NCBI RefSeq assembly: GCF_009827515.1
Contig: NZ_WTYO01000002.1
Span: forward strand, 186,001 to 250,000
Direction of reading: 5' to 3'
DNA: 64,000 nucleotides
Source: Pelagerythrobacter marinus
GTDB lineage: Bacteria > Pseudomonadota > Alphaproteobacteria > Sphingomonadales > Sphingomonadaceae
Of the stretch, positions 1-64,000 are shown one piece after another. Under the pieces are notes generated by a model. The model saw only the letters and a program-made list of their open reading frames with translations. It was not told the origin of the DNA and made no database searches. The translations under genes and the position numbers were made by a program. Position 1 is the stretch's first letter. Each line of letters begins with the position of its first letter.

Positions 1-2
1 CC

Positions 3-818
3 GCGCTGGGCGAGATGATCGCGGCCGGGTACGTCGTCGTGGCGCCGGACTATCCGGGTCTCGGCAGCCCGATGCCGCATGGCTATCTCGCCGGGCGGGA
101 GACTGCGCGGTCGGTGCTCGATGCCGTGCGTGCCGCGCGGCAGATCCCGGGCGCGGCCGCCGGGCGCGACTTCGCGGTCTGGGGCGAATCGCAGGGTGGC
201 CATGCCGCGCTCTGGACCGCGGCCGAGGCGCGCGCCTATGCCCGCGAACTGCGGCTGGTCGGCACCGCCGCCGCTGCGCCGCCGACCGACCTGCCGCGCA
301 ACCTCGAGGGCATGGGCGACAAGAACGTGCAGGCCATGCTCCTGGCCTATCTCACCTATAGCTGGTCGCAGCGCTACGGCGCGCCGATGGACAAGGTGTT
401 CAACCGCATCGATCGCGGCGTGGCCTCGCGCCTGGCGCGCAACAACTGCATCGAACTGGACGCCAAGCCGCGGCTGGGCACGATCGTCGGCATTCTCGCG
501 ATCCGCAACGCCTTGCGGAACAAGGACATTGCCGAGATCGACGGTTGGTCCGGCCTCGCCCGGCGCAACAGCATCGCGGCGGGGCGCGTGCCCGGGCCGG
601 TGCTGATCGCGCAGAGCGCGCAGGACCCGATCGTTTCCGCCGCCGTCACCCGCGATTTCGCGCAGGCGCTGTGCCGGCGGGGCAGGGCGGTGTGGTACGA
701 ACCGCTGGCCGGCGGCGACCATGCCCGGACCGCGGCGAACAGCGCGCGGGCGACCCTCGACTGGATCGCCCGGCGCTTCGCCGGCGAGAGGCCCGCCAGC
801 AACTGCCGGCGGCTGTGA
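3..818 (+). CDS. Lipase-like alpha/beta hydrolase, 5'-truncated by window edge
   Basis: The frame is already open at base 3. The first Met (base 15) lies inside a conserved core strand (GYVVVAPDYPGLG), so the true start is upstream of the window. The visible 271 residues hold a complete hydrolase triad: nucleophile Ser in the elbow GESQGG (about residue 63 of the fragment), an Asp in SAQDPIV and a His in GGDHAR near the C-terminus. The pattern resembles the secretory-lipase (LIP) family of alpha/beta hydrolases, which cleave acylglycerols or other esters. Substrate and export cannot be judged without the N-terminus. The TGA stop directly abuts the stop codon of the converging lipoprotein gene, with no base between them. 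Confidence 0.8.
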   Translation, partial: ALGEMIAAGYVVVAPDYPGLGSPMPHGYLAGRETARSVLDAVRAARQIPGAAAGRDFAVWGESQGGHAALWTAAEARAYARELRLVGTAAAAPPTDLPRNLEGMGDKNVQAMLLAYLTYSWSQRYGAPMDKVFNRIDRGVASRLARNNCIELDAKPRLGTIVGILAIRNALRNKDIAEIDGWSGLARRNSIAAGRVPGPVLIAQSAQDPIVSAAVTRDFAQALCRRGRAVWYEPLAGGDHARTAANSARATLDWIARRFAGERPASNCRRL

Positions 819-1286
819 TCACTCGGTGACCATGACGTCGGGGATCGTCACCAGCGTCGATCCGCCGCACCCGATGATGATCTCGCGATAGCGCGGATAA
901 GTCGCGGGGCCGCGATAGCGCACCTCGGTCGGCGTGATGACTTGCGCGACCATCCCGTCGGGCGCGCGGGTTTCCAGCGCGAAGCGCTGCCCCGGCGGCA
1001 TCGCGCGGTCCGCGGGCCCGGGCTTGAGCGAGACCTGGTATCCCGGCGTCGGCAGGTCCACTTCGCCGCTGATGTGGAGCGTGGGCTTGCTGCCGGGCCC
1101 GGGCATCCGGTCGATCCAGGCATGCCAGTTGCGGCTGTCGGAAACCGGGCAGTCGGAGGCAGGCGGCGGGGCATCGTCCACCGGCACGCAGCCGGCGAGC
1201 AGGGCGGCGGCCATGGCGGTGCCGGCCGCGGTTCTCACGGCGTTTCTCGCGGTCGTTCCCACGGGGCCGGGACAGGCATTACGCAT
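819..1286 (-). CDS. Small putative lipoprotein of unknown function
   Basis: A 155-residue protein. The start at 1286 is preferred over an in-frame ATG at 1310 because a GGGGAG ribosome-binding site lies about 8 bases upstream of it. The N-terminus has arginines, a hydrophobic stretch (AAGTAMAAALLAGC) and a lipobox ending at Cys33. This predicts signal peptidase II processing and membrane anchoring, probably at the outer membrane. The mature part is proline-rich with two further cysteines (in SDCPVS and IIGCGG) that could form a disulfide in the periplasm. I recognise no domain. It lies 62 bases downstream of era on the same strand, so it may be read from the lepB-rnc-era transcript. Function unknown. 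Confidence 0.65.
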   Translation of the reverse strand: MRNACPGPVGTTARNAVRTAAGTAMAAALLAGCVPVDDAPPPASDCPVSDSRNWHAWIDRMPGPGSKPTLHISGEVDLPTPGYQVSLKPGPADRAMPPGQRFALETRAPDGMVAQVITPTEVRYRGPATYPRYREIIIGCGGSTLVTIPDVMVTE

Positions 1287-1348
1287 CGCAATTCTCCCCT
1301 TGTCGTTCATGCTCAGTGTTCACGCGAACGCGGGCGAGGCTATACCCC

Positions 1349-2269
1349 CTAGCGGACCCAATCCAGCCCCATCTCCTCGTAGACCTCGCGGCTCTCGCTC
1401 CAGTTCTCCTCCACCTTAACGTGGAGGAACAGATGGACCTTCACGCCGAGCAGCCCGGACAGTTCCTTGCGCGCGGCCTCGCCGATCGACTTGATCCGGC
1501 TGCCGCCCTTGCCGAGCACGATCGCGCGCTGGTTGTCGCGCGCGACGACGATCTGCTGGTGGATCTCCAGGCTGCCGTCGGGACGGGTGCGATAGAGCTC
1601 GGGCCGGACCGCGCTGTCGTAGGGCAGTTCCTCGTGCAACTGGCGATAGAGCTGCTCGCGCGTGATCTCCGCTGCCAGCAGGCGTTCGCTCGCGTCGCTC
1701 ACCTGGTCTTCGGGATACATCCATTCGGCCACCGGCATCATCCCCGCCAGCGCGGTCTTCAGGTCCGCCACCCCGTCGCCGGTGAGCGCGGAGACGAAGA
1801 ACACCTTGGCGAAATCGACCTTGCCGGTCAGTTCCTGGGCGAGCGCGAGCAGCGGCTCCTTCTTCGCCACGTCCACCTTGTTCAAGACCAGTATCCGGCG
1901 CTCCGGCCGCTGGGCCAGCGCCTCGAGCAGCGGCTCCAGCTCGTGCCGGCGCTGCTTGACCGGATCGACCATCAGCAGGACCGCGTCGGCCGCCTCGGCC
2001 CCTTCCCAGGCGGCCGAGACCATCGCCCGGTCGAGCCGCCGCCGGGGCGCGAAGATCCCCGGGGTATCGACCAGGATCATCTGCGTCGGCGCGCCGTCGC
2101 CCGCCTCCCCCAGGGCAATGCCCAGCATCCGGGCGCGCGTGGTCTGCGCCTTGGCGCTGGTGATCGCCACTTTCTGCCCCACCAGCTGGTTGACCAGGGT
2201 GGACTTGCCCGCATTGGGCGCGCCGATCACGGCCACGAGGCCGCAACGGGTCTGGCTCTCGCCGTTCAT
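1349..2269 (-). CDS. era: GTPase Era
   Basis: A 306-residue GTPase for maturation of 16S rRNA and the 30S subunit. N-terminal G domain: P-loop GAPNAGKST at about residues 17-25, switch II DTPGIF, and the specificity motif NKVD. The C-terminus has a KH RNA-binding domain (QIVVARDNQRAIVLGKGG followed by the GSRIKSIG loop). Length is normal for the family. The ATG start overlaps the rnc stop codon (ATGA, 2266-2269), so translation is coupled. This is the usual alphaproteobacterial lepB-rnc-era operon. recO, often next in the order, is absent and a small lipoprotein gene follows instead. Confidence 0.96.
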   Translation of the reverse strand: MNGESQTRCGLVAVIGAPNAGKSTLVNQLVGQKVAITSAKAQTTRARMLGIALGEAGDGAPTQMILVDTPGIFAPRRRLDRAMVSAAWEGAEAADAVLLMVDPVKQRRHELEPLLEALAQRPERRILVLNKVDVAKKEPLLALAQELTGKVDFAKVFFVSALTGDGVADLKTALAGMMPVAEWMYPEDQVSDASERLLAAEITREQLYRQLHEELPYDSAVRPELYRTRPDGSLEIHQQIVVARDNQRAIVLGKGGSRIKSIGEAARKELSGLLGVKVHLFLHVKVEENWSESREVYEEMGLDWVR

Positions 2270-2937
2270 CCGAACTTCTCCATGAATGCCCGCGCAGCGG
2301 CGGTTTCGGCGTCCTGCTTGCTGCCGGCGGTCGCTTCCGCCTCGCCCACGTTGTGCACGGAGACGCGAACGGTGAAGCGCGCCGCGTGATCGGGGCCCGA
2401 CCGGTCGAGCAGCGTGTATTCGGGCGCGCGGCGCCGGTTGCCGGCGGCCCATTCCTGCAGCGCGCTCTTCGGGTGCTTGGCCCGGCCCGCCTTGCCTTCG
2501 ACCTGTTCGCGCCAGAGCCTGCGCACGAGGTCGCGGGTCGCGTCGAAGCCGCCGTCGATGTGGTTGGCGCCGAGCAGGGCCTCCATCACGTCGCCCAGCA
2601 CGTTCTCGCTGTCGGCCGCGCCGTCGTCGCGCGCCTGCTTGCCCAGGCGGACGTGGTCGGGCACGCCGATCCGCCGCGCGACGTGGGCGCAGGCGCGCTT
2701 GCTGACGAGCGCGTTCAGCCGCTGCGCCAGCTTGCCTTCCTCGTCCCCCGAAAGCTCGAACAGCCAGCCCGCGATCGCGAGGCCCAGCACCCGGTCGCCG
2801 AGGAACTCGAGCCGCTGGTAATGGCGCGTCTCGCCGGTGCTGCCGTGGGTCAGCGCCTCGTGCCAGCGCCCCTCGTCCGCGACGGTGAAGCCGGAGGCGG
2901 CGAGCCATTCGCGGGTCGCGGGGGGCAGCGCGCTCAC
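2266..2937 (-). CDS. rnc: Ribonuclease III
   Basis: A 223-residue double-strand-specific endoribonuclease that processes rRNA precursors and structured mRNAs. The family signature QRLEFLGDRVLGL is present, with the catalytic acidic residues around EFLGD and later DVMEALLGA. The C-terminal double-stranded RNA-binding domain spans about residues 150-223 (ending KQDAETAAARAFMEKFG). I chose the GTG at 2937 as the start because it overlaps the lepB stop (GTGA). Extension to an upstream ATG at 3021 would add residues that lie in another frame over the lepB 3' end. The gene is coupled to era at its 3' end. Confidence 0.95.
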   Translation of the reverse strand: MSALPPATREWLAASGFTVADEGRWHEALTHGSTGETRHYQRLEFLGDRVLGLAIAGWLFELSGDEEGKLAQRLNALVSKRACAHVARRIGVPDHVRLGKQARDDGAADSENVLGDVMEALLGANHIDGGFDATRDLVRRLWREQVEGKAGRAKHPKSALQEWAAGNRRRAPEYTLLDRSGPDHAARFTVRVSVHNVGEAEATAGSKQDAETAAARAFMEKFG

Positions 2938-3776
2938 AGGCCGTCTCCGATCCGGTCCCACCGCGCGGCGGTGAACCAGGTCCACGGCAGGAGCCATTCG
3001 GCGCTGCCGTCGGTGGACCACATCAGCATCGTCGCGCGCCCGACCAGGTTCTGCTGCGGCACCAGGCCCACGCCCCCGCCGATCGTGGGGGGGAAGCGGC
3101 TGTCTTGCGAGTTGTCGCGGTTGTCGCCGAGCACGAAGACATGGCCTTCGGGCACGATCAGCGGGCCGAAGTCGTCCTGCGGCGTGCGGCCGAAGTCGAG
3201 CACCTCGTAACTGCGACCGGTGGGCAGGGTCTCGCGGAACCGGGCATAGCGGCAGGCCGCGCCGTCCGCGTCGCCCGCCGGGCCGGTTTCCTCGCGCACG
3301 CCGCCCCAGGCGCAGCCGGTGTTGGGCGACACGGGGACGACGAAGTCCTCGATCCGTTCCTTGCGCACCGGTTCGCCGTTCAGCACGAGCTGGCCGCCGC
3401 GCAGCTCGACCGTGTCGCCGGGCAGGGCGATCGCGCGCTTGATGTAGTCGGCCCCGTCAACCGGGTGCTTGAAGATCACCACGTCGCCGCGCTCCGGCGC
3501 GCTGGCCAGCACGCGCCCGGGGATCAGCGGGAGCGAGAAGGGCAGCGAGTGGCTGGAGAAGCCGTAAGGCCACTTGGCCGCGATCAGGTAGTCGCCGTTC
3601 ATCAGCCGCGGCAGCATCGATTCGCTGGGGATCGAGAAGGGCGAGAAGACGAAGCTGCGGAAGATCAGCACCGCGAGGGCGAGCTTGATCAGGAACCAGG
3701 TGAAGCTGGCCGGGGTTTCGCCCTGGTCCTGCCCGGACGCGTCGGATCGGGGTGCGGCGGGGGCGGTCCGGGTCAT
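2934..3776 (-). CDS. lepB: Signal peptidase I
   Basis: A 280-residue inner-membrane serine protease that removes signal peptides from exported proteins. An N-terminal membrane segment (about residues 26-44, FTWFLIKLALAVLIFRSF) is followed by the catalytic Ser53 in IPSESMLP, the general-base Lys113 in YIKRAIALPGD and the conserved GDNRDNSQDSR box. The middle insertion contains two cysteines (NTGCAW and AACRYA). It is first in the lepB-rnc-era operon; its promoter must lie in the 207-base divergent gap shared with pgi. The start ATG is clear and the length is normal. Confidence 0.96.
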   Translation of the reverse strand: MTRTAPAAPRSDASGQDQGETPASFTWFLIKLALAVLIFRSFVFSPFSIPSESMLPRLMNGDYLIAAKWPYGFSSHSLPFSLPLIPGRVLASAPERGDVVIFKHPVDGADYIKRAIALPGDTVELRGGQLVLNGEPVRKERIEDFVVPVSPNTGCAWGGVREETGPAGDADGAACRYARFRETLPTGRSYEVLDFGRTPQDDFGPLIVPEGHVFVLGDNRDNSQDSRFPPTIGGGVGLVPQQNLVGRATMLMWSTDGSAEWLLPWTWFTAARWDRIGDGL

Positions 3777-3849
3777 GCCGACGCGTTACGTTCGTGCAAC
3801 GTGTTGAATCGCGCGCAGCCCGCGCCCCGGGCCGCGTTCGCACGGTTGC

Positions 3850-3893
3850 GTGTGACTTTCCGGGCCGCGCGGGCGGGGCGGGGTGTGACTTTC
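3850..3893. repeat. Pair of 11-bp direct repeats in the lepB-pgi intergenic region
   Basis: The 207-base divergent gap between lepB and pgi (3777-3983) holds two exact copies of GTGTGACTTTC, at 3850-3860 and 3883-3893. They start 33 bases apart, about three helical turns, so they would face the same side of the helix. They may be a protein-binding direct repeat for one of the divergent promoters, or chance; I find no convincing sigma-70 boxes nearby. A purine-rich ribosome-binding site (AGGAAAGGGA) precedes the pgi ATG. Confidence 0.35.
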
Positions 3894-3983
3894 GGCCGGG
3901 GCGCCGCCAGCGGCATCGCGATGCTTGAAAACATGGCCACAAGCCCTAGTCGGGAGAGGACGAAGTAGGAAAGGGATTTTCGC

Positions 3984-5510
3984 ATGAGCGACGCAGTTTC
4001 GGCCGCCTGGGATGCAATCGCGGCAGTGCCGCGGCGGACGCTGGGGGAACTGTTCCATGCGGACGAGGGACGGGCCGCGCGCTTTTCCGGCAGCCTGGAC
4101 CTGCCGGGGGAAGACGCGGGCCAGGTCCGCTTCGACTGGTCCAAGACCCACCTCGACGACGACTTGTGCACCGCGTTCGAGGCGCTGGCCGATGCCGCCG
4201 GCTTCGCCGCCATGCGCCGCGCGATGTTCGACGGCGAAGTCGTCAACCCGACCGAGGGGCGCGCCGCGACCCACGCCGCGATGCGCGGATCGGGCGATGC
4301 CGCCAAGGCGGAAGAGGCCGCGGCCCTGCTGCGCCGGATGGAAATGCTGGTCGATGCGATCCACGACGGCGCGCTGGGCAACGTGCAGCACCTGATCCAC
4401 ATCGGCATCGGCGGCAGCGCGCTGGGCCCGGCGCTGGCGGTCGACGCGCTGACCCGCGACGGCGCGCGGGTGGATGTCCACGTCGTGTCGAACATCGACG
4501 GGCTTGCGCTCGAACGCGCGTTTGCCGCCTGCGACCCGGCGACCACGCTGATCGCGGTGGCGAGCAAGACCTTCACCACGATCGAGACGATGACGAATGC
4601 CGCCAGCGCGCTGGCCTGGCTGGCGGACAACGGCGTGGCGGACCCGTCCGGCCGCGTCGTCGCGCTGACCGCCAGCCCCGGGAAGGCCGTGGAATGGGGC
4701 GTCGACGAAACCCGCGTCCTGCCGTTCCCGGAAACGGTCGGCGGCCGCTATTCGCTGTGGTCCAGCATCGGTTTTCCCGTCGCGCTGGCCATCGGGATGG
4801 AGGAATTCCGCGAGATGCTGGCCGGCGCGCAGGCGGTGGATGCCCATTTCCAGGCGGCCGACGGGCGCGAGAACCTGCCGCTGCGGGCGGCATTTTCCGA
4901 TCTCTACTACGCGCGTATCCGCGAATGCCAGACGCGCGCGGTCTTCGCCTACGACGAGCGGCTGGCGCTTCTGCCCGACTACCTGCAGCAGCTGGAGATG
5001 GAATCGAACGGCAAGCGGGTGACCGCGGGGCAGGAACCGGTCTCCGGCCCGACCGCGCCGATCACCTGGGGCGGGGTGGGGACCGACGCCCAGCACGCGG
5101 TGTTCCAGCTGCTGCACCAGGGCACCCACGTCGTGCCGGTCGATTTCATCGCCAGCATCGCGCCCGGCGACACGCTCGATCCCGCGCATCACCGCATCCT
5201 GCTCACCAACTGTTTCGCCCAGGGTGCCGCGCTGATGGCGGGCGACAAGGGGGAGGACCCGGCGCGCCATTTCCCCGGCGACCGGCCGAGCGCGACGATC
5301 CTGTGCGACGATATCGACCCGGCGACCTTCGGCGCGCTGATCGCGTTCCACGAACACCGCACTTTCGCCAATGCCGTGCTGATGGGCATCAACCCGTTCG
5401 ACCAGTTCGGGGTGGAGCTGGGCAAGCGCATGGCCCGCGATATCGAGGCGGGCGGCGGCACTTTCGACCCCGGCACGCGCGCGTTGCTCGACGCGGCGGG
5501 CCTCGGCTGA
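3984..5510 (+). CDS. pgi: Glucose-6-phosphate isomerase
   Basis: A 508-residue cytosolic enzyme interconverting glucose 6-phosphate and fructose 6-phosphate. The phosphoglucose isomerase signatures are visible: HIGIGGSALGP (about 134-144), VASKTFTTIETMTNA with the substrate-phosphate-binding residues, GGRYSLWSSIG, the catalytic Glu in QLEMESNGK, and a C-terminal GINPFDQFGVELGK carrying the conserved lysine. The start ATG has a strong ribosome-binding site. It is transcribed alone and divergently from lepB; the next gene begins 112 bases downstream. Confidence 0.96.
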   Translation: MSDAVSAAWDAIAAVPRRTLGELFHADEGRAARFSGSLDLPGEDAGQVRFDWSKTHLDDDLCTAFEALADAAGFAAMRRAMFDGEVVNPTEGRAATHAAMRGSGDAAKAEEAAALLRRMEMLVDAIHDGALGNVQHLIHIGIGGSALGPALAVDALTRDGARVDVHVVSNIDGLALERAFAACDPATTLIAVASKTFTTIETMTNAASALAWLADNGVADPSGRVVALTASPGKAVEWGVDETRVLPFPETVGGRYSLWSSIGFPVALAIGMEEFREMLAGAQAVDAHFQAADGRENLPLRAAFSDLYYARIRECQTRAVFAYDERLALLPDYLQQLEMESNGKRVTAGQEPVSGPTAPITWGGVGTDAQHAVFQLLHQGTHVVPVDFIASIAPGDTLDPAHHRILLTNCFAQGAALMAGDKGEDPARHFPGDRPSATILCDDIDPATFGALIAFHEHRTFANAVLMGINPFDQFGVELGKRMARDIEAGGGTFDPGTRALLDAAGLG

Positions 5511-5622
5511 CCGGGGGCGGCGCGGCCGGTCTTCGCGCGCGCTTCGGGGGCTTTCTTGGAAGGCAGGGGCAGGCCCTTGATAAGGCCGTTGTTTTTGCCG
5601 GGGGCTGTGCTAGTTCCTGCTG

Positions 5623-7020
5623 GTGCCAGCCTTGCCAGACGCCTTTCGCGACGCGCATCTCGCGGCGATCGTCAATCACTCCTCCGACGCGATCGTGTCG
5701 AAGGACCTCGACGGTATCGTGATGAGCTGGAACGCCGCGGCGGAGCGGCTGTTCGGCATCCCGGCGGAGGAAATGATCGGCCAGTCGATCCGCCGGATCA
5801 TTCCCGCCGACCGCCAGGACGAGGAAGACTCGATCCTCGCGCGCGTTCGCAACGGCGAGCTCGTGCCCAAGTTCGAGACGATGCGCCTGGGCGCGGACGG
5901 CACCGAGATCCCGGTCGCGATCACCGTTTCGCCCATTCGCGATGGCGACGGGCGGATCGTCGGCGCATCGAAGATCGCGAACGACCTGCGCGAACAGGCG
6001 AACCTGCGGGCCGAGCTGCTGCGCAGCCAGCAGCAGTTCAAGGCGCTGGCCAACAATATCCCGCAGCTGGCCTGGATGGCCGACAGCGAAGGGTGGATCT
6101 TCTGGTATAACGAACGCTGGTACGAATACACCGGCACCACGCTGGAGGAGATGGAAGGCTGGGGCTGGCGCGCGGTGCACCATCCCGACCACGTCGATCG
6201 CGTCGTGCGCAGCGTCCAGCGTGCCTGGGACACCGGCGAACCGTGGAAGGATACCTTCCCCCTGCGCCGCAAGGACGGCGAATATCGCTGGTTCCTCACC
6301 CATGCGCACCCGCTGCGCGACGAGGCGGGGAACGTCGTCCTGTGGTGCGGGACCAACACCGACATTACCGAGGAACGCGAGACGAACGAGCGCATCCGCC
6401 TGTTGATGAACGAGGTCAACCACCGCTCGCGCAATATCCTCGCGACGATCCAGGCGATCATCCAGCGCACGGTGGACGGGCGGGACCCGGAACTGGTCGA
6501 GGCGCTGACCCGCCGGATCGCCGCGCTTTCGGCCAACCAGGACCTGCTGACCGAGGGGGCCTGGGCCGGAGCGACGGTGGAAGACATCGCGAAATCGCAG
6601 GTCCTCCACGTCAGCGACGTTTCCGAAGGGCGGGTGGTGTTCGACGGGCCGGCGGACGTGCGGCTCAAGCCGCCGGCGGCGGAGGCGCTGGGCCTCGCGA
6701 TCCACGAGCTTGCGACCAACGCGGCCAAGTACGGCGCGCTTTCCAGCGCGGAAGGCTGCATCGCCCTGCGCTGGCGGCTGGAGCGCGAGGACGGGGCCGA
6801 CGTGCTCGACCTGGAATGGCGCGAGCGCGACGGCCCGCCGGTGAAGAAGCCGACCCGCACAGGCTTCGGCACGGTCATCATCAAGCGCAACCCGGAAATG
6901 GCGATGCGCGCCGACGTGACGCTCGATTACCTGCCCGACGGGTTGCGCTGGCACGTGCGCGCCCCGTCCGACGTCCTGGCGGAAGCGAGGAAATCGCCCG
7001 CCGGCGAAACCGGCGATTGA
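5623..7020 (+). CDS. PAS-domain HWE-family sensor histidine kinase
   Basis: A 465-residue predicted cytosolic sensor with no membrane segment. Two PAS domains (about residues 10-125 and 135-255) are followed by a kinase core of the HWE/HisKA_2 type. The phosphoacceptor is His267 in EVNHRSRNILA, the N-box is HELATNAAKYGAL, and the WRERDGPP motif near 390 supplies the family-typical Trp-x-Glu. These kinases are abundant in alphaproteobacteria and often act in light, redox or general stress signalling. The start is a GTG, the first in-frame candidate after a poorly defined leader. No response regulator or PhyR-type gene is adjacent, so the partner is unknown. Confidence 0.85.
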   Translation: MPALPDAFRDAHLAAIVNHSSDAIVSKDLDGIVMSWNAAAERLFGIPAEEMIGQSIRRIIPADRQDEEDSILARVRNGELVPKFETMRLGADGTEIPVAITVSPIRDGDGRIVGASKIANDLREQANLRAELLRSQQQFKALANNIPQLAWMADSEGWIFWYNERWYEYTGTTLEEMEGWGWRAVHHPDHVDRVVRSVQRAWDTGEPWKDTFPLRRKDGEYRWFLTHAHPLRDEAGNVVLWCGTNTDITEERETNERIRLLMNEVNHRSRNILATIQAIIQRTVDGRDPELVEALTRRIAALSANQDLLTEGAWAGATVEDIAKSQVLHVSDVSEGRVVFDGPADVRLKPPAAEALGLAIHELATNAAKYGALSSAEGCIALRWRLEREDGADVLDLEWRERDGPPVKKPTRTGFGTVIIKRNPEMAMRADVTLDYLPDGLRWHVRAPSDVLAEARKSPAGETGD

Positions 7021-7215
7021 CTTTCCCCCGTCCAGCCCCCATCTGCCTGACCAGCGAAGCGCGCGTGCCAGCGTGAAGCGGCGATCCCGAGACAGGGGGC
7101 GCCCCGGCCGCGTTTCGGTTTTTCTCACAGACTTCCCTTTTCACGCGGGCGGTTTCAACCCCCGCGCCGCGCGCCGATCCGGCTGCGCGCCGCATCGATT
7201 GCGAGTTTTTTACCC

Positions 7216-8670
7216 ATGACATTCGATCAACTCGGGCTGTCGCAGCCCGTCCTCCAGGCGCTCGACCTGAAGGGTTACAACACGCCCACGCCGATCCAGG
7301 CCCAGGCCATTCCCCCCGTGCTCGAAGGGCGCGACCTGCTGGGCATCGCCCAGACCGGCACCGGCAAGACGGCGGCCTTCATGCTGCCCAGCATCGACCG
7401 GCTGCGCGAGGCGGGGCAGCAGACGCCGTTCAAGTCGTGCCGCATGCTCGTGCTCGCGCCGACGCGCGAGCTCGCCGGGCAGATCGCCCAGTCGGCCAAG
7501 GACTACGGCGCGCTCGCGGGCCTCAAGGTGCAGTCGATCGTCGGCGGCACTTCGGTCAACAAGGACCGCAACAAGCTGCACCGGGGGACCGACATCCTCG
7601 TCGCCACGCCGGGCCGCCTGCTCGACCTGATCGACCAGAAGGCCTTCGGCCTCGGCGCGGTCGAGATCCTCGTCCTCGACGAGGCGGACCAGATGCTCGA
7701 CCTCGGCTTCATCCACGCGCTGCGCAAGATCAGCCAGCTCGTGCCCGAAGACCGGCAGACGCTGTTCTTCAGCGCCACGATGCCGGGCCAGATCAAGGAG
7801 CTGGTGGGCAAGTACTGCCACGAGCCGGTCCACGTTTCGGTCACGCCCGAGAGCACGACCGCGGAACGGATCGACCAGTACCTGTTCATGGTCCAGCAGG
7901 ACGAGAAGCAGGCCCTGCTGGAGATGATCCTGCGCGGGCGCCACGCGGTCCCGGGCAAGATCGAGCGCGTCCTGGTCTTCACCCGGACCAAGCATGGCGC
8001 GGACCGCGTGGTGAAGAAGCTCGCCCAGGCGGGCGTGCCTGCCAACGCGATCCACGGCAACAAGAGCCAGCCGCAGCGCGAACGCGCGCTGGGCGAGTTC
8101 CGCTCGGCGAAAACGCCGGTGCTGGTGGCGACCGACGTCGCCGCGCGCGGGATCGACATTCCCGGCGTCAGCCACGTCGTGAACTACGAGCTGCCGAACG
8201 TGCCGGAACAGTACGTCCACCGGATCGGCCGCACCGCGCGCGCCGGGCGCGACGGCATTGCCATCGCCTTCTGCGCCGAGGACGAGCGCGCCTATCTGAA
8301 GGATATCCGCAAGACCACCGATGCGGAGTTCGAACGGCTCGCCCTGCCGGACAATTTCCGGGCCGTGGTCGAAGGCGTCGGGCCGACCAAGCCGGCCGCG
8401 CGCCAGCCGCGCCAGCGCGTCCAGCCCAAGCCGCGCGGCGGCGAGGGGGCGCCGCGCTCTGCCCAGGCAGGCCAGGCGCAGCCGGGCAAGAAGCACCTGG
8501 GGCGCGCGGGCAAGCCGCGGCGCGACGGGGGCAAGCCGGCCCACGGCGGCTCGGCTTCGGCCGAGCGGGCCCAGGGCCAGGGCAGGGGTCAGGGCCACGG
8601 CGGGGGCCAGGGCCAGGGCGGGGGCAAGCGCCCTTCGCGCAACCGTAACCGGCGGCGCCAGGGGCGCTGA
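7216..8670 (+). CDS. DEAD-box ATP-dependent RNA helicase (RhlE-like)
   Basis: A 484-residue RNA helicase. Visible motifs in order: Q-motif region (YNTPTPIQAQAIP), motif I AQTGTGKT, Ia PTRELA, Ib TPGRL, motif II DEAD (in VLDEADQMLDLGF), motif III SAT, motif V ATDVAARGIDIP and motif VI HRIGRTARAG. The last 95 residues form a basic, low-complexity tail rich in Gly, Gln, Arg and Lys with GQG repeats, typical of RhlE-type helicases that use unstructured tails to bind RNA. Such enzymes act in ribosome assembly and mRNA decay, often in the cold. It is a single gene preceded by a 195-base gap in which I see no clear element. Confidence 0.93.
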   Translation: MTFDQLGLSQPVLQALDLKGYNTPTPIQAQAIPPVLEGRDLLGIAQTGTGKTAAFMLPSIDRLREAGQQTPFKSCRMLVLAPTRELAGQIAQSAKDYGALAGLKVQSIVGGTSVNKDRNKLHRGTDILVATPGRLLDLIDQKAFGLGAVEILVLDEADQMLDLGFIHALRKISQLVPEDRQTLFFSATMPGQIKELVGKYCHEPVHVSVTPESTTAERIDQYLFMVQQDEKQALLEMILRGRHAVPGKIERVLVFTRTKHGADRVVKKLAQAGVPANAIHGNKSQPQRERALGEFRSAKTPVLVATDVAARGIDIPGVSHVVNYELPNVPEQYVHRIGRTARAGRDGIAIAFCAEDERAYLKDIRKTTDAEFERLALPDNFRAVVEGVGPTKPAARQPRQRVQPKPRGGEGAPRSAQAGQAQPGKKHLGRAGKPRRDGGKPAHGGSASAERAQGQGRGQGHGGGQGQGGGKRPSRNRNRRRQGR

Positions 8671-8741
8671 CCGGCGGGCGGCGGTTGCCCTGCCGCCGCC
8701 GCGTCGCCATATCGCGCGCTCCCGGCAACAGGAGCGCAGCG

Positions 8742-10106
8742 ATGGCGAGCAAGACTTCCCCCGAATACGATTACGACCTGTTCACGATCGGCGCGGGTTC
8801 GGGGGGCGTTCGCGCCAGCCGCGTCGCCGCCTCGCATGGCGCGCGCGTCGCCGTGGCGGAGGAGCACCGCGTCGGCGGGACCTGCGTCATCCGCGGCTGC
8901 GTGCCCAAGAAGATGCTGGTCTACGGCGCCCATTTCGCCGAAGACCTGGAAGACGCGCAGGCTTTCGGCTGGACGATCGAGAACGCGCGCTTCGACTGGG
9001 AAACGCTGCGCGACAACGTGCTGCGCGACGTCGATCGCCTGAACGGCCTCTATACCGAGACGCTCGACAACCACGGGGTCGAGGTGATCAACGAGCGCGC
9101 CGAACTGGCCGGCCCGCACGAGATCCGCCTTTCGGGCGGCAGGACGGTCACCGCGAGGCATATCCTGATCGCGACCGGCGCCCGGCCCCACGTGCCCGAC
9201 TGCCCGGGCAACGAGCTGGGCATCACCAGCAACGAGGCGTTCCACCTCGAAACCCTGCCCAGGCGCATCCTGATTGCCGGCGGCGGCTATATTGCCAACG
9301 AGTTCGCCGGCATCTTCAACGAGTTCGGCAGCCACGTCACGATCATCAACCGCAGCGACCAGCTGCTGCGCGGCTACGACGAGGCGCTGCGCGACCGGCT
9401 GCTGCAGATCAGCATGATGAAGGGCATCGATTTCCGCTTCCACGCCGAATTCCGCGGAATCGAGAAGACCGACGACGGCACCTTGCGCGTTTCGATGACC
9501 AATCACGACGACCTGGAGGTCGATTGCGTCCTCTTCGCCACCGGGCGCGTGCCCAATACCGAGGGGCTCGGCCTCGACAAGGCCGGCGTGAAGACCGGCG
9601 ACAAGGGCGAGATCGTGGTCGACCGGTTCAGCAAGACCAGCGTCGATCATATCCACGCCGTCGGCGACGTGACCGACCGCGTCCAGTTGACGCCCGTCGC
9701 GATCCGCGAAGGCCAGGCCTTCGCCGATACCGTGTTCGGCGGCGGCGACCCGGTGGCGGTGGACCACACCTGCATCCCCAGCGCGGTCTTCAGCCACCCG
9801 CCCCTCGCCGGGGTCGGCCTGACCGAGGGGCAGGCGCGCAACACTTACGGCTCGGTGCGCGTCTACCAGTCCGATTTCCGCCCGATGAAGAACGTCCTCG
9901 CCGGGCGCAACGAGCGCAGCCTCTACAAGATGGTGTGCGACGAGGATTCGGGCCGTATCCTCGGCATTCACATGATCGGGCCCGAAGCGGCCGAGATCAT
10001 GCAGGCGGCAGCGGTCGCGGTGAAGGCCGGGCTGACCAAGGCCGATTTCGACGCGACCGTGGCGATCCACCCGACGATGGCGGAAGAGCTGGTCCTGCTG
10101 CGCTAG
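8742..10106 (+). CDS. gor: Glutathione-disulfide reductase
   Basis: A 454-residue FAD- and NADPH-dependent oxidoreductase that keeps glutathione reduced. It has the FAD-binding GAGSGG motif, the redox-active disulfide in GGTCVIRGCVPKK (cysteines 5 residues apart), the NADPH-binding GGGYIANEFAG, the second FAD motif HAVGDVTDR, and the C-terminal interface histidine in IHPTMAEELV. The start ATG at 8742 follows an AGGAG ribosome-binding site; an upstream in-frame ATG (8685) would overlap the intergenic leader and lacks one. The gene is monocistronic between the helicase and pccB. Confidence 0.94.
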   Translation: MASKTSPEYDYDLFTIGAGSGGVRASRVAASHGARVAVAEEHRVGGTCVIRGCVPKKMLVYGAHFAEDLEDAQAFGWTIENARFDWETLRDNVLRDVDRLNGLYTETLDNHGVEVINERAELAGPHEIRLSGGRTVTARHILIATGARPHVPDCPGNELGITSNEAFHLETLPRRILIAGGGYIANEFAGIFNEFGSHVTIINRSDQLLRGYDEALRDRLLQISMMKGIDFRFHAEFRGIEKTDDGTLRVSMTNHDDLEVDCVLFATGRVPNTEGLGLDKAGVKTGDKGEIVVDRFSKTSVDHIHAVGDVTDRVQLTPVAIREGQAFADTVFGGGDPVAVDHTCIPSAVFSHPPLAGVGLTEGQARNTYGSVRVYQSDFRPMKNVLAGRNERSLYKMVCDEDSGRILGIHMIGPEAAEIMQAAAVAVKAGLTKADFDATVAIHPTMAEELVLLR

Positions 10107-10241
10107 TCCGCCAGCTCCCCCTCGGGGACGTGGCGCGCGGCGGCCGGCCATGAAAGCCCCCGGGCGGCGCGCGACGGCCGCCATGAGAGATTGACGCTCG
10201 CTTGCACCGCCCGCTAGGCCGGCCGGAGAACAACTGCAGGG

Positions 10242-11780
<1,539 letters not shown>

Positions 11781-12139
11781 CGCCTGCCGAGAAGCCTGTC
11801 GCCGACGCGGATGGCATCACCGCCACGATGTGGGGGCAGGAAGTGACCCTGTCGCTGGACTTCGTGGCGCTGGTGTTCTTCGCCGGATCGATCTTCTGCG
11901 CCTGGACCGTCGCCCGTTCGCTGCAAACCGGCACGTATGACTGGAAGGGCCTTCGCGCCGACCGCGATAGCGAGCCGATGCTGTTCGCCTTGCAGGTGGC
12001 GGTGACGGCGCTGATCGGCGTTTGCGCGATCGTCGGCGCGCTTGCGCTTTTCTTCGACGGGGCACAGTGAACCGGTGCGGCAGCGGCGGCGATCCATGCC
12101 GGGGCAGGCTCGGCCTGACGACTTGATGGGAGATGGCGC

Positions 12140-12586
12140 GTGAAACTGGGACGGTTGAACCATATCGGGGTCGCCACCCCGAGCATCGAGGAATCGCTGC
12201 GCTATTACCGCGACGTCATGGGCGCTACGATCGCGCATGAACCGTTCGACCTTGCCGAGCAGGGGGTGAAGGTCTGCTTCGTCGATACGCCCGACGCGCA
12301 GGGCGAGGTCGGGAAGGGCACGCAGATCGAGCTGATCGAGCCGCTCGGACCCGAAAGCCCGTTGACCGGATTCCTCCAGAAGAACCCGCAGGGCGGGCAG
12401 CATCACGTCTGTTACGAGGTCGAGGACATCGAGCAGGCGCGTTCCTGGTTCGAAGGGAAAGGCAAGCGCATCCTCGGCCCCACGCGGATCGGCGCGCATG
12501 GCACGCCGATCTTCTTCCTCCATCCCAAGGACATGATGGGCCAGCTCACCGAAATCATGGAAACGCCGAAGGCCGCCGGCCACTGA
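12140..12586 (+). CDS. mce: Methylmalonyl-CoA epimerase
   Basis: A 148-residue VOC-fold metalloenzyme that converts (S)- to (R)-methylmalonyl-CoA for the mutase. Two beta-alpha-beta-beta-beta repeats are visible. The candidate metal ligands are His in LNHIGVATP, His in GGQHHVCYEV and Glu in GQLTEI, and a catalytic Glu lies in QIELIEPLG. The start is a GTG with a GGGAG ribosome-binding site about 8 bases upstream. The location between pccB and scpA supports the assignment, since the three enzymes act in sequence to feed succinyl-CoA into the TCA cycle. Confidence 0.93.
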   Translation: MKLGRLNHIGVATPSIEESLRYYRDVMGATIAHEPFDLAEQGVKVCFVDTPDAQGEVGKGTQIELIEPLGPESPLTGFLQKNPQGGQHHVCYEVEDIEQARSWFEGKGKRILGPTRIGAHGTPIFFLHPKDMMGQLTEIMETPKAAGH

Positions 12587-12695
12587 CCGGCGCGGCCGGT
12601 CCGCTCGCAGCACCGGGCCTGGCGGCCAACGGGCTTGCGCGCGGCGGACTTCGCCGCCACTCTCGGTTGCGAAACGAAACGCTTGGGAGAGACGC

Positions 12696-13481
12696 GTGCG
12701 CTACGAAACCATCATCGTCGAGAACGAAGGGCCGCTGGTCACCATTACGCTCAACCGGCCCGACCGGCTGAACGCGATGCCGCCGCAGATGGCGGACGAG
12801 ATCGGCAGCGCGTTCTACGACCTGGGCGATGCGCGCGCGGTCCTGATTACCGGCGCGGGCAAGGGGTTCTGTTCCGGCGCCGACTTGTCCGCGCGGGGGG
12901 AGGGCAGCGCACTCCAGGCCAGCGGCGGCAGCCATCGCGCGCTGCAGAACCATTACAACCCCGCGATCAGCCAGATCCTGCGCGCGCCGGTGCCGGTGGT
13001 CTGCGCGGTCAACGGCCCGGCGGCGGGGATCGGCTGCTCGCTCGCGCTGGCGGGCGACTTCGTGCTCGCGGGCAGGAGCGCCTATTTCCTCCAGGCCTTC
13101 GTCAATATCGGCCTCGTGCCCGATGGCGGATCGACCTGGCTGCTCAGCCGCGCGATCGGGCGGGCGCGGGCGACGCGGATGATGATGCTCGGCGAGAAGA
13201 TCGGCGCCGAGCAGGCGGAGGACTGGGGCCTGATCTACAAGGCGGTGGACGACGATGCCCTGATGGCCGAGGCGCGGGGCCTGGCCGAGCGGCTCGCCGA
13301 CGGGCCCACGGTCGCCTACGCCACGATGAAGGCGAATATCGCCGCCGCGCTCGACGGCACGGTCGACCAGGTCCTCCTGGCCGAGGCCGAGGGGCAGCGG
13401 CGCGCCGCCGCGACGCAGGACGCGATGGAAGGCGGCATGGCCTTCCTCCAGAAGCGAAAGCCCGCGTTCAAGGGCGAGTGA
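12696..13481 (+). CDS. Enoyl-CoA hydratase/isomerase family protein
   Basis: A 261-residue crotonase-fold protein. The oxyanion-hole regions are GKGFCSGADLSARG (about 58-71) and AVNGPAAGIGCSLALAGD (about 103-120), with PDGGSTWLL near the usual second catalytic position. The Asp in VPDGGS resembles the PaaG/PaaB isomerase-type group more than the classical hydratase with two glutamates. It could act in phenylacetate, branched-chain or fatty-acid degradation upstream of propionyl-CoA; the exact substrate is unclear. The start is a GTG after GGGAGAG. The 3' end runs into a three-copy 17-bp repeat. Confidence 0.8.
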   Translation: MRYETIIVENEGPLVTITLNRPDRLNAMPPQMADEIGSAFYDLGDARAVLITGAGKGFCSGADLSARGEGSALQASGGSHRALQNHYNPAISQILRAPVPVVCAVNGPAAGIGCSLALAGDFVLAGRSAYFLQAFVNIGLVPDGGSTWLLSRAIGRARATRMMMLGEKIGAEQAEDWGLIYKAVDDDALMAEARGLAERLADGPTVAYATMKANIAAALDGTVDQVLLAEAEGQRRAAATQDAMEGGMAFLQKRKPAFKGE

Positions 13482-13520
13482 CCGGCAAGGGCGAGTGATC
13501 GGCAAGGCCGAGTGACCGGC
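13470..13520 (+). repeat. Three tandem 17-bp imperfect repeats at the enoyl-CoA hydratase stop codon
   Basis: The unit AAGGGCGAGTGACCGGC occurs at 13470-13486, with near copies at 13487-13503 and 13504-13520 (one base changed in each). The first copy contains the last codons and the TGA of the upstream gene; each later copy repeats that stop region in a different frame. It looks like recent slippage or unequal duplication at the gene end. It is not a terminator and not a CRISPR array. Confidence 0.8.
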
Positions 13521-13605
13521 CGGGCCGCCCGGGGCAGCGGGGCAGCGGTGCAAGCCGCGCGGCCCGCTCTTCCCCTGTGCATACGATTGTGTTTAGGGGA
13601 TGCGC

Positions 13606-15759
<2,154 letters not shown>

Positions 15760-15868
15760 GGCCGTTCGCCGGTGCGCATCCGGTAGCGGTACCGGCCACA
15801 GCGCAGAATGCGGCCGTGGCATCATCGAACATCATCGGCAAAACGCTGAATGCCACGGCTTTGCCCAG

Positions 15869-16330
15869 ATGAGCGCGCCGACCTCCAGCGCCTTCGTACC
15901 GATCGCGGCAATGATGTTCGCCGCGGGGCTCGGCATTCCCGTTTTCGCCGCGCTGAATGCCGCACTGGGCCAGCAGCTCGGCGGCCCCGTCGCCGCGACC
16001 GCGGTGACTTTCGCGGTTGGATTCGTGATCGCCAGCGCGATGCTGGCCTTTACCGGTTTCCCCGCTGCCAGTGCCTTCACCTTCGAGCGGCCCTGGTTGT
16101 GGATCGGGGCGCTCGTGATGTTGTTCTACGCCACTTCGGTGGCATTCTCCGCCCCGCGTATCGGCCTGGGCAACGCGATCTTTTTCGTGCTGCTCGGCCA
16201 GATCGTCGCTGCGGCGATCATCGACCATTTCGGCCTGCTTGGCTCCATCCAGAGCGCGATCACCCCCAAGCGCGCGCTGGGCCTGGTAGTCATGGCAGTC
16301 GGCCTCTACCTAGCCAGGAAACCCGTATGA
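15869..16330 (+). CDS. DMT-family (YdcZ/DUF606-like) small membrane transporter
   Basis: A 153-residue, very hydrophobic protein with about five membrane helices. It has the half-length organisation of the YdcZ/DUF606 branch of the drug/metabolite transporter superfamily: N-terminal [20 protein letters not shown], then [19 protein letters not shown] and a C-terminal [14 protein letters not shown]. Such proteins are thought to dimerise. Its stop codon overlaps the bioB start (ATGA, 16327-16330), so the two are translationally coupled. A link to biotin or a precursor is possible but is only inference; the substrate is unknown. Confidence 0.75.
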
Positions 16331-17346
16331 CCAATATCCGCACCGATTGGACCCGTGACGAGATCGCGGCGCTGTTCGATCTTCCTTTTACGGAATTGCT
16401 GTTCCAGGCCGCCACCGTCCACCGCGAATTCCATCCGCCCGAGCAGGTGCAGCTCTGCACGCTGCTGTCGATCAAGACCGGCGGGTGTCCGGAGGATTGC
16501 GGCTATTGCTCGCAAAGCGTGAAGGCCGACAGCGGGGTCGAGGCGACCAAGCTGATGGACGTCCAGCGCGTGCTGCAATCGGCGGCACAGGCCAAGGACG
16601 CCGGCTCCCAGCGGTTCTGCATGGGCGCTGCATGGCGCAACCCCAAGGACCGCGACATGCCCGCGATCGTCGAGATCGTGAAAGGCGTGCGCGCGATGGG
16701 GATGGAGACCTGCATGACGCTGGGCATGTTGACGCCCAGGCAGGCCGAGATGCTCAAGGAGGCCGGGCTCGATTATTACAACCACAATGTCGACACGGGC
16801 CCGGAATATTACGAGCGCGTGATCTCGACCCGCAATTACCAGGACCGGCTCGATACGCTGCAGAACGTGCGCGATGCGGGGATCAACGTTTGCAGCGGCG
16901 GGATCGTCGGCATGGGCGAGACGCGCGACGACCGCGTCGGCTTCGTCCACACGCTCGCCACGCTCGAACGCCATCCCGAAAGCGTGCCGGTCAACGCGCT
17001 GGTGCCGGTCAAGGGCACGGTGCTGGGCGACATGCTCGCCGATACGCCGCTTGCGAAGATCGACGATATCGAGTTCGTCCGTACCGTGGCGGTGGCGCGG
17101 ATCTGCATGCCGATGAGCATGGTGCGCCTTTCGGCCGGGCGCGAGAGCATGAGCGAAGCGACGCAGGCGCTGTGCTTCATGGCAGGGGCGAATTCGATCT
17201 TCACCGGCGACAAGCTGCTGACCGCCCCCAATGCCGGCGACGATACCGACGCCGCGCTCTTCGCCAAGCTCGGGCTGACGGCCCTGCAGCAGGATGAACC
17301 GATGCGTACGGCTTCCTGCCAGGGCGCCTGCGAGCCGGCCGAGTAA
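16327..17346 (+). CDS. bioB: Biotin synthase
   Basis: A 339-residue radical SAM enzyme that inserts sulfur into dethiobiotin, the last step of biotin synthesis. The radical SAM cluster motif is CPEDCGYC, followed by SQSVK. Other conserved sites are [20 protein letters not shown], and RLSAGRESM, whose Arg binds the [2Fe-2S] cluster. Start ATG overlaps the stop of the upstream transporter. No other bio genes are in the window. It lies inside the propionyl-CoA block, and the biotin-dependent subunit pccA follows two genes later, so product and consumer may be co-expressed. Confidence 0.96.
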
Positions 17347-17359
17347 GGAAAGGGAGACG

Positions 17360-18646
17360 ATGACCGAACAGAAGCTGGAAACGCTGACGATCCATGCCGG
17401 GCAGGAGCCCGATCCGACGACGAAGGCGCGGATCACGCCGATCTACCAGACGGCAAGCTATGTTTTCGACGATCCCGACCACGCCGCGCGGCTGTTCGGC
17501 CTGCAGGAATTCGGCAATATCTATTCGCGCATCATGAACCCTACCAACGATGCGCTGGAAAAGAAGATTGCCGCGCTCGAAGGCGGGGGCGGAGCTCTCG
17601 GCGTGGCGTCGGGCCATGCCGCGCAACTGATTGCGTTTCACACGCTGATGGAGCCGGGCTGCAACATCGTCGCCGCGAAAAAGCTTTATGGAGGCTCGCT
17701 CAACCAGCTTGGCGAAAGCTTCCGCAAGTTCGGCTGGGAAACGCGCTTCGTCGATGCCGACGATCCCGCCAATGTCGCTGCGGCGATCGATGACAAGACG
17801 CGCTGCGTCTTCATCGAAAGCCTGGCGAACCCCGGCGGCGTGGTCAGCGATATCGCGGCGATCGCCGGGGCCGCGCACGATGCCGGCGTGCCGCTGATCG
17901 TCGACAATACCCTGGCAACGCCCGCGCTGTGCCGTCCGTTCGATCACGGCGCCGACATCGTCGTCCATTCCTGCACCAAGTTCCTCAACGGCCACGGCAA
18001 TGCGGTCGGCGGGCTGATCGTCGATTCGGGCAGGTTCGACTGGAAGGCGAGCGACAAGTTCCCCAGCCTGACCCAGCCCAACGGTTCCTATCACGGGGTG
18101 GTGCTCGCCGACGCGCTCGAACCGATCGGGCCGATCGCCTTCATCACCGCCTGCCGCGTGCTCGGGCTGCGCGATCTCGGCCCCGCGATGGCCCCGATGA
18201 ACGCCTTCCTCGCGCTCACCGGCATGGAGACGCTGGTGCTGCGCATGGAGCGGCATTGCAGCAACGCGCTGGCGGTTGCGCAATGGCTGCGGGACCATGC
18301 GAAAGTGGCGTGGGTTTCCTACGCCGGGCTGGACGGCGACCGGTACAAGCCGCTGGCCGACCGCTATCTCGGCGGGCACGGCGGCGCGGTCTTCACTTTC
18401 GGGCTGAAGGGCGGGTTCGAAGCGGGCAAGGCGCTCGTCTCCGGAGTCGGGATGTTCAGCCACCTCGCCAATATCGGCGATACGCGCAGCCTGATCATCC
18501 ACCCGGCCTCGACCACCCACAGCCAGCTTTCGGCCGACGAGCTGGAGGCGGCGGGCGCAGGCCCCGACGTCGTCCGCCTTTCGGTAGGTATCGAGCACGT
18601 GGACGATATCATTGCCGACCTCGACCAGGCCCTGGCCCAGATCTAA
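17360..18646 (+). CDS. metY: O-acetylhomoserine sulfhydrylase (aminocarboxypropyltransferase)
   Basis: A 428-residue PLP enzyme of the Cys/Met metabolism family. Length and sequence fit O-acetylhomoserine sulfhydrylase, which makes homocysteine directly from sulfide or methanethiol. Visible: substrate-side QTASYVFDDPDHAARLFGLQ, YSRIMNPTND, the Asp-containing PLIVDNTLATP and the Schiff-base Lys in SCTKFLNGHG. The ATG at 17360 has a GGAAAGGGAG ribosome-binding site; a frame extension upstream runs into bioB. It starts 13 bases after bioB, so is probably co-transcribed. No SAM riboswitch can fit in that gap. Confidence 0.9.
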   Translation: MTEQKLETLTIHAGQEPDPTTKARITPIYQTASYVFDDPDHAARLFGLQEFGNIYSRIMNPTNDALEKKIAALEGGGGALGVASGHAAQLIAFHTLMEPGCNIVAAKKLYGGSLNQLGESFRKFGWETRFVDADDPANVAAAIDDKTRCVFIESLANPGGVVSDIAAIAGAAHDAGVPLIVDNTLATPALCRPFDHGADIVVHSCTKFLNGHGNAVGGLIVDSGRFDWKASDKFPSLTQPNGSYHGVVLADALEPIGPIAFITACRVLGLRDLGPAMAPMNAFLALTGMETLVLRMERHCSNALAVAQWLRDHAKVAWVSYAGLDGDRYKPLADRYLGGHGGAVFTFGLKGGFEAGKALVSGVGMFSHLANIGDTRSLIIHPASTTHSQLSADELEAAGAGPDVVRLSVGIEHVDDIIADLDQALAQI

Positions 18647-18665
18647 GCGCACGGGAAGACCGACG

Positions 18666-20720
18666 ATGTTCAAGAAGATCCTCATTGCCAATCGCGGCGA
18701 AATCGCCTGCCGGGTCATCAAGACCGCCCGGCGCATGGGCATTGCCACCGTGGCCGTCTATTCGGACGCCGATGCCCGCGCGCCCTTCGTCCGCATGGCC
18801 GACGAGGCCGTGCATATCGGCCCGGCGCAGGCATCCGAGAGCTATCTCGTCGCCGACAGGATCATCGCCGCCTGCAAGCAAACCGGGGCGGAGGCGGTGC
18901 ACCCGGGCTACGGCTTCCTGTCCGAACGCGCGAGCTTCGTCGAGGCGCTGGCGAAGGAGGGAATCGCCTTCATCGGGCCGCCGGCCGAGGCGATCGCGGC
19001 GATGGGCGACAAGATCGAATCGAAGAAGATCGCGCGCGAGGCGGGGGTGAACGTCGTCCCCGGCTTCGTCGGCGAGATCCGCGATACCGATCACGCGGTC
19101 GAGATCGCCAACGACATCGGTTACCCGGTGATGATGAAGGCCAGCGCCGGCGGCGGGGGCAAGGGCATGCGCCTCGCCTATAGCGAGAAGGACGTACGCG
19201 AGGGCTTCGAGAGCGTGAAGCGCGAAGGGCTCAATTCCTTCGGCGACGACCGCGTCTTCATCGAGAAGTTTATCGAGGATCCGCGCCATATCGAGATCCA
19301 GATCCTCGGCGACCAGCACGGCAACGTGATCTACCTGAACGAACGCGAATGCTCGATCCAGCGGCGCCACCAGAAGGTGGTCGAAGAGGCGCCGTCGCCG
19401 TTCGTGACGCCGAAGATGCGCAAGGCGATGGGCGAACAGTGCGTCGCGCTGTCGAAGGCCGTCGGCTATTACAGCGCGGGCACGGTCGAACTGATCGTCA
19501 GCGGCGCCGACAAGACCGGGGAAAGCTTCTACTTCCTCGAGATGAACACGCGCCTGCAGGTGGAGCATCCGGTCACCGAGGCGATCACCGGCGTGGACCT
19601 GGTCGAACAGATGATCCGCGTCGCCGCGGGCGAGAAGCTGGCGATCGCGCAGGACGACGTGAAAATCGACGGCTGGGCGATCGAGAACCGCGTCTATGCC
19701 GAAGACCCCTATCGCGGCTTCCTCCCGTCCACCGGGCGCCTCGTGCGTTACCAGCCGCCGGTCGAGCCCTGGGCCGACGACGGGCAGGCGAACGGCCGCC
19801 GCGGCGTGGACGGCGTGCGCGTGGACGACGGCGTGTTCGAAGGCGGCGAAGTCTCGATGTTCTACGACCCGATGATCGCCAAGCTCGTCACCTGGGGCGC
19901 GACCCGCGACGAGGCGGCCGACCTGCAGGTCGCCGCGCTCGACGCCTTCCGGATCGAGGGGCTGGGCCACAACGTCGATTTCCTCAACGCGATCATGCAG
20001 CACCCGCGGTTCCGCTCGGGCGAACTGACGACCGGCTTCATCGCCGAGGAATATCCGGAAGGCTTCGCCGGCGCGCCCGCTTCGGACGAGCTCAAGCGCG
20101 TGCTGGCCGCGGTGGGCGGGGTGATCGCCACCGCCGATGCCGACCGCGCGCGCCGGATCGACCAGCAGCTCGACAGCGCGTTCTACGCCCCCGGCGACTG
20201 GACCGTGCGGATCGGCGAGCGCGAGGAAGGCTCCTCCACTTATGAGGTGCGCCTGGGCGAGGACGCGATCACCGTCGATGGCGAGCCGGTCATGCTGGAG
20301 ATGGAATACACGCCCGGCGACGCGACGGTCTCGGTCGAATACGGCGGGAGCGAGGAGGGGGACGGCGAGTGGCTGACCCTGCAGTTGCGGCCGACGCGCA
20401 CCGGCTATGCTGTCACGACGCGCGGCGCGACGCATCACCTGCGGATCCTGCAGAGCCGGATCGCGCATCTCGCCGGCCACATGATCGAGAAGGAGCCGCC
20501 CGACCTTTCGAAGATGCTGATCTGCCCGATGCCGGGCCTCCTGGTGAAGCTGCACGTGGCGGAAGGCGACGAGGTCCAGCCCGGCCAGCCGCTGGCGACG
20601 GTCGAGGCGATGAAGATGGAAAACATCCTGCGCGCCGAGAAGCAGGCCATCGTCGGCAGGATCAACGCCGGCGAGGGCGACAGCCTCGCGGTGGACGAGG
20701 TCATACTGGAGCTGGAATAG
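18666..20720 (+). CDS. pccA: Propionyl-CoA carboxylase, biotin carboxylase/carrier (alpha) subunit
   Basis: A 684-residue subunit. Biotin carboxylase occupies about residues 1-450 (KILIANRGEIACRVI, the ATP-grasp glycine loop ASAGGGGKGMR, EMNTRLQVEHPVTE). A bridging region follows, then the C-terminal biotin carrier domain with biotinylated Lys650 in VEAMKMEN. Together with PccB it forms the carboxylase that makes methylmalonyl-CoA. A 3-methylcrotonyl-CoA or acetyl-CoA carboxylase alpha chain would look similar; the neighbouring pccB, mce and scpA favour propionyl-CoA. It starts 19 bases after metY, so likely belongs to the same transcript. Confidence 0.92.
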   Translation: MFKKILIANRGEIACRVIKTARRMGIATVAVYSDADARAPFVRMADEAVHIGPAQASESYLVADRIIAACKQTGAEAVHPGYGFLSERASFVEALAKEGIAFIGPPAEAIAAMGDKIESKKIAREAGVNVVPGFVGEIRDTDHAVEIANDIGYPVMMKASAGGGGKGMRLAYSEKDVREGFESVKREGLNSFGDDRVFIEKFIEDPRHIEIQILGDQHGNVIYLNERECSIQRRHQKVVEEAPSPFVTPKMRKAMGEQCVALSKAVGYYSAGTVELIVSGADKTGESFYFLEMNTRLQVEHPVTEAITGVDLVEQMIRVAAGEKLAIAQDDVKIDGWAIENRVYAEDPYRGFLPSTGRLVRYQPPVEPWADDGQANGRRGVDGVRVDDGVFEGGEVSMFYDPMIAKLVTWGATRDEAADLQVAALDAFRIEGLGHNVDFLNAIMQHPRFRSGELTTGFIAEEYPEGFAGAPASDELKRVLAAVGGVIATADADRARRIDQQLDSAFYAPGDWTVRIGEREEGSSTYEVRLGEDAITVDGEPVMLEMEYTPGDATVSVEYGGSEEGDGEWLTLQLRPTRTGYAVTTRGATHHLRILQSRIAHLAGHMIEKEPPDLSKMLICPMPGLLVKLHVAEGDEVQPGQPLATVEAMKMENILRAEKQAIVGRINAGEGDSLAVDEVILELE

Positions 20721-20724
20721 GACG

Positions 20725-21096
20725 ATGCATCTCAGCCATGCGCCCGACGCTCCCGCGGCGGAGCAGACCGATTTCGCGACTTTCCTGAAGGCCGACATCC
20801 GCGTCGGCACGATCGTTTCGGTCGAGCCTTTTCCCGAGGCGCGCAAGCCGAGTTACCGGCTGCGGATCGATTTCGGGCCGGCGATAGGCGAGAAGAAGAG
20901 TTCCGCCCAGATCGTCGCGAACTACGCGCCGGAGGAGCTGGAGGGCCGCCAGGTCGCGGCGGTGGTCAACTTTCCGCCGCGGCAGATCGGGCCGATGATG
21001 TCCGAAGTCCTGACGCTCGGGTTCGCCGACGAGAACGGCGAAGTCGTGCTGTTCCAGCCGGACAGGCCGGTGCCGAACGGGTCGCGCCTGTTCTGA
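20725..21096 (+). CDS. csaA: CsaA-like tRNA-binding-domain protein
   Basis: A 123-residue protein made of one OB-fold tRNA-binding domain like that of CsaA and the methionyl-tRNA synthetase C-terminus. Recognisable stretches are FLKADIRVGTIVSVEPFPEA, SSAQIVANY and QVAAVVNFPPRQIGPMMSEV. CsaA has been described as a chaperone-like or tRNA-binding homodimer with a modest role in export. Only 4 bases separate it from pccA, and its stop shares a base with the next start (TGATG), so it is part of the same transcription unit. Confidence 0.88.
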   Translation: MHLSHAPDAPAAEQTDFATFLKADIRVGTIVSVEPFPEARKPSYRLRIDFGPAIGEKKSSAQIVANYAPEELEGRQVAAVVNFPPRQIGPMMSEVLTLGFADENGEVVLFQPDRPVPNGSRLF

Positions 21097-21548
21097 TGGC
21101 CCGGCGCGTCTGGACGATCGGCTACGAGCAGGTCACCCAGGCCGCGCTGGTCGAATGCCTGGCCAAGGCGGGGGTCGAGGTTCTCGTCGACGTGCGGTAC
21201 CTGCCGCTGTCGCGCAGGCCGGGCTTCTCCAAGAACAGCCTGCGCGCCGCGGTGGAGGAGGCGGGGATCGGCTATCGCCATTTCCGCCATCTCGGCACCC
21301 CGTCCGAAGGGCGCGCGGCGGCGCGGCGGGGCGACCTCGCCGCGCTCGATCGGATCTATTCCGGCCAGCTCGAACTGCCCGAGGCGCTGGCCCAGATGGC
21401 CGAGCTGCGCGCCCTGGCCGAAACCCGCCGGGTGGCGCTGCTGTGTTACGAACGCCAGGCCTGCGAATGCCATCGCAACCTGCTGGTCGCGGCGCTGTTC
21501 TCCGATTTCGAGCAGGTCGATCTCCAGCCCGAGCTAGTGCGCGCGTAG
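21096..21548 (+). CDS. DUF488 domain protein
   Basis: A 150-residue protein of the DUF488 family: N-terminal TIGYEQ, LVDVRYLPLSRRPGFSK, and the family hallmark CYERQACECHRNLLV, with cysteines and a histidine that may bind a metal or act in catalysis. The biochemical function is unknown. It is coupled to csaA by a TGATG overlap. Its last 15 bases (21534-21548) overlap the 3' end of the converging aroB gene, so the two transcripts are complementary there. Confidence 0.85.
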   Translation: MARRVWTIGYEQVTQAALVECLAKAGVEVLVDVRYLPLSRRPGFSKNSLRAAVEEAGIGYRHFRHLGTPSEGRAAARRGDLAALDRIYSGQLELPEALAQMAELRALAETRRVALLCYERQACECHRNLLVAALFSDFEQVDLQPELVRA

Positions 21549-22643
21549 CTGTTCGTCGAGGAAGGCGGCCACGTCGGCCAGCGCGACATCGCGGTCCACG
21601 AAGGCCGCGCCGATCCCCTTCAGCAGGATGAAGGGCAGGGTGCCGGCGTCCATCTTCTTGTCGTGCAGCATATGGTCGGCAAGGCGCCGCCCGTCGCAGT
21701 CGAGGCCGAGCGCGGCGATCTCTCCCGGCAAGCCCGCGGCATCGACGGCCGCGGTCACGCGCGCCGCTTCGTCCGCGGACATAAGCCCGATGCGCGCCGA
21801 ATAGCGCGCGGCCAGCACCATTCCCAGCGCCACCGCCTCCCCGTGCAGCAGGCGATCGGAAAAGCCCGTTTCGGCCTCCAGCGCGTGGCCGAAAGTATGG
21901 CCGAGGTTCAACAGCGCGCGCCGGTCGGCCGTCTCGCGTTCGTCCTCGGCGACGATCCGGGCCTTGGCCGCGACGCTGGTGGCGACGGCATGTTCCAGCG
22001 CCTCGCTCTCCCCCGCGATCACGCGCGGGCCGTTGTCGGCCAGCCAGTCGAAGAACGCGCGATCGCCGAGAACGCCGTATTTCAGCACTTCGGCATAGCC
22101 GGCGCGCACCTGCCGGCCGGGCAGGGTGCCGAGGGCGGAAAGGTCCGCCAGCACCAGCGAGGGCTGGTGAAAGGCGCCGACCAGGTTCTTCCCCGCGCCG
22201 GTATTGATCGCGGTCTTGCCGCCGACCGAGCTGTCCACTTGCGCGAGGAGCGAGGTCGGGAGCTGGATGAAATGGCATCCACGCTTGAGAATCGCGGCGG
22301 CGAAGCCCACCAGGTCCCCGATGACCCCGCCGCCCAGCGCGACGACGTGATCGCCCCGCTCGACCTGGCCGGCGAGCAGCCAGTCCACCACCGTCGCCAG
22401 CCCCTGCCAGCTCTTGGCCGATTCGCCGGGATCGAGGACGAGCCAGCGCGTCGCGATCCCGCCCGCCGCGAACGACCGTTCCACCGGCTCGCGCCAGTGG
22501 CCGGCGACATTGGCGTCGGTGACGATCGAGACGGCCCGCTTGCGCAGCAGCGGCGCGCAATGGGCCGCGGCATCGGCCAGGAGGCCGGGCCCGATATGCA
22601 CGTCGTAGGATCGTCCGCCCAGTTTGACGGGGACTACAGCCAT
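21534..22643 (-). CDS. aroB: 3-dehydroquinate synthase
   Basis: A 369-residue NAD- and divalent-metal-dependent enzyme, second step of the shikimate pathway. Visible: the NAD-binding GGGVIGDLVGFAA, RGCHFIQLPTSLLAQVDSS, KTAINTGAGKNLVGAFHQP and the metal-ligand histidines in LNLGHTFGHALE. The ATG at 22643 lies 10 bases inside the aroK 3' end, and this is the usual aroK-aroB operon. Longer in-frame extensions upstream overlap aroK and lack family similarity. Confidence 0.95.
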   Translation of the reverse strand: MAVVPVKLGGRSYDVHIGPGLLADAAAHCAPLLRKRAVSIVTDANVAGHWREPVERSFAAGGIATRWLVLDPGESAKSWQGLATVVDWLLAGQVERGDHVVALGGGVIGDLVGFAAAILKRGCHFIQLPTSLLAQVDSSVGGKTAINTGAGKNLVGAFHQPSLVLADLSALGTLPGRQVRAGYAEVLKYGVLGDRAFFDWLADNGPRVIAGESEALEHAVATSVAAKARIVAEDERETADRRALLNLGHTFGHALEAETGFSDRLLHGEAVALGMVLAARYSARIGLMSADEAARVTAAVDAAGLPGEIAALGLDCDGRRLADHMLHDKKMDAGTLPFILLKGIGAAFVDRDVALADVAAFLDEQLRAH

Positions 22644-23203
22644 CGGTCGAGTGCTCCGATAATGGCCATCGCCGTATCGACGTGCGGGCCGTTTTCGCCA
22701 GTGATTCGGATATGGGCCTGCGAGTAGAACGGTTCGCGTTCGCGGTGCAGGCGCGAAAGGATCTCGTGCGGGTCGCCTTCGCGCAAGAGGGGGCGCACGT
22801 CGCGGCGCGTGGTGCGTTCCACCAGGGTATCGATATCGCAGTCGATCCACACCACGGCCGCCTGGTCCAGCAGGAGGGCGCGCGTTTCCCCGTTCACGAA
22901 CGCGCCGCCCCCGGTCGCGATCACGCCGCGGCGATCCTCGATCAGGCGGGCGATCACCCGGCGCTCTCCGTCGCGGAAATAGGGTTCGCCGAAACGGTCG
23001 AAGATGTCGGACACGCTCATCTGCGCCGCGGCCTCTATCTCCTCGTCGGCATCGACGAAGTCCTTGCCCAGCAGGGCGGCGAGCTTGCGCCCGACGGTGG
23101 ACTTGCCCACGCCCATCAGCCCGACCAGCGCCACCGGCCGATCGATCCGGTGGGCGATCCGCGCAATCTCTGCATCGCTGAGCTTTTCGGCGGCATGGGT
23201 CAT
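22634..23203 (-). CDS. aroK: Shikimate kinase
   Basis: A 189-residue kinase that phosphorylates shikimate using ATP. Walker A is GLMGVGKST (about 29-37). Shikimate-binding residues are in DFVDADEEIE and FRDGERRVI, the GGG loop is VIATGGGAFV, and the lid arginines are in RDVRPLLREGDP. The first ~20 residues before the P-loop are a short extension common in alphaproteobacteria. It overlaps aroB by 10 bases. The start is divergent from the small membrane protein gene at 23279, leaving a 75-base shared promoter space. Confidence 0.95.
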   Translation of the reverse strand: MTHAAEKLSDAEIARIAHRIDRPVALVGLMGVGKSTVGRKLAALLGKDFVDADEEIEAAAQMSVSDIFDRFGEPYFRDGERRVIARLIEDRRGVIATGGGAFVNGETRALLLDQAAVVWIDCDIDTLVERTTRRDVRPLLREGDPHEILSRLHREREPFYSQAHIRITGENGPHVDTAMAIIGALDRWL

Positions 23204-23278
23204 TGCCGCTTCGCCTATAGATGGGCTAGATGCCGCGCAACCATGCAGGGTGTGCAGGAAAGGTCCGCTGGATTGGCA

Positions 23279-23413
23279 ATGACGGGTAGGCGTGCCGTGG
23301 GGGCGATCGTGGTGCTGGTTGCCGCGCTGGTGCTCTATGCATGGATCGACGGCGGGGAAGAGCCGCTGCGGCCCATTGCACAGCCGGTCGCGCTGCCCGG
23401 GGCTGCGCGATGA
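23279..23413 (+). CDS. Small single-pass membrane protein upstream of the exported protein gene
   Basis: A 44-residue protein: a short basic N-terminus (MTGRRAVG), one hydrophobic helix (AIVVLVAALVLYAWI) and a polar, proline-containing tail. An in-frame ATG at 23243 would add 12 residues; neither start has a strong ribosome-binding site. Its stop overlaps the next start (ATGA, 23410-23413), the main reason to call it a gene. I recognise no family. The coupling suggests that it works with, or sets translation of, the large exported protein that follows. Confidence 0.5.
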   Translation: MTGRRAVGAIVVLVAALVLYAWIDGGEEPLRPIAQPVALPGAAR

Positions 23414-25272
23414 AGGGCGCGCTCGCGACAGGCGCGGCCCTGCTGGCGCTCAGCTCCACGCTCGTCCTGGCGCAGGACGCGCCGGAATCGCTGCTGCCGC
23501 CCGGGTTCGACGACCCTCCGCCGCCGGCCCAGCCAAGCCCGGTCCAGCCAAGCCCGGCCCCGACCGCGCGCCCGACGGCAACCCCCACCGCCGCCCCGAC
23601 GCCTTCCGCGCCCGGCACGAGTTCGCCGGTCGTCCAGCCCCTGCCGCAGGATGGCCCTTCCGCACCGGCCCCCGCGCCGTCGATCGACCTGCCCGACGAA
23701 CTCCCCTCGCTGGAGGAGCTGGAGGCGATGGACACCGATGCGCTCGACGAGCTGCTGGGGCTGAAACCGCGGTTCGACATCCCGCCTGCCGCGCGCCGCT
23801 CGCTCGAAAGGATCGGCGTGATCGGCCCGCGCGAAGGCGGCTTCGCAACCGCCTCGCTCGCGGCGCAGCCCGAATCGCTGGTGCGCGCGGTCCTGGCCGG
23901 GACGCGCGGCCCGCTGGTCTCGCGCTGGGGCCATATCCTCGTGCGCCGGGCCCTCGCCAGCCGCCTCGCCGCGCCCGGGGGGATGGACCCGGTGGAGTTC
24001 GCCGCGCTGAGGGCCGCGACGCTCAATGCGCTGGGCGAATACACCGCCGCGCGCGCGATCGTGCAGGATATCGACACGGCCAACTGGAACGATGCGCTGA
24101 CCGATGCCGCGCTGGATGCCTATATCGCCACGGCCGACATTGTCGGCGCCTGCCCGGCGATCCAGCTGCAGGGCAATGCGCGCGAGGACGGGCAATGGCA
24201 GCTCTGGCGCTCGATCTGTTCCGCCTACGCCGGGCAGGGGGTGCGCGCCGGCACCGAGCTGAGCCGCGCGCTCTCGCGCGGGACGGCGCCTGCGATCGAC
24301 GTGCTCCTGGCCCAGCGCCATGCCGGCGCGGCCGGGGCCGGGCGGCGGGCGGTTCACCTCGAATGGGACGAGGTGGAGGACATCACCCCCTGGCGTTACG
24401 CGCTGGCCACGGCCGTCGGTGCCGAGATCCCCGAATCGCTGCTGGCCGAACCGGCGCCCTATTACCAGCGCGTCTCCGCGATCTCGCCGATGCTGGCACC
24501 CGCGCAGCGGGCACCCGGCGCGCTGGCGGCCGCGGGGGAGGGCATCCTGTCCGCTTCCGCGATCGTCAGCCTCTACAGCCAGGTCCTGGCCGACGGCGCC
24601 GAGGGAGAGGCCGCGGAAACGGCCGCCACCCTGCGCACGGCCTATGCCGCGCCGACGGCCGCCGAACGGGTCGAGGCGATGCGGACGATCTGGGGCATGG
24701 ACGAGCGCGATCACGGCCTGCAGGTCCTGACCGCCTATGCCGCCGCGCGGCTCGCGCCGTCGAGCCAGTGGGCCGCAGATGCGCCGGCGCTGATCGCCTC
24801 GATGCTCACCGCCGGGCTCGATCGCGACGCGATGGAATGGTCGGGCGTGGTCGAGGAAGGCAGCCAGGCCTGGGCCCTTCTCGCCCTCGCGGAACCGGGC
24901 GAAAGCGCGGTCTCGAGCGGCGCGCTCGACGCCTTCGTCGATGACGACGACAGCGCGGGCCAGCGCAAGTCGCGCTTTCTCGTCGCCGCGCTCGCCGGGC
25001 TGGGCCGGATCGATGGCGACACGCGGCGATCGTTCGCCGATCGCCTCGCGCTCGATCTCGATCGCCATACCCGCTGGACCCGCACGATCGACCGCGCGGC
25101 CGAAGTGGACAATGCCGCGCTCGTCGCGCTGCTCGCGGGCCTGGGGATGCAGGGCGACGGGTGGGACCGGATGACCGCGCGCCACCTGTTCCGCATCGTC
25201 GATTCGCTCAACCGCGTCGGCCTCTCGGCGGAGGCGCGCATGATCGCGGCGGAGGCCGTGGCGCGGGCCTGA
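23410..25272 (+). CDS. Large exported protein with a proline-rich linker, unknown function
   Basis: A 620-residue protein. A cleavable-type signal peptide (MKGALATGAALLALSSTLVLAQ) is followed by a Pro/Ala/Thr-rich linker (about residues 30-95), then an acidic patch (LPSLEELEAMDTDALDELLG) and a long alanine-rich region of helix-like repeats to the C-terminus that resembles alpha-solenoid or TPR-like architecture without clear motifs. A periplasmic or envelope location is likely. It is coupled at both ends: ATGA with the small membrane protein and TGATG with xerD. I do not recognise the family. Confidence 0.8.
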   Translation: MKGALATGAALLALSSTLVLAQDAPESLLPPGFDDPPPPAQPSPVQPSPAPTARPTATPTAAPTPSAPGTSSPVVQPLPQDGPSAPAPAPSIDLPDELPSLEELEAMDTDALDELLGLKPRFDIPPAARRSLERIGVIGPREGGFATASLAAQPESLVRAVLAGTRGPLVSRWGHILVRRALASRLAAPGGMDPVEFAALRAATLNALGEYTAARAIVQDIDTANWNDALTDAALDAYIATADIVGACPAIQLQGNAREDGQWQLWRSICSAYAGQGVRAGTELSRALSRGTAPAIDVLLAQRHAGAAGAGRRAVHLEWDEVEDITPWRYALATAVGAEIPESLLAEPAPYYQRVSAISPMLAPAQRAPGALAAAGEGILSASAIVSLYSQVLADGAEGEAAETAATLRTAYAAPTAAERVEAMRTIWGMDERDHGLQVLTAYAAARLAPSSQWAADAPALIASMLTAGLDRDAMEWSGVVEEGSQAWALLALAEPGESAVSSGALDAFVDDDDSAGQRKSRFLVAALAGLGRIDGDTRRSFADRLALDLDRHTRWTRTIDRAAEVDNAALVALLAGLGMQGDGWDRMTARHLFRIVDSLNRVGLSAEARMIAAEAVARA

Positions 25273-26153
25273 TGACCGCCGCGGTCGAGGATTTCCTCGC
25301 CATGCTCGCGGCCCAGCGGGGCGCGGCCGCCAATACCCTGGCCGCCTATCGGCGCGATCTCGAAGGGGCAAGCGAGGCCGTCGGCCCGCTCGACAGCGCC
25401 GGGCGCGACGATCTCGCCCGCCTGGGCCGGGCCTGGGCGGACCTCGCGCCGTCCACGGTCGCGCGCAAGGTATCGGCCCTGCGCCAGTTCTACGGCTTCC
25501 TGGTGGACGAGGGCCTGCGCGAAGACGATCCCTCGCCCGCGCTGCCGCGTCCTGCGACGCGCCGCCCGCTGCCCAGGGTTCTCGACCACGGCGAGGTGGA
25601 GGCGCTGTTCCGGCGCGCGGAGGAGGAAGCTTCCGGCGACAAGCCGCTCGCCGTCCGGCAGCTGGCCCTGCTCGAGCTGCTCTACGGCTCCGGCCTGCGG
25701 GCCAGCGAGCTCGTGTCGCTGCCGCTGGCGGCCGTTCCGCGCGATGCGCCGTTCCTGACCGTGAGCGGCAAGGGGGGGCAGGCGCGCATGGTGCCGGTCG
25801 GCGGCCGGGCGCGGCAGGCGCTGTCGCGCTGGCTGGCCCTGCGCCCGGCGGGCGGGCGTTACCTCTTCCCCTCGCGAGGGGGCGCGCACCTGACGCGGGT
25901 CCGGCTGTTCCAGATCCTGAAGGCCCTCGCCGCCCGCGCCGGCCTGGCCCCGGAAAAGGTCAGCCCCCATGTCCTGCGGCATGCCTTCGCCACCCACTTG
26001 CTGGAGGGTGGGGCGGACCTCCGGGTTCTCCAGTCGCTGCTCGGGCACGCCGATATCGCGACGACGCAGATCTATACCCACGTCGACAGCGCGCGCCTGG
26101 TCGCGCTGGTAAACCAGCGCCATCCCCTTGCCGATCGCGGCCGCCGTGACTAG
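25272..26153 (+). CDS. xerD: Site-specific tyrosine recombinase XerD
   Basis: A 293-residue recombinase that resolves chromosome dimers at dif with XerC. N-terminal SAM-like DNA-binding domain (about 1-90), then the catalytic domain with the full set of residues: Arg in SGLRASELVSL, Lys in SGKGGQARMVP, His-x-x-Arg in HVLRHAFATH, His in LLGHADI and the nucleophile Tyr in TTQIYTHV. Length is typical of Xer proteins, not of phage integrases, and the flanking genes are core. Start overlaps the stop of the upstream exported-protein gene. Confidence 0.93.
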   Translation: MTAAVEDFLAMLAAQRGAAANTLAAYRRDLEGASEAVGPLDSAGRDDLARLGRAWADLAPSTVARKVSALRQFYGFLVDEGLREDDPSPALPRPATRRPLPRVLDHGEVEALFRRAEEEASGDKPLAVRQLALLELLYGSGLRASELVSLPLAAVPRDAPFLTVSGKGGQARMVPVGGRARQALSRWLALRPAGGRYLFPSRGGAHLTRVRLFQILKALAARAGLAPEKVSPHVLRHAFATHLLEGGADLRVLQSLLGHADIATTQIYTHVDSARLVALVNQRHPLADRGRRD

Positions 26154-26163
26154 GCGCAGAGCC

Positions 26164-27111
26164 ATGATTTCCTACCTCGAATTCGAGAAGCCTGTCGCGC
26201 AGCTGGAAGCACGCATTGCCGAGCTTCGATCCGCGGCCGAAGGCGACGACGTCGATATCTCGGCCGAGCTCCGGCGGCTCGAGCGCAAGAGCGCCGACCT
26301 GCTCGCCAGCACGTATGCCGCGCTGACGCCGTGGCAGAAGACGCAAGTCGCCCGTCATCCGGCGCGGCCGCATTTCCGCGACCTCGTCCACCACGCGTTC
26401 GACGAGTTCATCCCGCTCGGCGGCGACCGTTATTACGGCGAGGACGAAGCGATCCTGGGCGGGTTTGCCCGTCTCGGCGGGCGGCGCGTCATGCTGATCG
26501 GGCACGAGAAGGGCAACGATACCGAGAGCCGGCTGCGGCACAACTTCGGCATGGGCAAGCCCGAAGGTTACCGCAAGGCGATCCGCCTGATGGAAATGGC
26601 CGGGCGCTTCGGCCTGCCGGTCGTGACGCTGGTCGATACCTCGGGTGCCTTTCCCGGGGTGGAGGCGGAGGAGCGCGGCCAGGCGGAGGCCATTGCCCGC
26701 TCGACCGAGGCGTGCCTCGCGCTTCCGGTGCCGATGGTCGCGACGATCGTCGGCGAAGGCGGATCGGGCGGCGCGGTCGCGCTCGCCAGTGCCGAGCGGG
26801 TCCTGATGTTCGAGCACGCGATCTACTCGGTCATCTCGCCCGAAGGCTGCGCGTCGATCCTCTGGCGCACGGCGGAAAAGGCGCCCGACGCGGCCGAAGC
26901 GATGAAAGTGACCGCGCAGCACCTCGAAAAGCTGGGCGTGATCGATCGCATCGTGCCCGAGCCTGTCGGCGGCGCGCACCGCGATCCCGCGACCGCTGCG
27001 GGCAGCCTGGCGCAGGCGATCGGCGAGGAACTCGACGCCCTGGCCGGCCGCTCCGCCGACGAGCTGCGCCGCGCGCGCGAGGAACGCTTCCTGCGGATCG
27101 GCGGCGCCTGA
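26164..27111 (+). CDS. accA: Acetyl-CoA carboxylase carboxyltransferase subunit alpha
   Basis: A 315-residue cytosolic subunit that, with AccD, carboxylates acetyl-CoA to malonyl-CoA for fatty-acid synthesis. Typical sequence: N-terminal LEFEKPVAQLEARIAELR, TPWQKTQVARHPARP, DDEAILGGF-like region, KPEGYRKAIRLMEMAGRF, the oxyanion GEGGSGGAVALA and SPEGCASILWR. The ATG at 26164 begins 10 bases after xerD, so the two may be co-transcribed. The length is the usual one for the family. accD is not in the window. Confidence 0.96.
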   Translation: MISYLEFEKPVAQLEARIAELRSAAEGDDVDISAELRRLERKSADLLASTYAALTPWQKTQVARHPARPHFRDLVHHAFDEFIPLGGDRYYGEDEAILGGFARLGGRRVMLIGHEKGNDTESRLRHNFGMGKPEGYRKAIRLMEMAGRFGLPVVTLVDTSGAFPGVEAEERGQAEAIARSTEACLALPVPMVATIVGEGGSGGAVALASAERVLMFEHAIYSVISPEGCASILWRTAEKAPDAAEAMKVTAQHLEKLGVIDRIVPEPVGGAHRDPATAAGSLAQAIGEELDALAGRSADELRRAREERFLRIGGA

Positions 27112-27214
27112 TCGGGGCAGGCGGGAACCAAGGGCTCGCCGAAGGGGTTCGTTCCGCAGGATGGATTGCAGCGGCCGCAAGCATGCCGCGCCTGCCCGGA
27201 GGAGACGAGATCCC

Positions 27215-28690
27215 ATGCCCCGCCTGAAGAAGATCGCACTCGGTTGCACCGCGGCCCTGCCGCTCGTCCTGGCCTCCTGCATGGGGGCGGGGGGCAATAT
27301 CCCCAGCGCATCGACGCCGATCACCCAGTCCGAAGCCCAGACCGGGGCCGAGGCGCATCCCAAGCTCCTCGCCGAATTCGGCGGCGCGATGACCGGCTCG
27401 CACGCGCAATACGTCCAGCAGGTCGGGCGCAACATCGCGGTCCAGTCCGGCCTCGGCAACGCGGCATCCGATTTCACCGTCACCCTGCTCAACAGCTCGG
27501 TGAACAACGCCTTCGCGATTCCGGGCGGCTATGTCTACACCACGCGCCAGCTGGTCACGCTGATGAACAACGAGGCGGAACTGGCCGGCGTGCTCGGGCA
27601 CGAGGTGGGCCATGTCGCCGCGCGCCATTCGCAGCGGCGCCAGGCGCGCGCGCAGCGCAACACGCTGCTCGGCGCGGCAGGCGCGATCCTCTCGGGCATT
27701 TTCCTGGGCGACAGCGGCATCGGGCAGCGGCTCTCGCGCGGGTTCCTCCAGGGTTCGCAACTCCTCACGCTGCGCTTCTCGCGCAGTCAGGAGCTGGAGG
27801 CCGACCAGCTCGGCGTAACCTACCTGACCCGGGCCGGCTACGATCCGCGCGCAATGGCGACGGTGCTGCAGAGCCTTGCGGCCCAGAACGCTCTCGATGC
27901 CTCGCTGCAAGGGCGCGGAGACGCGACTTTGCCCGAATGGGCTTCGACCCACCCCGACCCGGCCAGCCGGGTGCAGACCGCGCGGCAGATGGCGGGCGAC
28001 CGCACCGGCGTGACCAACCGCGACACCTTCCTCGCGCGGATCGACGGGCTGGTCTATGGCGACGACCCGGAACAGGGCATTATCGAGGGCCGGCAGTTCA
28101 TCCATCCCGAGCTGCGGCTGGCATTCACCGCGCCGCAGGGCTTCTACATGGTCAACGGCACGCGCGCGGTGTCGATCAACGGCCAGAGCGGGCAGGGCCA
28201 GCTGAGCACCGGGCCCTATGACGGGAACCTTTCCAACTACGTCCGGAACGTCTTCCGCGCGCTGGGCGGCAGCGGCCAGGCCCTGGCCCCGGCGAGCCTG
28301 CAACGCACGACCGTGAACGGCCTGCCGGCCGCCTATGGCACGGCGCGGGTCAACAGCGGCAATGGCCAGGTCGACGTGGTCGTCTTCGCTTACGAGTTCT
28401 CGAACGGCCAGGCCTATCACTTCGCCACGATCAGCCAGGCGGGCCGGTCGGGCGTGTTCACGCCGATGTTCAACTCGATGCGGCGAATCAGCCAGGCCGA
28501 GGCGAGCCGGGTCGTTCCGCGGCGGATTGATGTGGTGACGGTACGCAGCGGCGAAACGGTTTCGTCGCTGGCGAACCGCATGGCCTACGACAACGCGAAG
28601 GAACAGCGCTTCCGCGTCCTGAACGGCCTCGGCTCGCGCGATACGCTGCGTGCCGGGCAGAAGGTCAAGATCGTCGTTCGCGGCACCTGA
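27215..28690 (+). CDS. M48-family metalloprotease lipoprotein with C-terminal LysM-like domain
   Basis: A 491-residue protein. The lipobox LASC (Cys22) predicts a lipid anchor in the envelope. The zinc-peptidase motif is HEVGH (residues 129-133), with the third ligand Glu in SQELEADQLG. This matches BepA/LoiP-type M48 proteases, which act in outer-membrane protein quality control. The C-terminal ~55 residues (VVTVRSGETVSSLANRM, then a GSRDTLRAGQKVKI loop) resemble a LysM module, suggesting contact with peptidoglycan. Start ATG 27215 has a GGAGGA ribosome-binding site. Confidence 0.88.
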   Translation: MPRLKKIALGCTAALPLVLASCMGAGGNIPSASTPITQSEAQTGAEAHPKLLAEFGGAMTGSHAQYVQQVGRNIAVQSGLGNAASDFTVTLLNSSVNNAFAIPGGYVYTTRQLVTLMNNEAELAGVLGHEVGHVAARHSQRRQARAQRNTLLGAAGAILSGIFLGDSGIGQRLSRGFLQGSQLLTLRFSRSQELEADQLGVTYLTRAGYDPRAMATVLQSLAAQNALDASLQGRGDATLPEWASTHPDPASRVQTARQMAGDRTGVTNRDTFLARIDGLVYGDDPEQGIIEGRQFIHPELRLAFTAPQGFYMVNGTRAVSINGQSGQGQLSTGPYDGNLSNYVRNVFRALGGSGQALAPASLQRTTVNGLPAAYGTARVNSGNGQVDVVVFAYEFSNGQAYHFATISQAGRSGVFTPMFNSMRRISQAEASRVVPRRIDVVTVRSGETVSSLANRMAYDNAKEQRFRVLNGLGSRDTLRAGQKVKIVVRGT

Positions 28691-28719
28691 CCTCGCGCCG
28701 CGCCGCAAGCCGACGCGAA

Positions 28720-28749
28720 AAGGGCGGCGGGATCGCTCCCGCCGCCCTT
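28720..28749. terminator. Bidirectional intrinsic terminator between the M48 protease and flp pilin
   Basis: A perfect 13-bp inverted repeat (left arm AAGGGCGGCGGGA, loop TCGC) between two converging genes. On the minus strand the stem runs into TTTT, so it fits best as the end of the pilin transcript. On the plus strand it lacks a T-run, but its stability could still stop readthrough from the protease gene. Confidence 0.8.
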
Positions 28750-28772
28750 CGCGTGTCTAGGTTCGTCGCCGA

Positions 28773-28940
28773 TCAGGCCGCGACGAGGTCGTCCGAAACG
28801 GCCGAGAAAGTGGCCGAGAGGTTGTCGCCCAGCGTCGACATGGCGGTGATCGCGGCAACGGCGATCAGGGCGGCGATGAGGCCGTATTCGATGGCGGTGG
28901 CGCCCTGCTCGTCGCGGAGCAGCTTGTTGATGAACTTCAT
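28773..28940 (-). CDS. flp: Flp/Fap-type IVb pilin
   Basis: A 55-residue pilin. A short positive leader (MKFINKLLRDEQG) ends at the class III (TadV/CpaA-type) cleavage site before ATAIEYGLIAALIAVAAI, with the mature Glu5 and Tyr6 of Flp pilins, then a single hydrophobic helix. It would be the major subunit of the Tad (tight adherence) pilus. The ATG has an AGGAGA ribosome-binding site, which agrees with strong expression. The prepilin peptidase and Tad motor are outside this window. Confidence 0.93.
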   Translation of the reverse strand: MKFINKLLRDEQGATAIEYGLIAALIAVAAITAMSTLGDNLSATFSAVSDDLVAA

Positions 28941-29061
28941 GTATAGTCTCCTGGTCCAGTCTTCGATACCCGAACTCTTTCCAAAACGCGGAACGAGCAA
29001 TTGTTGGAAATACGCGGGGAGAATTGACAAAATGCTAAGGGCTGGCGGGCCCGATATTCTC

Positions 29062-29244
29062 CTAGCCTCTTTCCTTCGTGACTTCGGTCGAAACCGTGCT
29101 CCACAACGCGATGCTTTCATCGGCAACGGTCGTGAACGCGCCGATGCAGGCGACGACGATCAAGGTCACGATCAGGCCGTATTCAACTGCGGTCGCCCCG
29201 CGGGTGTCGCGACCGATGCGTGTCAGAAAATGCTTCGACTGCAT
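29062..29244 (-). CDS. Second Flp-type pilin-like protein
   Basis: A 60-residue paralogue of the neighbouring flp gene: leader MQSKHFLTRIGRDTRG, cleavage site before ATAVEYGLIVTLIVVACI, and a polar tail (WSTVSTEVTKERG). It has the mature Glu5 and Tyr6. It lies 121 bases upstream of flp on the same strand. It differs in having a cysteine in the helix and a charged C-terminus. It may be a minor pilin or an alternative subunit. The ribosome-binding site is a G-run about 4-8 bases upstream of the ATG. Confidence 0.85.
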   Translation of the reverse strand: MQSKHFLTRIGRDTRGATAVEYGLIVTLIVVACIGAFTTVADESIALWSTVSTEVTKERG

Positions 29245-29320
29245 TGGTCGCCCCCGATACGGTCCCTGGAAGGGCTTTTGGGCCTCAGGTGTTAAGAAAA
29301 GGTTTTCAGGCGGGCCCGAG

Positions 29321-29755
29321 ATGGAAAATTCCCCGACATGGATCGCGGTCGCCGCGCTTGCCCTGCAGCGGGACGACGGGCGCTGGCTGATGCACCGGCG
29401 CCCGGCCGACAAGCACCACGGCGGCCTGTGGGAATTCCCGGGGGGCAAGGTCGAACCCGGCGAGATGCCCGACGCCGCCCTCGTGCGCGAGATTCGCGAG
29501 GAGCTGGGCATCGCGGTCGATCGGGCTGCGCTGGCCCCTGCCGCCTTCGCCCAGGGCCCGGCCGGCGGGGCCGGGCCGGCCATTGTCATTCTTCTTTACA
29601 CCGCCAAGCGCTGGCGCGGGGAGCCGGCGGCTCTGGAAGGCGGCGAGGTCGCCTGGTTCGCGGCAGCGGAAATCGCGACGCTCGATCGCCCCCCGCTCGA
29701 CGTGGCGCTTTGCGACAGGCTCTTTTCCCCGGGAACCGAACTTTCCCGACAATAG
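29321..29755 (+). CDS. mutT: Nudix hydrolase, MutT-type (8-oxo-dGTP diphosphatase)
   Basis: A 144-residue Nudix protein. The Nudix box is complete: GGKVEPGEMPDAALVRE continuing into IREELGI. The flanking RRPADKHHGGLWEFPGGK and C-terminal EVAWFAAAEI match MutT, which hydrolyses 8-oxo-dGTP and prevents A:T to C:G transversions. Start ATG 29321 sits close to the divergent second pilin gene (76 bases). A different nucleotide substrate cannot be excluded from sequence. tRNA-Arg follows 46 bases downstream. Confidence 0.88.
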   Translation: MENSPTWIAVAALALQRDDGRWLMHRRPADKHHGGLWEFPGGKVEPGEMPDAALVREIREELGIAVDRAALAPAAFAQGPAGGAGPAIVILLYTAKRWRGEPAALEGGEVAWFAAAEIATLDRPPLDVALCDRLFSPGTELSRQ

Positions 29756-29801
29756 GGGATTGCCAAGGCCGAATGCCGCCCCTATGTGGCGCCCTCCAAG
29801 C

Positions 29802-29878
29802 GCGCCCGTAGCTCAGCTGGATAGAGCACCAGACTACGAATCTGGGGGTCAGAGGTTCGAATCCTTTCGGGCGCGCCA
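29802..29878 (+). tRNA. tRNA-Arg (anticodon ACG)
   Basis: A 77-base cloverleaf. The 7-bp acceptor stem pairs GCGCCCG with CGGGCGC, followed by discriminator G and an encoded CCA. The D-arm is AGCTCAGCTGGATAGAGC. The anticodon stem CCAGA/TCTGG encloses loop CTACGAA with anticodon ACG, read as ICG after A34 deamination. The T-loop is TTCGAAT. It decodes CGU, CGC and CGA, the main arginine codons of this high-GC genome. Confidence 0.97.
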
Positions 29879-29940
29879 TTTTCCCCTTTCGCCAAGGATC
29901 GCAGCAGCGGCGCCCGTCACGGACGCCGCCGCCGGGCGAT

Positions 29941-30813
29941 TCACGCGCCGCTGTCCTTTCCGCCGGCGGGCAGGGGGACCGGCTCTGCGAAAGTGTGCGT
30001 CACGTGGGGATAGGGGATTTCGACCCCGGCTTCGTCCAGCGCCTTCTTGATCGCGAAGACGACGTCGTTGTGGACCGCGAACAGGCTGTGCTCGTTCGTG
30101 TCGATCCACCAGCGGACGAGGAAGTCGATCGAGCTGCCGCCGAACTCGCGGGCATAGACTTCGGCCCCGCGCTCGCGATCGATCCCTTCCACCGTCGACA
30201 CGGCCCGGGCGAGAATGTCCTGCACGGCGGCGAGGTCGCTGTCGTAGGAGACGCCGACCGTGAGATCGAACCGGCGCTGGGCCTGGTCGGTGAAGATCTT
30301 CACCGCGTTCTTGAAGATCATCGAGTTGGGCAGGATGGTCAGCTCGCCCGAGAACTGGCGAACATGGGTTTCGCGCAGGGTGATCTTCTCCACCGTGCCA
30401 CTGATACCTTCGGCCTCGATCGTGTCGCCCAGCTGCATCTTCTCGCGCAGCATGATCAGCACGCCGGCAAGGAAGTTCTCGAAGATGTCCTGGAAGGCGA
30501 AGCCGATCGCCACGGCGCCGATCCCCAGGCCGGCTACCACCCCCCCGAAGGTGAAGCCCGGTACCAGGATCGTCAGCGCAAGCAGTATGCCGACGATCCA
30601 CACGGCGAGCTTGCTCAGCGTCTTGAGCAGCTCCTTCAAGTCGTTGCGGACGCTGGACCGCTCGGCGATCCGCCGGCTGATCGAAACCGCCAGGCGGGCG
30701 AGAAAGGCCGTCGCCACCAGGACGACGGCCGCGATGGCCAGGTTTGGCAGAAGTTCGACCGCGCCCCGGGCCATTTTCTGCAGTTCGTCCTGCAGCACCT
30801 GCACGTAGTTCAA
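29941..30813 (-). CDS. mscS: Small-conductance mechanosensitive channel (MscS family)
   Basis: A 290-residue inner-membrane channel that releases solutes on hypo-osmotic shock. Three membrane segments are visible: ELLPNLAIAAVVLVATAFLA, LAVWIVGILLALTILV and the pore-lining TM3 GGVVAGLGIGAVAIGFAFQD with its Gly/Ala packing pattern. The beta domain LGDTIEAEGISGTVEKI and the cytoplasmic cage follow. The start is a TTG, supported by a GAGGGAG ribosome-binding site at proper distance. It lies 54 bases behind the VOC gene on the same strand and may be read from the hppD transcript. Confidence 0.93.
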   Translation of the reverse strand: MNYVQVLQDELQKMARGAVELLPNLAIAAVVLVATAFLARLAVSISRRIAERSSVRNDLKELLKTLSKLAVWIVGILLALTILVPGFTFGGVVAGLGIGAVAIGFAFQDIFENFLAGVLIMLREKMQLGDTIEAEGISGTVEKITLRETHVRQFSGELTILPNSMIFKNAVKIFTDQAQRRFDLTVGVSYDSDLAAVQDILARAVSTVEGIDRERGAEVYAREFGGSSIDFLVRWWIDTNEHSLFAVHNDVVFAIKKALDEAGVEIPYPHVTHTFAEPVPLPAGGKDSGA

Positions 30814-30867
30814 TGAATGCTCCCTCTGTTGCCTCCAGAGGGAACGGGCCGGGGCGCGGTATCGTTC

Positions 30868-31434
30868 CTAGGAGCGCGAAGCGTGCTCCTGGCGGGCGAT
30901 CTCGTGCAGCCAGTCGGCGTGGCGCGGGGCCTTCTTGGTCCGGCTCCATTCGTCGAGCATCGGCATCGCCACGCGCTTCAGTTCGGCATATTGCTCGTCG
31001 GTCCCGATATCGGCGGCCAGTTCGACCCGGTGCCCGTTGGGATCGAAGAAATAGATCGACTTGAAGATGCCGTGATGCGTCGGGCCGAGGACGTCGATGC
31101 CGAGCCCCTCGATATGATCCTTCGCGGCGACAAGCTCTTCCTCGCTGCCGACCTTGAAGGCCAGGTGCTGGACCCAGGCCGGGGTATTCTCGTCCCGGCC
31201 CATTTCCTTCTGCGTCGGCAGTTCGAAGAAGGCCAGGACATTGCCATTCCCGGCGTCGAGGAACACGTGCATGTAGGGATCGTATTCCCCGGTCGAGGGC
31301 ACGTGGTCTTCGGAAAAGGCGCTGACATATTCCATGCCCAGCACTTTCTCGTACCACTCGACGGTCTCTTTCGCGTCCTTGCAGCGATAGGCGGCGTGGT
31401 GAACGCCGCCCAGCCTGATCGGGTGCTCGCTCAT
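30868..31434 (-). CDS. VOC-superfamily protein coupled to hppD
   Basis: A 188-residue protein with two glyoxalase/dioxygenase (VOC) modules. Candidate metal ligands are His in [10 protein letters not shown], His in [10 protein letters not shown] and Glu in [10 protein letters not shown]. The C-terminal ~45 residues ([20 protein letters not shown]) are an added helical tail. Its ATG overlaps the hppD stop (ATGA), so translation is coupled. That suggests a step in tyrosine or homogentisate breakdown or a related dioxygenase or isomerase, but the reaction is not identified. Confidence 0.82.
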
Positions 31435-32552
31435 TCGGCCGGCTCCGCCTCTGTGGACGCGCCCTCCTCGACCTTCAGCGCGCCGCGCTTGATCTGGTCG
31501 CGCTCCATGCTCTCGAACAGGGCCTTGAAGTTGCCTTCGCCGAAACCCTCGTCGCCCTTGCGCTGGATGAACTCGAAGAACACCGGCCCGATCTGCGCCT
31601 CGGCGAAGATCTGGAGCAGCAGCCGCGGCTGGCCGCCTTCCGTCGTGCCGTCCAGCAGGATGCCGCGCGCCTGCAGTTCCTTCGCGTCCTCGCCGTGGCC
31701 GGGCAGGCGCTCGTCGAGCATCTCGTAGTACGTCGCGGGCGGGGCGGTCATGAACGGCACGCCCAGCTTCTTGAGATTGTCCCAGCAGGCGATCAGGTCG
31801 TCGCAGATCAGCGCGATGTGCTGGATACCCTCGCCGTTGAACTCGCGCAGGTATTCCTCGATCTGGCCCTTGCCGCCATCGCCTTCCTCGTTGAGCGGGA
31901 TGCGGATCTTGCCGTCGGGCGCGGTCAGCGCCTTCGAGGTCAGGCCGGTATATTCGCCCTTGATGTCGAAATAGCGGATTTCCTGGAAGTTGAAGAGCGA
32001 TTCGTAATAGTCCGCCCAGTACTTCATCCGCCCGCCGTAGACGTTGTGGGTCAGGTGATCGATCAGCTTGAAGCCGGCACCGGCCGGGTGCTTCTCGACA
32101 CCGGGCAGATATTCGAAGTCGATGTCGTAGATCGAAAGGCCTTCGCCGTCCTCGTTCTCGTACCGGTCCACCAGGTAGAGGATGGCCCCGCCGATTCCGC
32201 GGATCGCCGGGATGCGCAGTTCCATCGGGCCGGTTTCGACCTGGACCGGCTCGGCGCCCTTGTCCATCAGGTGGTCCCACGCCCTGGCCGCGTCGCGCAC
32301 GCGGAAGGCCATGCCGCAGGCCGACGGCCCGTGCTCGCGCGCGAAGTACCACGCGGCACTGCGCGGTTCGTAATTGGTGATCAGGTTGATCCCGCCCTGG
32401 CGCCAGAGCTGGACGTCCTTGCTGCGGTGGGTCGCGACGTGGGTGAAGCCCATGGCCTCGAACACGGGTTCGAGCACGCCCTTTTCGGGTGCGCAGAATT
32501 CCACGAACTCGAAACCGTCAAGGCCGGCGGGGTTGTCGAACAGGTCGGGCAT
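31431..32552 (-). CDS. hppD: 4-hydroxyphenylpyruvate dioxygenase
   Basis: A 373-residue Fe(II) enzyme converting 4-hydroxyphenylpyruvate to homogentisate, an early step of tyrosine catabolism. Two VOC halves are visible. The C-terminal half carries the iron ligands: His in [11 protein letters not shown], His in [11 protein letters not shown] and Glu in [30 protein letters not shown] is the conserved C-terminal helix. Length is normal, plus a short acidic tail. The ATG has an AAGGAG ribosome-binding site, and a strong palindrome lies 21-42 bases upstream. homogentisate dioxygenase is not in the window. Confidence 0.96.
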
Positions 32553-32572
32553 CTGAAGCTATCTCCTTGGTT

Positions 32573-32594
32573 ATTGGTTTCATATGTAACCAAT
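32573..32594 (-). promoter_or_regulatory. Near-perfect 22-bp palindromic operator upstream of hppD
   Basis: Two exact 7-base arms, ATTGGTT and AACCAAT, flank a central CATATG that is itself palindromic; only one base pair breaks the symmetry. Size and symmetry fit a MarR- or similar dimeric repressor site. On the minus strand it follows a possible -35 box (TTGCGC) and covers the predicted -10 region, so binding would block hppD transcription. No regulator gene is adjacent; the divergent neighbour is ftsB. Confidence 0.65.
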
Positions 32595-32684
32595 TCGGCG
32601 CCAGCGCGCAAGGGCGGGTCCGGACAGGCGGCCAATCGCGACAAACGCCTTGAATCCACGGGCAAACTGTGATTCTGTCGCGAC

Positions 32685-33008
32685 ATGACGCGCGAAGGAC
32701 ACAGGATCACTCTCCCCCGGGAGAAGTTGACGCAGGGGCTGGCCCTCGCGATCCTCCTGCTGCTCATGGCGCTTGCCATTGCCGGGCCCAGCGGGCTGCT
32801 CGCCTGGGGGGAGAATGCCCGCCTGCTCGAACAGCGCCAGACCCGCATCGCCGAACTGGTGGAGGAGCGGGACGCGCTGAAGAACCGGGTCGACCTGCTC
32901 GATCCCGCGCAGGCCGATCCCGACCTCGTCGGCGAGCAGCTCCGGCAGAACTTCAACGTCGTCCATCCCGACGAGCTGGTGCTGATCCTCGACGAAACCG
33001 GCGAATAG
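32685..33008 (+). CDS. ftsB: FtsB/DivIC-like septum formation initiator
   Basis: A 107-residue bitopic protein of the divisome. A short cytoplasmic N-terminus is followed by one membrane helix (GLALAILLLLMALAIAG, about 17-33) and a periplasmic coiled coil (ENARLLEQRQTRIAELVEER). The conserved end LRQNFNVVHPDELVLIL matches FtsB/DivIC proteins, which link FtsL and FtsQ and help activate septal wall synthesis. Location just upstream of pdhA is usual in sphingomonads. The start ATG is clear. Confidence 0.88.
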   Translation: MTREGHRITLPREKLTQGLALAILLLLMALAIAGPSGLLAWGENARLLEQRQTRIAELVEERDALKNRVDLLDPAQADPDLVGEQLRQNFNVVHPDELVLILDETGE

Positions 33009-33179
33009 GCGCCGCCCTTACGGAATCGCGCCCCCCCGGCGCACGGCGGCACCCGCAAAATTTCGTATTCACGGCGTCGCCGGGGCGTTGCGCCTGCAAT
33101 CGGCTTGCGCCTATAGGGCGGCCATGCCGCGAGAGACGGCACGCCTCCCCAGGTGATCGCGACAACCGAGGAAAGAGAT

Positions 33180-34268
33180 TTGGCCAGAACCGCCAAGACC
33201 CGCAAAACGCCCGCCGGCAACAAAGGCAAAGGCCCGGCGGAAGACGTCGATTTCGCGCTGCACAGCCTCCAGGAAGCGTTCGAGAAGGCGAAGCGTTACG
33301 ACGCTTCGGAGGACGAGCTGCTCGCGTTCTATCGCCAGATGCTGCTGATCCGCCGGTTCGAGGAAAAGGCCGGGCAGCTCTACGGCCTCGGCCTGATCGG
33401 CGGTTTCTGCCACCTCTATATCGGGCAGGAAGCGGTCGCGATCGGCCTGCAGAGCGCGCTCGACAACGATCGCGACAGCGTGATCACCGGTTACCGTGAC
33501 CACGGCCACATGCTGGCCTACGGCATCGATCCCAAGGTCATCATGGCCGAGTTGACGGGCCGCCAGGCCGGCATCTCCAAGGGCAAGGGCGGCTCGATGC
33601 ACATGTTCAGCACCGAGCACAAGTTCTACGGCGGGCACGGCATCGTCGGCGCCCAGGTGGCGCTGGGCGGGGGTCTCGCGCTCGCGCACAAGTACAACGA
33701 GGACGGCGGCCTGTGCCTCGCCTATTTCGGCGACGGCGCGGCCAACCAGGGCCAGGTCTACGAGACGTTCAACATGGCCAGCCTGTGGAAGCTGCCGATC
33801 GTCTTCGTGATCGAGAACAACCAGTACGCGATGGGCACCAGCACCGCCCGTTCGAGCGCTGAGACCGAGTTTCACCGGCGCGGCACGGCGTTCCGCATCC
33901 CCGGCATGGACGTGAACGGGATGGACGTGCTCGAGGTGCGCGCCGCGGCCGAAGTCGCCTTCAAGCACGTGCGCGAAGGCATGGGCCCGGTCCTGATGGA
34001 ACTGAACACCTATCGCTATCGCGGGCACTCGATGTCCGACCCGGCGAAATACCGCACGCGCGAGGAAGTGCAGGACATTCGCGAGCACAAGGATCCGATC
34101 GAGGGGCTGAAGAAGACCCTGGTCGAGCAGGGCAAGAGCGAGGACGACTTGAAGGCGATCGACAAGGAAATTCGCAAGATCGTGGCAGAAGCTGCGGATT
34201 TCGCGGAAAATTCGCCGGAGCCGGAGCCGGCCGAACTCTACACCGATGTCCTGGTGGAGGGGTACTGA
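33180..34268 (+). CDS. pdhA: Pyruvate dehydrogenase E1 component subunit alpha
   Basis: A 362-residue thiamine-diphosphate subunit decarboxylating pyruvate. The ThDP fold is clear: YRQMLLIRRFEEKAGQLYG, the GDGAANQGQVYETFNMASLW motif ending in VIENN, and RYRGHSMSDPAKYR. I chose a TTG at 33180 (MARTAKTRK) because GAGGAAAG lies at the right distance; an in-frame GTG at 33153 would add nine residues. The N-terminal 25 residues are Lys/Gly-rich and probably flexible. pdhB follows after 3 bases. Confidence 0.95.
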   Translation: MARTAKTRKTPAGNKGKGPAEDVDFALHSLQEAFEKAKRYDASEDELLAFYRQMLLIRRFEEKAGQLYGLGLIGGFCHLYIGQEAVAIGLQSALDNDRDSVITGYRDHGHMLAYGIDPKVIMAELTGRQAGISKGKGGSMHMFSTEHKFYGGHGIVGAQVALGGGLALAHKYNEDGGLCLAYFGDGAANQGQVYETFNMASLWKLPIVFVIENNQYAMGTSTARSSAETEFHRRGTAFRIPGMDVNGMDVLEVRAAAEVAFKHVREGMGPVLMELNTYRYRGHSMSDPAKYRTREEVQDIREHKDPIEGLKKTLVEQGKSEDDLKAIDKEIRKIVAEAADFAENSPEPEPAELYTDVLVEGY

Positions 34269-34271
34269 GCC

Positions 34272-35654
34272 ATGGCGATCGAACTGAAGATGCCGGCGCT
34301 TTCGCCCACGATGGAAGAGGGAACGCTGGCCCGCTGGCTGGTCAAGGAGGGCGACGAGGTTTCCTCCGGCGATATCCTGGCCGAGATCGAGACCGACAAG
34401 GCGACGATGGAGTTCGAGGCGGTCGACGAGGGCACGGTCGGCAAGATCGTCGTGCCCGAGGGGACCGAGAACGTGAAAGTGGGCACGGTGATCGCGGTCC
34501 TGGCCGACGAGGGCGAGGACGTGGGCGATATCGAGGCGTCTTCCGCGGAACCGGCGGATGAAGGGGAAGAAAGCTCCGCGGCCGATGACGACGAGGGCGC
34601 ATCGGCAGGCCCGGCGCCCCAACGGCCCCGGCGCGAACCGCGCGCGGACCCGGAAATTCCCGATGGCACCAACATGGCCAGCGTCACCGTGCGCGAGGCG
34701 CTGCGCGATGCGATGGCGGAAGAAATGCGCCGCGACGAACGGGTCTTCGTCATGGGCGAGGAAGTCGCCGAGTACCAGGGCGCCTACAAGGTCACCCAGG
34801 GCCTGCTCGAAGAATTCGGCCCGAAGCGGGTGATCGACACCCCGATCACCGAATATGGCTTCGCCGGCATCGGCACGGGCGCGGCGATGGGCGGACTGCG
34901 TCCGATCGTCGAGTTCATGACCTTCAACTTCGCGATGCAGGCGATCGACCATATCGTGAACTCCGCCGCCAAGACGAACTACATGTCCGGCGGCCAGATG
35001 CGGTGCCCGGTGGTCTTCCGCGGCCCCAACGGCGCGGCGAGCCGCGTGGCGGCGCAACACAGCCAGAACTACGGTCCGTGGTATGCTAGCGTCCCCGGCC
35101 TGATCGTCATCGCGCCCTATGACAGCTCGGACGCGAAAGGCCTGCTGAAGGCCGCGATCCGCAGCGAAGATCCGGTCGTCTTTCTGGAGAACGAGCTGGT
35201 CTATGGCCGCACGTTCGAACTGCCCGAGCTGGACGACCACGTCCTGCCGATCGGCAAGGCCCGGATCATGCGCGAAGGCGCCGACGTGACGATCGTCAGC
35301 TATTCGATCGGCGTTGGCTTCGCGCTCGAGGCGGCCGAGCAGCTGGCGGACGAGGGGATCGATGCCGAGGTGATCGACCTTCGCACCCTGCGCCCGCTGG
35401 ACAGGGACGCGATCCTCGAAAGCCTGGCCAAGACCAATCGCCTCGTCATCGCCGAGGAAGGCTGGCCGACCTGCTCGATCGCGTCGGAAGTGATCGCGAT
35501 CTGCATGGAGGACGGCTTCGATCATCTCGACGCGCCCGTCCTGCGGGTCTGCAACGAGGACGTGCCGCTGCCCTATGCGGCCAACCTCGAGAAGCTGGCC
35601 CTGATCGACGCGGAGCGCATCGTCGAGGCGGCGAAGAAAGTCTGCTACGTCTGA
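34272..35654 (+). CDS. pdhB: Pyruvate dehydrogenase E1 component subunit beta with N-terminal lipoyl domain
   Basis: A 460-residue protein. Residues 1-80 are a lipoyl domain with the modified Lys in ETDKATMEF. An acidic Ala/Glu/Asp- and Pro-rich linker (about 81-130) leads to the transketolase-like beta subunit ([55 protein letters not shown]). A lipoylated E1-beta is typical of alphaproteobacteria. Lipoylation would depend on lipA, present at 51.6 kb in the same window. E2 and E3 genes are not seen downstream; a minus-strand Tad operon follows instead. Confidence 0.96.
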
Positions 35655-35737
35655 TCGTGTACCCGGCGGTGCGCCGCGTCGCGGCCGCCGCGGCAGTCGT
35701 CCGGTCATGGATGGGACGTGTCACGCCCGGATAGGCG

Positions 35738-36418
35738 TCACACGCCTTCGTAGAGATCGCAGGTCGCGCGCGGGGTCGGTTGCGCGGGATCGCGCTGGTA
35801 CACCTGCGTCAGGTCGCGGTTGTCGCGCACGTTGAAGGCCGCGGTCGCGTGCAGCGTCTCGGCGTGGGTGAAGGCGGTCGAGATCAGCGGCTGATATTCG
35901 TAGGCGACTTCGACGAACATCACCGCCTCGCCCTTGAACGCGATGATCTCCTCCCCCGGCGGCCCCATGCCCGTTATCCCCTGCGCCAGCCCGTCGCCTT
36001 CCTCGCCGTAGCTGGAGTGGTGGGCCATTTCGCCCTTGCACCGCTGCCAGTGGATATATTGCTGGTCCTCGGTATCGGGCACGACCTCGAGGCTGGAGAG
36101 GATCACCCGCCCGTGGGTGTAGAGATCGAAGTTGCGCCCGGCCTGGACATGCGCGCCGTACAGCACGTCGTTGATGTCGCTTTCATACAGCTTCGTTTCG
36201 CCCAGGAGCGAGTTTTCACCGACGCGCGAAGCGTTGTCGGCGACGAGGATCGCGACCTGGCTCAGCCGCATCTGCATGACCGCGCGGTGCGCCGATTCCA
36301 CGCCCCAGAGGCCCGCCATCATCAGTAGCGGCGCGGCCAGCGCGAACTCGGTCACCGCGGCGCCCGAGACCGATCGCGCGAGCCGCGAAAGGAACGTGCG
36401 GGCGCGGGTCACAGGCAT
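35738..36418 (-). CDS. TadE-like pilus assembly protein (cassette A, last gene)
   Basis: A 226-residue protein with the TadE N-terminus: a short basic leader, then GAAVTEFALAAPLLMMAGLW with the conserved Glu at the start of a single membrane helix, as in minor pseudopilins. The rest is periplasmic and includes GRVILSSLEV, YIHWQRC and HATAAFNVRDNRDL. These stretches recur in the gene at 39098-39760, so the two are paralogues. Its start overlaps the upstream TadE by 10 bases. It is the final gene of a six-gene minus-strand operon; probable role in Tad pilus assembly. Confidence 0.85.
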   Translation of the reverse strand: MPVTRARTFLSRLARSVSGAAVTEFALAAPLLMMAGLWGVESAHRAVMQMRLSQVAILVADNASRVGENSLLGETKLYESDINDVLYGAHVQAGRNFDLYTHGRVILSSLEVVPDTEDQQYIHWQRCKGEMAHHSSYGEEGDGLAQGITGMGPPGEEIIAFKGEAVMFVEVAYEYQPLISTAFTHAETLHATAAFNVRDNRDLTQVYQRDPAQPTPRATCDLYEGV

Positions 36419-36993
36419 TGTCTCACCGTCGCCGAGACGACCTGGTCGGAATAGGGCTGGTTGCGCAGCAGCGTCGTCGCCTGGGTCGTGAACGTGTCCG
36501 GCAAGCCGACGAAGGCCGTGACCCCGAAGGCGCGCTTGTAGCTGACGCTGACGACGTAGAGCACCGCGTCGCGCGCGCCGCCGAAGCCGTCGGTTCCGCG
36601 GTCGCGGTCCCAGGTGCCGTTGTCGTTCGCGTCCTCGAACGGTTCGCCGTCGTTGCAGGTGCCGTTGCCGTCGATGTCGCTGAAATCCTCCGGCTGGCCG
36701 ACCTCGGAGAAAGTGGCGTAGGCCTTGCGCGAGAACGATATCCGCGCGCTCGGCACGATCTGGCGGACCGCGCGGGCAACGCGGGCGTCGATCTTCGATT
36801 CCTGCCCGGCCGCGCCCTCGATCGTCGCGTCGCGGGCGGCCTGCTGCACCGCGCCCTGCAGCTGCGACTGGATGTAGTAGTTGTACCCCATGTCGAACAT
36901 GCCGAGCAGCAGCAGGAGGAGCAGCGGCGCGACGAGCGCGAACTCGACCAGCGTCGCCCCTCGGCGGTCGCGGAGAAGGGGAAGGCGGCGCAT
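36409..36993 (-). CDS. TadE-like protein with calcium-loop-like insert (cassette A)
   Basis: A 194-residue TadE-family protein. N-terminal RRGATLVEFALVAPLLLLLL with the conserved Glu is followed by a membrane helix and a periplasmic domain. Residues about 106-133 hold two Asp/Asn/Gly-rich loops (DIDGNGTCNDGE and DANDNGTWDRDRG) with the spacing of EF-hand or dockerin-type calcium sites. Start TGATG overlaps the TadG gene upstream, and its end overlaps the next TadE by 10 bases. The gene at 39751-40350 is a paralogue with the same insert. Confidence 0.85.
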   Translation of the reverse strand: MRRLPLLRDRRGATLVEFALVAPLLLLLLLGMFDMGYNYYIQSQLQGAVQQAARDATIEGAAGQESKIDARVARAVRQIVPSARISFSRKAYATFSEVGQPEDFSDIDGNGTCNDGEPFEDANDNGTWDRDRGTDGFGGARDAVLYVVSVSYKRAFGVTAFVGLPDTFTTQATTLLRNQPYSDQVVSATVRQCL

Positions 36994-39056
36994 CACTTGC
37001 TCACCCGCAGGTCGCTGATGCTGTCGGCGATCGTCGCGAACGACGCGTTCAGCTCGGCCGCGTCGGCGGCCTCGAAGTAGTGCCCCTCGCCGGCGCACTG
37101 GCGCATGACGTCGGTCAGCTCGGTCCCGAAACCGATCAGCCAGACGGTGATGTTGCGCCGGCGCACTTCGCCGCAGGTGAAGAGGAAGCGCTGCTCTATC
37201 GTCTCGGCCAGCGACATCGGGGAGCCGGGCGTCCAGCGCCGGCCGTCGAGCGGTTCGACGCCGTAGCTGGAATAGGCGACGTCGAGCGGCGCCGTCTCCC
37301 CGTCGGTCAGGAAGATCAGGTGCCGGCTCGTTTGCGAACCGCCGCGATCGGCGTTCTCTTCCGCGAACAGGCCGGTTGGCGAGATCAGCCGGCCGCCCCA
37401 GATCATCCCGATGTCGTGGTAGGTATTCCCCTGGGGGTGCAGCGTGGCGAGATAGGCGCCAAGCTCGTCGGCCGACATCGTCGCCAGCTTGCGCGCCGGG
37501 GGCGGGCAGGGGGCCGAGTTCAGCTCCACGGGGGAGGCATAGTTGGCCGTCGTGGTCGAGCTTTCCTGCTGGAAATCGCCCGAACCGTCCCAGTTGATCG
37601 CGCGGATGAAGACCCGTTCCGGGTACATCGGCCGCCACTTCGACGAATCGAACCGGAGCGAGGTGGAACCGCCCTCGTCGTCGCCCTCGTCATCGTCGTC
37701 GTCATCATCGTCGTCGTCATCGTCGTCACCGCCGCCCGAGCCGCCGCCGAAGGTCAGGAGCGAGCGCAGCAGGCCGCCGTTGCGATGGCGGGGATCGCTT
37801 CCGGGCACGAGGTCGATATCGAGGTCCAGCGCCCGGTCGAGATCGACATTGTCGAAATCGTCGATCTCGTATGTGCTGCGTTCCTCCACGCAGCCATTGG
37901 CCTCGGCCCGCCAGTCGCTGACGTCGAACAGGTACTGGGCATATTTCCAGCGTTCCTCGTTCCGCAGCGCGGGCTCGACGATCTCGTCGTAGCGGTCGAC
38001 GTAGTCGGTATAGGCGATCTCCACGACCGAGCATTGCCGGCCGGTGAGCCGCGCCTCGTATGCCGAGCCGTTCCGGGTCCGCTCGATCGTCGTGATCGTG
38101 CGCGTGCCCGGCGGAACGAGGACGACTTCCGAGCGCGAGCTGACCTCCCGCTCCGACTTCACCACGGTATTCGCCGGGCGGGACGAGCAGTGATAACCGT
38201 TGATCTCGTTGAAATCGGCGGGATAGCTTTCGACGGTGGTCTCGTTCCGCGTGCCGGAGACCGGCGCGGCATCGGTATAGCGGGTCTGCTGGAACTCGAC
38301 CTCGACGGTGCGCGCCTTGCGCGACTGGTAGCCCCATTCTTCCACCACCCATTCGTCCTTCAGCAGGTGGAGGACGTTGACGTTGGTGGAGTAGGGCACG
38401 AAGCCGTATCGGACCGGGGCGCCCGCCTGCGCCGCGGCGTCGAGCTGGGCGTGGAACGACATCACCGTTTCCTTCAGCACGTCGATCCGCGGCATGCTGT
38501 CGCCCGGGTTGGTGCGCCCCATCGATCCGGTGACGTCGAGCACCATCATCACGTCGGTGCTGGGGAAGTTGATCTGGGCCTGGCATTCCACCCGGATGGG
38601 CACGCGCGCGAAACCGAAGACCTGCATGATCGTGGTCGGGACATCGACCGTCGCCAGGCCGGAGATGGCGTAGTCTTCCTCCAGCGTCATCACGAACGAG
38701 CGGCTCTCGGTGCCATAAGACCCGTCGCGGAAATTGATGTTGAAGAAACGCTGCCCGGTATCGGCCACGTCTTCGGAGATTTCCCCCGTCGCCGCGGCCT
38801 GGGAGCCGAGGCGCTTGCGCGCGGCGAGCACGCCGGCATCGCAGGCCTGCTGCAGCCGGCTCTGCGCGAGGTAGGAGCGGCCCATGTCGATCCCGCCGCC
38901 GACCATGGCGAGGATCGGCGCCAGCGCCGCGGCGATGATCGCCAGCGTGTTGCCCGACCTGTCGCGGGCCAGCCGCGGCAGGCGAAGGGCACGCGCGCCT
39001 TTCGTGATGACATGGTTTACCACGGTTTCGCGATAGGCCCATTTGCGTAAGCCCAT
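36993..39056 (-). CDS. TadG-like protein with VWA domain and poly-aspartate tract (cassette A)
   Basis: A 687-residue protein. An N-terminal TadG-type helix (NTLAIIAAALAPILAMVGGGID) anchors it. A von Willebrand factor A domain carries the MIDAS motif DVTGSMG (Asp174). A large cysteine-containing insertion and a 13-residue Asp run (GGGSGGG then the run, then EGDDEGG) split it. The second half has NTYHDIGMIWGGRL, HLIFLTDG and VWLIGFG, which complete the VWA fold. TadG-like proteins belong to Tad pilus systems and are thought to reach the periplasm or surface. Start taken at ATG 39056. It is paralogous to 40350-42197. Confidence 0.85.
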   Translation of the reverse strand: MGLRKWAYRETVVNHVITKGARALRLPRLARDRSGNTLAIIAAALAPILAMVGGGIDMGRSYLAQSRLQQACDAGVLAARKRLGSQAAATGEISEDVADTGQRFFNINFRDGSYGTESRSFVMTLEEDYAISGLATVDVPTTIMQVFGFARVPIRVECQAQINFPSTDVMMVLDVTGSMGRTNPGDSMPRIDVLKETVMSFHAQLDAAAQAGAPVRYGFVPYSTNVNVLHLLKDEWVVEEWGYQSRKARTVEVEFQQTRYTDAAPVSGTRNETTVESYPADFNEINGYHCSSRPANTVVKSEREVSSRSEVVLVPPGTRTITTIERTRNGSAYEARLTGRQCSVVEIAYTDYVDRYDEIVEPALRNEERWKYAQYLFDVSDWRAEANGCVEERSTYEIDDFDNVDLDRALDLDIDLVPGSDPRHRNGGLLRSLLTFGGGSGGGDDDDDDDDDDDDDEGDDEGGSTSLRFDSSKWRPMYPERVFIRAINWDGSGDFQQESSTTTANYASPVELNSAPCPPPARKLATMSADELGAYLATLHPQGNTYHDIGMIWGGRLISPTGLFAEENADRGGSQTSRHLIFLTDGETAPLDVAYSSYGVEPLDGRRWTPGSPMSLAETIEQRFLFTCGEVRRRNITVWLIGFGTELTDVMRQCAGEGHYFEAADAAELNASFATIADSISDLRVSK
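37689..37727 (-). repeat. GAC/GAT trinucleotide run encoding 13 consecutive aspartates
   Basis: Thirteen GTC or ATC triplets on the plus strand (GAC/GAT codons on the coding strand) lie within the TadG cassette A gene. The mixed codons reduce but do not abolish slippage potential. Length changes would keep the frame and change only the Asp count. The paralogous gene lacks the run. Confidence 0.9.
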
Positions 39057-39097
39057 CGCGAATTTACATGGTTACAGCGGCTTGATCGAAAGATGCG

Positions 39098-39760
39098 TCA
39101 GCAGCGGTTGACGGGCGCCTGGGGGTCGGGATTGAAGATGCCCGAAAGGTCGCGATCGTCGCGCACGTACATCGCGGCGGTCTTGTAGATCGTCGCTTCG
39201 GGCAGGAGATCGCCGAACACGACCGGCTGGTAGTCGTAGAAGACTTCCGCATACATGATCGCGAAGTTCTCCTCCGCCTGGACCTGCCGCGTGCCGCGGC
39301 CCATGCCGGGAAAGCCGGTGCCGGCGCTGCCGGTCCCTTCCGGCCCGTATTTCGACGGGTAGGTCTTGCTTCCTCCGCAGCGCTGCCAGTGGATCCACTG
39401 GCCGCCATCGCCGTTCACCTCGAGGCTGGAGAGGATCACGCGGCCGTTTGCCTCCAGGTCGAGATCGCCGGCCTGGAGATAGGCGGCCCGGATCGATTCG
39501 TTGGCATCGAGCTCGCGGAAGCGGGGATTGCCGCCGACCACTTCCTGTTTCGCGCGCGATGCGTTGTCGGCGAGCGAGATCGCGAGCTGGTTCACCCGCA
39601 GGTGCGCGGTGGTGTAATTGATCAGCTCCAGCCCGCCGAAGCCGAGCGTGATCATGATCGGCAGGGAATAGGCGAATTCGATCAGCGCCACGCCCTCGCG
39701 CGCACGCACCAGGGCGGCGAAACGGTGGCGGAGGCGGAGGAGGGCGCGCTTCACGGGCAT
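39098..39760 (-). CDS. TadE-like pilus assembly protein (cassette B, last gene)
   Basis: A 220-residue TadE-family protein: leader with several arginines, REGVALIEFAYSLPIMITLG with the conserved Glu, one membrane helix and a periplasmic domain. It shares LADNASR, GRVILSSLEV, WIHWQRC, FYDYQPV and YVRDDRDL with the cassette A protein at 35738-36418. The start overlaps the upstream gene by 10 bases, the same overlap as in cassette A. A 41-base gap separates its stop from the next TadG start, so the operon continues. Confidence 0.85.
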   Translation of the reverse strand: MPVKRALLRLRHRFAALVRAREGVALIEFAYSLPIMITLGFGGLELINYTTAHLRVNQLAISLADNASRAKQEVVGGNPRFRELDANESIRAAYLQAGDLDLEANGRVILSSLEVNGDGGQWIHWQRCGGSKTYPSKYGPEGTGSAGTGFPGMGRGTRQVQAEENFAIMYAEVFYDYQPVVFGDLLPEATIYKTAAMYVRDDRDLSGIFNPDPQAPVNRC

Positions 39761-40350
39761 ATCCGCACCGAACGCCGGGTTGCCTGCTGGCCGAAGGGCT
39801 GGTTGCGCATCACGGTCGTCGCCTGCGCCACGCCGCGATGGGGAAGGTCGAGCATGCGCCAGAACGGCAGCAGCCGGTCGTACGTCACCGTCACTTCGTA
39901 CTGGACGACGTCGTCCGCCCCGCCGAGCCCGTCCGCGCCGACGTCCGGGTCCCACTGCCCGTTGTTGTTGCGATCGGTGAAGCACTCGTTGTCGTCGTAT
40001 GCGCCGCTGCCGTTCATGTCGTCGAAGTCCTCCGGCACGTCCACGTCGCTGAACGTCTCGTAGTTCTGTCGCTCGATCGCGATATCGTCGTCATCGAGGT
40101 AGGGCATGACGGCCTTGATGCGTTCCCTGACGTCGGCGTCGATCGCCGCCTGGCCGACGCGCCCGCTTTCCAGGCCCGCGTCGCGCCCGGCATTCTGCAC
40201 CGTGCCCTGCAGGACGGACTGCATGTAGAGCCCGTGCCCCAGGTCGAGGATGCCGAAGATGAACACCAGCAGGACCGGCGCGACGATCGCGAACTCGATG
40301 ATCGTCACGCCCTCGCGGTCGCGCCGCAGCCTGGCGAACGCGGCCCGCAT
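39751..40350 (-). CDS. TadE-like protein with calcium-loop-like insert (cassette B)
   Basis: A 199-residue protein with the TadE N-terminus REGVTIIEFAIVAPVLLVFIF and a periplasmic domain. Residues about 109-135 form an Asp/Asn/Gly-rich insert (FDDMNGSGAYDDNE, then DRNNNGQWDPDVG) at the same place as in the cassette A paralogue. The start overlaps the TadG stop (TGATG); the end overlaps the next TadE by 10 bases. The conserved calcium-like loops in both copies suggest ion-dependent folding or assembly of the pilus, an inference from sequence only. Confidence 0.85.
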   Translation of the reverse strand: MRAAFARLRRDREGVTIIEFAIVAPVLLVFIFGILDLGHGLYMQSVLQGTVQNAGRDAGLESGRVGQAAIDADVRERIKAVMPYLDDDDIAIERQNYETFSDVDVPEDFDDMNGSGAYDDNECFTDRNNNGQWDPDVGADGLGGADDVVQYEVTVTYDRLLPFWRMLDLPHRGVAQATTVMRNQPFGQQATRRSVRICP

Positions 40351-42197
40351 CACTGGCCCAGCCTCAGGTCTGCCACCTGCGAGGCGATGTAGCGGAAGGT
40401 CGCGCGCAGCTCGGTGACGTCGCTGGAAAAGTACGCGCGGTGCCCGGTGGCGCAGGCGCGCATCTCGTCGGTCAGGCTGGCGCCGAAACCGATCACCCAG
40501 ACGGTGTAGCCTTCGTCCTTGATCGCGTTGCAGGCGGCGACGAAGCGCGCGTCGTGATAGTCGGCCAGATCGTCGCCGTCGGTGTAGCGCGGCGCGACGC
40601 GGTTCTCGTACTTCTCGATCCCGTAGGCGGAATAGCCGCTGACGGACGGCTCCATCTTGCCGTCGGTCATGAAGATGATGTGGCGGCTGACCGAACGATC
40701 GGGCTCGTCGTTGACGGTCGATGCGAAGATGCCGCTCGGGCTCGCCAGGCGCCCGCCCCAGATCATGCCGATATCGTGGTAGGTATTGCCGACCGGATCG
40801 AGGTCGTCGAGGTAGTCCTCCAGCCATTCCGGAACCTCGTCCGGCGTCAGGTCCACTTCCTGGAACAGGCGCATCGGTGCCGGGCAGCGGTTCGAGGTGT
40901 GGCTGATGGTCGTGTTCGAATTGACGCCGTTGTAATAGTTGTTGCGATAGAAGACCGCCGGCGCGAAGTGCGGCTTCCACCGGGTGGCGTCGCTGTCGGG
41001 CGCGCTGTTGATGTCGAGGTCGTAGGCGCCGCCGGGCACCGGGTCCATGTCGGCATCGACCACGGTGTCGCGTTCCATGATGCACCCGCCCCAGGTGTAG
41101 GACGTCGTGTAGATCCCGCTGGTATCCTCCATCTCGGCCAGGGTCCGCAGGTCGTAGAGGCCGGAGGTCGGCACGTAGGCATCGTCGGAGATCCAGGTCG
41201 CCAGCTCGACCGACCCGAACGATGTCAGGTCGGCAACGTCGAGCTCCACTTCCTCGTAGCGCCACTTGTCGCCATCGCTGACATAGACCTGGCGGTAGGA
41301 ATCAACCGTCACCGTTTCTTTCAGGCGGCGGCAAGGTTTACGGCCCCGGCCGTAGCCCTCATAGTGGACGGTCACGGTGCGGCCGGGCGGGCTTCCGTAT
41401 TGCTCGGGGTTGTTGCCGTAATTGTCCTGGTACTCGTCGCAGCGATTGCGCGACAGTTTCCCGCCGCTTTCGACCTCGCGGTCGGTCTCGCTTCGATTGG
41501 GCAGCCAGGCCGCCTCGGTGAAACGGCCCCGCCGCGACTGGTAGATCGCCGTGTCGGCGATATAGTCCGCCGGCATGGCCCCGCTCGTCAGCAGGTCGCG
41601 GGCGTTCACCGTCATGCTGTAGGGGACGAAGCCGTAGCGTACGCGAACGTCGTCGTCGTTGACCGAAGAGGCGATCGTCTTGTGGAAATCCTCCACCGCG
41701 TCGCGCAGCCCGTCGATCTTGGAGCCGGACATCGAACCGGTCGTGTCGAGCACGAACATGATGTCCGAATTGGTGATCTGCAGTTCGGCCATGCAATCGA
41801 CCGAGAACGACAGCTCGGTCTTGCCGAAGATCTTCATCAGCACCGTCGGGATGCGCGCGCTGGCGGTGCCGGTGACGTCGCCGTCGCTGCCCGCCGCGGT
41901 CTCGAACTTGATGAGGTCGGCGTCGATGATCTCCGATTCGAAGTTCGCGTTGAACATCGTGCGCGCCTTGGCCCGCTCGCCCGTCTCGTACTCGCCGCTC
42001 TTGGCCATCGCCCGCCGGCCGGCCAGCACGCCGGCATCGCAGGCGTTCTGCAGCTGGGTCTTGGCCAGGTAGCCGCGGCTGGCATCGACGCCGCCGCCGA
42101 CGATCGCGATCAGGGGAATCAGCGAGGCAGCAAAGATCGGCAGGGTATTGCCCCGTCGGTCGCGCCCCAGCGCGCGAAGCGGATTAACCGTGATCAT
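40350..42197 (-). CDS. TadG-like protein with VWA domain (cassette B)
   Basis: A 615-residue protein, first gene of the six-gene operon. N-terminal helix NTLPIFAASLIPLIAIVGGGVD, then VWA MIDAS motif DTTGSMS (Asp151), a Tyr/Asn-rich variable middle, and the shared second-half motifs NTYHDIGMIWGGRLASP, RHIIFMTDG and VWVIGFG. The variable middle has several cysteines (for example NRCDEY, GGCIME, NRCPAP), consistent with a periplasmic or surface location and disulfides. It lacks the poly-Asp run of the paralogue. A 108-base divergent gap to the next gene likely carries the operon promoter. Confidence 0.86.
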   Translation of the reverse strand: MITVNPLRALGRDRRGNTLPIFAASLIPLIAIVGGGVDASRGYLAKTQLQNACDAGVLAGRRAMAKSGEYETGERAKARTMFNANFESEIIDADLIKFETAAGSDGDVTGTASARIPTVLMKIFGKTELSFSVDCMAELQITNSDIMFVLDTTGSMSGSKIDGLRDAVEDFHKTIASSVNDDDVRVRYGFVPYSMTVNARDLLTSGAMPADYIADTAIYQSRRGRFTEAAWLPNRSETDREVESGGKLSRNRCDEYQDNYGNNPEQYGSPPGRTVTVHYEGYGRGRKPCRRLKETVTVDSYRQVYVSDGDKWRYEEVELDVADLTSFGSVELATWISDDAYVPTSGLYDLRTLAEMEDTSGIYTTSYTWGGCIMERDTVVDADMDPVPGGAYDLDINSAPDSDATRWKPHFAPAVFYRNNYYNGVNSNTTISHTSNRCPAPMRLFQEVDLTPDEVPEWLEDYLDDLDPVGNTYHDIGMIWGGRLASPSGIFASTVNDEPDRSVSRHIIFMTDGKMEPSVSGYSAYGIEKYENRVAPRYTDGDDLADYHDARFVAACNAIKDEGYTVWVIGFGASLTDEMRACATGHRAYFSSDVTELRATFRYIASQVADLRLGQ

Positions 42198-42305
42198 AGC
42201 CTGGCCGAATTCCGTGGTTTCCTCGTCGATCGCTTTAGGAAGCCAGCCTTAAGAAACTCCAAATGAGGGCAGGGCGAGCGCGGGCGTGGCCGGGGGCGGA
42301 TCGCG

Positions 42306-42980
42306 ATGCTATCGCCGGGCGCGACCATGCTCGACGATCTCCTGCCCCTGCCGCAACGCCTGGCGGTGAACTACGCGCCGGCGCGCCGGCGCACGGCCAC
42401 CGCGGCCATGCTCGCGCTCGATGCGCGGCTCGGCGAGCTGCTGGCACGGGCGAGCGAACCGCTGCTGGCGCAGATGCGCCTCGCCTGGTGGCGCGACGAG
42501 CTGGGCAAGCCCGCTGCCGACCGGCCGCGCGGCGACCCGGTGCTCGACGCGATCGGCGCTTCGTGGAACGGCGAGGAAGACGCGCTGAAAGGCCTGGTGG
42601 ACGGGTGGGAACAGCTCGTGGCCGAACCCCCGCTGGACGACGCGGCGCTCGAGGTTTTCGTGGCGGCGCGCGCCGGGGCCTTCGCGGCGCTCGCGCGGCT
42701 TGCCGCCCATGGCGCGGCGGCCGACGATGCACGGGCCGCGGGCCGCCTCTGGGCCCTGGCCGATTTCGCCGCGAACGCGAGCGACCCGCGCGAGCATTCC
42801 GGCGCGATCGAGCGTGCCCGCGATGCTGCGGGGCCGGTGCCCGCGATGCCGCGCGCACTGCGCCCGCTGGCGGTGCTGGCGGGCCTGGGGCACCGCGCGG
42901 TGGCACGGGGCGGGGGCAAGCTGGTCGCGGGCCGCGCGGATATCCTCGTCGCCATGCGGCTTGGCATGTTCGGCCGCTAG
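42306..42980 (+). CDS. Squalene/phytoene-synthase-like protein, degenerate active site
   Basis: A 224-residue protein with the fold signature of the squalene/phytoene synthase family in its NDUFAF6-like branch: SEPLLAQMRLAWWRDELG near residues 50-67 and a helical C-terminus. The two aspartate-rich DxxxD motifs needed for prenyl-diphosphate binding are not visible, so it is probably not a synthase. Members of this branch assist respiratory complex I assembly in mitochondria; a similar role here is inference. The start may be ATG 42306 or ATG 42327. Confidence 0.65.
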   Translation: MLSPGATMLDDLLPLPQRLAVNYAPARRRTATAAMLALDARLGELLARASEPLLAQMRLAWWRDELGKPAADRPRGDPVLDAIGASWNGEEDALKGLVDGWEQLVAEPPLDDAALEVFVAARAGAFAALARLAAHGAAADDARAAGRLWALADFAANASDPREHSGAIERARDAAGPVPAMPRALRPLAVLAGLGHRAVARGGGKLVAGRADILVAMRLGMFGR

Positions 42981-43011
42981 GCTATGGTGCCCCCGGCAGA
43001 GGGGGTTAACC

Positions 43012-43473
43012 ATGCAACGTGTCGTGCTCTCGGCGATCGCCACGCTCGCGCTGGTCGGGCTGGGCCTGTTCTGGTGGCAGGGCAGGGCGGAAGTCGAGCG
43101 GGGCGCCCCTCCGCCGCTGGTCGAGGAGACGGGCGAGCCGGAGACCGAAGCCCTGCCCGAGATCGATCCGGGCGACATGATCGGCCCCGAGCCGCCCGAG
43201 GCGACCGAGCTCACCCGCGAAGAGCGCCGTTTCTTCCGCTACGATCGCAACCGCGACCGCAGGATCACGCGAACCGAGATGCTGTCCACGCGAACCGACG
43301 CCTTTCGCAAGCTCGACGTCGACGGGAACAACCTGCTGACGTTCGAGGAATGGGCCGTCACCACCTCGCGCCGGTTCGAGGGCGCCGATGCCGACGGCAA
43401 TGGCGAGCTGACCCCGGCCGAATTCGCCACGACCGCGCCGAAACGGCGCAAGAAGCCGGCCTGTCGTTGCTGA
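43012..43473 (+). CDS. Membrane-anchored EF-hand protein
   Basis: A 153-residue protein. An N-terminal signal anchor (VVLSAIATLALVGLGLFWW) and a Pro/Glu-rich linker precede three EF-hand-like loops: YDRNRDRRITRTEM, LDVDGNNLLTFEEW and ADADGNGELTPAEF. The last two keep most calcium-binding positions (D-x-D-G-N); the first is basic and probably does not bind. It ends with a Lys-rich Cys-containing tail. Probable periplasmic calcium sensor or buffer. It converges on trmFO with 18 bases between the ends. Confidence 0.8.
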   Translation: MQRVVLSAIATLALVGLGLFWWQGRAEVERGAPPPLVEETGEPETEALPEIDPGDMIGPEPPEATELTREERRFFRYDRNRDRRITRTEMLSTRTDAFRKLDVDGNNLLTFEEWAVTTSRRFEGADADGNGELTPAEFATTAPKRRKKPACRC

Positions 43474-43491
43474 AGCGCAGCCCGCGCGGCG

Positions 43492-44844
43492 CTATGCCGG
43501 CAGCGCTTCGAGCGTTTCCATCCAAGTGCCGAAATCGGCCTTGGCGCGGGTGGTATAGGCTTCCTTGCGCGATTTCTTCTTCACGTCGTGAAGCGGCGGG
43601 AACAGGCCGAAGTTGACGTTCATCGGCTGGAACGTCTCGGCCTCCGCATCGCCGGTAATATGGGCGAGGAGGGCGCCCATGGCCGTGCTGCGCGGGGGCG
43701 GCGTCCAGCCCCTGCCACCCAGCTCGGCGGCGGCCATCATCCCGGCGAGGAGGCCGACCGCGGAACTTTCGACGTAGCCTTCGCAACCGGTGATCTGGCC
43801 GGCGAAACGGACGTGTTCGCCGCCGCGCAGGCGCAGCTGCCGGTCGAGCACCAGCGGCGAGTTGAGGAACGTGTTTCGGTGCAGGCCGCCGAGGCGGGCA
43901 AATTCCGCCTTCTCTAGCCCGGGGATGGTGCGGAACAGCTCGACCTGGGCGCCGTGCTTGAGCTTGGTCTGGAAGCCGACCATGTTCCACAACGTGCCGA
44001 GCTTGTTGTCCTGCCGCAGCTGCACCACGGCATGGGGCCAGCGCCCCTGCGGGAACTCGGGCGTCGTATCGCGCGGGTTGTCCAGCCCGACCGGTTTCAT
44101 CGGCCCGTAGCGGAGCGTGTCCACGCCGCGGGCGGCCATGACCTCGATCGGCATGCAGCCTTCGAAGTACGGGGTGTCGGCTTCCCAGTCCTTGAACGTG
44201 GTCTTCTCGCCGTCGAGCAGGCCCTGGTGGAAGGCCAGGTACTGCTCCTTCGTCATCGGGCAGTTGATGTAGTCCTTGCCGTCGCCCTTGTTCCAGCGGC
44301 TCTGGAACCAGGCGATGTCCATGTCGATCGAATCGCGGTGGACGATCGGGGCGATCGCGTCGAAGAAGGCCAGCCGGTCCTGCCCGGTCGCGCGCACGAT
44401 GCTGCCCGCCAGCGCTTCCGCCGTCAGCGGGCCGGTGGCGACGATGGTCGGCCCTTCGGCCGGCAGGGCGTCGATCCGTTCGCGCACGATCGTGACCTGG
44501 GGATGTTCGCGCAGCGTCCGTTCGACTTCGGCCGAGAAGACGTCGCGGTCCACGGCCATCGCGGAGCCGGCGGGCACGCGGGCCTTTTCCCCCGCGCGCA
44601 TGACGATCGAATCGAGCCGCCGCATCTCGTGGTGCAGCAGGCCCACCGCGTTGCGTTCGTCGTCGTCGGAGCGGAAGCTGTTCGAACACACGAGCTCGGC
44701 CAGCCCGTCGGTCTGGTGCGCGGGCGTCGTGCCGCCGCCTCCGCGCATTTCGGACAGGCGCACGCGGTAGCCGCGCTGCGCCAGTTGCCAGGCCGCTTCG
44801 CTTCCCGCCAGGCCGCCGCCGATAATGTGGACATCGTGGGTCAT
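43492..44844 (-). CDS. trmFO: tRNA (m5U54) methyltransferase TrmFO, folate-dependent
   Basis: A 450-residue FAD enzyme that methylates U54 in the tRNA T-loop using methylenetetrahydrofolate. N-terminal FAD-binding [12 protein letters not shown], then the family signature CSNSFRSDD, with the cysteine, and [14 protein letters not shown], and a C-terminal [20 protein letters not shown]. This folate-dependent enzyme replaces the SAM-dependent TrmA in many bacteria. It stands between two converging or divergent neighbours and has no operon partners. Confidence 0.95.
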
Positions 44845-44918
44845 TGCGCGCGTGACCTAGTGGTTGCGCCACCCCGGGTTCAAGTCCAAGAATGGGGTTT
44901 TCGGGGGTGAACGGGACG

Positions 44919-45560
44919 ATGGCAAGGCAGGCACTGGTCGAACACAGGCCCTGGCTGCTGGCCGCGATCGCGGCGGCGACGCTATACTACTTCGTCAGCG
45001 ACTGGCAGATCGGCGGGCTCTGGCTGATCCTGCTGAAGGGGGCGGGCTGCCTGTTCCTCGCCAACTATGCGCTCGCGCGGCACGGCGGGGGCGACGCCCG
45101 TCTGCTGGCGCTCGTCATGGCGCTCGCCGCGCTGGGGGACATGCTGATCGAGCTCGATTTCCTATGGGGCGGGGCGGCGTTCTTCGCCTCGCACCTCGCG
45201 GCCATGTCGCTTTACCTGCGCAACTTGCGCGCCGATCCGGCGCCGAGCCAGAAGGGCCTGGCCGTCGCGCTGCTGGTCGCGACGCCGCTGGTGTCCTGGC
45301 TCGTCTCGGGCAGTTCCAGCATCGCCCTCTATGCGCTCGCCCTCGGCGGCATGGCCGCCTGTGCCTGGATGAGCCGGTTTCCGCGCTATCGCGTCGGGAT
45401 GGGGGCGATCCTGTTCGTCGTGTCGGACTGGCTGATCTTCGCCCGTTTCGGCCCGCTGGCCGGCAGCGCGCTCCCCGACATGCTGATCTGGCCGACCTAT
45501 TTCGCCGGCCAGATACTGATCGCCACCGGGGTGATCCAGACCTTGCGCGCCACGCGCTAG
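44919..45560 (+). CDS. YhhN/TMEM86-family membrane protein (lysoplasmalogenase-like)
   Basis: A 213-residue protein with about seven or eight membrane helices (for example LALVMALAALGDMLIELDF, ALYALALGGMAACAWM and VGMGAILFVVSDWLI). The Asp residues in GDMLIE and SDWL fit the conserved positions of the YhhN family, some members of which hydrolyse lysoplasmalogen ether lipids. The bacterial role is unclear. Start at ATG 44919 preferred because GGGGGTGA lies 8 bases upstream; ATG 44892 lacks a ribosome-binding site. Confidence 0.78.
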   Translation: MARQALVEHRPWLLAAIAAATLYYFVSDWQIGGLWLILLKGAGCLFLANYALARHGGGDARLLALVMALAALGDMLIELDFLWGGAAFFASHLAAMSLYLRNLRADPAPSQKGLAVALLVATPLVSWLVSGSSSIALYALALGGMAACAWMSRFPRYRVGMGAILFVVSDWLIFARFGPLAGSALPDMLIWPTYFAGQILIATGVIQTLRATR

Positions 45561-45600
45561 CCGCGCGCACGGCCCGGCCGGCCGGGCGCGGAGGGGGCGG

Positions 45601-48423
45601 TCATTCCCCCTCGGCCCCGTCTTCCAGGTTGTCGTCGGCCAGGTTGTCGTCGGCCAGATTGTCGTCGGAATGCAGCGTGGTCTTCGGTTCCGTCTCGACG
45701 CTGCCCCGCGCGGCCATTTCCTCGACGATCGCTTCCTCGGCCTCGGTCTCGGGCGCTTCTTCCTCGTCGAGGCGAACGGCGCTAACGATGTGCTCGCCCT
45801 CGGCGACCTTGAACAGGCGGACCCCGGCCGAACCGCGGCCGATCACGCGCAGGCTGTCGAGCCCGATGCGGATCAGCTTGGCCCGGTCGGTCACCAGCAT
45901 CAGCTGGTCGCGCTGGGTCGCGTTGAAGCTCGCCACGACCGGACCGTTACGCTCGATATTGTCGATGTTGAGGATGCCCTGGCCGCCGCGGCCGATCCGG
46001 CGATACTCGTAGGCGGAAGAAAGCTTGCCGTAGCCGTTGGCGCAGACCGTCAGGATGAACTGTTCCTTCCCGGCCAGTTCCTCGAACCGTTCGGCCGGCA
46101 GCTCGCATTCGCCCTCGCGCTCGCCCTTCCACGGGGCGAAGCGCAGGTACCGTTCGCGTTCCTCTGCATCGGTGCCGACGCGGTGCAGGATCGAAAGCGA
46201 GACGACCTCGTCGCCGTCCTTCAGGTTCATCCCGCGCACACCGGTGGAGGTGCGGCTGGTGAACTCGCGCACGTCCTCCCCCGCGAAGCGGATCGCCTTG
46301 CCGTTGCGGCTGGCGAGCAGGACGTCGTCGGTCGCGTCGAGCAGGGCGACGCCGATCAGCCGGTCGTCGCTCCCTTCCTCGAACTTCATCGCGAACTTGC
46401 CGTTCGACGGGATGTTGGTGAACGCGTCCATCGAGTTGCGGCGTACGTTGCCCCGGGCCGTGGCGAAGACGACCGACAGCGCGCCCCAGCTATCCTCGTC
46501 CTCGGGCAAGGGCAGGACGGTCTGGATCGTTTCCCCGTCGTCGAGCGCAGGCAGGAGGTTGACGATCGGCCGCCCACGCGTGGCCGGGCCGCCTTCGGGC
46601 AGCTTCCAGACCTTCAGCCGATAGACCTTGCCCGCGGTGGAGAAGAACAGCACCGGGTTGTGCGTCGAGGTGACGAACATGTCCATCACCGCGTCTTCTT
46701 CCTTGGTCGCCATCCCGGCGCGGCCCTTGCCGCCGCGGGCCTGGGCGCGGAAAGTCGATAGCGGGGTGCGCTTGATATAGCCGTCGAGCGTGACCGTCAC
46801 GACCATCTCGTCGCGTTCGATCAGGTCCTCGTCGTCGATCCCGTCCCAGGCGGGGGCGATCTCCGACAGGCGCGGCGTGGCGTAGAGATCGCGGATCTCC
46901 TCCAGCTCCTCGCGCATGACGGCGTAGAGCTTCTGCCGGTCGGCCAGGATCGCGAGGTACTCCTCGATCGCGATGGCCAGTTCCTTCAGCTCGTCGCCGA
47001 TCTCGTCGCGCCCCAGCGCCGTCAGGCGGTGCAGCCGCAGGTCGAGAATCGCCTTCACCTGCCGTTCGGACAGGCGATAGGTGCCGCCGCGCTGTTCGGC
47101 GTCGGGCTCGATCGCCTCGACCAGGCGGATGTACTGCGCGATGTCGCCGATCGGCCATTCGCGCGCGAGCAGCTTCTCGCGCGCCTGGGCCGGGTTGGAC
47201 GAACCGCGGATGATCGCCACGACTTCGTCCAGGTTGGACACCGCGACCACCAGGCCGAGCAGGATATGGGCCCGCTCGCGCGCCTTGTTCAGCTCGAACT
47301 TCGTGCGCCGGGTAATGACCTGTTCGCGAAAGGCGACGAATGCCTGGATGATGTCGCGCAGGTTGAGCACTTCGGGCCGGCCGCCGCGAATCGCGAGCAT
47401 GTTGGCCGGAAAGCTCGCCTGGGCCGGCGTGTGCCGCCAGATCTGGTTCAGGACGACTTCGGCGGTCGCGTCGCGCTTCAGGTCCACGACGACGCGCACG
47501 CCCTCGCGGCTGGATTCGTCGCGGATGTCGGCGATGCCCTCGATCCGCTTGTCTTTCGCGGCCTCGGCGATCTTCTCGACCAGGTTCGACTTGCCGACCT
47601 GGTAGGGGATCGAGGTCAGCACGATCGCCTGCCGGTCCCCGCGCGAGGTTTCAACCGTGTGGCGGCACCGCATCAGGATCGATCCGCGCCCGGTCGTATA
47701 GGCCGCCTTGGCGCCCGACTGGCCAAGGATCAGCGGGGCCGTGGGGAAATCGGGCCCCGGGATGATCTCGAACAGTTCCTCGCTGCTGATGCGCGGGTTC
47801 TCGATGAAGGCCAGGCAGCCGTCGATCACCTCGCCCAGGTTGTGCGGCGGGATATTGGTCGCCATGCCGACCGCGATCCCGCCTGCGCCGTTGACCAGCA
47901 GGTTGGGGAAGCGCGCGGGCAGGACGGTCGGCTCGCTTCGCGAACCGTCGTAGTTCTCGGCGAAATCGACCGTGTCCTTGTCGAGATCGTCGAGCAGGCT
48001 GTTGGCGACTTTCGCCAGCCGCGCCTCGGTATACCGCATTGAGGCCGGCGGATCCGGGTCCATCGAACCGAAGTTGCCCTGGCCGTCGATCAGCGGGACC
48101 CGCATCGACCAGCTCTGCGTCATCCGGGCCAGGGCCTCGTAGATCGCGCTGTCGCCGTGCGGGTGGTAGTTACCCATCACGTCGCCGACGATCTTGGCGC
48201 TCTTGCGATAGGGCCGGCCGGCGACGAACCCGCCTTCCTGGCTGGAGAACAGGATCCGGCGATGGACGGGCTTCAGGCCGTCGCGCACGTCGGGCAGCGC
48301 GCGGCTGACGATCACGCTCATCGCGTAATCGAGATAGCTCGTCTTCATCTCGTCGACGATGTCGACGCGGTCGAAGTCACCGGCGGGCGCCGGGGGGGCA
48401 AGGGTATCGCTATCGTCGCTCAA
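45601..48423 (-). CDS. gyrA: DNA gyrase subunit A
   Basis: A 940-residue subunit that cuts and rejoins DNA. The breakage-reunion domain contains the quinolone region [18 protein letters not shown] (Ser92 and Glu96 at the positions of E. coli 83 and 87) and the catalytic Tyr131 in SMRYTEARL. The C-terminal beta-pinwheel contains the GyrA box [10 protein letters not shown]. The start is a TTG (48423) behind a weak purine-rich site. The acidic C-terminus carries a three-copy DDNLA-type repeat. Upstream is a 287-base divergent gap shared with the TPR gene. Confidence 0.96.
45626..45670 (-). repeat. Three tandem 15-bp repeats in the gyrA 3' end
   Basis: The unit AGGTTGTCGTCGGCC (plus strand) occurs twice exactly and once with changes, encoding three DDNLx units near the acidic gyrA C-terminus. 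As the unit is a multiple of three, copy changes keep the frame. It is coding, so not a CRISPR or regulatory repeat. Confidence 0.85.
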
Positions 48424-48710
48424 CGGACTTCTTTTCTTTTTCGTTCTGTGGTCTGGAACTTGTGCGGGTCAGCCTAGGCGAGAGCGCGGGGCAGCACCAC
48501 CGGGATACTGCCCAGATGGGGTCTGGCGCGCGGTTTTTCCACATTTCCGCACGGGCTTGCGCCTCGCCTGCGCGCGGGGGCCATTCAATGGCGGTTCAGC
48601 AGCCTTGCCCTAGAAGGAATTGCAATGGCCGCTTCGAGGCGGCACTAGCGCGCATGCAACGCGTTTCTTCAGCCTGAATGGCAGAATTCATCCAAATGGG
48701 AGATACCCTG

Positions 48711-50015
48711 ATGCAGTCTTTCGTCCGCAACCCGAACGCGCGCCGCATGCGCATCGGTTCGCATTTCGCCCTTGCCCTCGCGCTGGTTGCCGGCGGCGTT
48801 GTCGGCGCCACGGCGCTGGAGGCGCCGGCTGCCGCGCAGAAGAAGAAAGACAACGGCAAGCCGAACTATACCAAGGGCTTCATCGAAGCCTACCAGCCGC
48901 TGGCCAAGCGGATCGAGGCGCAGGAAGACCCGGCCGCGCTGAAGGCCGAGATTCCCACGATCACCGCGGCGGTCGAGTCGGAAGACGACAAGTTCGTCGC
49001 CGGCCAGGCGATCTACACGATCGGCACCCGCGCCAAGGACACGGCGCTCCAGCGCCAGGGCCTCGACATGATGCTCGAAAGCGGCAAGGTCGGCGCCGAG
49101 AACCTGGGCCTCAGCCTCTTCGCGTCGGGCCAGCTGGCCTATAACGCGGAAGACTACGCCAAGGCGCGCGAGCGCTTCGAGGAAGCGGCAGCCGCCGGCT
49201 ACGACGACCCGGCCCTGCAGGGCCTGATGGCGGAATCGTACTTCGCCGAGGAAAACTACGACGCCGGGCTCGCGACGCTGAAGCAGGCGATCTCGACGCG
49301 GCACGAGGCCGGCCAGACGGTCGAGGAAGACTGGATCAAGCGCGGCTTCGCCATCGCCTACAACAACCAGCTGGCCGAACATGCCGCCGATTTCGCCGAG
49401 ATCTACCTCCGGCATTACCCGTCGGCGAACGTCTGGGGCGACGCGATCGCGGTCCAGCGCAGCTTCTTCGAATACGACGACCAGGAACTGCTCGACCTGA
49501 TGCGCCTTTCGGACCGCACCGGCAGCCTGCGTTCGGAACGCGACTACGTGGATTACATCTCCGCTGCCGACGCCCGCCGCCTGCCGGCCGAAGTCGGGCG
49601 GGTGGTCGAAGCAGGCCTGGCGGCCAACATGCTGAACCCGGGCGACGTCCTGGTGACCGAGGCCAAGGCCACCGCGCAGGCGCAGGCCGGGCCCGCCCGG
49701 GCCGACGTGGCGCAGCTGGCGCAGGATGCGCGCGGTTCGGGCGCGACCGCTCTCGATGCCGCGGCGGCCGGCGACATGTATCTCAACTTCGGCGATACCG
49801 CCGAAGCGATCGAGATGTACGAACTGGCGCTGACGCGGCCGGGTGTCGATCGCGGGCGCGTCCTGATCCGTCTCGGCATCGCCCAGGCCGACCAGGGCCA
49901 GTACGCCGAGGCGAAGGCGAACTTCGACAAGGTCGAGGGCGAGCGCGCGATGATCGCCGATCTCTGGTCGATCTATGCCGAGCAGCAGATGTCGGCAGGC
50001 GCCACGGCGCAGTAA
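48711..50015 (+). CDS. Exported TPR-repeat protein, unknown function
   Basis: A 434-residue protein. ATG 48711 is chosen because GGGAGA lies 8 bases upstream; in-frame ATGs at 48678 and 48696 have none. A long, Arg-containing signal peptide (IGSHFALALALVAGGVVGAT, then APAAAQ cleavage-like site) indicates export. Tetratricopeptide-like units are visible (YNAEDYAKARERFEEAAAAG, YFAEENYDAGLATLKQAI, YLNFGDTAEAIEMYELAL, QADQGQYAEAKANFDKV). It may scaffold an envelope complex. No partner is adjacent. A strong terminator follows directly. Confidence 0.82.
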   Translation: MQSFVRNPNARRMRIGSHFALALALVAGGVVGATALEAPAAAQKKKDNGKPNYTKGFIEAYQPLAKRIEAQEDPAALKAEIPTITAAVESEDDKFVAGQAIYTIGTRAKDTALQRQGLDMMLESGKVGAENLGLSLFASGQLAYNAEDYAKARERFEEAAAAGYDDPALQGLMAESYFAEENYDAGLATLKQAISTRHEAGQTVEEDWIKRGFAIAYNNQLAEHAADFAEIYLRHYPSANVWGDAIAVQRSFFEYDDQELLDLMRLSDRTGSLRSERDYVDYISAADARRLPAEVGRVVEAGLAANMLNPGDVLVTEAKATAQAQAGPARADVAQLAQDARGSGATALDAAAAGDMYLNFGDTAEAIEMYELALTRPGVDRGRVLIRLGIAQADQGQYAEAKANFDKVEGERAMIADLWSIYAEQQMSAGATAQ

Positions 50016-50036
50016 GCGTCTCGCCCCTGCAGAAGG

Positions 50037-50071
50037 AAAGGGCGCGGGGACTTCGGTCCTCGCGCCCTTTT
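50037..50071 (+). terminator. Intrinsic terminator after the TPR protein gene
   Basis: A 14-bp stem with one G-U pair (left arm AAAGGGCGCGGGGA, loop CTTCGG, right arm ending CGCGCCCTTT) followed by one more T, a TTTT run in total. The UUCGG-like loop adds stability. It is 21 bases after the stop codon of the exported TPR gene. Confidence 0.85.
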
Positions 50072-50125
50072 GCATCGGATGTGCGCCTGACTGGCGCGGG
50101 AAGCCGGCGCGGCGCCGGCCCCCGT

Positions 50126-50848
50126 TCAGCGCAGCCGCTTGATCCAGATCTGGTCGTTCTCGCGCCGTTCGATCGCGAAATTCGGGATCGCCTCGACCAG
50201 GTCGATCAGCCGGGCATAGCCGTAGTTGCGCGTGTCGAAGCTGGAGCGGTTGCCCGCGCGCTGGCCGACTTCGGAAAGCTTCGCGAACCCCTTCTGGTCG
50301 CGCTTGCTGGCGTTGTAGGCTTCGAACAGCAGGTGCAGCATGTCGTCGTCCAGCGTGCCCTTGCCGCCATCGTTGCCGCCATTGGCGCGTTCTTCCTTTT
50401 CGGCGCGGATCAGCGCGTCGACATCGATGAAGCGGGTGCAGGCCTGGCGGAAACCCTCGGGCGTCTTCGCGCTGCCGAAGCCATAGACGGGATAGCCGTC
50501 CTGGCGGATGCGCATGGCGAGCGGCATGAAGTCGCTGTCGCTCGACATGATGCCGAAACCATGCACGCGCCCGCGATACATCATGTCCATCGCGTCGATG
50601 GTCATCTTCATGTCGGTCGCGTTCTTGCCCCGCGTCAGGTCGAACTGCTGCTGCGGCTCGATCCCGTAACGGTGGACGAGATCCGCCCAGCTCTTGAGCG
50701 CCGGCTTGCGCCAGTTGCCGTAAGCGCGGCGGATGTTCACCTGGCCCAGTTCGGCAAGCACGGTCAGGACCGGGTCGATCCCGGCCGGGCTGGCATTGTC
50801 GGAATCGATCAGGAGGGCGATGTTTCGGTGCTGTAGCTCGTCGGACAT
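50126..50848 (-). CDS. NYN-domain RNase-like protein with OST-HTH/LOTUS domain
   Basis: A 240-residue protein. The N-terminal NYN/PIN-like domain (LabA/DUF88) has the acidic residues of a metal-dependent nuclease: [27 protein letters not shown] and [15 protein letters not shown]. The C-terminal part, about 165-240 ([25 protein letters not shown] then [15 protein letters not shown]), matches an OST-HTH/LOTUS RNA-binding domain. A role in RNA turnover is likely, target unknown. It lies 41 bases behind carbonic anhydrase on the same strand. Confidence 0.85.
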
Positions 50849-50889
50849 GCGCGACTAGATGGCCGTCCGCGGGCGGGGGCGCAAGCGGT

Positions 50890-51528
50890 TTAGGCGGCCG
50901 GGCTGAACTCTCCGCTATCCTCGTCCAGCAGGTGCAGCACGCCGTCGGAAATCGCGAAGAAGGCGCCGTGCAGCTTCAGCGCGCCGGCCCCTTCCTTTTC
51001 CTGCACGCAGGGGAACGTGCGCAGGTTCGCGAGGCTCACTTTCACAGCCGCCAGTTCCATCGCGCGCTCCGCCTCGCGGCTTTCGGTGCCGAGGCTGGCC
51101 GCGATCGGGGCGCGGGCCTCGTCCAGCATGGATATCCAGTTGGCGACGAAGCCGCCCTGGCCCGGGTCGTTGCCGTGCAGGTCCTGCGTCAGCGCGGCCT
51201 TGCACCCGCCGCACAGGCCATGGCCCATGACGACGACTTCGCGCACTTTCAGGAACTGGACCGCGAATTCGAGTGCGGCGGAAACGCCGTGGTGCCCCGG
51301 GGTCGTCTCGAACGGCGGGACCATCGCGGCGACGTTGCGCACGACGAAGATCTCGCCCGGATCGGCGTCGAAGATCTGCGTGGGATCGACCCGGCTGTCG
51401 GAACAGGCGATGACCATCACCTGCGGCGACTGTCCCTCGGCCAGTTCGCTCCAGCGTTCGCGCTGCGAGATCCAGGCGCCGCTGCGAAACTTGCGATATC
51501 CATCGATAAGGTCGTCGAAGCTTTTCAT
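50890..51528 (-). CDS. Beta-class carbonic anhydrase
   Basis: A 212-residue zinc enzyme interconverting CO2 and bicarbonate. Zinc ligands and active site: CSDSRVDP (first Cys, with Asp/Arg dyad) and GHGLCGGC (His and second Cys). Beta-class features also include [11 protein letters not shown] and [17 protein letters not shown]. Bicarbonate feeds biotin carboxylases such as PccA and AccA-dependent carboxylase in this window. Divergent from lipA with 66 bases between starts. Confidence 0.93.
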
Positions 51529-51594
51529 GGGCTTCCCAATGCCTTGTCGGGAAAGGGCTGGCAAGACGGCATGTCGCGGACTAGATGGGCCGGC

Positions 51595-52536
51595 ATGAAC
51601 GACCTTTCCGCCGCACCCGCACCCGACGCGCCCCGGCCGGAGCGCCAGCGCAAGCCCGACTGGATCCGGGTCAAGGCCCCGATCAGCAGGGGGTATCACG
51701 AAACGCGCCAGCTGATGCGCGAGCTGAACCTCAACACCGTGTGCGAGGAAGCGGCCTGCCCCAATATCGGCGAGTGCTGGACCAAGAAGCATGCCACGGT
51801 GATGATCCTGGGCGACGTCTGCACCCGCGCCTGCGCTTTCTGCAACGTCAAGACCGGGATGCCGCGGATGGTCGATCCGATGGAACCGGAAAACGTCGCC
51901 ATCGCGGCCGGCAAGATGGGCCTGCAGCACATCGTCATCACCAGCGTCGACCGCGACGACCTGCCCGACGGCGGGGCGGGGCAGTTCGTCAAGGTGATCA
52001 AGGCGCTGCGGCGCGAGACGCCCGAGACGACGATCGAGATCCTGACCCCGGATTTCCGCAACAAGATGCGCCCCGCGATCGAGGCGATCTGCGAGGCCGG
52101 GCCCGACGTCTTCAACCACAACCTGGAGACCGTTCCGCGCCTCTATCCGACGATCCGGCCCGGCGCGCGCTATTACGCCTCGCTGCGCCTGCTGGAAGAA
52201 GTGAAGGCGCACGACCCGCTGATCTTCACCAAGTCGGGCATCATGCTCGGCCTCGGGGAGCAGCGGCTGGAGGTGCACCAGGTGATGGACGACATGCGCA
52301 GCGCCGATGTCGATTTCATCACCATGGGCCAGTATCTCCAGCCCACGCCGCGCCATGCCAGGGTGGAGGATTTCGTCACGCCCAAGGCCTTTGCCGCCTT
52401 CGGTTCGATTGCCCGGGCCAAGGGCTTCCTCCAGGTCGCGTCGAGCCCGCTGACCCGTTCGAGCTACCACGCCGGCGACGATTTCGCCGAGATGAAAGCC
52501 GCGCGCGAAGCGCGACTGGCCAAGCAGAAGGCCTGA
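51595..52536 (+). CDS. lipA: Lipoyl synthase
   Basis: A 313-residue radical SAM enzyme inserting two sulfurs into octanoyl-lipoyl domains. The auxiliary cluster motif [12 protein letters not shown] and the radical SAM motif CTRACAFC are both intact, and the C-terminal RSSYHAG supplies the serine ligand. It would serve lipoyl proteins including the PdhB lipoyl domain encoded at 34.3 kb. Its stop shares a base with the ratA start (TGATG). Confidence 0.96.
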
Positions 52537-52997
52537 TGCCCGGAATCCGCGAAAGCCGCACCGTTCCCTATAGCGCCGAGCAGATGTTCGACCTCGTCGC
52601 GGACGTCGCCCGCTACAAGGAGTTCCTGCCCTGGGTGATTGCCACCCGCGTGCGTTCGGACAGCGAGGACGAAATGATCGCCGACATGGTCGTCGGCTTC
52701 AAGAGCTTCCGCGAAAGCTTCACCTCGCGCGTGACGAAGCGCCGGCCGGAGATGATCGACGTGGTCTACGTCGACGGGCCGCTGCGCGATCTCGACAACG
52801 AGTGGCATTTCACCGACTTGCCCGAGGGGGGGAGCCGGATCGATTTCTCGGTCCAGTTCACGTTCAAGAACCGCGTGTTCGAGGCGCTGGCCGGCCAGTA
52901 CTTCGACCGCGCGTTCCGCAAGATGGTCGCCGCCTTCGAGGATCGCGCGCGCGATCTCTACGGCAGCAGCAGTTCCAGCGCGCACAGCGTCGCCTGA
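52536..52997 (+). CDS. RatA/Coq10-like START-domain protein
   Basis: A 153-residue polyketide cyclase/START-like protein: SRTVPYSAEQMFDLVADVARYKEFLPWV, then GPLRDLDNEWHF and FKNRVFEALAGQYFDRAFRKM. The family includes Coq10, a ubiquinone-binding chaperone, and the bacterial RatA toxin that affects ribosome joining; which applies cannot be told from sequence. It is coupled to lipA by a TGATG overlap. Its last 40 bases overlap the 3' end of the converging pncC gene. Confidence 0.88.
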   Translation: MPGIRESRTVPYSAEQMFDLVADVARYKEFLPWVIATRVRSDSEDEMIADMVVGFKSFRESFTSRVTKRRPEMIDVVYVDGPLRDLDNEWHFTDLPEGGSRIDFSVQFTFKNRVFEALAGQYFDRAFRKMVAAFEDRARDLYGSSSSSAHSVA

Positions 52998-53458
52998 CGG
53001 CGGATCTCCGCCCGGCCGACATTGCCGAAGCTGCGCAGCTCGCCTTCGGGATCGCCGTCCTGCCCGCGCACGACGCGGGCGAAGACGACCGTGCCCACCG
53101 GTTTCAGGTCGGTCCCGCCGTCCGGGCCGGCAACGCCGCTGATGGCGACGGCGACGTCCGCCCCGCTGCGTTCCACCGCCCCTTGCGCCATGGCCCAGAC
53201 GCAGGCGATCGACACCGCGCCGAAAGTCTCGATGATCTCGCTCGAAACGCCCAGCATCTCGCGCTTCGCCTCGTTCGAGTAAGTCACGAAGCCGCGGTCG
53301 AGCACGCGCGAGGAGCCGGGCACTTCGGTCAACGCCGCCGATACCAGCCCGCCGGTGCAGCTTTCGGCCAGGGCCACGCTGCGCCCGGCCCGGGCATTTT
53401 CCTCGATCACGCGGCGGGCCAGCGTCTCGATATCGTCGGGCAGAAGCGTGTCGGACAT
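52958..53458 (-). CDS. pncC: Nicotinamide-nucleotide amidase (CinA C-terminal type)
   Basis: A 166-residue protein equal to the C-terminal domain of CinA. Signatures are ESCTGGLVSAALTEVPGSS with the catalytic Ser, Thr and Gly, YSNEAKREMLGV, and ISGVAGPDGGTDLKPVGTV. It deamidates nicotinamide mononucleotide for NAD recycling. The start at 53458 avoids an N-terminal extension that overlaps non-coding bases. It follows ispDF after a 115-base gap and overlaps ratA at its 3' end (52958-52997). Confidence 0.88.
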   Translation of the reverse strand: MSDTLLPDDIETLARRVIEENARAGRSVALAESCTGGLVSAALTEVPGSSRVLDRGFVTYSNEAKREMLGVSSEIIETFGAVSIACVWAMAQGAVERSGADVAVAISGVAGPDGGTDLKPVGTVVFARVVRGQDGDPEGELRSFGNVGRAEIRRQATLCALELLLP

Positions 53459-53573
53459 CGTCAGCGTCCCGGTCGGAGGGCAGGCTGGGGCAGGCAAGCG
53501 TTCACGATCGTTCCTTTCGGTCTGGCCCGTTCCGCCGGCGGCCCCGGCACGGGCACGGTGGTCGCGTTGTCGC

Positions 53574-54725
53574 TCAGGCCGCGGCGACTAGCGTCGCGAT
53601 GGCCTGGGCCGCGATCCCTTCGCCGCGGCCGGTCAGGCCGAGCCGTTCGGTCGTGGTTGCCTTGACGCTAACCGCCCCGGGCGCAATGGCCAAGAGGCGC
53701 GCGATATTCGCCCGCATCGGCTCGCGCCAGGGGCCGATCCTGGGCGCTTCGCAAATCACGGTCAGGTCGACGTTGCCTACGCTCATGCCTGCTTCCGCCA
53801 CCAGATGCGCCGCGTGTTCCACGAAGCGCGACGAGGGTGCCCCCTTCCATTGCGGGTCCGACGGGGGGAAGTGGGTCCCGATGTCACCCTGGCCTATCGC
53901 GCCGAGAAGCGCGTCGACGAGCGCGTGGAGCACGACGTCGGCGTCGCTGTGCCCGGCGAGGCCTTTGTCATGCGGGATCCGGACACCCCCCAGCCACAGC
54001 TCCTCGCCCTCCGCCAGGCGATGGACGTCGAATCCCAGGCCGGTTCGAACCGGCGGGCCTTGATCCATGAAATCCTCCGCCACGGTAAGTTTTGCCAGGG
54101 CTTCGTCTCCTTCCACCAGGGCGACGCTTCCGCCGGCGGCGCGCAGGACCTGCGCATCGTCGCCCGCCTCGCGCGCGCCATGCCACGCGCGATGGGCATC
54201 CAGGATCGCCTCGAAGCGGAACGCCTGGGGGGTCTGCACCCGGCGCAGGCGCTCGCGATCGGCGGAACCGGCCATGACGTCGCCCTGCGCCTCCGCCAGG
54301 CTGTCCACCACCGGCAGGACGGGGATCGCACCGGGATGAGCCGGCAGCGCGGCCAGCAGCCGCGCGATGACGGCCTGCGAAAGGGCGGGGCGGGCGGCGT
54401 CGTGGATCAGCACGGCGTCGGGCGCTGCGCCGGCCAGTCGTTCCAGCGCGTTCGCGACCGATTGCTGGCGCGTCGCGCCCCCGGTGACCAGCGCGTATCC
54501 CTGCAGCCCCGCCAGGCAATCGCGCGCCCTGTCTTCGCCGTCCGGCGGAATCACCACGACGACCGGCGCCGCGCCGGCCGCCAGGAGCGCCTCCACCGAA
54601 TGGCGCACGACCGGCTTGCCCCGCCAGCGAACGAACTGCTTGGGAATCGCCTGGCCTGCGCGCAGCCCCTTGCCCGCGGCGACGACAACTGCGGCAAACA
54701 GGGGCGGGGGCGGGACGGCCGACAT
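53574..54725 (-). CDS. ispDF: Bifunctional IspD-IspF (MEP pathway of isoprenoid synthesis)
   Basis: A 383-residue fusion. The N-terminal half (about 1-225) is 2-C-methyl-D-erythritol 4-phosphate cytidylyltransferase (AAGKGLRAGQAIPKQF, GGATRQQSVANAL, LIHDAARPALS). The C-terminal half (about 226-383) is 2,4-cyclodiphosphate synthase (GLGFDVHRL, AGHSDADVVLHALVDALLGA, with Asp and His metal ligands, and a terminal GLTGRGEGIAAQAIATL). Fused IspDF is common in alphaproteobacteria. ATG 54725 was chosen by family length; it is divergent from dusB with a 75-base gap. Confidence 0.95.
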   Translation of the reverse strand: MSAVPPPPLFAAVVVAAGKGLRAGQAIPKQFVRWRGKPVVRHSVEALLAAGAAPVVVVIPPDGEDRARDCLAGLQGYALVTGGATRQQSVANALERLAGAAPDAVLIHDAARPALSQAVIARLLAALPAHPGAIPVLPVVDSLAEAQGDVMAGSADRERLRRVQTPQAFRFEAILDAHRAWHGAREAGDDAQVLRAAGGSVALVEGDEALAKLTVAEDFMDQGPPVRTGLGFDVHRLAEGEELWLGGVRIPHDKGLAGHSDADVVLHALVDALLGAIGQGDIGTHFPPSDPQWKGAPSSRFVEHAAHLVAEAGMSVGNVDLTVICEAPRIGPWREPMRANIARLLAIAPGAVSVKATTTERLGLTGRGEGIAAQAIATLVAAA

Positions 54726-54800
54726 GGCCGTGGGCGCTAGCGCCTTGCACGGGGGCGGGCAATCCACTATGCGCTGCCCAAATTTTAGGCACCAGTACCC

Positions 54801-55817
54801 ATGACCGAACTTCCCGCTCCCCCGCCGCTCCGGCCCATCCACGTCGGCCCCGTCACGATCGACTGCCCGGTCGTGCTCGCGCCGATGACGGGCGTGACCG
54901 ACATGCCGTTCCGCACCCTTGTGCGACGCTATGGCTCGGGCCTCAACGTGACCGAGATGATCGCGAGCCAGGCGGCCATTCGCGAAACGCGCCAGTCGAT
55001 CCAGAAGGCCGCCTGGGACCCGGTGGAAGAGCCGGTGTCGATGCAGTTGGTCGGCTGCGACCCGGACTCGATGGCCGAGGCGGCGAAGCTGAACCAGGAT
55101 CGCGGGGCGGAGATCATCGACATCAATTTCGGTTGCCCGGTGCGCAAGGTCACCAACGGCATGGCCGGTTCCGCCCTGATGCGCGAGGTTCCGCTGGCGA
55201 CCCGCCTGATGGAGGCGACGGTCAAGGCCGTGTCCGTGCCGGTGACGGTGAAGATGCGCATGGGGTGGGACCATTCGAGCTTGAACGCGCCCGAACTGGC
55301 GCGCATCGCGCAGGACCTGGGGGTGAAGATGATCACCGTCCACGGGCGCACGCGTAACCAGATGTACAAGGGCCAGGCGGACTGGGCCTTCATCCGCAAG
55401 GTGAAGGACGCGGTCTCGATCCCCGTCATCGTCAACGGCGACATCTGCGGGATCGAGGACGCCGCCGCCGCGCTCGAGCAATCGGGGGCCGACGGGGTGA
55501 TGATCGGACGCGGCGCCTATGGCAAGCCGTGGCTGCTGGGCCAGGTCATGCACTGGTGGCGCACCGGCGAGAGGCTCGACAGCCCGAGTTTCGACGAACA
55601 GTATGCGGTTCTGGTCGAACACTATCGCGCCATGCTCGATCACTACGGCCGCGAGGTCGGGACCAAGATCGCGCGCAAGCACCTGGGCTGGTACACCAAG
55701 GGCATGCACGGTTCGGCCGAGTTTCGGAACCGCGCGAACTTCATCGACGACCCCGACCAGGTCCTTGGCGAGATCGAGCGGTTCTACGAACCGTTCCTCC
55801 ACCGCCGCGCGGCGTGA
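54801..55817 (+). CDS. dusB: tRNA-dihydrouridine synthase DusB
   Basis: A 338-residue FMN enzyme reducing uridines in tRNA. TIM barrel: [20 protein letters not shown], the catalytic Cys in [40 protein letters not shown] and [14 protein letters not shown] for FMN phosphate. It stands first in the nitrogen-regulation run, as usual in alphaproteobacteria. Its stop overlaps the GTG start of ntrB (GTGA, 55814-55817). Confidence 0.95.
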
Positions 55818-56890
55818 TCGCGGTGGAGGAGCGGCCCGATCCCGGGGCCCAGATCGCCGGACTGATCTTCGCCGTCCTCCTGCTCGACCCGGACATGGTC
55901 GTGCGCGAGGCGAACCCGGCTGCCGAAGACCTGCTGCACCGAAGCGCACGGCGCCTGGTGGGGGAGCGGCTGCTCGACGTGATCGGGCTCGACGACGAGC
56001 GGGTCGCGCACCGGCTGGGCGATGCCGACGCCCGGCTGACCGTGCGCGGCATGGTCATGCGGTGCGGCGAGCGGGCGATGCAGGTCAATGTCACCGTTTC
56101 GCCGCTGGCGACCCACCCGGGCTGGCGGGTCATGACTTTCTCCGAGGTCGGGCAGGGCGAATTGGGGGACGAGGGGCGCGACGAGACGACCTTGCGCGCG
56201 CCCTCGATCCTCGCGCACGAGATCAAGAACCCGCTCGCCGCCATTCGCGGGGCGGGGCAACTCGTGGCGCGCAAGCTGGACGAGAAGGATCGCCCCCTGG
56301 CCGCGATGATCTCCGCGGAGGTGGACCGGATCGCGCGGCTCGTCGACCGGATGCAGCGCCTCGGCAGCGAGCGCGCGGACCCGGTCGAACCGACCAACCT
56401 GCACGAGGCGATCCGCAGCGCCATCGCCACCGTTCGCGCGGCGGGCGGCGGCGGGGTGGAACTGGTCGAGGAATTCGACCCGTCGCTGCCCCCCGTTCTC
56501 GCCAGCCGCGACGCGCTGGAGCAGGTGCTGATCAACCTGGTCACCAATGCGCGCGATGCCTGTGCGGGGGGCGAGGAGCCGCGCGTCGTCATCCGCACGC
56601 GCTTCGTCAGCGGGCTGGTGTCCAACCTGAAGCTGGGCCGGGCGATCCGCCTGCCGATCGAGGTGACCGTCAGCGACAATGGCCCGGGCGTCGATCCGTC
56701 GCTGCGCGATCACGTGTTCGAACCGTTCGTGACGTCCAAGTCCAGCGGGCAGGGGCTCGGCCTCGCGCTGGTGCGGAAGCTGGTCCGCGACATGGACGGC
56801 CGGATCGGCCACCAACGCGACGAGCGCGCGGGCCTGACCCATTTTCGCATTCACCTGCCGCTGGCGCGCGAGGAAGGAGAACCGGCATGA
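55814..56890 (+). CDS. ntrB: Nitrogen regulation sensor kinase NtrB
   Basis: A 358-residue cytosolic histidine kinase. N-terminal PAS domain ([22 protein letters not shown]), then a HisKA domain with the phosphoacceptor His in [17 protein letters not shown], and HATPase motifs [17 protein letters not shown] and GQGLGLALV. In the known NtrBC system the PII protein controls it and it phosphorylates NtrC when nitrogen is low. The start is a GTG overlapping the dusB stop. The ntrC start overlaps its own stop (ATGA). Confidence 0.94.
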
Positions 56891-58296
56891 ATGGCAAGGT
56901 CCTGCTGGTGGAGGACGACGCCTCCATCGCCACGGTGATCCGCTCCGCGCTGGAGGACGAGGGGTTCGCGGTGGACCGGTGCGAGAGCATCGCCGCGCGC
57001 GACCGGGCGCTGGCGTCGGACCGTTACGACGTCATGCTGACCGATGTCATGCTGGCCGACGGCGACGGCATTGCCTCGATCGACAGCGTGCGGGCGGCCT
57101 GCCCGCAGATGCCGCTGATCGTGCTTTCGGCGCAGAACACGCTCGATACCGCGGTCCGCGCGAGCGACACCGGCGCCTTCGAGTACTTTCCCAAGCCCTT
57201 CGACCTCGACGATCTCGTGCGCGCGGTCGTCCAGGCCGGGGGGTCGGGCGACAAGCGCGGCGAGGAGGCCGAGGCCGGCGACGGCTTGCCGCTGGTCGGC
57301 CGCAGCCAGGCGATGCAGGCCGTATACCGCATGATCACGCGGGTCCTGCGCAACGACCTGACCGTGCTGGTCCTGGGCGAATCGGGCACCGGCAAGGAAC
57401 TGGTGGCCGAGGCAATCCACCAGCTGGGCCATCGCAAGTCCGGCCCTTTCGTCGCGGTCAACGCCGCCGCCATTCCCGCCGACCTGATCGAAAGCGAGCT
57501 GTTCGGGCACGAGAAGGGCGCCTTTACCGGCGCGATCGCCCAGGCCATCGGCAAGTTCGAACAGGCCAATGGCGGCACGCTGTTCCTCGACGAAATCGGC
57601 GACATGCCGATCGAGGCGCAGACGCGCCTGCTGCGCGCACTGCAATCCGGCCGCATCCGGCGGGTCGGCGGGCGGCAGGAAATCGCGGTGGACGTGCGGA
57701 TCATCGCGGCGACCAACCGCGACCTCAAGCCGATGATCGCGGCGGGGCAGTTCCGCGAAGACCTCTATTACCGGCTGAACGTCGTGCCGATCGTGCTGCC
57801 GCCGCTGCGCGACCGGGTGGAGGACATCGAGGCGCTGGCCAAGCATTTCCTGGGGCTCGCCGCGCGCGAGGGCCTGCCCGAACGGCGGATCGACCGCCCG
57901 GCGCTCGCGCTGCTGGAACAGCAGCCGTGGCGGGGCAATGTGCGCGAGTTGCAGAACGCGGTCTATCGCCTGGCGCTGATGGCGCGCGACGACGTGATCG
58001 ACGCGGGCACGGTCACCGCGGTACTGGGCGACCCGGCGGAAGCGGTCATGCGCGGGCGCGACGACGCGCTGGGCGCCGCCCTGGCGGCGTGGCTGGGCGA
58101 CAATGCGCCGGCCCACGGAACGCTCTATCACCGCGCCGTCTCCGCCTTCGAGCGGCCACTGTTCGAATATGCCCTCGGCCAGACCGGCGGAAACCAGTTG
58201 CGGGCGGCCAAGCTGCTGGGCATCAATCGCAACACCTTGCGCAAGCGGCTGGGCGAGTTGCAGATAAACGCCGACAGCTTCGCGCGCGCCGAATAG
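56887..58296 (+). CDS. ntrC: Nitrogen regulation response regulator NtrC
   Basis: A 469-residue sigma-54 activator. Receiver domain with phosphorylatable Asp53 (MLTDVMLADG); AAA+ domain with Walker A GESGTGKE, the sigma-54 contact loop GAFTGA (intact) and FLDEIGDMP; C-terminal Fis-type helix-turn-helix (NQLRAAKLLGINRNTLRKRL). It should switch on nitrogen-scavenging promoters, glnA and others. Coupled to ntrB by ATGA. A 78-base gap separates it from the ntrY start. Confidence 0.95.
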   Translation: MNGKVLLVEDDASIATVIRSALEDEGFAVDRCESIAARDRALASDRYDVMLTDVMLADGDGIASIDSVRAACPQMPLIVLSAQNTLDTAVRASDTGAFEYFPKPFDLDDLVRAVVQAGGSGDKRGEEAEAGDGLPLVGRSQAMQAVYRMITRVLRNDLTVLVLGESGTGKELVAEAIHQLGHRKSGPFVAVNAAAIPADLIESELFGHEKGAFTGAIAQAIGKFEQANGGTLFLDEIGDMPIEAQTRLLRALQSGRIRRVGGRQEIAVDVRIIAATNRDLKPMIAAGQFREDLYYRLNVVPIVLPPLRDRVEDIEALAKHFLGLAAREGLPERRIDRPALALLEQQPWRGNVRELQNAVYRLALMARDDVIDAGTVTAVLGDPAEAVMRGRDDALGAALAAWLGDNAPAHGTLYHRAVSAFERPLFEYALGQTGGNQLRAAKLLGINRNTLRKRLGELQINADSFARAE

Positions 58297-58355
58297 CCGC
58301 CCGTCCGACAAATTCCTCCCTTGGACGGATTGCCCCTTGCAAATCCGCAACAGCG

Positions 58356-58375
58356 CAGTTGTAGTATTGCAACTG
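58356..58375 (+). promoter_or_regulatory. Inverted repeat at the ntrY start
   Basis: Arms CAGTTG and CAACTG are separated by 8 bases (TAGTATTG) and end on the first base of the likely ntrY GTG start. The spacer contains TAGTAT, and TTGCAA lies 19 bases before it. This could be an operator, a small hairpin hiding the start, or chance. No Shine-Dalgarno sequence is seen before the GTG. Confidence 0.3.
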
Positions 58376-60588
58376 TGGCGGAATCGACACTTTCCCTGAC
58401 GAGGCGCAGTCCGCGCTGGTGGCGACGCTTCGTCGTCGCCTCGCGCCGCGCAAATTTCTTCCGCCTGCTCGAGATCGCCTCGGCCCTCGCGCTGGCGGCG
58501 ATGGTTCTCACCACCTGGCTTACCTTCAACAACGCCCCCGGCGACGGGCAACTGGTGCCGGCGGGGAAGGTGGCGAGCCTGCTGATCGGCACGCTGCTGC
58601 CGGCCATGGCCCTCGTCGTCCTGTTCGGGCGGCGTCTCGCACTGCGTCGGGCCGCGGGCAGCACCGCGCGCCTCCACGTGCGCCTGGTGTTCTTCTTCTC
58701 GCTCGTGGCGGCCGTGCCGACCCTGCTCGTCGCCGCCTTCGCCGCCGTCCTGTTCCAGTCCGGGGTCGATTTCTGGTTCTCGGACGATTCGCGCGGCCTG
58801 ATGCGCAACGCGGACGAGTTCGCGCGCGGTTACTACGAGGAAAACCAGCTGGAAGTCGCCAACCACACGATCGCGATGGCGGGCGATCTGCGCTATTACT
58901 TCGAACGCGGCACGCTGACCGACGGCGGGTTCGAGGATTTCTACCGCTACCAGGCCGAAGGGCGGAACATCAACGAATCGGCGATCCTGCAGCGGGTGGC
59001 CGACGGCAGCCTGCGCACCGCGGCGATGTTCGGCCTGATGACCGACAACGATCCGACCGAGCTCGACCCGGCGATCTTCGACGCCATCGGGGGCGAGGAG
59101 CCGGTCGTGGTCCAGGGCCAGGCCGAACGGATCGAGGCGGTCGCCGCGATCGATCGCGAGAGCGGGATATTCCTCTACAACGCCCGCAACTCCAAGGCTT
59201 TTGCGTTCGACCTGTGGGATCGCGCCAATGCCCTTTCGACCAACTACGCCGCGCTGACCCAGCGGGGCCGGGCGCTCCAGCTGCGGTTCAACCTGGCGCT
59301 GTTCGTCGTCTCGCTCGGCCTGCTGGCGCTGGCGGTGTGGTTCGCGCTGCGCTTCGCCGATCGCCAGGTGGAGCCGCTGACCGATCTCGTCGGCGCGGCG
59401 CGCCAGGTCGGCGCGGGCAACTTCGCGCTGCGCGTGGAAGGGCGCACCGGCCCCGACGAAATCGGCCTGCTCAACCGTGCGTTCAACCGGATGACGGCCC
59501 AGATCGAGAAGCAGACCGACGCCCTCGTTGCCGCCAATCGCCAGCTGGAAAACCGCCGCGCCTTCATGGCGACCGTGCTCGAATCGGTGACCGCCGGCGT
59601 GATCTCGGTCGACCAGGACGGGCAGGTCCTGCTGATGAACGGATCGGCCCAGGCGCTGCTGCTGGACGAAGGCTCGCCGCCGCCGGTGGGGCTGACGCTG
59701 GAGGCGCTTACCCCGCCCATCGCGGCCCTCCTGCGGGGCGGGATCGATCGCGGCATCGTCAACCAGACGGTCGGCGGCGAACTGCTGACCCTGGCGGTCA
59801 AGATCGCCGACTTCTCCGAAGGCAAGGTGATCACGTTCGAGGATATCACCCGCCAGCTGCTCGATCAGCGGCAGGCGGCCTGGTCCGACGTGGCGCGGCG
59901 GATCGCGCACGAGATCAAGAACCCGCTGACTCCGATTCAGCTCGCGACCGAGCGGCTGAAGCGCCGCTACCGATCGCAGATCGAAAGCGACGGCGAACTG
60001 TTCGACGAACTGACCAGCACGATCGTCCGCCAGGTGGGGGACTTGCGCAAGATGGTGGACGAGTTCTCCTCCTTCGCGCGGCTGCCCAAGCCGGTCTTCC
60101 GCGAGGAGGACGTGCTCGACCTCGTGCGCCAGGCGCTGTTCCTGCAGGAAGTCGCCCACCCGGAGATCGATTTCCGCTTCGCCTCCGCCACCCAGGGCCC
60201 GGTGCCACTGGCCTGCGACCGCCACCAGGTCGGGCAGGCGATGACCAACGTGCTGAAGAACGCGGTCGAGGCGGTCGAGGCGCGCGCCCGCGATGCCGAG
60301 GCGGATTTCCGCGGCCGGATCGCCGTGTCGATCGCGCCGGGGGCCGACGACGTGACGGTCGTGGTGGAGGACAACGGGGTCGGCCTGCCGCAGGATCGCG
60401 ACCGGATCGTCGAACCCTATGTCACCACTCGCGAGAAAGGCACCGGGCTCGGCCTCGCGATCGTGAACAAGATCGTCGAGGAACACGGGGGGGAAATGGC
60501 TTTCGCTACCACGGCCGGGGGCGGAACGCGGGTGACGCTTCGCTTCGCCCGCAAGCCCGGGGCGCAGGGAAGCGAGGCCGCCGAATGA
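58375..60588 (+). CDS. ntrY: Nitrogen regulation sensor kinase NtrY
   Basis: A 737-residue membrane sensor. Three hydrophobic segments lie in the first ~125 residues, including LLEIASALALAAMVLTTWL and VRLVFFFSLVAAVPTLLVAAF. They are followed by an extracytoplasmic domain, a further membrane segment (FNLALFVVSLGLLALAVWF), HAMP, PAS and the kinase core: phosphoacceptor His in [21 protein letters not shown]-box NVLKNAVEAVEA, and G boxes DNGVGLP and GTGLGLAIV. GTG 58375 is the start with most conserved sequence. It pairs with NtrX. Confidence 0.9.
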   Translation: MAESTLSLTRRSPRWWRRFVVASRRANFFRLLEIASALALAAMVLTTWLTFNNAPGDGQLVPAGKVASLLIGTLLPAMALVVLFGRRLALRRAAGSTARLHVRLVFFFSLVAAVPTLLVAAFAAVLFQSGVDFWFSDDSRGLMRNADEFARGYYEENQLEVANHTIAMAGDLRYYFERGTLTDGGFEDFYRYQAEGRNINESAILQRVADGSLRTAAMFGLMTDNDPTELDPAIFDAIGGEEPVVVQGQAERIEAVAAIDRESGIFLYNARNSKAFAFDLWDRANALSTNYAALTQRGRALQLRFNLALFVVSLGLLALAVWFALRFADRQVEPLTDLVGAARQVGAGNFALRVEGRTGPDEIGLLNRAFNRMTAQIEKQTDALVAANRQLENRRAFMATVLESVTAGVISVDQDGQVLLMNGSAQALLLDEGSPPPVGLTLEALTPPIAALLRGGIDRGIVNQTVGGELLTLAVKIADFSEGKVITFEDITRQLLDQRQAAWSDVARRIAHEIKNPLTPIQLATERLKRRYRSQIESDGELFDELTSTIVRQVGDLRKMVDEFSSFARLPKPVFREEDVLDLVRQALFLQEVAHPEIDFRFASATQGPVPLACDRHQVGQAMTNVLKNAVEAVEARARDAEADFRGRIAVSIAPGADDVTVVVEDNGVGLPQDRDRIVEPYVTTREKGTGLGLAIVNKIVEEHGGEMAFATTAGGGTRVTLRFARKPGAQGSEAAE

Positions 60589-60610
60589 CAGCTTGCAAGG
60601 AGAACTGCCG

Positions 60611-61996
60611 ATGACCCTCGAGATTCTCGTCGTGGACGACGAACGCGACATTCGCGAACTCGTCTCCGGCGTGCTCAGCGACGAGGGCTACGAATGTCGC
60701 ACCGCCGGCGACAGCGGCTCCGCCCTGGCCGCGATCGACGAGCGCCGCCCCAGCCTGGTCCTGCTCGACGTCTGGCTCCACGGCAGCCCGATGGACGGGC
60801 TCGAGGTGCTGGACGAGATCAAGAAGCGCGAGCCGGAACTGCCGGTGATCATCTTTTCGGGTCACGGCAATATCGACACCGCCGTTTCGGCGGTCGGGCG
60901 CGGGGCGATGGACTTCATCGAGAAGCCGTTCGAGGCGGAAAAGCTGCTCCACCTCGTCGCCCGCGCGACCGAGACCGAGCGCCTGCGGCGGGAGAACACG
61001 CGCCTGCGCCAGGGCTTCACCGGGGGCGAGGAATTCACCGGCAACTCCCCGGTCATCAACCAGGTCCGCGCGACGCTCAAGCGCGTGGCGGGCACCGGCA
61101 GCCGCGTGCTGATCAGCGGCCCGGCAGGCGCGGGCAAGGAAGTCGCCGCGCGCCTGCTGCACAGCTGGAGCGGGCGGGCCGACGGCGGGTTCGTGATCGT
61201 CAACTCGGCACGGATCACGCCCGAGCGGTTCGAACAGGAACTGTTCGGCGAGGAGGCCGACGGAAAGCTCGTGCGCCCCGGTTTGCTGGAGCTGGCCGAT
61301 GGCGGCACGCTCTACCTCGACGAAGTGGCCGACATGCCGCTTTCCACCCAGGCCCGGATCCTGCGCGTCCTGACCGAGCAGAGCTTCGTGCGGGTCGGCG
61401 GCAACCGGCAGATCGGGGTGGACGTGCGCGTCGTGTCGTCCACGTCGCGCGATCTCGCGCAAGAGATCGAGGATCGCCGCTTTCGCGAGGACCTGTTCTA
61501 TCGGCTCAACGTGGTTCCGGTGGCGATCCCGTCGCTGGCCGAGCGGCGCGACGACATTCCCGCGCTGACGCAGCATTTCTTCACCCGCTACGCGGCCGAA
61601 CAGGGCATTCCCGCGCCCGAGATTTCCGAGGAGGCGATGGCCGCGCTCCAGGCTTACGACTGGCCGGGCAACGTGCGCCAGTTGCGCAACGTGGTCGAGC
61701 GGACCGTGATCCTGTCCCCCCGCGACGACCTGCACACGGTCGAAGCGGACATGCTGCCGAGCGAGGTGACCGGGGGCAAGCTTGGGGCGGCGAACGGCCT
61801 GTCGTCGCTGATGGGCGTGCCGCTGCGCGAGGCGCGCGAGACCTTCGAACGCGAATATCTCAGCATCCAGATCCGGCGTTTCTCCGGCAATATCTCGAAG
61901 ACGGCGAGCTTCATCGGGATGGAGCGGTCGGCGCTTCATCGCAAGCTCAAGCTCCTGGGCATGGGCGAACGCAGCACGGCGGAGCGCAAGGGCTGA
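60611..61996 (+). CDS. ntrX: NtrX-type response regulator lacking the GAFTGA loop
   Basis: A 461-residue AAA+ regulator. The receiver has Asp53 (LVLLDVWLHG). The AAA+ domain has Walker A-like GPAGAGKE, YLDEVADMPLS and the arginine-rich C-terminal part FREDLFYRLNVVPV. Where NtrC has GAFTGA, this protein has LFGEEADGKLVRPGLLEL, so direct sigma-54 activation is unlikely; it may act as a repressor or with sigma-70, as proposed for some other NtrX. A C-terminal Fis-type helix is present (GNISKTASFIGMERSALHRK). AAGGAG precedes ATG 60611. Confidence 0.93.
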   Translation: MTLEILVVDDERDIRELVSGVLSDEGYECRTAGDSGSALAAIDERRPSLVLLDVWLHGSPMDGLEVLDEIKKREPELPVIIFSGHGNIDTAVSAVGRGAMDFIEKPFEAEKLLHLVARATETERLRRENTRLRQGFTGGEEFTGNSPVINQVRATLKRVAGTGSRVLISGPAGAGKEVAARLLHSWSGRADGGFVIVNSARITPERFEQELFGEEADGKLVRPGLLELADGGTLYLDEVADMPLSTQARILRVLTEQSFVRVGGNRQIGVDVRVVSSTSRDLAQEIEDRRFREDLFYRLNVVPVAIPSLAERRDDIPALTQHFFTRYAAEQGIPAPEISEEAMAALQAYDWPGNVRQLRNVVERTVILSPRDDLHTVEADMLPSEVTGGKLGAANGLSSLMGVPLREARETFEREYLSIQIRRFSGNISKTASFIGMERSALHRKLKLLGMGERSTAERKG

Positions 61997-62139
61997 TGCC
62001 GGCGCCCGCGGCAGGGGCGATCAAATATCGTTGCCCGCGGGCACCAAGCGCGGCATAATCGGTTGACTATCCGGCGGGCTCGAAAGCGCCCGCCAGAATG
62101 CGGACCGCAAGGGCGGCCGCCAACAAGAAGGAAGCAGAC

Positions 62140-62679
62140 ATGCCTAGCGGACAGACACTTTCCGCGCGTCCCAAGCCCAAGCCGGCCGAGGAGCCGAAAC
62201 AGGGACGCCAGCCCAACCTGCAGGACGCGTTTCTCAATATCCTGCGCAAGAACAAGACGCCGGTCACGATGTTTCTCGTCAAGGGCGTCAAGCTTCAGGG
62301 CATCGTGACCTGGTTCGACAACTTCTCGATCCTGCTGCGCCGCGACGGGCAGTCGCAGCTTGTCTACAAGCACGCGATCTCCACCATCATGCCGGCCCAG
62401 CCGATGGATGCGAAGCAGTTCGCGAGCCAGGATTCGAGCAAGAAGCAGCGCCTCTTGCAGGACGTGTTCCTTTCGCGCGTGCGCGATGCGGAGGCGCAAG
62501 TGACGATGTTCCTCGTCAACGGCGTGATGCTGCAGGGCGCGATCGCGGCCTACGACCTGTTCTGCATGTTGCTCGAACGCGAAGGCTACGTGCAGCTCGC
62601 CTACAAGCACGCGGTTTCGACGATCCAGCCTGCGACGCCGGTCGATCTCAGCGACGACTGGGAAGGCGAGGGCGACTGA
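62140..62679 (+). CDS. hfq: RNA chaperone Hfq with two tandem Sm domains
   Basis: A 179-residue protein, about twice a usual Hfq. Domain 1 (about 25-87) is canonical: [31 protein letters not shown] and YKHAIST. A Lys/Ser-rich linker (88-104) leads to domain 2 (about 105-167): [33 protein letters not shown] and YKHAVST. Domain 2 keeps the proximal-face residues (Gln, Asp, Phe, Tyr-Lys-His). It changes the basic rim (R-D-A-E) and replaces the distal-face Lys31 position with Met. Three chains could form a six-lobed ring. The gene follows ntrX, as in other alphaproteobacteria, and an N-terminal Pro/Lys-rich extension is present. Confidence 0.95.
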
Positions 62680-64000
62680 GCTTCGACGACAACCTCCTGG
62701 GCGAGGTCTCGCGCGGGGCGCGGGCCCTCGTCGTGTGCCCCGATATCCGCGGGCAGAAGCACGACCTCGATCCCGGGGCGCGGCTTGAGGAGGCATGCGG
62801 CCTGGCGCTGGCGATCGGCATCGTCGTCGCCGATGCGACGATCGTGCCCGTGCGCCAGGTGCGGCCCGGCACGCTGTTCGGGGCGGGCCAGGTGGAAAAC
62901 ATCGCGATTGCCTGCGAACAGCACGAGGCGGAACTGGTCGTGGTCGATGGCGCGCTATCGCCGATCCAGCAACGCAACCTGGAGGAAACGCTGCGGCGCA
63001 AGGTGATCGACCGCACCGGCCTGATCCTCGAGATCTTCGGCGAGCGGGCGGCGACGGCGGAAGGGCGCCTCCAGGTCGAACTGGCCCATCTCGATTACCA
63101 GCAGAGCCGTCTCGTCCGGTCGTGGACCCACCTTGAACGCCAGCGCGGCGGTTTCGGCTTCCTCGGCGGCCCTGGCGAGACGCAGATCGAGGCGGACCGG
63201 CGGATGATCCGCCAGCGCATGGCACGCCTCCGCAAGGAACTTGAGCAGGTTCGCAAGACCCGGGCCCTGCACCGCGAACGGCGGGGGGGGGCGCCCTGGC
63301 CCGTGATCGCGCTGGTCGGCTATACCAACGCAGGAAAATCCACCCTTTTCAATCGCTTGACGGGCGAATCTGTCATGGCGGAAGACCTGCTTTTCGCGAC
63401 GCTGGACCCGACCATGAGGGCGATCCGGCTGCCGGGCGTGGAAAAGGCGATCATGTCGGACACGGTCGGATTCATCTCCGACCTGCCGACCCAGCTTGTC
63501 GCGGCTTTCCGCGCCACGCTGGAAGAAGTGACCGGCGCCGATGTCATCGTCCACGTGCGCGACATGGCGAACCCGGCCGCCGCCGCGCAGAAGGCGCAAG
63601 TGCTGGCGGTGCTCGGCGAACTGGGCCTTGTCGAAGGGGAGGGGGGCGAAAGCACGATCCCGATCGTCGAGGCGTGGAACAAGCTCGATCTCCTGGCCGA
63701 GCCCGACCGCGAGCGGCTGCGCGAGGCGGCCGAGGGCAAGGATACGATCGTGCCGATCTCGGCCATGACGGGCGAGGGCGTCGATGCGCTTCTTGCCCGG
63801 GTCGATCGGCTGCTGACGGCCGGCGCGAAAGTGCACGAGTTCGTGCTCGACGCTGGCGAAGGACAGAAGATCGCCTGGCTCCACGCCCACGGCCAGGTGC
63901 TGGAGGATGTCGAGGCCGAAGGCGGCGAGGGGCCACGACGCAGGTTGCTCGTCCGCCTGACCCCCAAGGAATTCGGCCGCTTCGAAAGCCTCGCGGACTA
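62676..64000 (+). CDS. hflX: GTPase HflX, cut by window end
   Basis: The frame is open from within the hfq 3' end to the last base of the window, giving at least 441 visible residues. The HflX N-terminal domain ([35 protein letters not shown]) precedes the GTPase domain with G1 [10 protein letters not shown]3 DTVGF and G4 NKLD. HflX binds stalled 70S ribosomes and splits them. No ATG, GTG or TTG lies at the expected N-terminus; a CTG at 62676 overlapping the hfq stop (CTGA) would give the sequence [11 protein letters not shown]. The C-terminus lies beyond the window. Confidence 0.9.

Follow-up and report, generated by a model that had tools for sequence, protein, structure and literature searches.

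A tandem Hfq of sphingomonads and erythrobacters joins two conserved Hfq domains with unlike sets of RNA-contact residues

In a ring of six identical Hfq subunits every mutation hits all six sites, so it is hard to set the number of rims or pockets that a ring needs. The window (the whole stretch of DNA that was analysed, 64,000 nucleotides) contains an hfq gene whose product carries two Hfq domains in one chain, which raises the question whether the two domains are alike as RNA-binding surfaces and, if they are not, what ring they would make. Below, d1 and d2 are the first and second Sm/Hfq domain of such a chain, a single is a single-domain Hfq, and f1 is the GTDB family of the window. The gene, its parts and its neighbours are these:

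60611..61996, forward strand: ntrX, the upstream neighbour (context), with response regulator and sigma-54 activator domains; start approximate
62140..62679, forward strand: tandem hfq, 179 amino acids and stop; ATG at 62140, stop codon at 62677-62679
62140..62217, forward strand: N-terminal extension, with the relatives' motif as TLSARP at 62155-62172; pLDDT about 70
62218..62406, forward strand: Sm/Hfq domain d1; PF17209 108.3 bits, AlphaFold2 pLDDT 97-98 by blocks
62245..62256, forward strand: d1 rim R16-K17-N18-K19, basic patch kept, from the alignment in E. coli numbering
62281..62292, forward strand: d1 distal turn K28-G-V-K31, with Lys28 as the derived residue, from the alignment against singles
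62398..62454, forward strand: d1-d2 linker of 19 amino acids with the basic end KKQR, in place of a C-terminal tail of d1, from the alignment
62455..62643, forward strand: Sm/Hfq domain d2; PF17209 82.8 bits, AlphaFold2 pLDDT 95-98 by blocks
62482..62493, forward strand: d2 rim R16-D17-A18-E19, basic patch lost, from the alignment
62518..62529, forward strand: d2 distal turn N28-G-V-M31, with Met31 as the derived residue, from the alignment
62635..62676, forward strand: acidic C-terminal tail of d2, net charge -6, from the sequence
62733..63998, forward strand: hflX, the downstream neighbour, with HflX domains, running off the window; start approximate

The coordinates of d1 and d2 are those of the genome search minus 186000, and an alternative in-frame ATG at 62098 would give a product of 193 amino acids. 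A sequence-only reading of this DNA had claimed two complete, unlike Hfq domains in the 179-residue chain, and the profile searches bear this out. The whole protein scores 187 bits against Pfam PF17209 (cut-off 27, E 3.2e-56) in the two stretches listed above. Against NCBIfam NF010691, the tandem Hfq model, it scores 307.2 bits (curated cut-off 270) and belongs to that family, its residues 11-178 lying on positions 7-175 of the 176 in the profile. The Tyr-Lys-His signature is present in both window domains; in d2 of 122 tandem proteins Tyr55 is found in 119, and Lys56 and His57 in all. The linker has 19-21 amino acids in 112 of the 122, and the C-terminal tail of d2 is net negative in 121. No second hfq was found by a family search elsewhere in the genome, an assembly of 16 contigs and 3.0 Mb that is given as 100% complete.

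The N-terminal extension deserves a separate remark. The motif TL[ST]AR occurs in 53 of 65 relatives in the Erythrobacter/Novosphingobium sub-clade (Ala54 in d2; window not counted), or in 59 of the 65 by a looser pattern, and in 0/56 tandem relatives outside that sub-clade. It stands 20 to 71 residues before the Sm core, across a variable Pro/Ala/Lys-rich stretch, and in its sequence it looks like a short docking motif. A tRNA gene at 29802-29875 is the sole Rfam match over the gathering score in the window.

An AlphaFold2 model of the window protein, made with 74 relatives, has a mean pLDDT of 88.9 and a pTM of 0.78 (linker blocks pLDDT 75-79). The Hfq order of elements appears twice in it, and it has the Hfq fold. 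The best Foldseek match is 6gwk (TM 0.96 of the target, 0.7 Å, one domain), 80% identical over 65 columns and, judging by identity, matched to d1; the best 50 matches are Hfq chains of 60-77 residues. A pTM of 0.78 is higher than we would expect of a model in which the mutual placement of the two domains was undefined. The candidate of an already solved tandem Hfq structure was rejected, as each of the 36 matching PDB sequences has one stretch.

The residue comparisons below use an alignment in which positions were counted at fixed spacing from two anchors, the distal turn and Tyr-Lys-His. Its numbering is what we take to be that of E. coli Hfq, and it matches the residue names in the papers cited. 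The tandem set has 122 proteins, 111 of them distinct (the window, 47 from the G genomes and 74 named), and the core set of singles has 47, of which 36 are distinct (L016 and L082, counted twice, are one genome). For residues 28 and 31 the tandem set was extended to 145 by 21 genomes of genus g13 and two of the window's genus. The singles were extended to 97 (96 genomes) by ten from f1 and 40 from two wider samples, the latter being best matches to the tandem model and hence leaning toward conserved proteins. Left out were L155 (gene cut by its contig end), L096 (no open reading frame found), L088 (a fragment of 46 residues on a different contig), L089-L093 (from genomes counted before), L258 (unread), L247 (d1 only, cut contig) and L259 (second copy in G925). 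The small genomes of g13 (L241-L246, L059, L060, L087) hold some fast-evolving tandem Hfqs, 38-55% identical to that of the window, with the first helix of d2 shortened and Lys28 of d1 still present. For L059, L060 and L087 this makes the rim positions unsure; they are yet within the 122 by fixed spacing, and were excluded from the d2 part of the tree and from the linker-rim correlation. The d2 sequences of L244 and L246 were read by eye.

Where does the tandem form occur, and did it arise once? In counts made by hand from match tables, 227 of the 297 genomes of the order belong to f1; 216 of these have two Hfq matches and 11 have one, the two matches being confirmed as one open reading frame in 69 of the 216 (window included). 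Among the 70 genomes of the other families 68 have one match, one has none, and one (G001) has two on separate contigs. With the window protein as query, matches were found in 388 of 397 f1 genomes, 54 of them with E above 1e-40. Five of these 54 are of genus g13 with its divergent tandem form, one is a cut contig, and 48 are left in 15 genera, for 14 of which (all but g509) the single-domain sequences were read. The NF010691 cut-off is passed by 5/337 genomes of the class and 16/348 of the phylum, all of f1, so that among the matches listed in these two samples the tandem Hfq is confined to one clade. Named tandem loci include Erythrobacter, Qipengyuania, Tsuneonella, Novosphingobium, Sphingomonas, Sphingobium, Sphingopyxis and Blastomonas.

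The neighbourhood, with hflX next to hfq, is that of hfq in related bacteria. In f1, hfq has both ntrX and hflX at its side, all on one strand, in 46/47 tandem and 7/7 single-domain genomes, and hflX is within the hfq locus in all 85 loci examined (L016 and L082 again being one genome). In f1, ntrX lies directly upstream of hfq; it was found within none of the 30 hfq loci examined elsewhere in the order. In L003, L008, L012, L021 and L085, from other families of the order, the upstream gene resembles, by its translation, a Trk potassium transporter component.

A FastTree of 226 distinct domain sequences places the 93 d1 in one clade (0.91) and the 100 d2 in another (0.979). A fast IQ-TREE run on the same data recovers d2 and the singles as clades (99.8 and 95.1), with d1 not forming a clade of its own. 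In a tree of ntrX and hflX fragments (85 loci, 398 columns) the 47 tandem genomes form one clade (0.963), and the seven single-domain f1 genomes branch just outside it. Because the domain and flanking-gene trees fit a single origin, we conclude on one hfq duplication and fusion, and many origins of the tandem form were rejected on the same grounds. For the sample, then, these trees show that hfq was duplicated in tandem and fused once within f1 (sphingomonads and erythrobacters) and was kept between ntrX and hflX, as far as sequences can tell. No loss of the tandem form was seen among the sampled tandem genomes. A mobile origin was rejected as well: the best of 15 of 82 plasmid records is a Sphingomonas replicon of 880 kb on which the same ntrY-ntrX-hfq-hflX block is found, and 0/6 phage records reach 80% coverage. 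On that replicon, filed as a plasmid (L260, Sphingomonas parapaucimobilis), an ATP-binding protein, a sigma-54 regulator, the tandem hfq and hflX stand together, the names ntrY and ntrX being assigned from product descriptions.

The two domains are unlike at the rim. A basic residue stands at each of positions 16, 17 and 19 in 47/47 singles, in 121/122 d1 and in 1/122 d2 (L055). When 47 and 47a are added, all five sites are basic in 47/47 singles, 120/122 d1 and 0/122 d2, the d2 rims of the 122 keeping one to four of them; in the window d1 has five basic residues, d2 two basic and three acidic. The sequence-only reading had described the d2 rim as R-D-A-E in place of an Arg/Lys patch. This is what the window has, and the asymmetry extends across relatives, but the tetrapeptide itself is local: it is found in 3 of the 122 (window, L033, L061) and, outside this set, in L224 and L225, both from the genus to which the window belongs. 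R-D-A-E as a conserved feature was therefore rejected, the general feature being loss of the basic triplet. Whether d2 is basic in most relatives has to be answered position by position, since 16 is basic in 99, 17 in 44 and 19 in 5 of 122; d2 has not retained its basic patch as a unit, even if position 16 is mostly basic. An alignment over relatives, which the same reading had proposed, finds Met31 nearly fixed and the patch lost as a whole, while the exact rim residues vary. Position 17 of d2 is D in 31, K in 30, E in 24 and R in 14 of the 122; it is mostly D, E or N in Erythrobacter, Novosphingobium and their kin and mostly K in Sphingomonas, where R16 and a basic residue 17 are mostly kept. 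Arg47 of d2 is lost (Glu 85, Gln 27 of 122), altering the distal edge of the rim. We admit that such variability between lineages fits relaxed constraint as well. Position 35 of d2 is often charged (R 40, K 17, E 18, D 7 of 122); in singles and d1 it is mostly V or I. As to the proximal face of d2, said to be kept, Gln8, Asp9, Phe42, Tyr55, Lys56 and His57 are indeed there, but Asn41 has been lost (Leu in 112/122), so the proximal pocket is altered.

The strongest signal, missed by the sequence-only reading, is the Lys28/Met31 exchange on the distal face. Position 28 is Lys in 145/145 d1 and Asn in 97/97 singles; in d2 it is Asn in all but L246 (Ser). Position 31 is Lys in 97/97 singles and in d1, except for Arg in some g13, and in the 145 d2 it is Met in 138, Ala in 3, Arg in 2 (L244 and L246, both of g13), Leu in 1 and Ser in 1; within g13, 6 of 21 have A, L, S or R there. 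The replacement of the distal Lys of d2 by Met, noted before, thus holds for the window and is nearly fixed. The earlier statement that d1 keeps all usual RNA-contact residues does not survive, d1 having Lys28 where 97/97 singles have Asn28. Nor do the sequences support a distal face changed only by losing a lysine: between 28 and 31 the lysines are redistributed, two on the d1 turn and none on d2, and their sum per domain pair equals that of two ordinary subunits. For the same reason we rejected the idea that Met31 merely weakens the distal face, since Lys28, fixed in d1, speaks against it.

Only positions 28, 31 and 63 differ between d1 and d2 with more than 95% agreement in each (122 proteins). 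Position 63 is Met in 117/122 d1 and Gln in 121/122 d2; it lies on the last strand, a subunit interface in Hfq, and by its sequence pattern the difference could set which domains pair. The base-recognising distal residues (25, 26, 30, 32, 33, 52, 61) are kept in both domains, with Phe25 and Val30 in the tandem domains as in the 47 singles. According to passages of PMC10628458 and PMC6422490, bases are contacted by Gln33, Leu32, Gln52, Thr61, Tyr25, Leu26 and Ile30, Asn28 has a contact in the second pocket that is mediated by water, two subunits contribute to each site, and the RNA backbone is guided over the distal face by six protuberances of positive charge. We infer that residues 28 and 31 make up these protuberances. 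An Aquifex Hfq paper contained no passage on either residue. In E. coli, as reported in parts of a preprint (PMC12262471), K31A lowers RNA-RNA chimeras almost fourfold and R16A about a hundredfold, and K31A is mild in reporter assays, which counts against the account proposed below.

If d2 has given up its basic patch, is there something that takes its place? Passages of PMC6561178 describe the C-terminal tail of Caulobacter Hfq as running across the neighbouring protomer's rim. In the tandem protein, the charge of the last eight linker residues and that of the d2 rim (16-20 with 47/47a) are negatively related by independent contrasts (r -0.44, p 9e-7, 118 taxa, these being 118 of 119 tandem proteins with three gapped g13 proteins set aside). 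Several definitions of linker and rim were tried, and the best p-value is to be discounted for that: across nine definitions r ranges between -0.19 and -0.44, and it lies between -0.03 and -0.12 when position 47 is taken by itself; for the linker start and the tail, used as controls, it is between -0.19 and 0.12. The Spearman coefficient of -0.70 between linker and rim, computed without correction for relatedness, proves little, because the tail and the rim (0.32 to 0.49) and position 35 and the linker end (0.36 to 0.47) also correlate when uncorrected. By the contrasts, the linker end and the d2 rim are shown to trade charge, to an extent which, in these sequences, depends on the definition. 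Basic charge that had shifted from the helix into the linker would leave an identical pattern without contact.

Both domains are under purifying selection, judging from codon comparison (median dN/dS 0.097 in d1 and 0.203 in d2, from 2366 pairs of moderate dS that are not independent), d2 evolving about twice as fast. Against L033, of the same genus, the window has no amino-acid change in either domain and 22 (d1) and 16 (d2) synonymous ones, and because of this its domain features are not a matter of chance.

In our opinion the following is a probable account. A single duplication and fusion was followed by divergence, in which d1 and d2 took different, conserved sets of residues (the divergence itself is shown above), and three chains would close into a pseudo-hexamer with alternating d1 and d2, having three working rims and two alternating types of distal pocket. 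The finding of no other hfq in the genome to share a ring supports chains of one kind. The d1 rims (R16, K17, K19, R47, R47a) would do the RNA annealing. Because the linker stands in for the d1 tail, the one free tail is that of d2, which is acidic and may hold the d1 rims of the neighbour in check. A linker on the Caulobacter-like path of a normal Hfq tail would, by analogy, run over the neighbour's rim and cover that of d2, where the basic patch may have been given up in trade against linker charge. As each distal pocket lies between two subunits, six equal A-R-N pockets would become two alternating kinds, and the ring total of distal lysines would stay at six, on alternate domains. A-rich RNA should still bind, because the base-recognising residues are kept in both domains, with backbone contacts that are presumably threefold instead of sixfold. 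As a chaperone, each ring would then have three annealing sites where an ordinary one has six. The complete version of this account, that the sixfold symmetry is broken into a fixed threefold one with tail-regulated d1 rims, silent d2 rims covered by the linker and a lysine moved from d2-31 to d1-28, is more tentative, and we hold it to be somewhat short of an even chance.

The simplest objection is that fusion left spare sites and d2 drifted as structural filler, the asymmetry having no function of its own. The doubled median dN/dS of d2 and the high variability of d2 rim positions 17 and 19 speak for it. Drift, however, predicts neither a near-uniform Met31 (138/145) nor a fixed new Lys28 in the conservative d1 (145/145), and the charge trade between linker and rim persists after correction for relatedness; we thus regard relaxed constraint alone as rather unlikely, though it deserves to be taken seriously. 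It is considerably harder to believe that six chains build two homomeric rings, a d1 hexamer and a d2 hexamer joined by linkers, the d2 ring with its basic-poor rim and no lysine at 28 or 31 binding other partners. Homomeric rings are the rule for solved Hfq (passages of PMC6561178), both domains still have YKHA and ST in their last strands, and a linker of 19-21 amino acids could in principle bridge two rings. But a d1 ring would then have 12 of the lysines and a d2 ring none, making the conserved total of six meaningless, and the linker has about the length of the Caulobacter Hfq tail that reaches the neighbour's rim. The pTM of 0.78 also leans against two rings, although, being for one chain, it cannot settle the question.

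Finally, the fusion may matter only for assembly, with fewer chains to meet, and the RNA functions may be those of singles. Base-recognising distal and most proximal residues are kept in both domains. The sRNA SuhB acts with Hfq, and needs it, in Sphingopyxis granuli TFA (parts of PMC6563040), and Sphingopyxis loci read tandem in 4/4 (the hfq of TFA itself is outside the set). An entirely ordinary Hfq is nevertheless very improbable in our opinion: annealing follows the number of rim arginines (passages of PMC6561178 and PMC10628458), and half of the tandem rims are without the full patch. Apart from these readings, the tandem Hfq appears to be a working Hfq: besides the SuhB result, in Zymomonas hfq contributes to tolerance of pretreatment inhibitors (parts of PMC2877685), and the S. 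melonis locus L138 is tandem.

How much of this is new? Already known are the tandem form, described in 2010 for Zymomonas and six other Sphingomonadales, and the question, asked in the same paper, whether three chains make a ring (PMC2877685, in part); the sequence-only reading was right that tandem Hfq had been noted in sphingomonads. In the open-licence literature, with subscription journals mostly outside, we recognised no paper on unlike RNA faces of the two domains. Found here are the fixed Lys28/Met31 exchange, the loss of the d2 rim across the sampled family, the single origin and the charge trade between linker and rim. Judged by its sequences, this is a real, conserved and divided Hfq. 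If the pseudo-hexamer does alternate, it is a natural half-rim Hfq, kept across most sampled species of a large bacterial family, and the number of sites needed becomes directly testable by mutating single domains; it would offer an existing system in which to ask what number of rims and distal sites is required per Hfq ring. The exchange also suggests that distal lysines can be relocated with their number held, a specific and checkable rule.

The closest known system is Zymomonas mobilis Hfq, ZMO0347 (NF010691, PRK14091), from the same bacterial order and likewise with two Sm/Hfq domains per chain; in the passages of PMC2877685 used here its two domains are described by equal site counts, and neither residue-level asymmetry nor origin is given. 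The nearest solved structure, by sequence and by fold, is Caulobacter crescentus Hfq (6gwk). Its rim R18 K19 K21 R49 R50 corresponds to that of tandem d1, and its acidic tail lies over the neighbour's rim (PMC6561178, in part), whereas it has one domain per chain, equal rims, and Asn28 with Lys31 (NGVKLQG). Separate hfq paralogues in one genome likewise provide two kinds of Hfq per cell, and several f204 genomes have two matches each; they differ in that, among the matches listed outside f1, none covers both halves of the tandem model. The eukaryotic Sm/Lsm hetero-heptamers are rings of unlike Sm subunits in a fixed order, made of separate chains and seven subunits. They are mentioned in PMC2877685; compared with them, the tandem protein would have six ring members of two kinds, whose alternation is set by the fusion.
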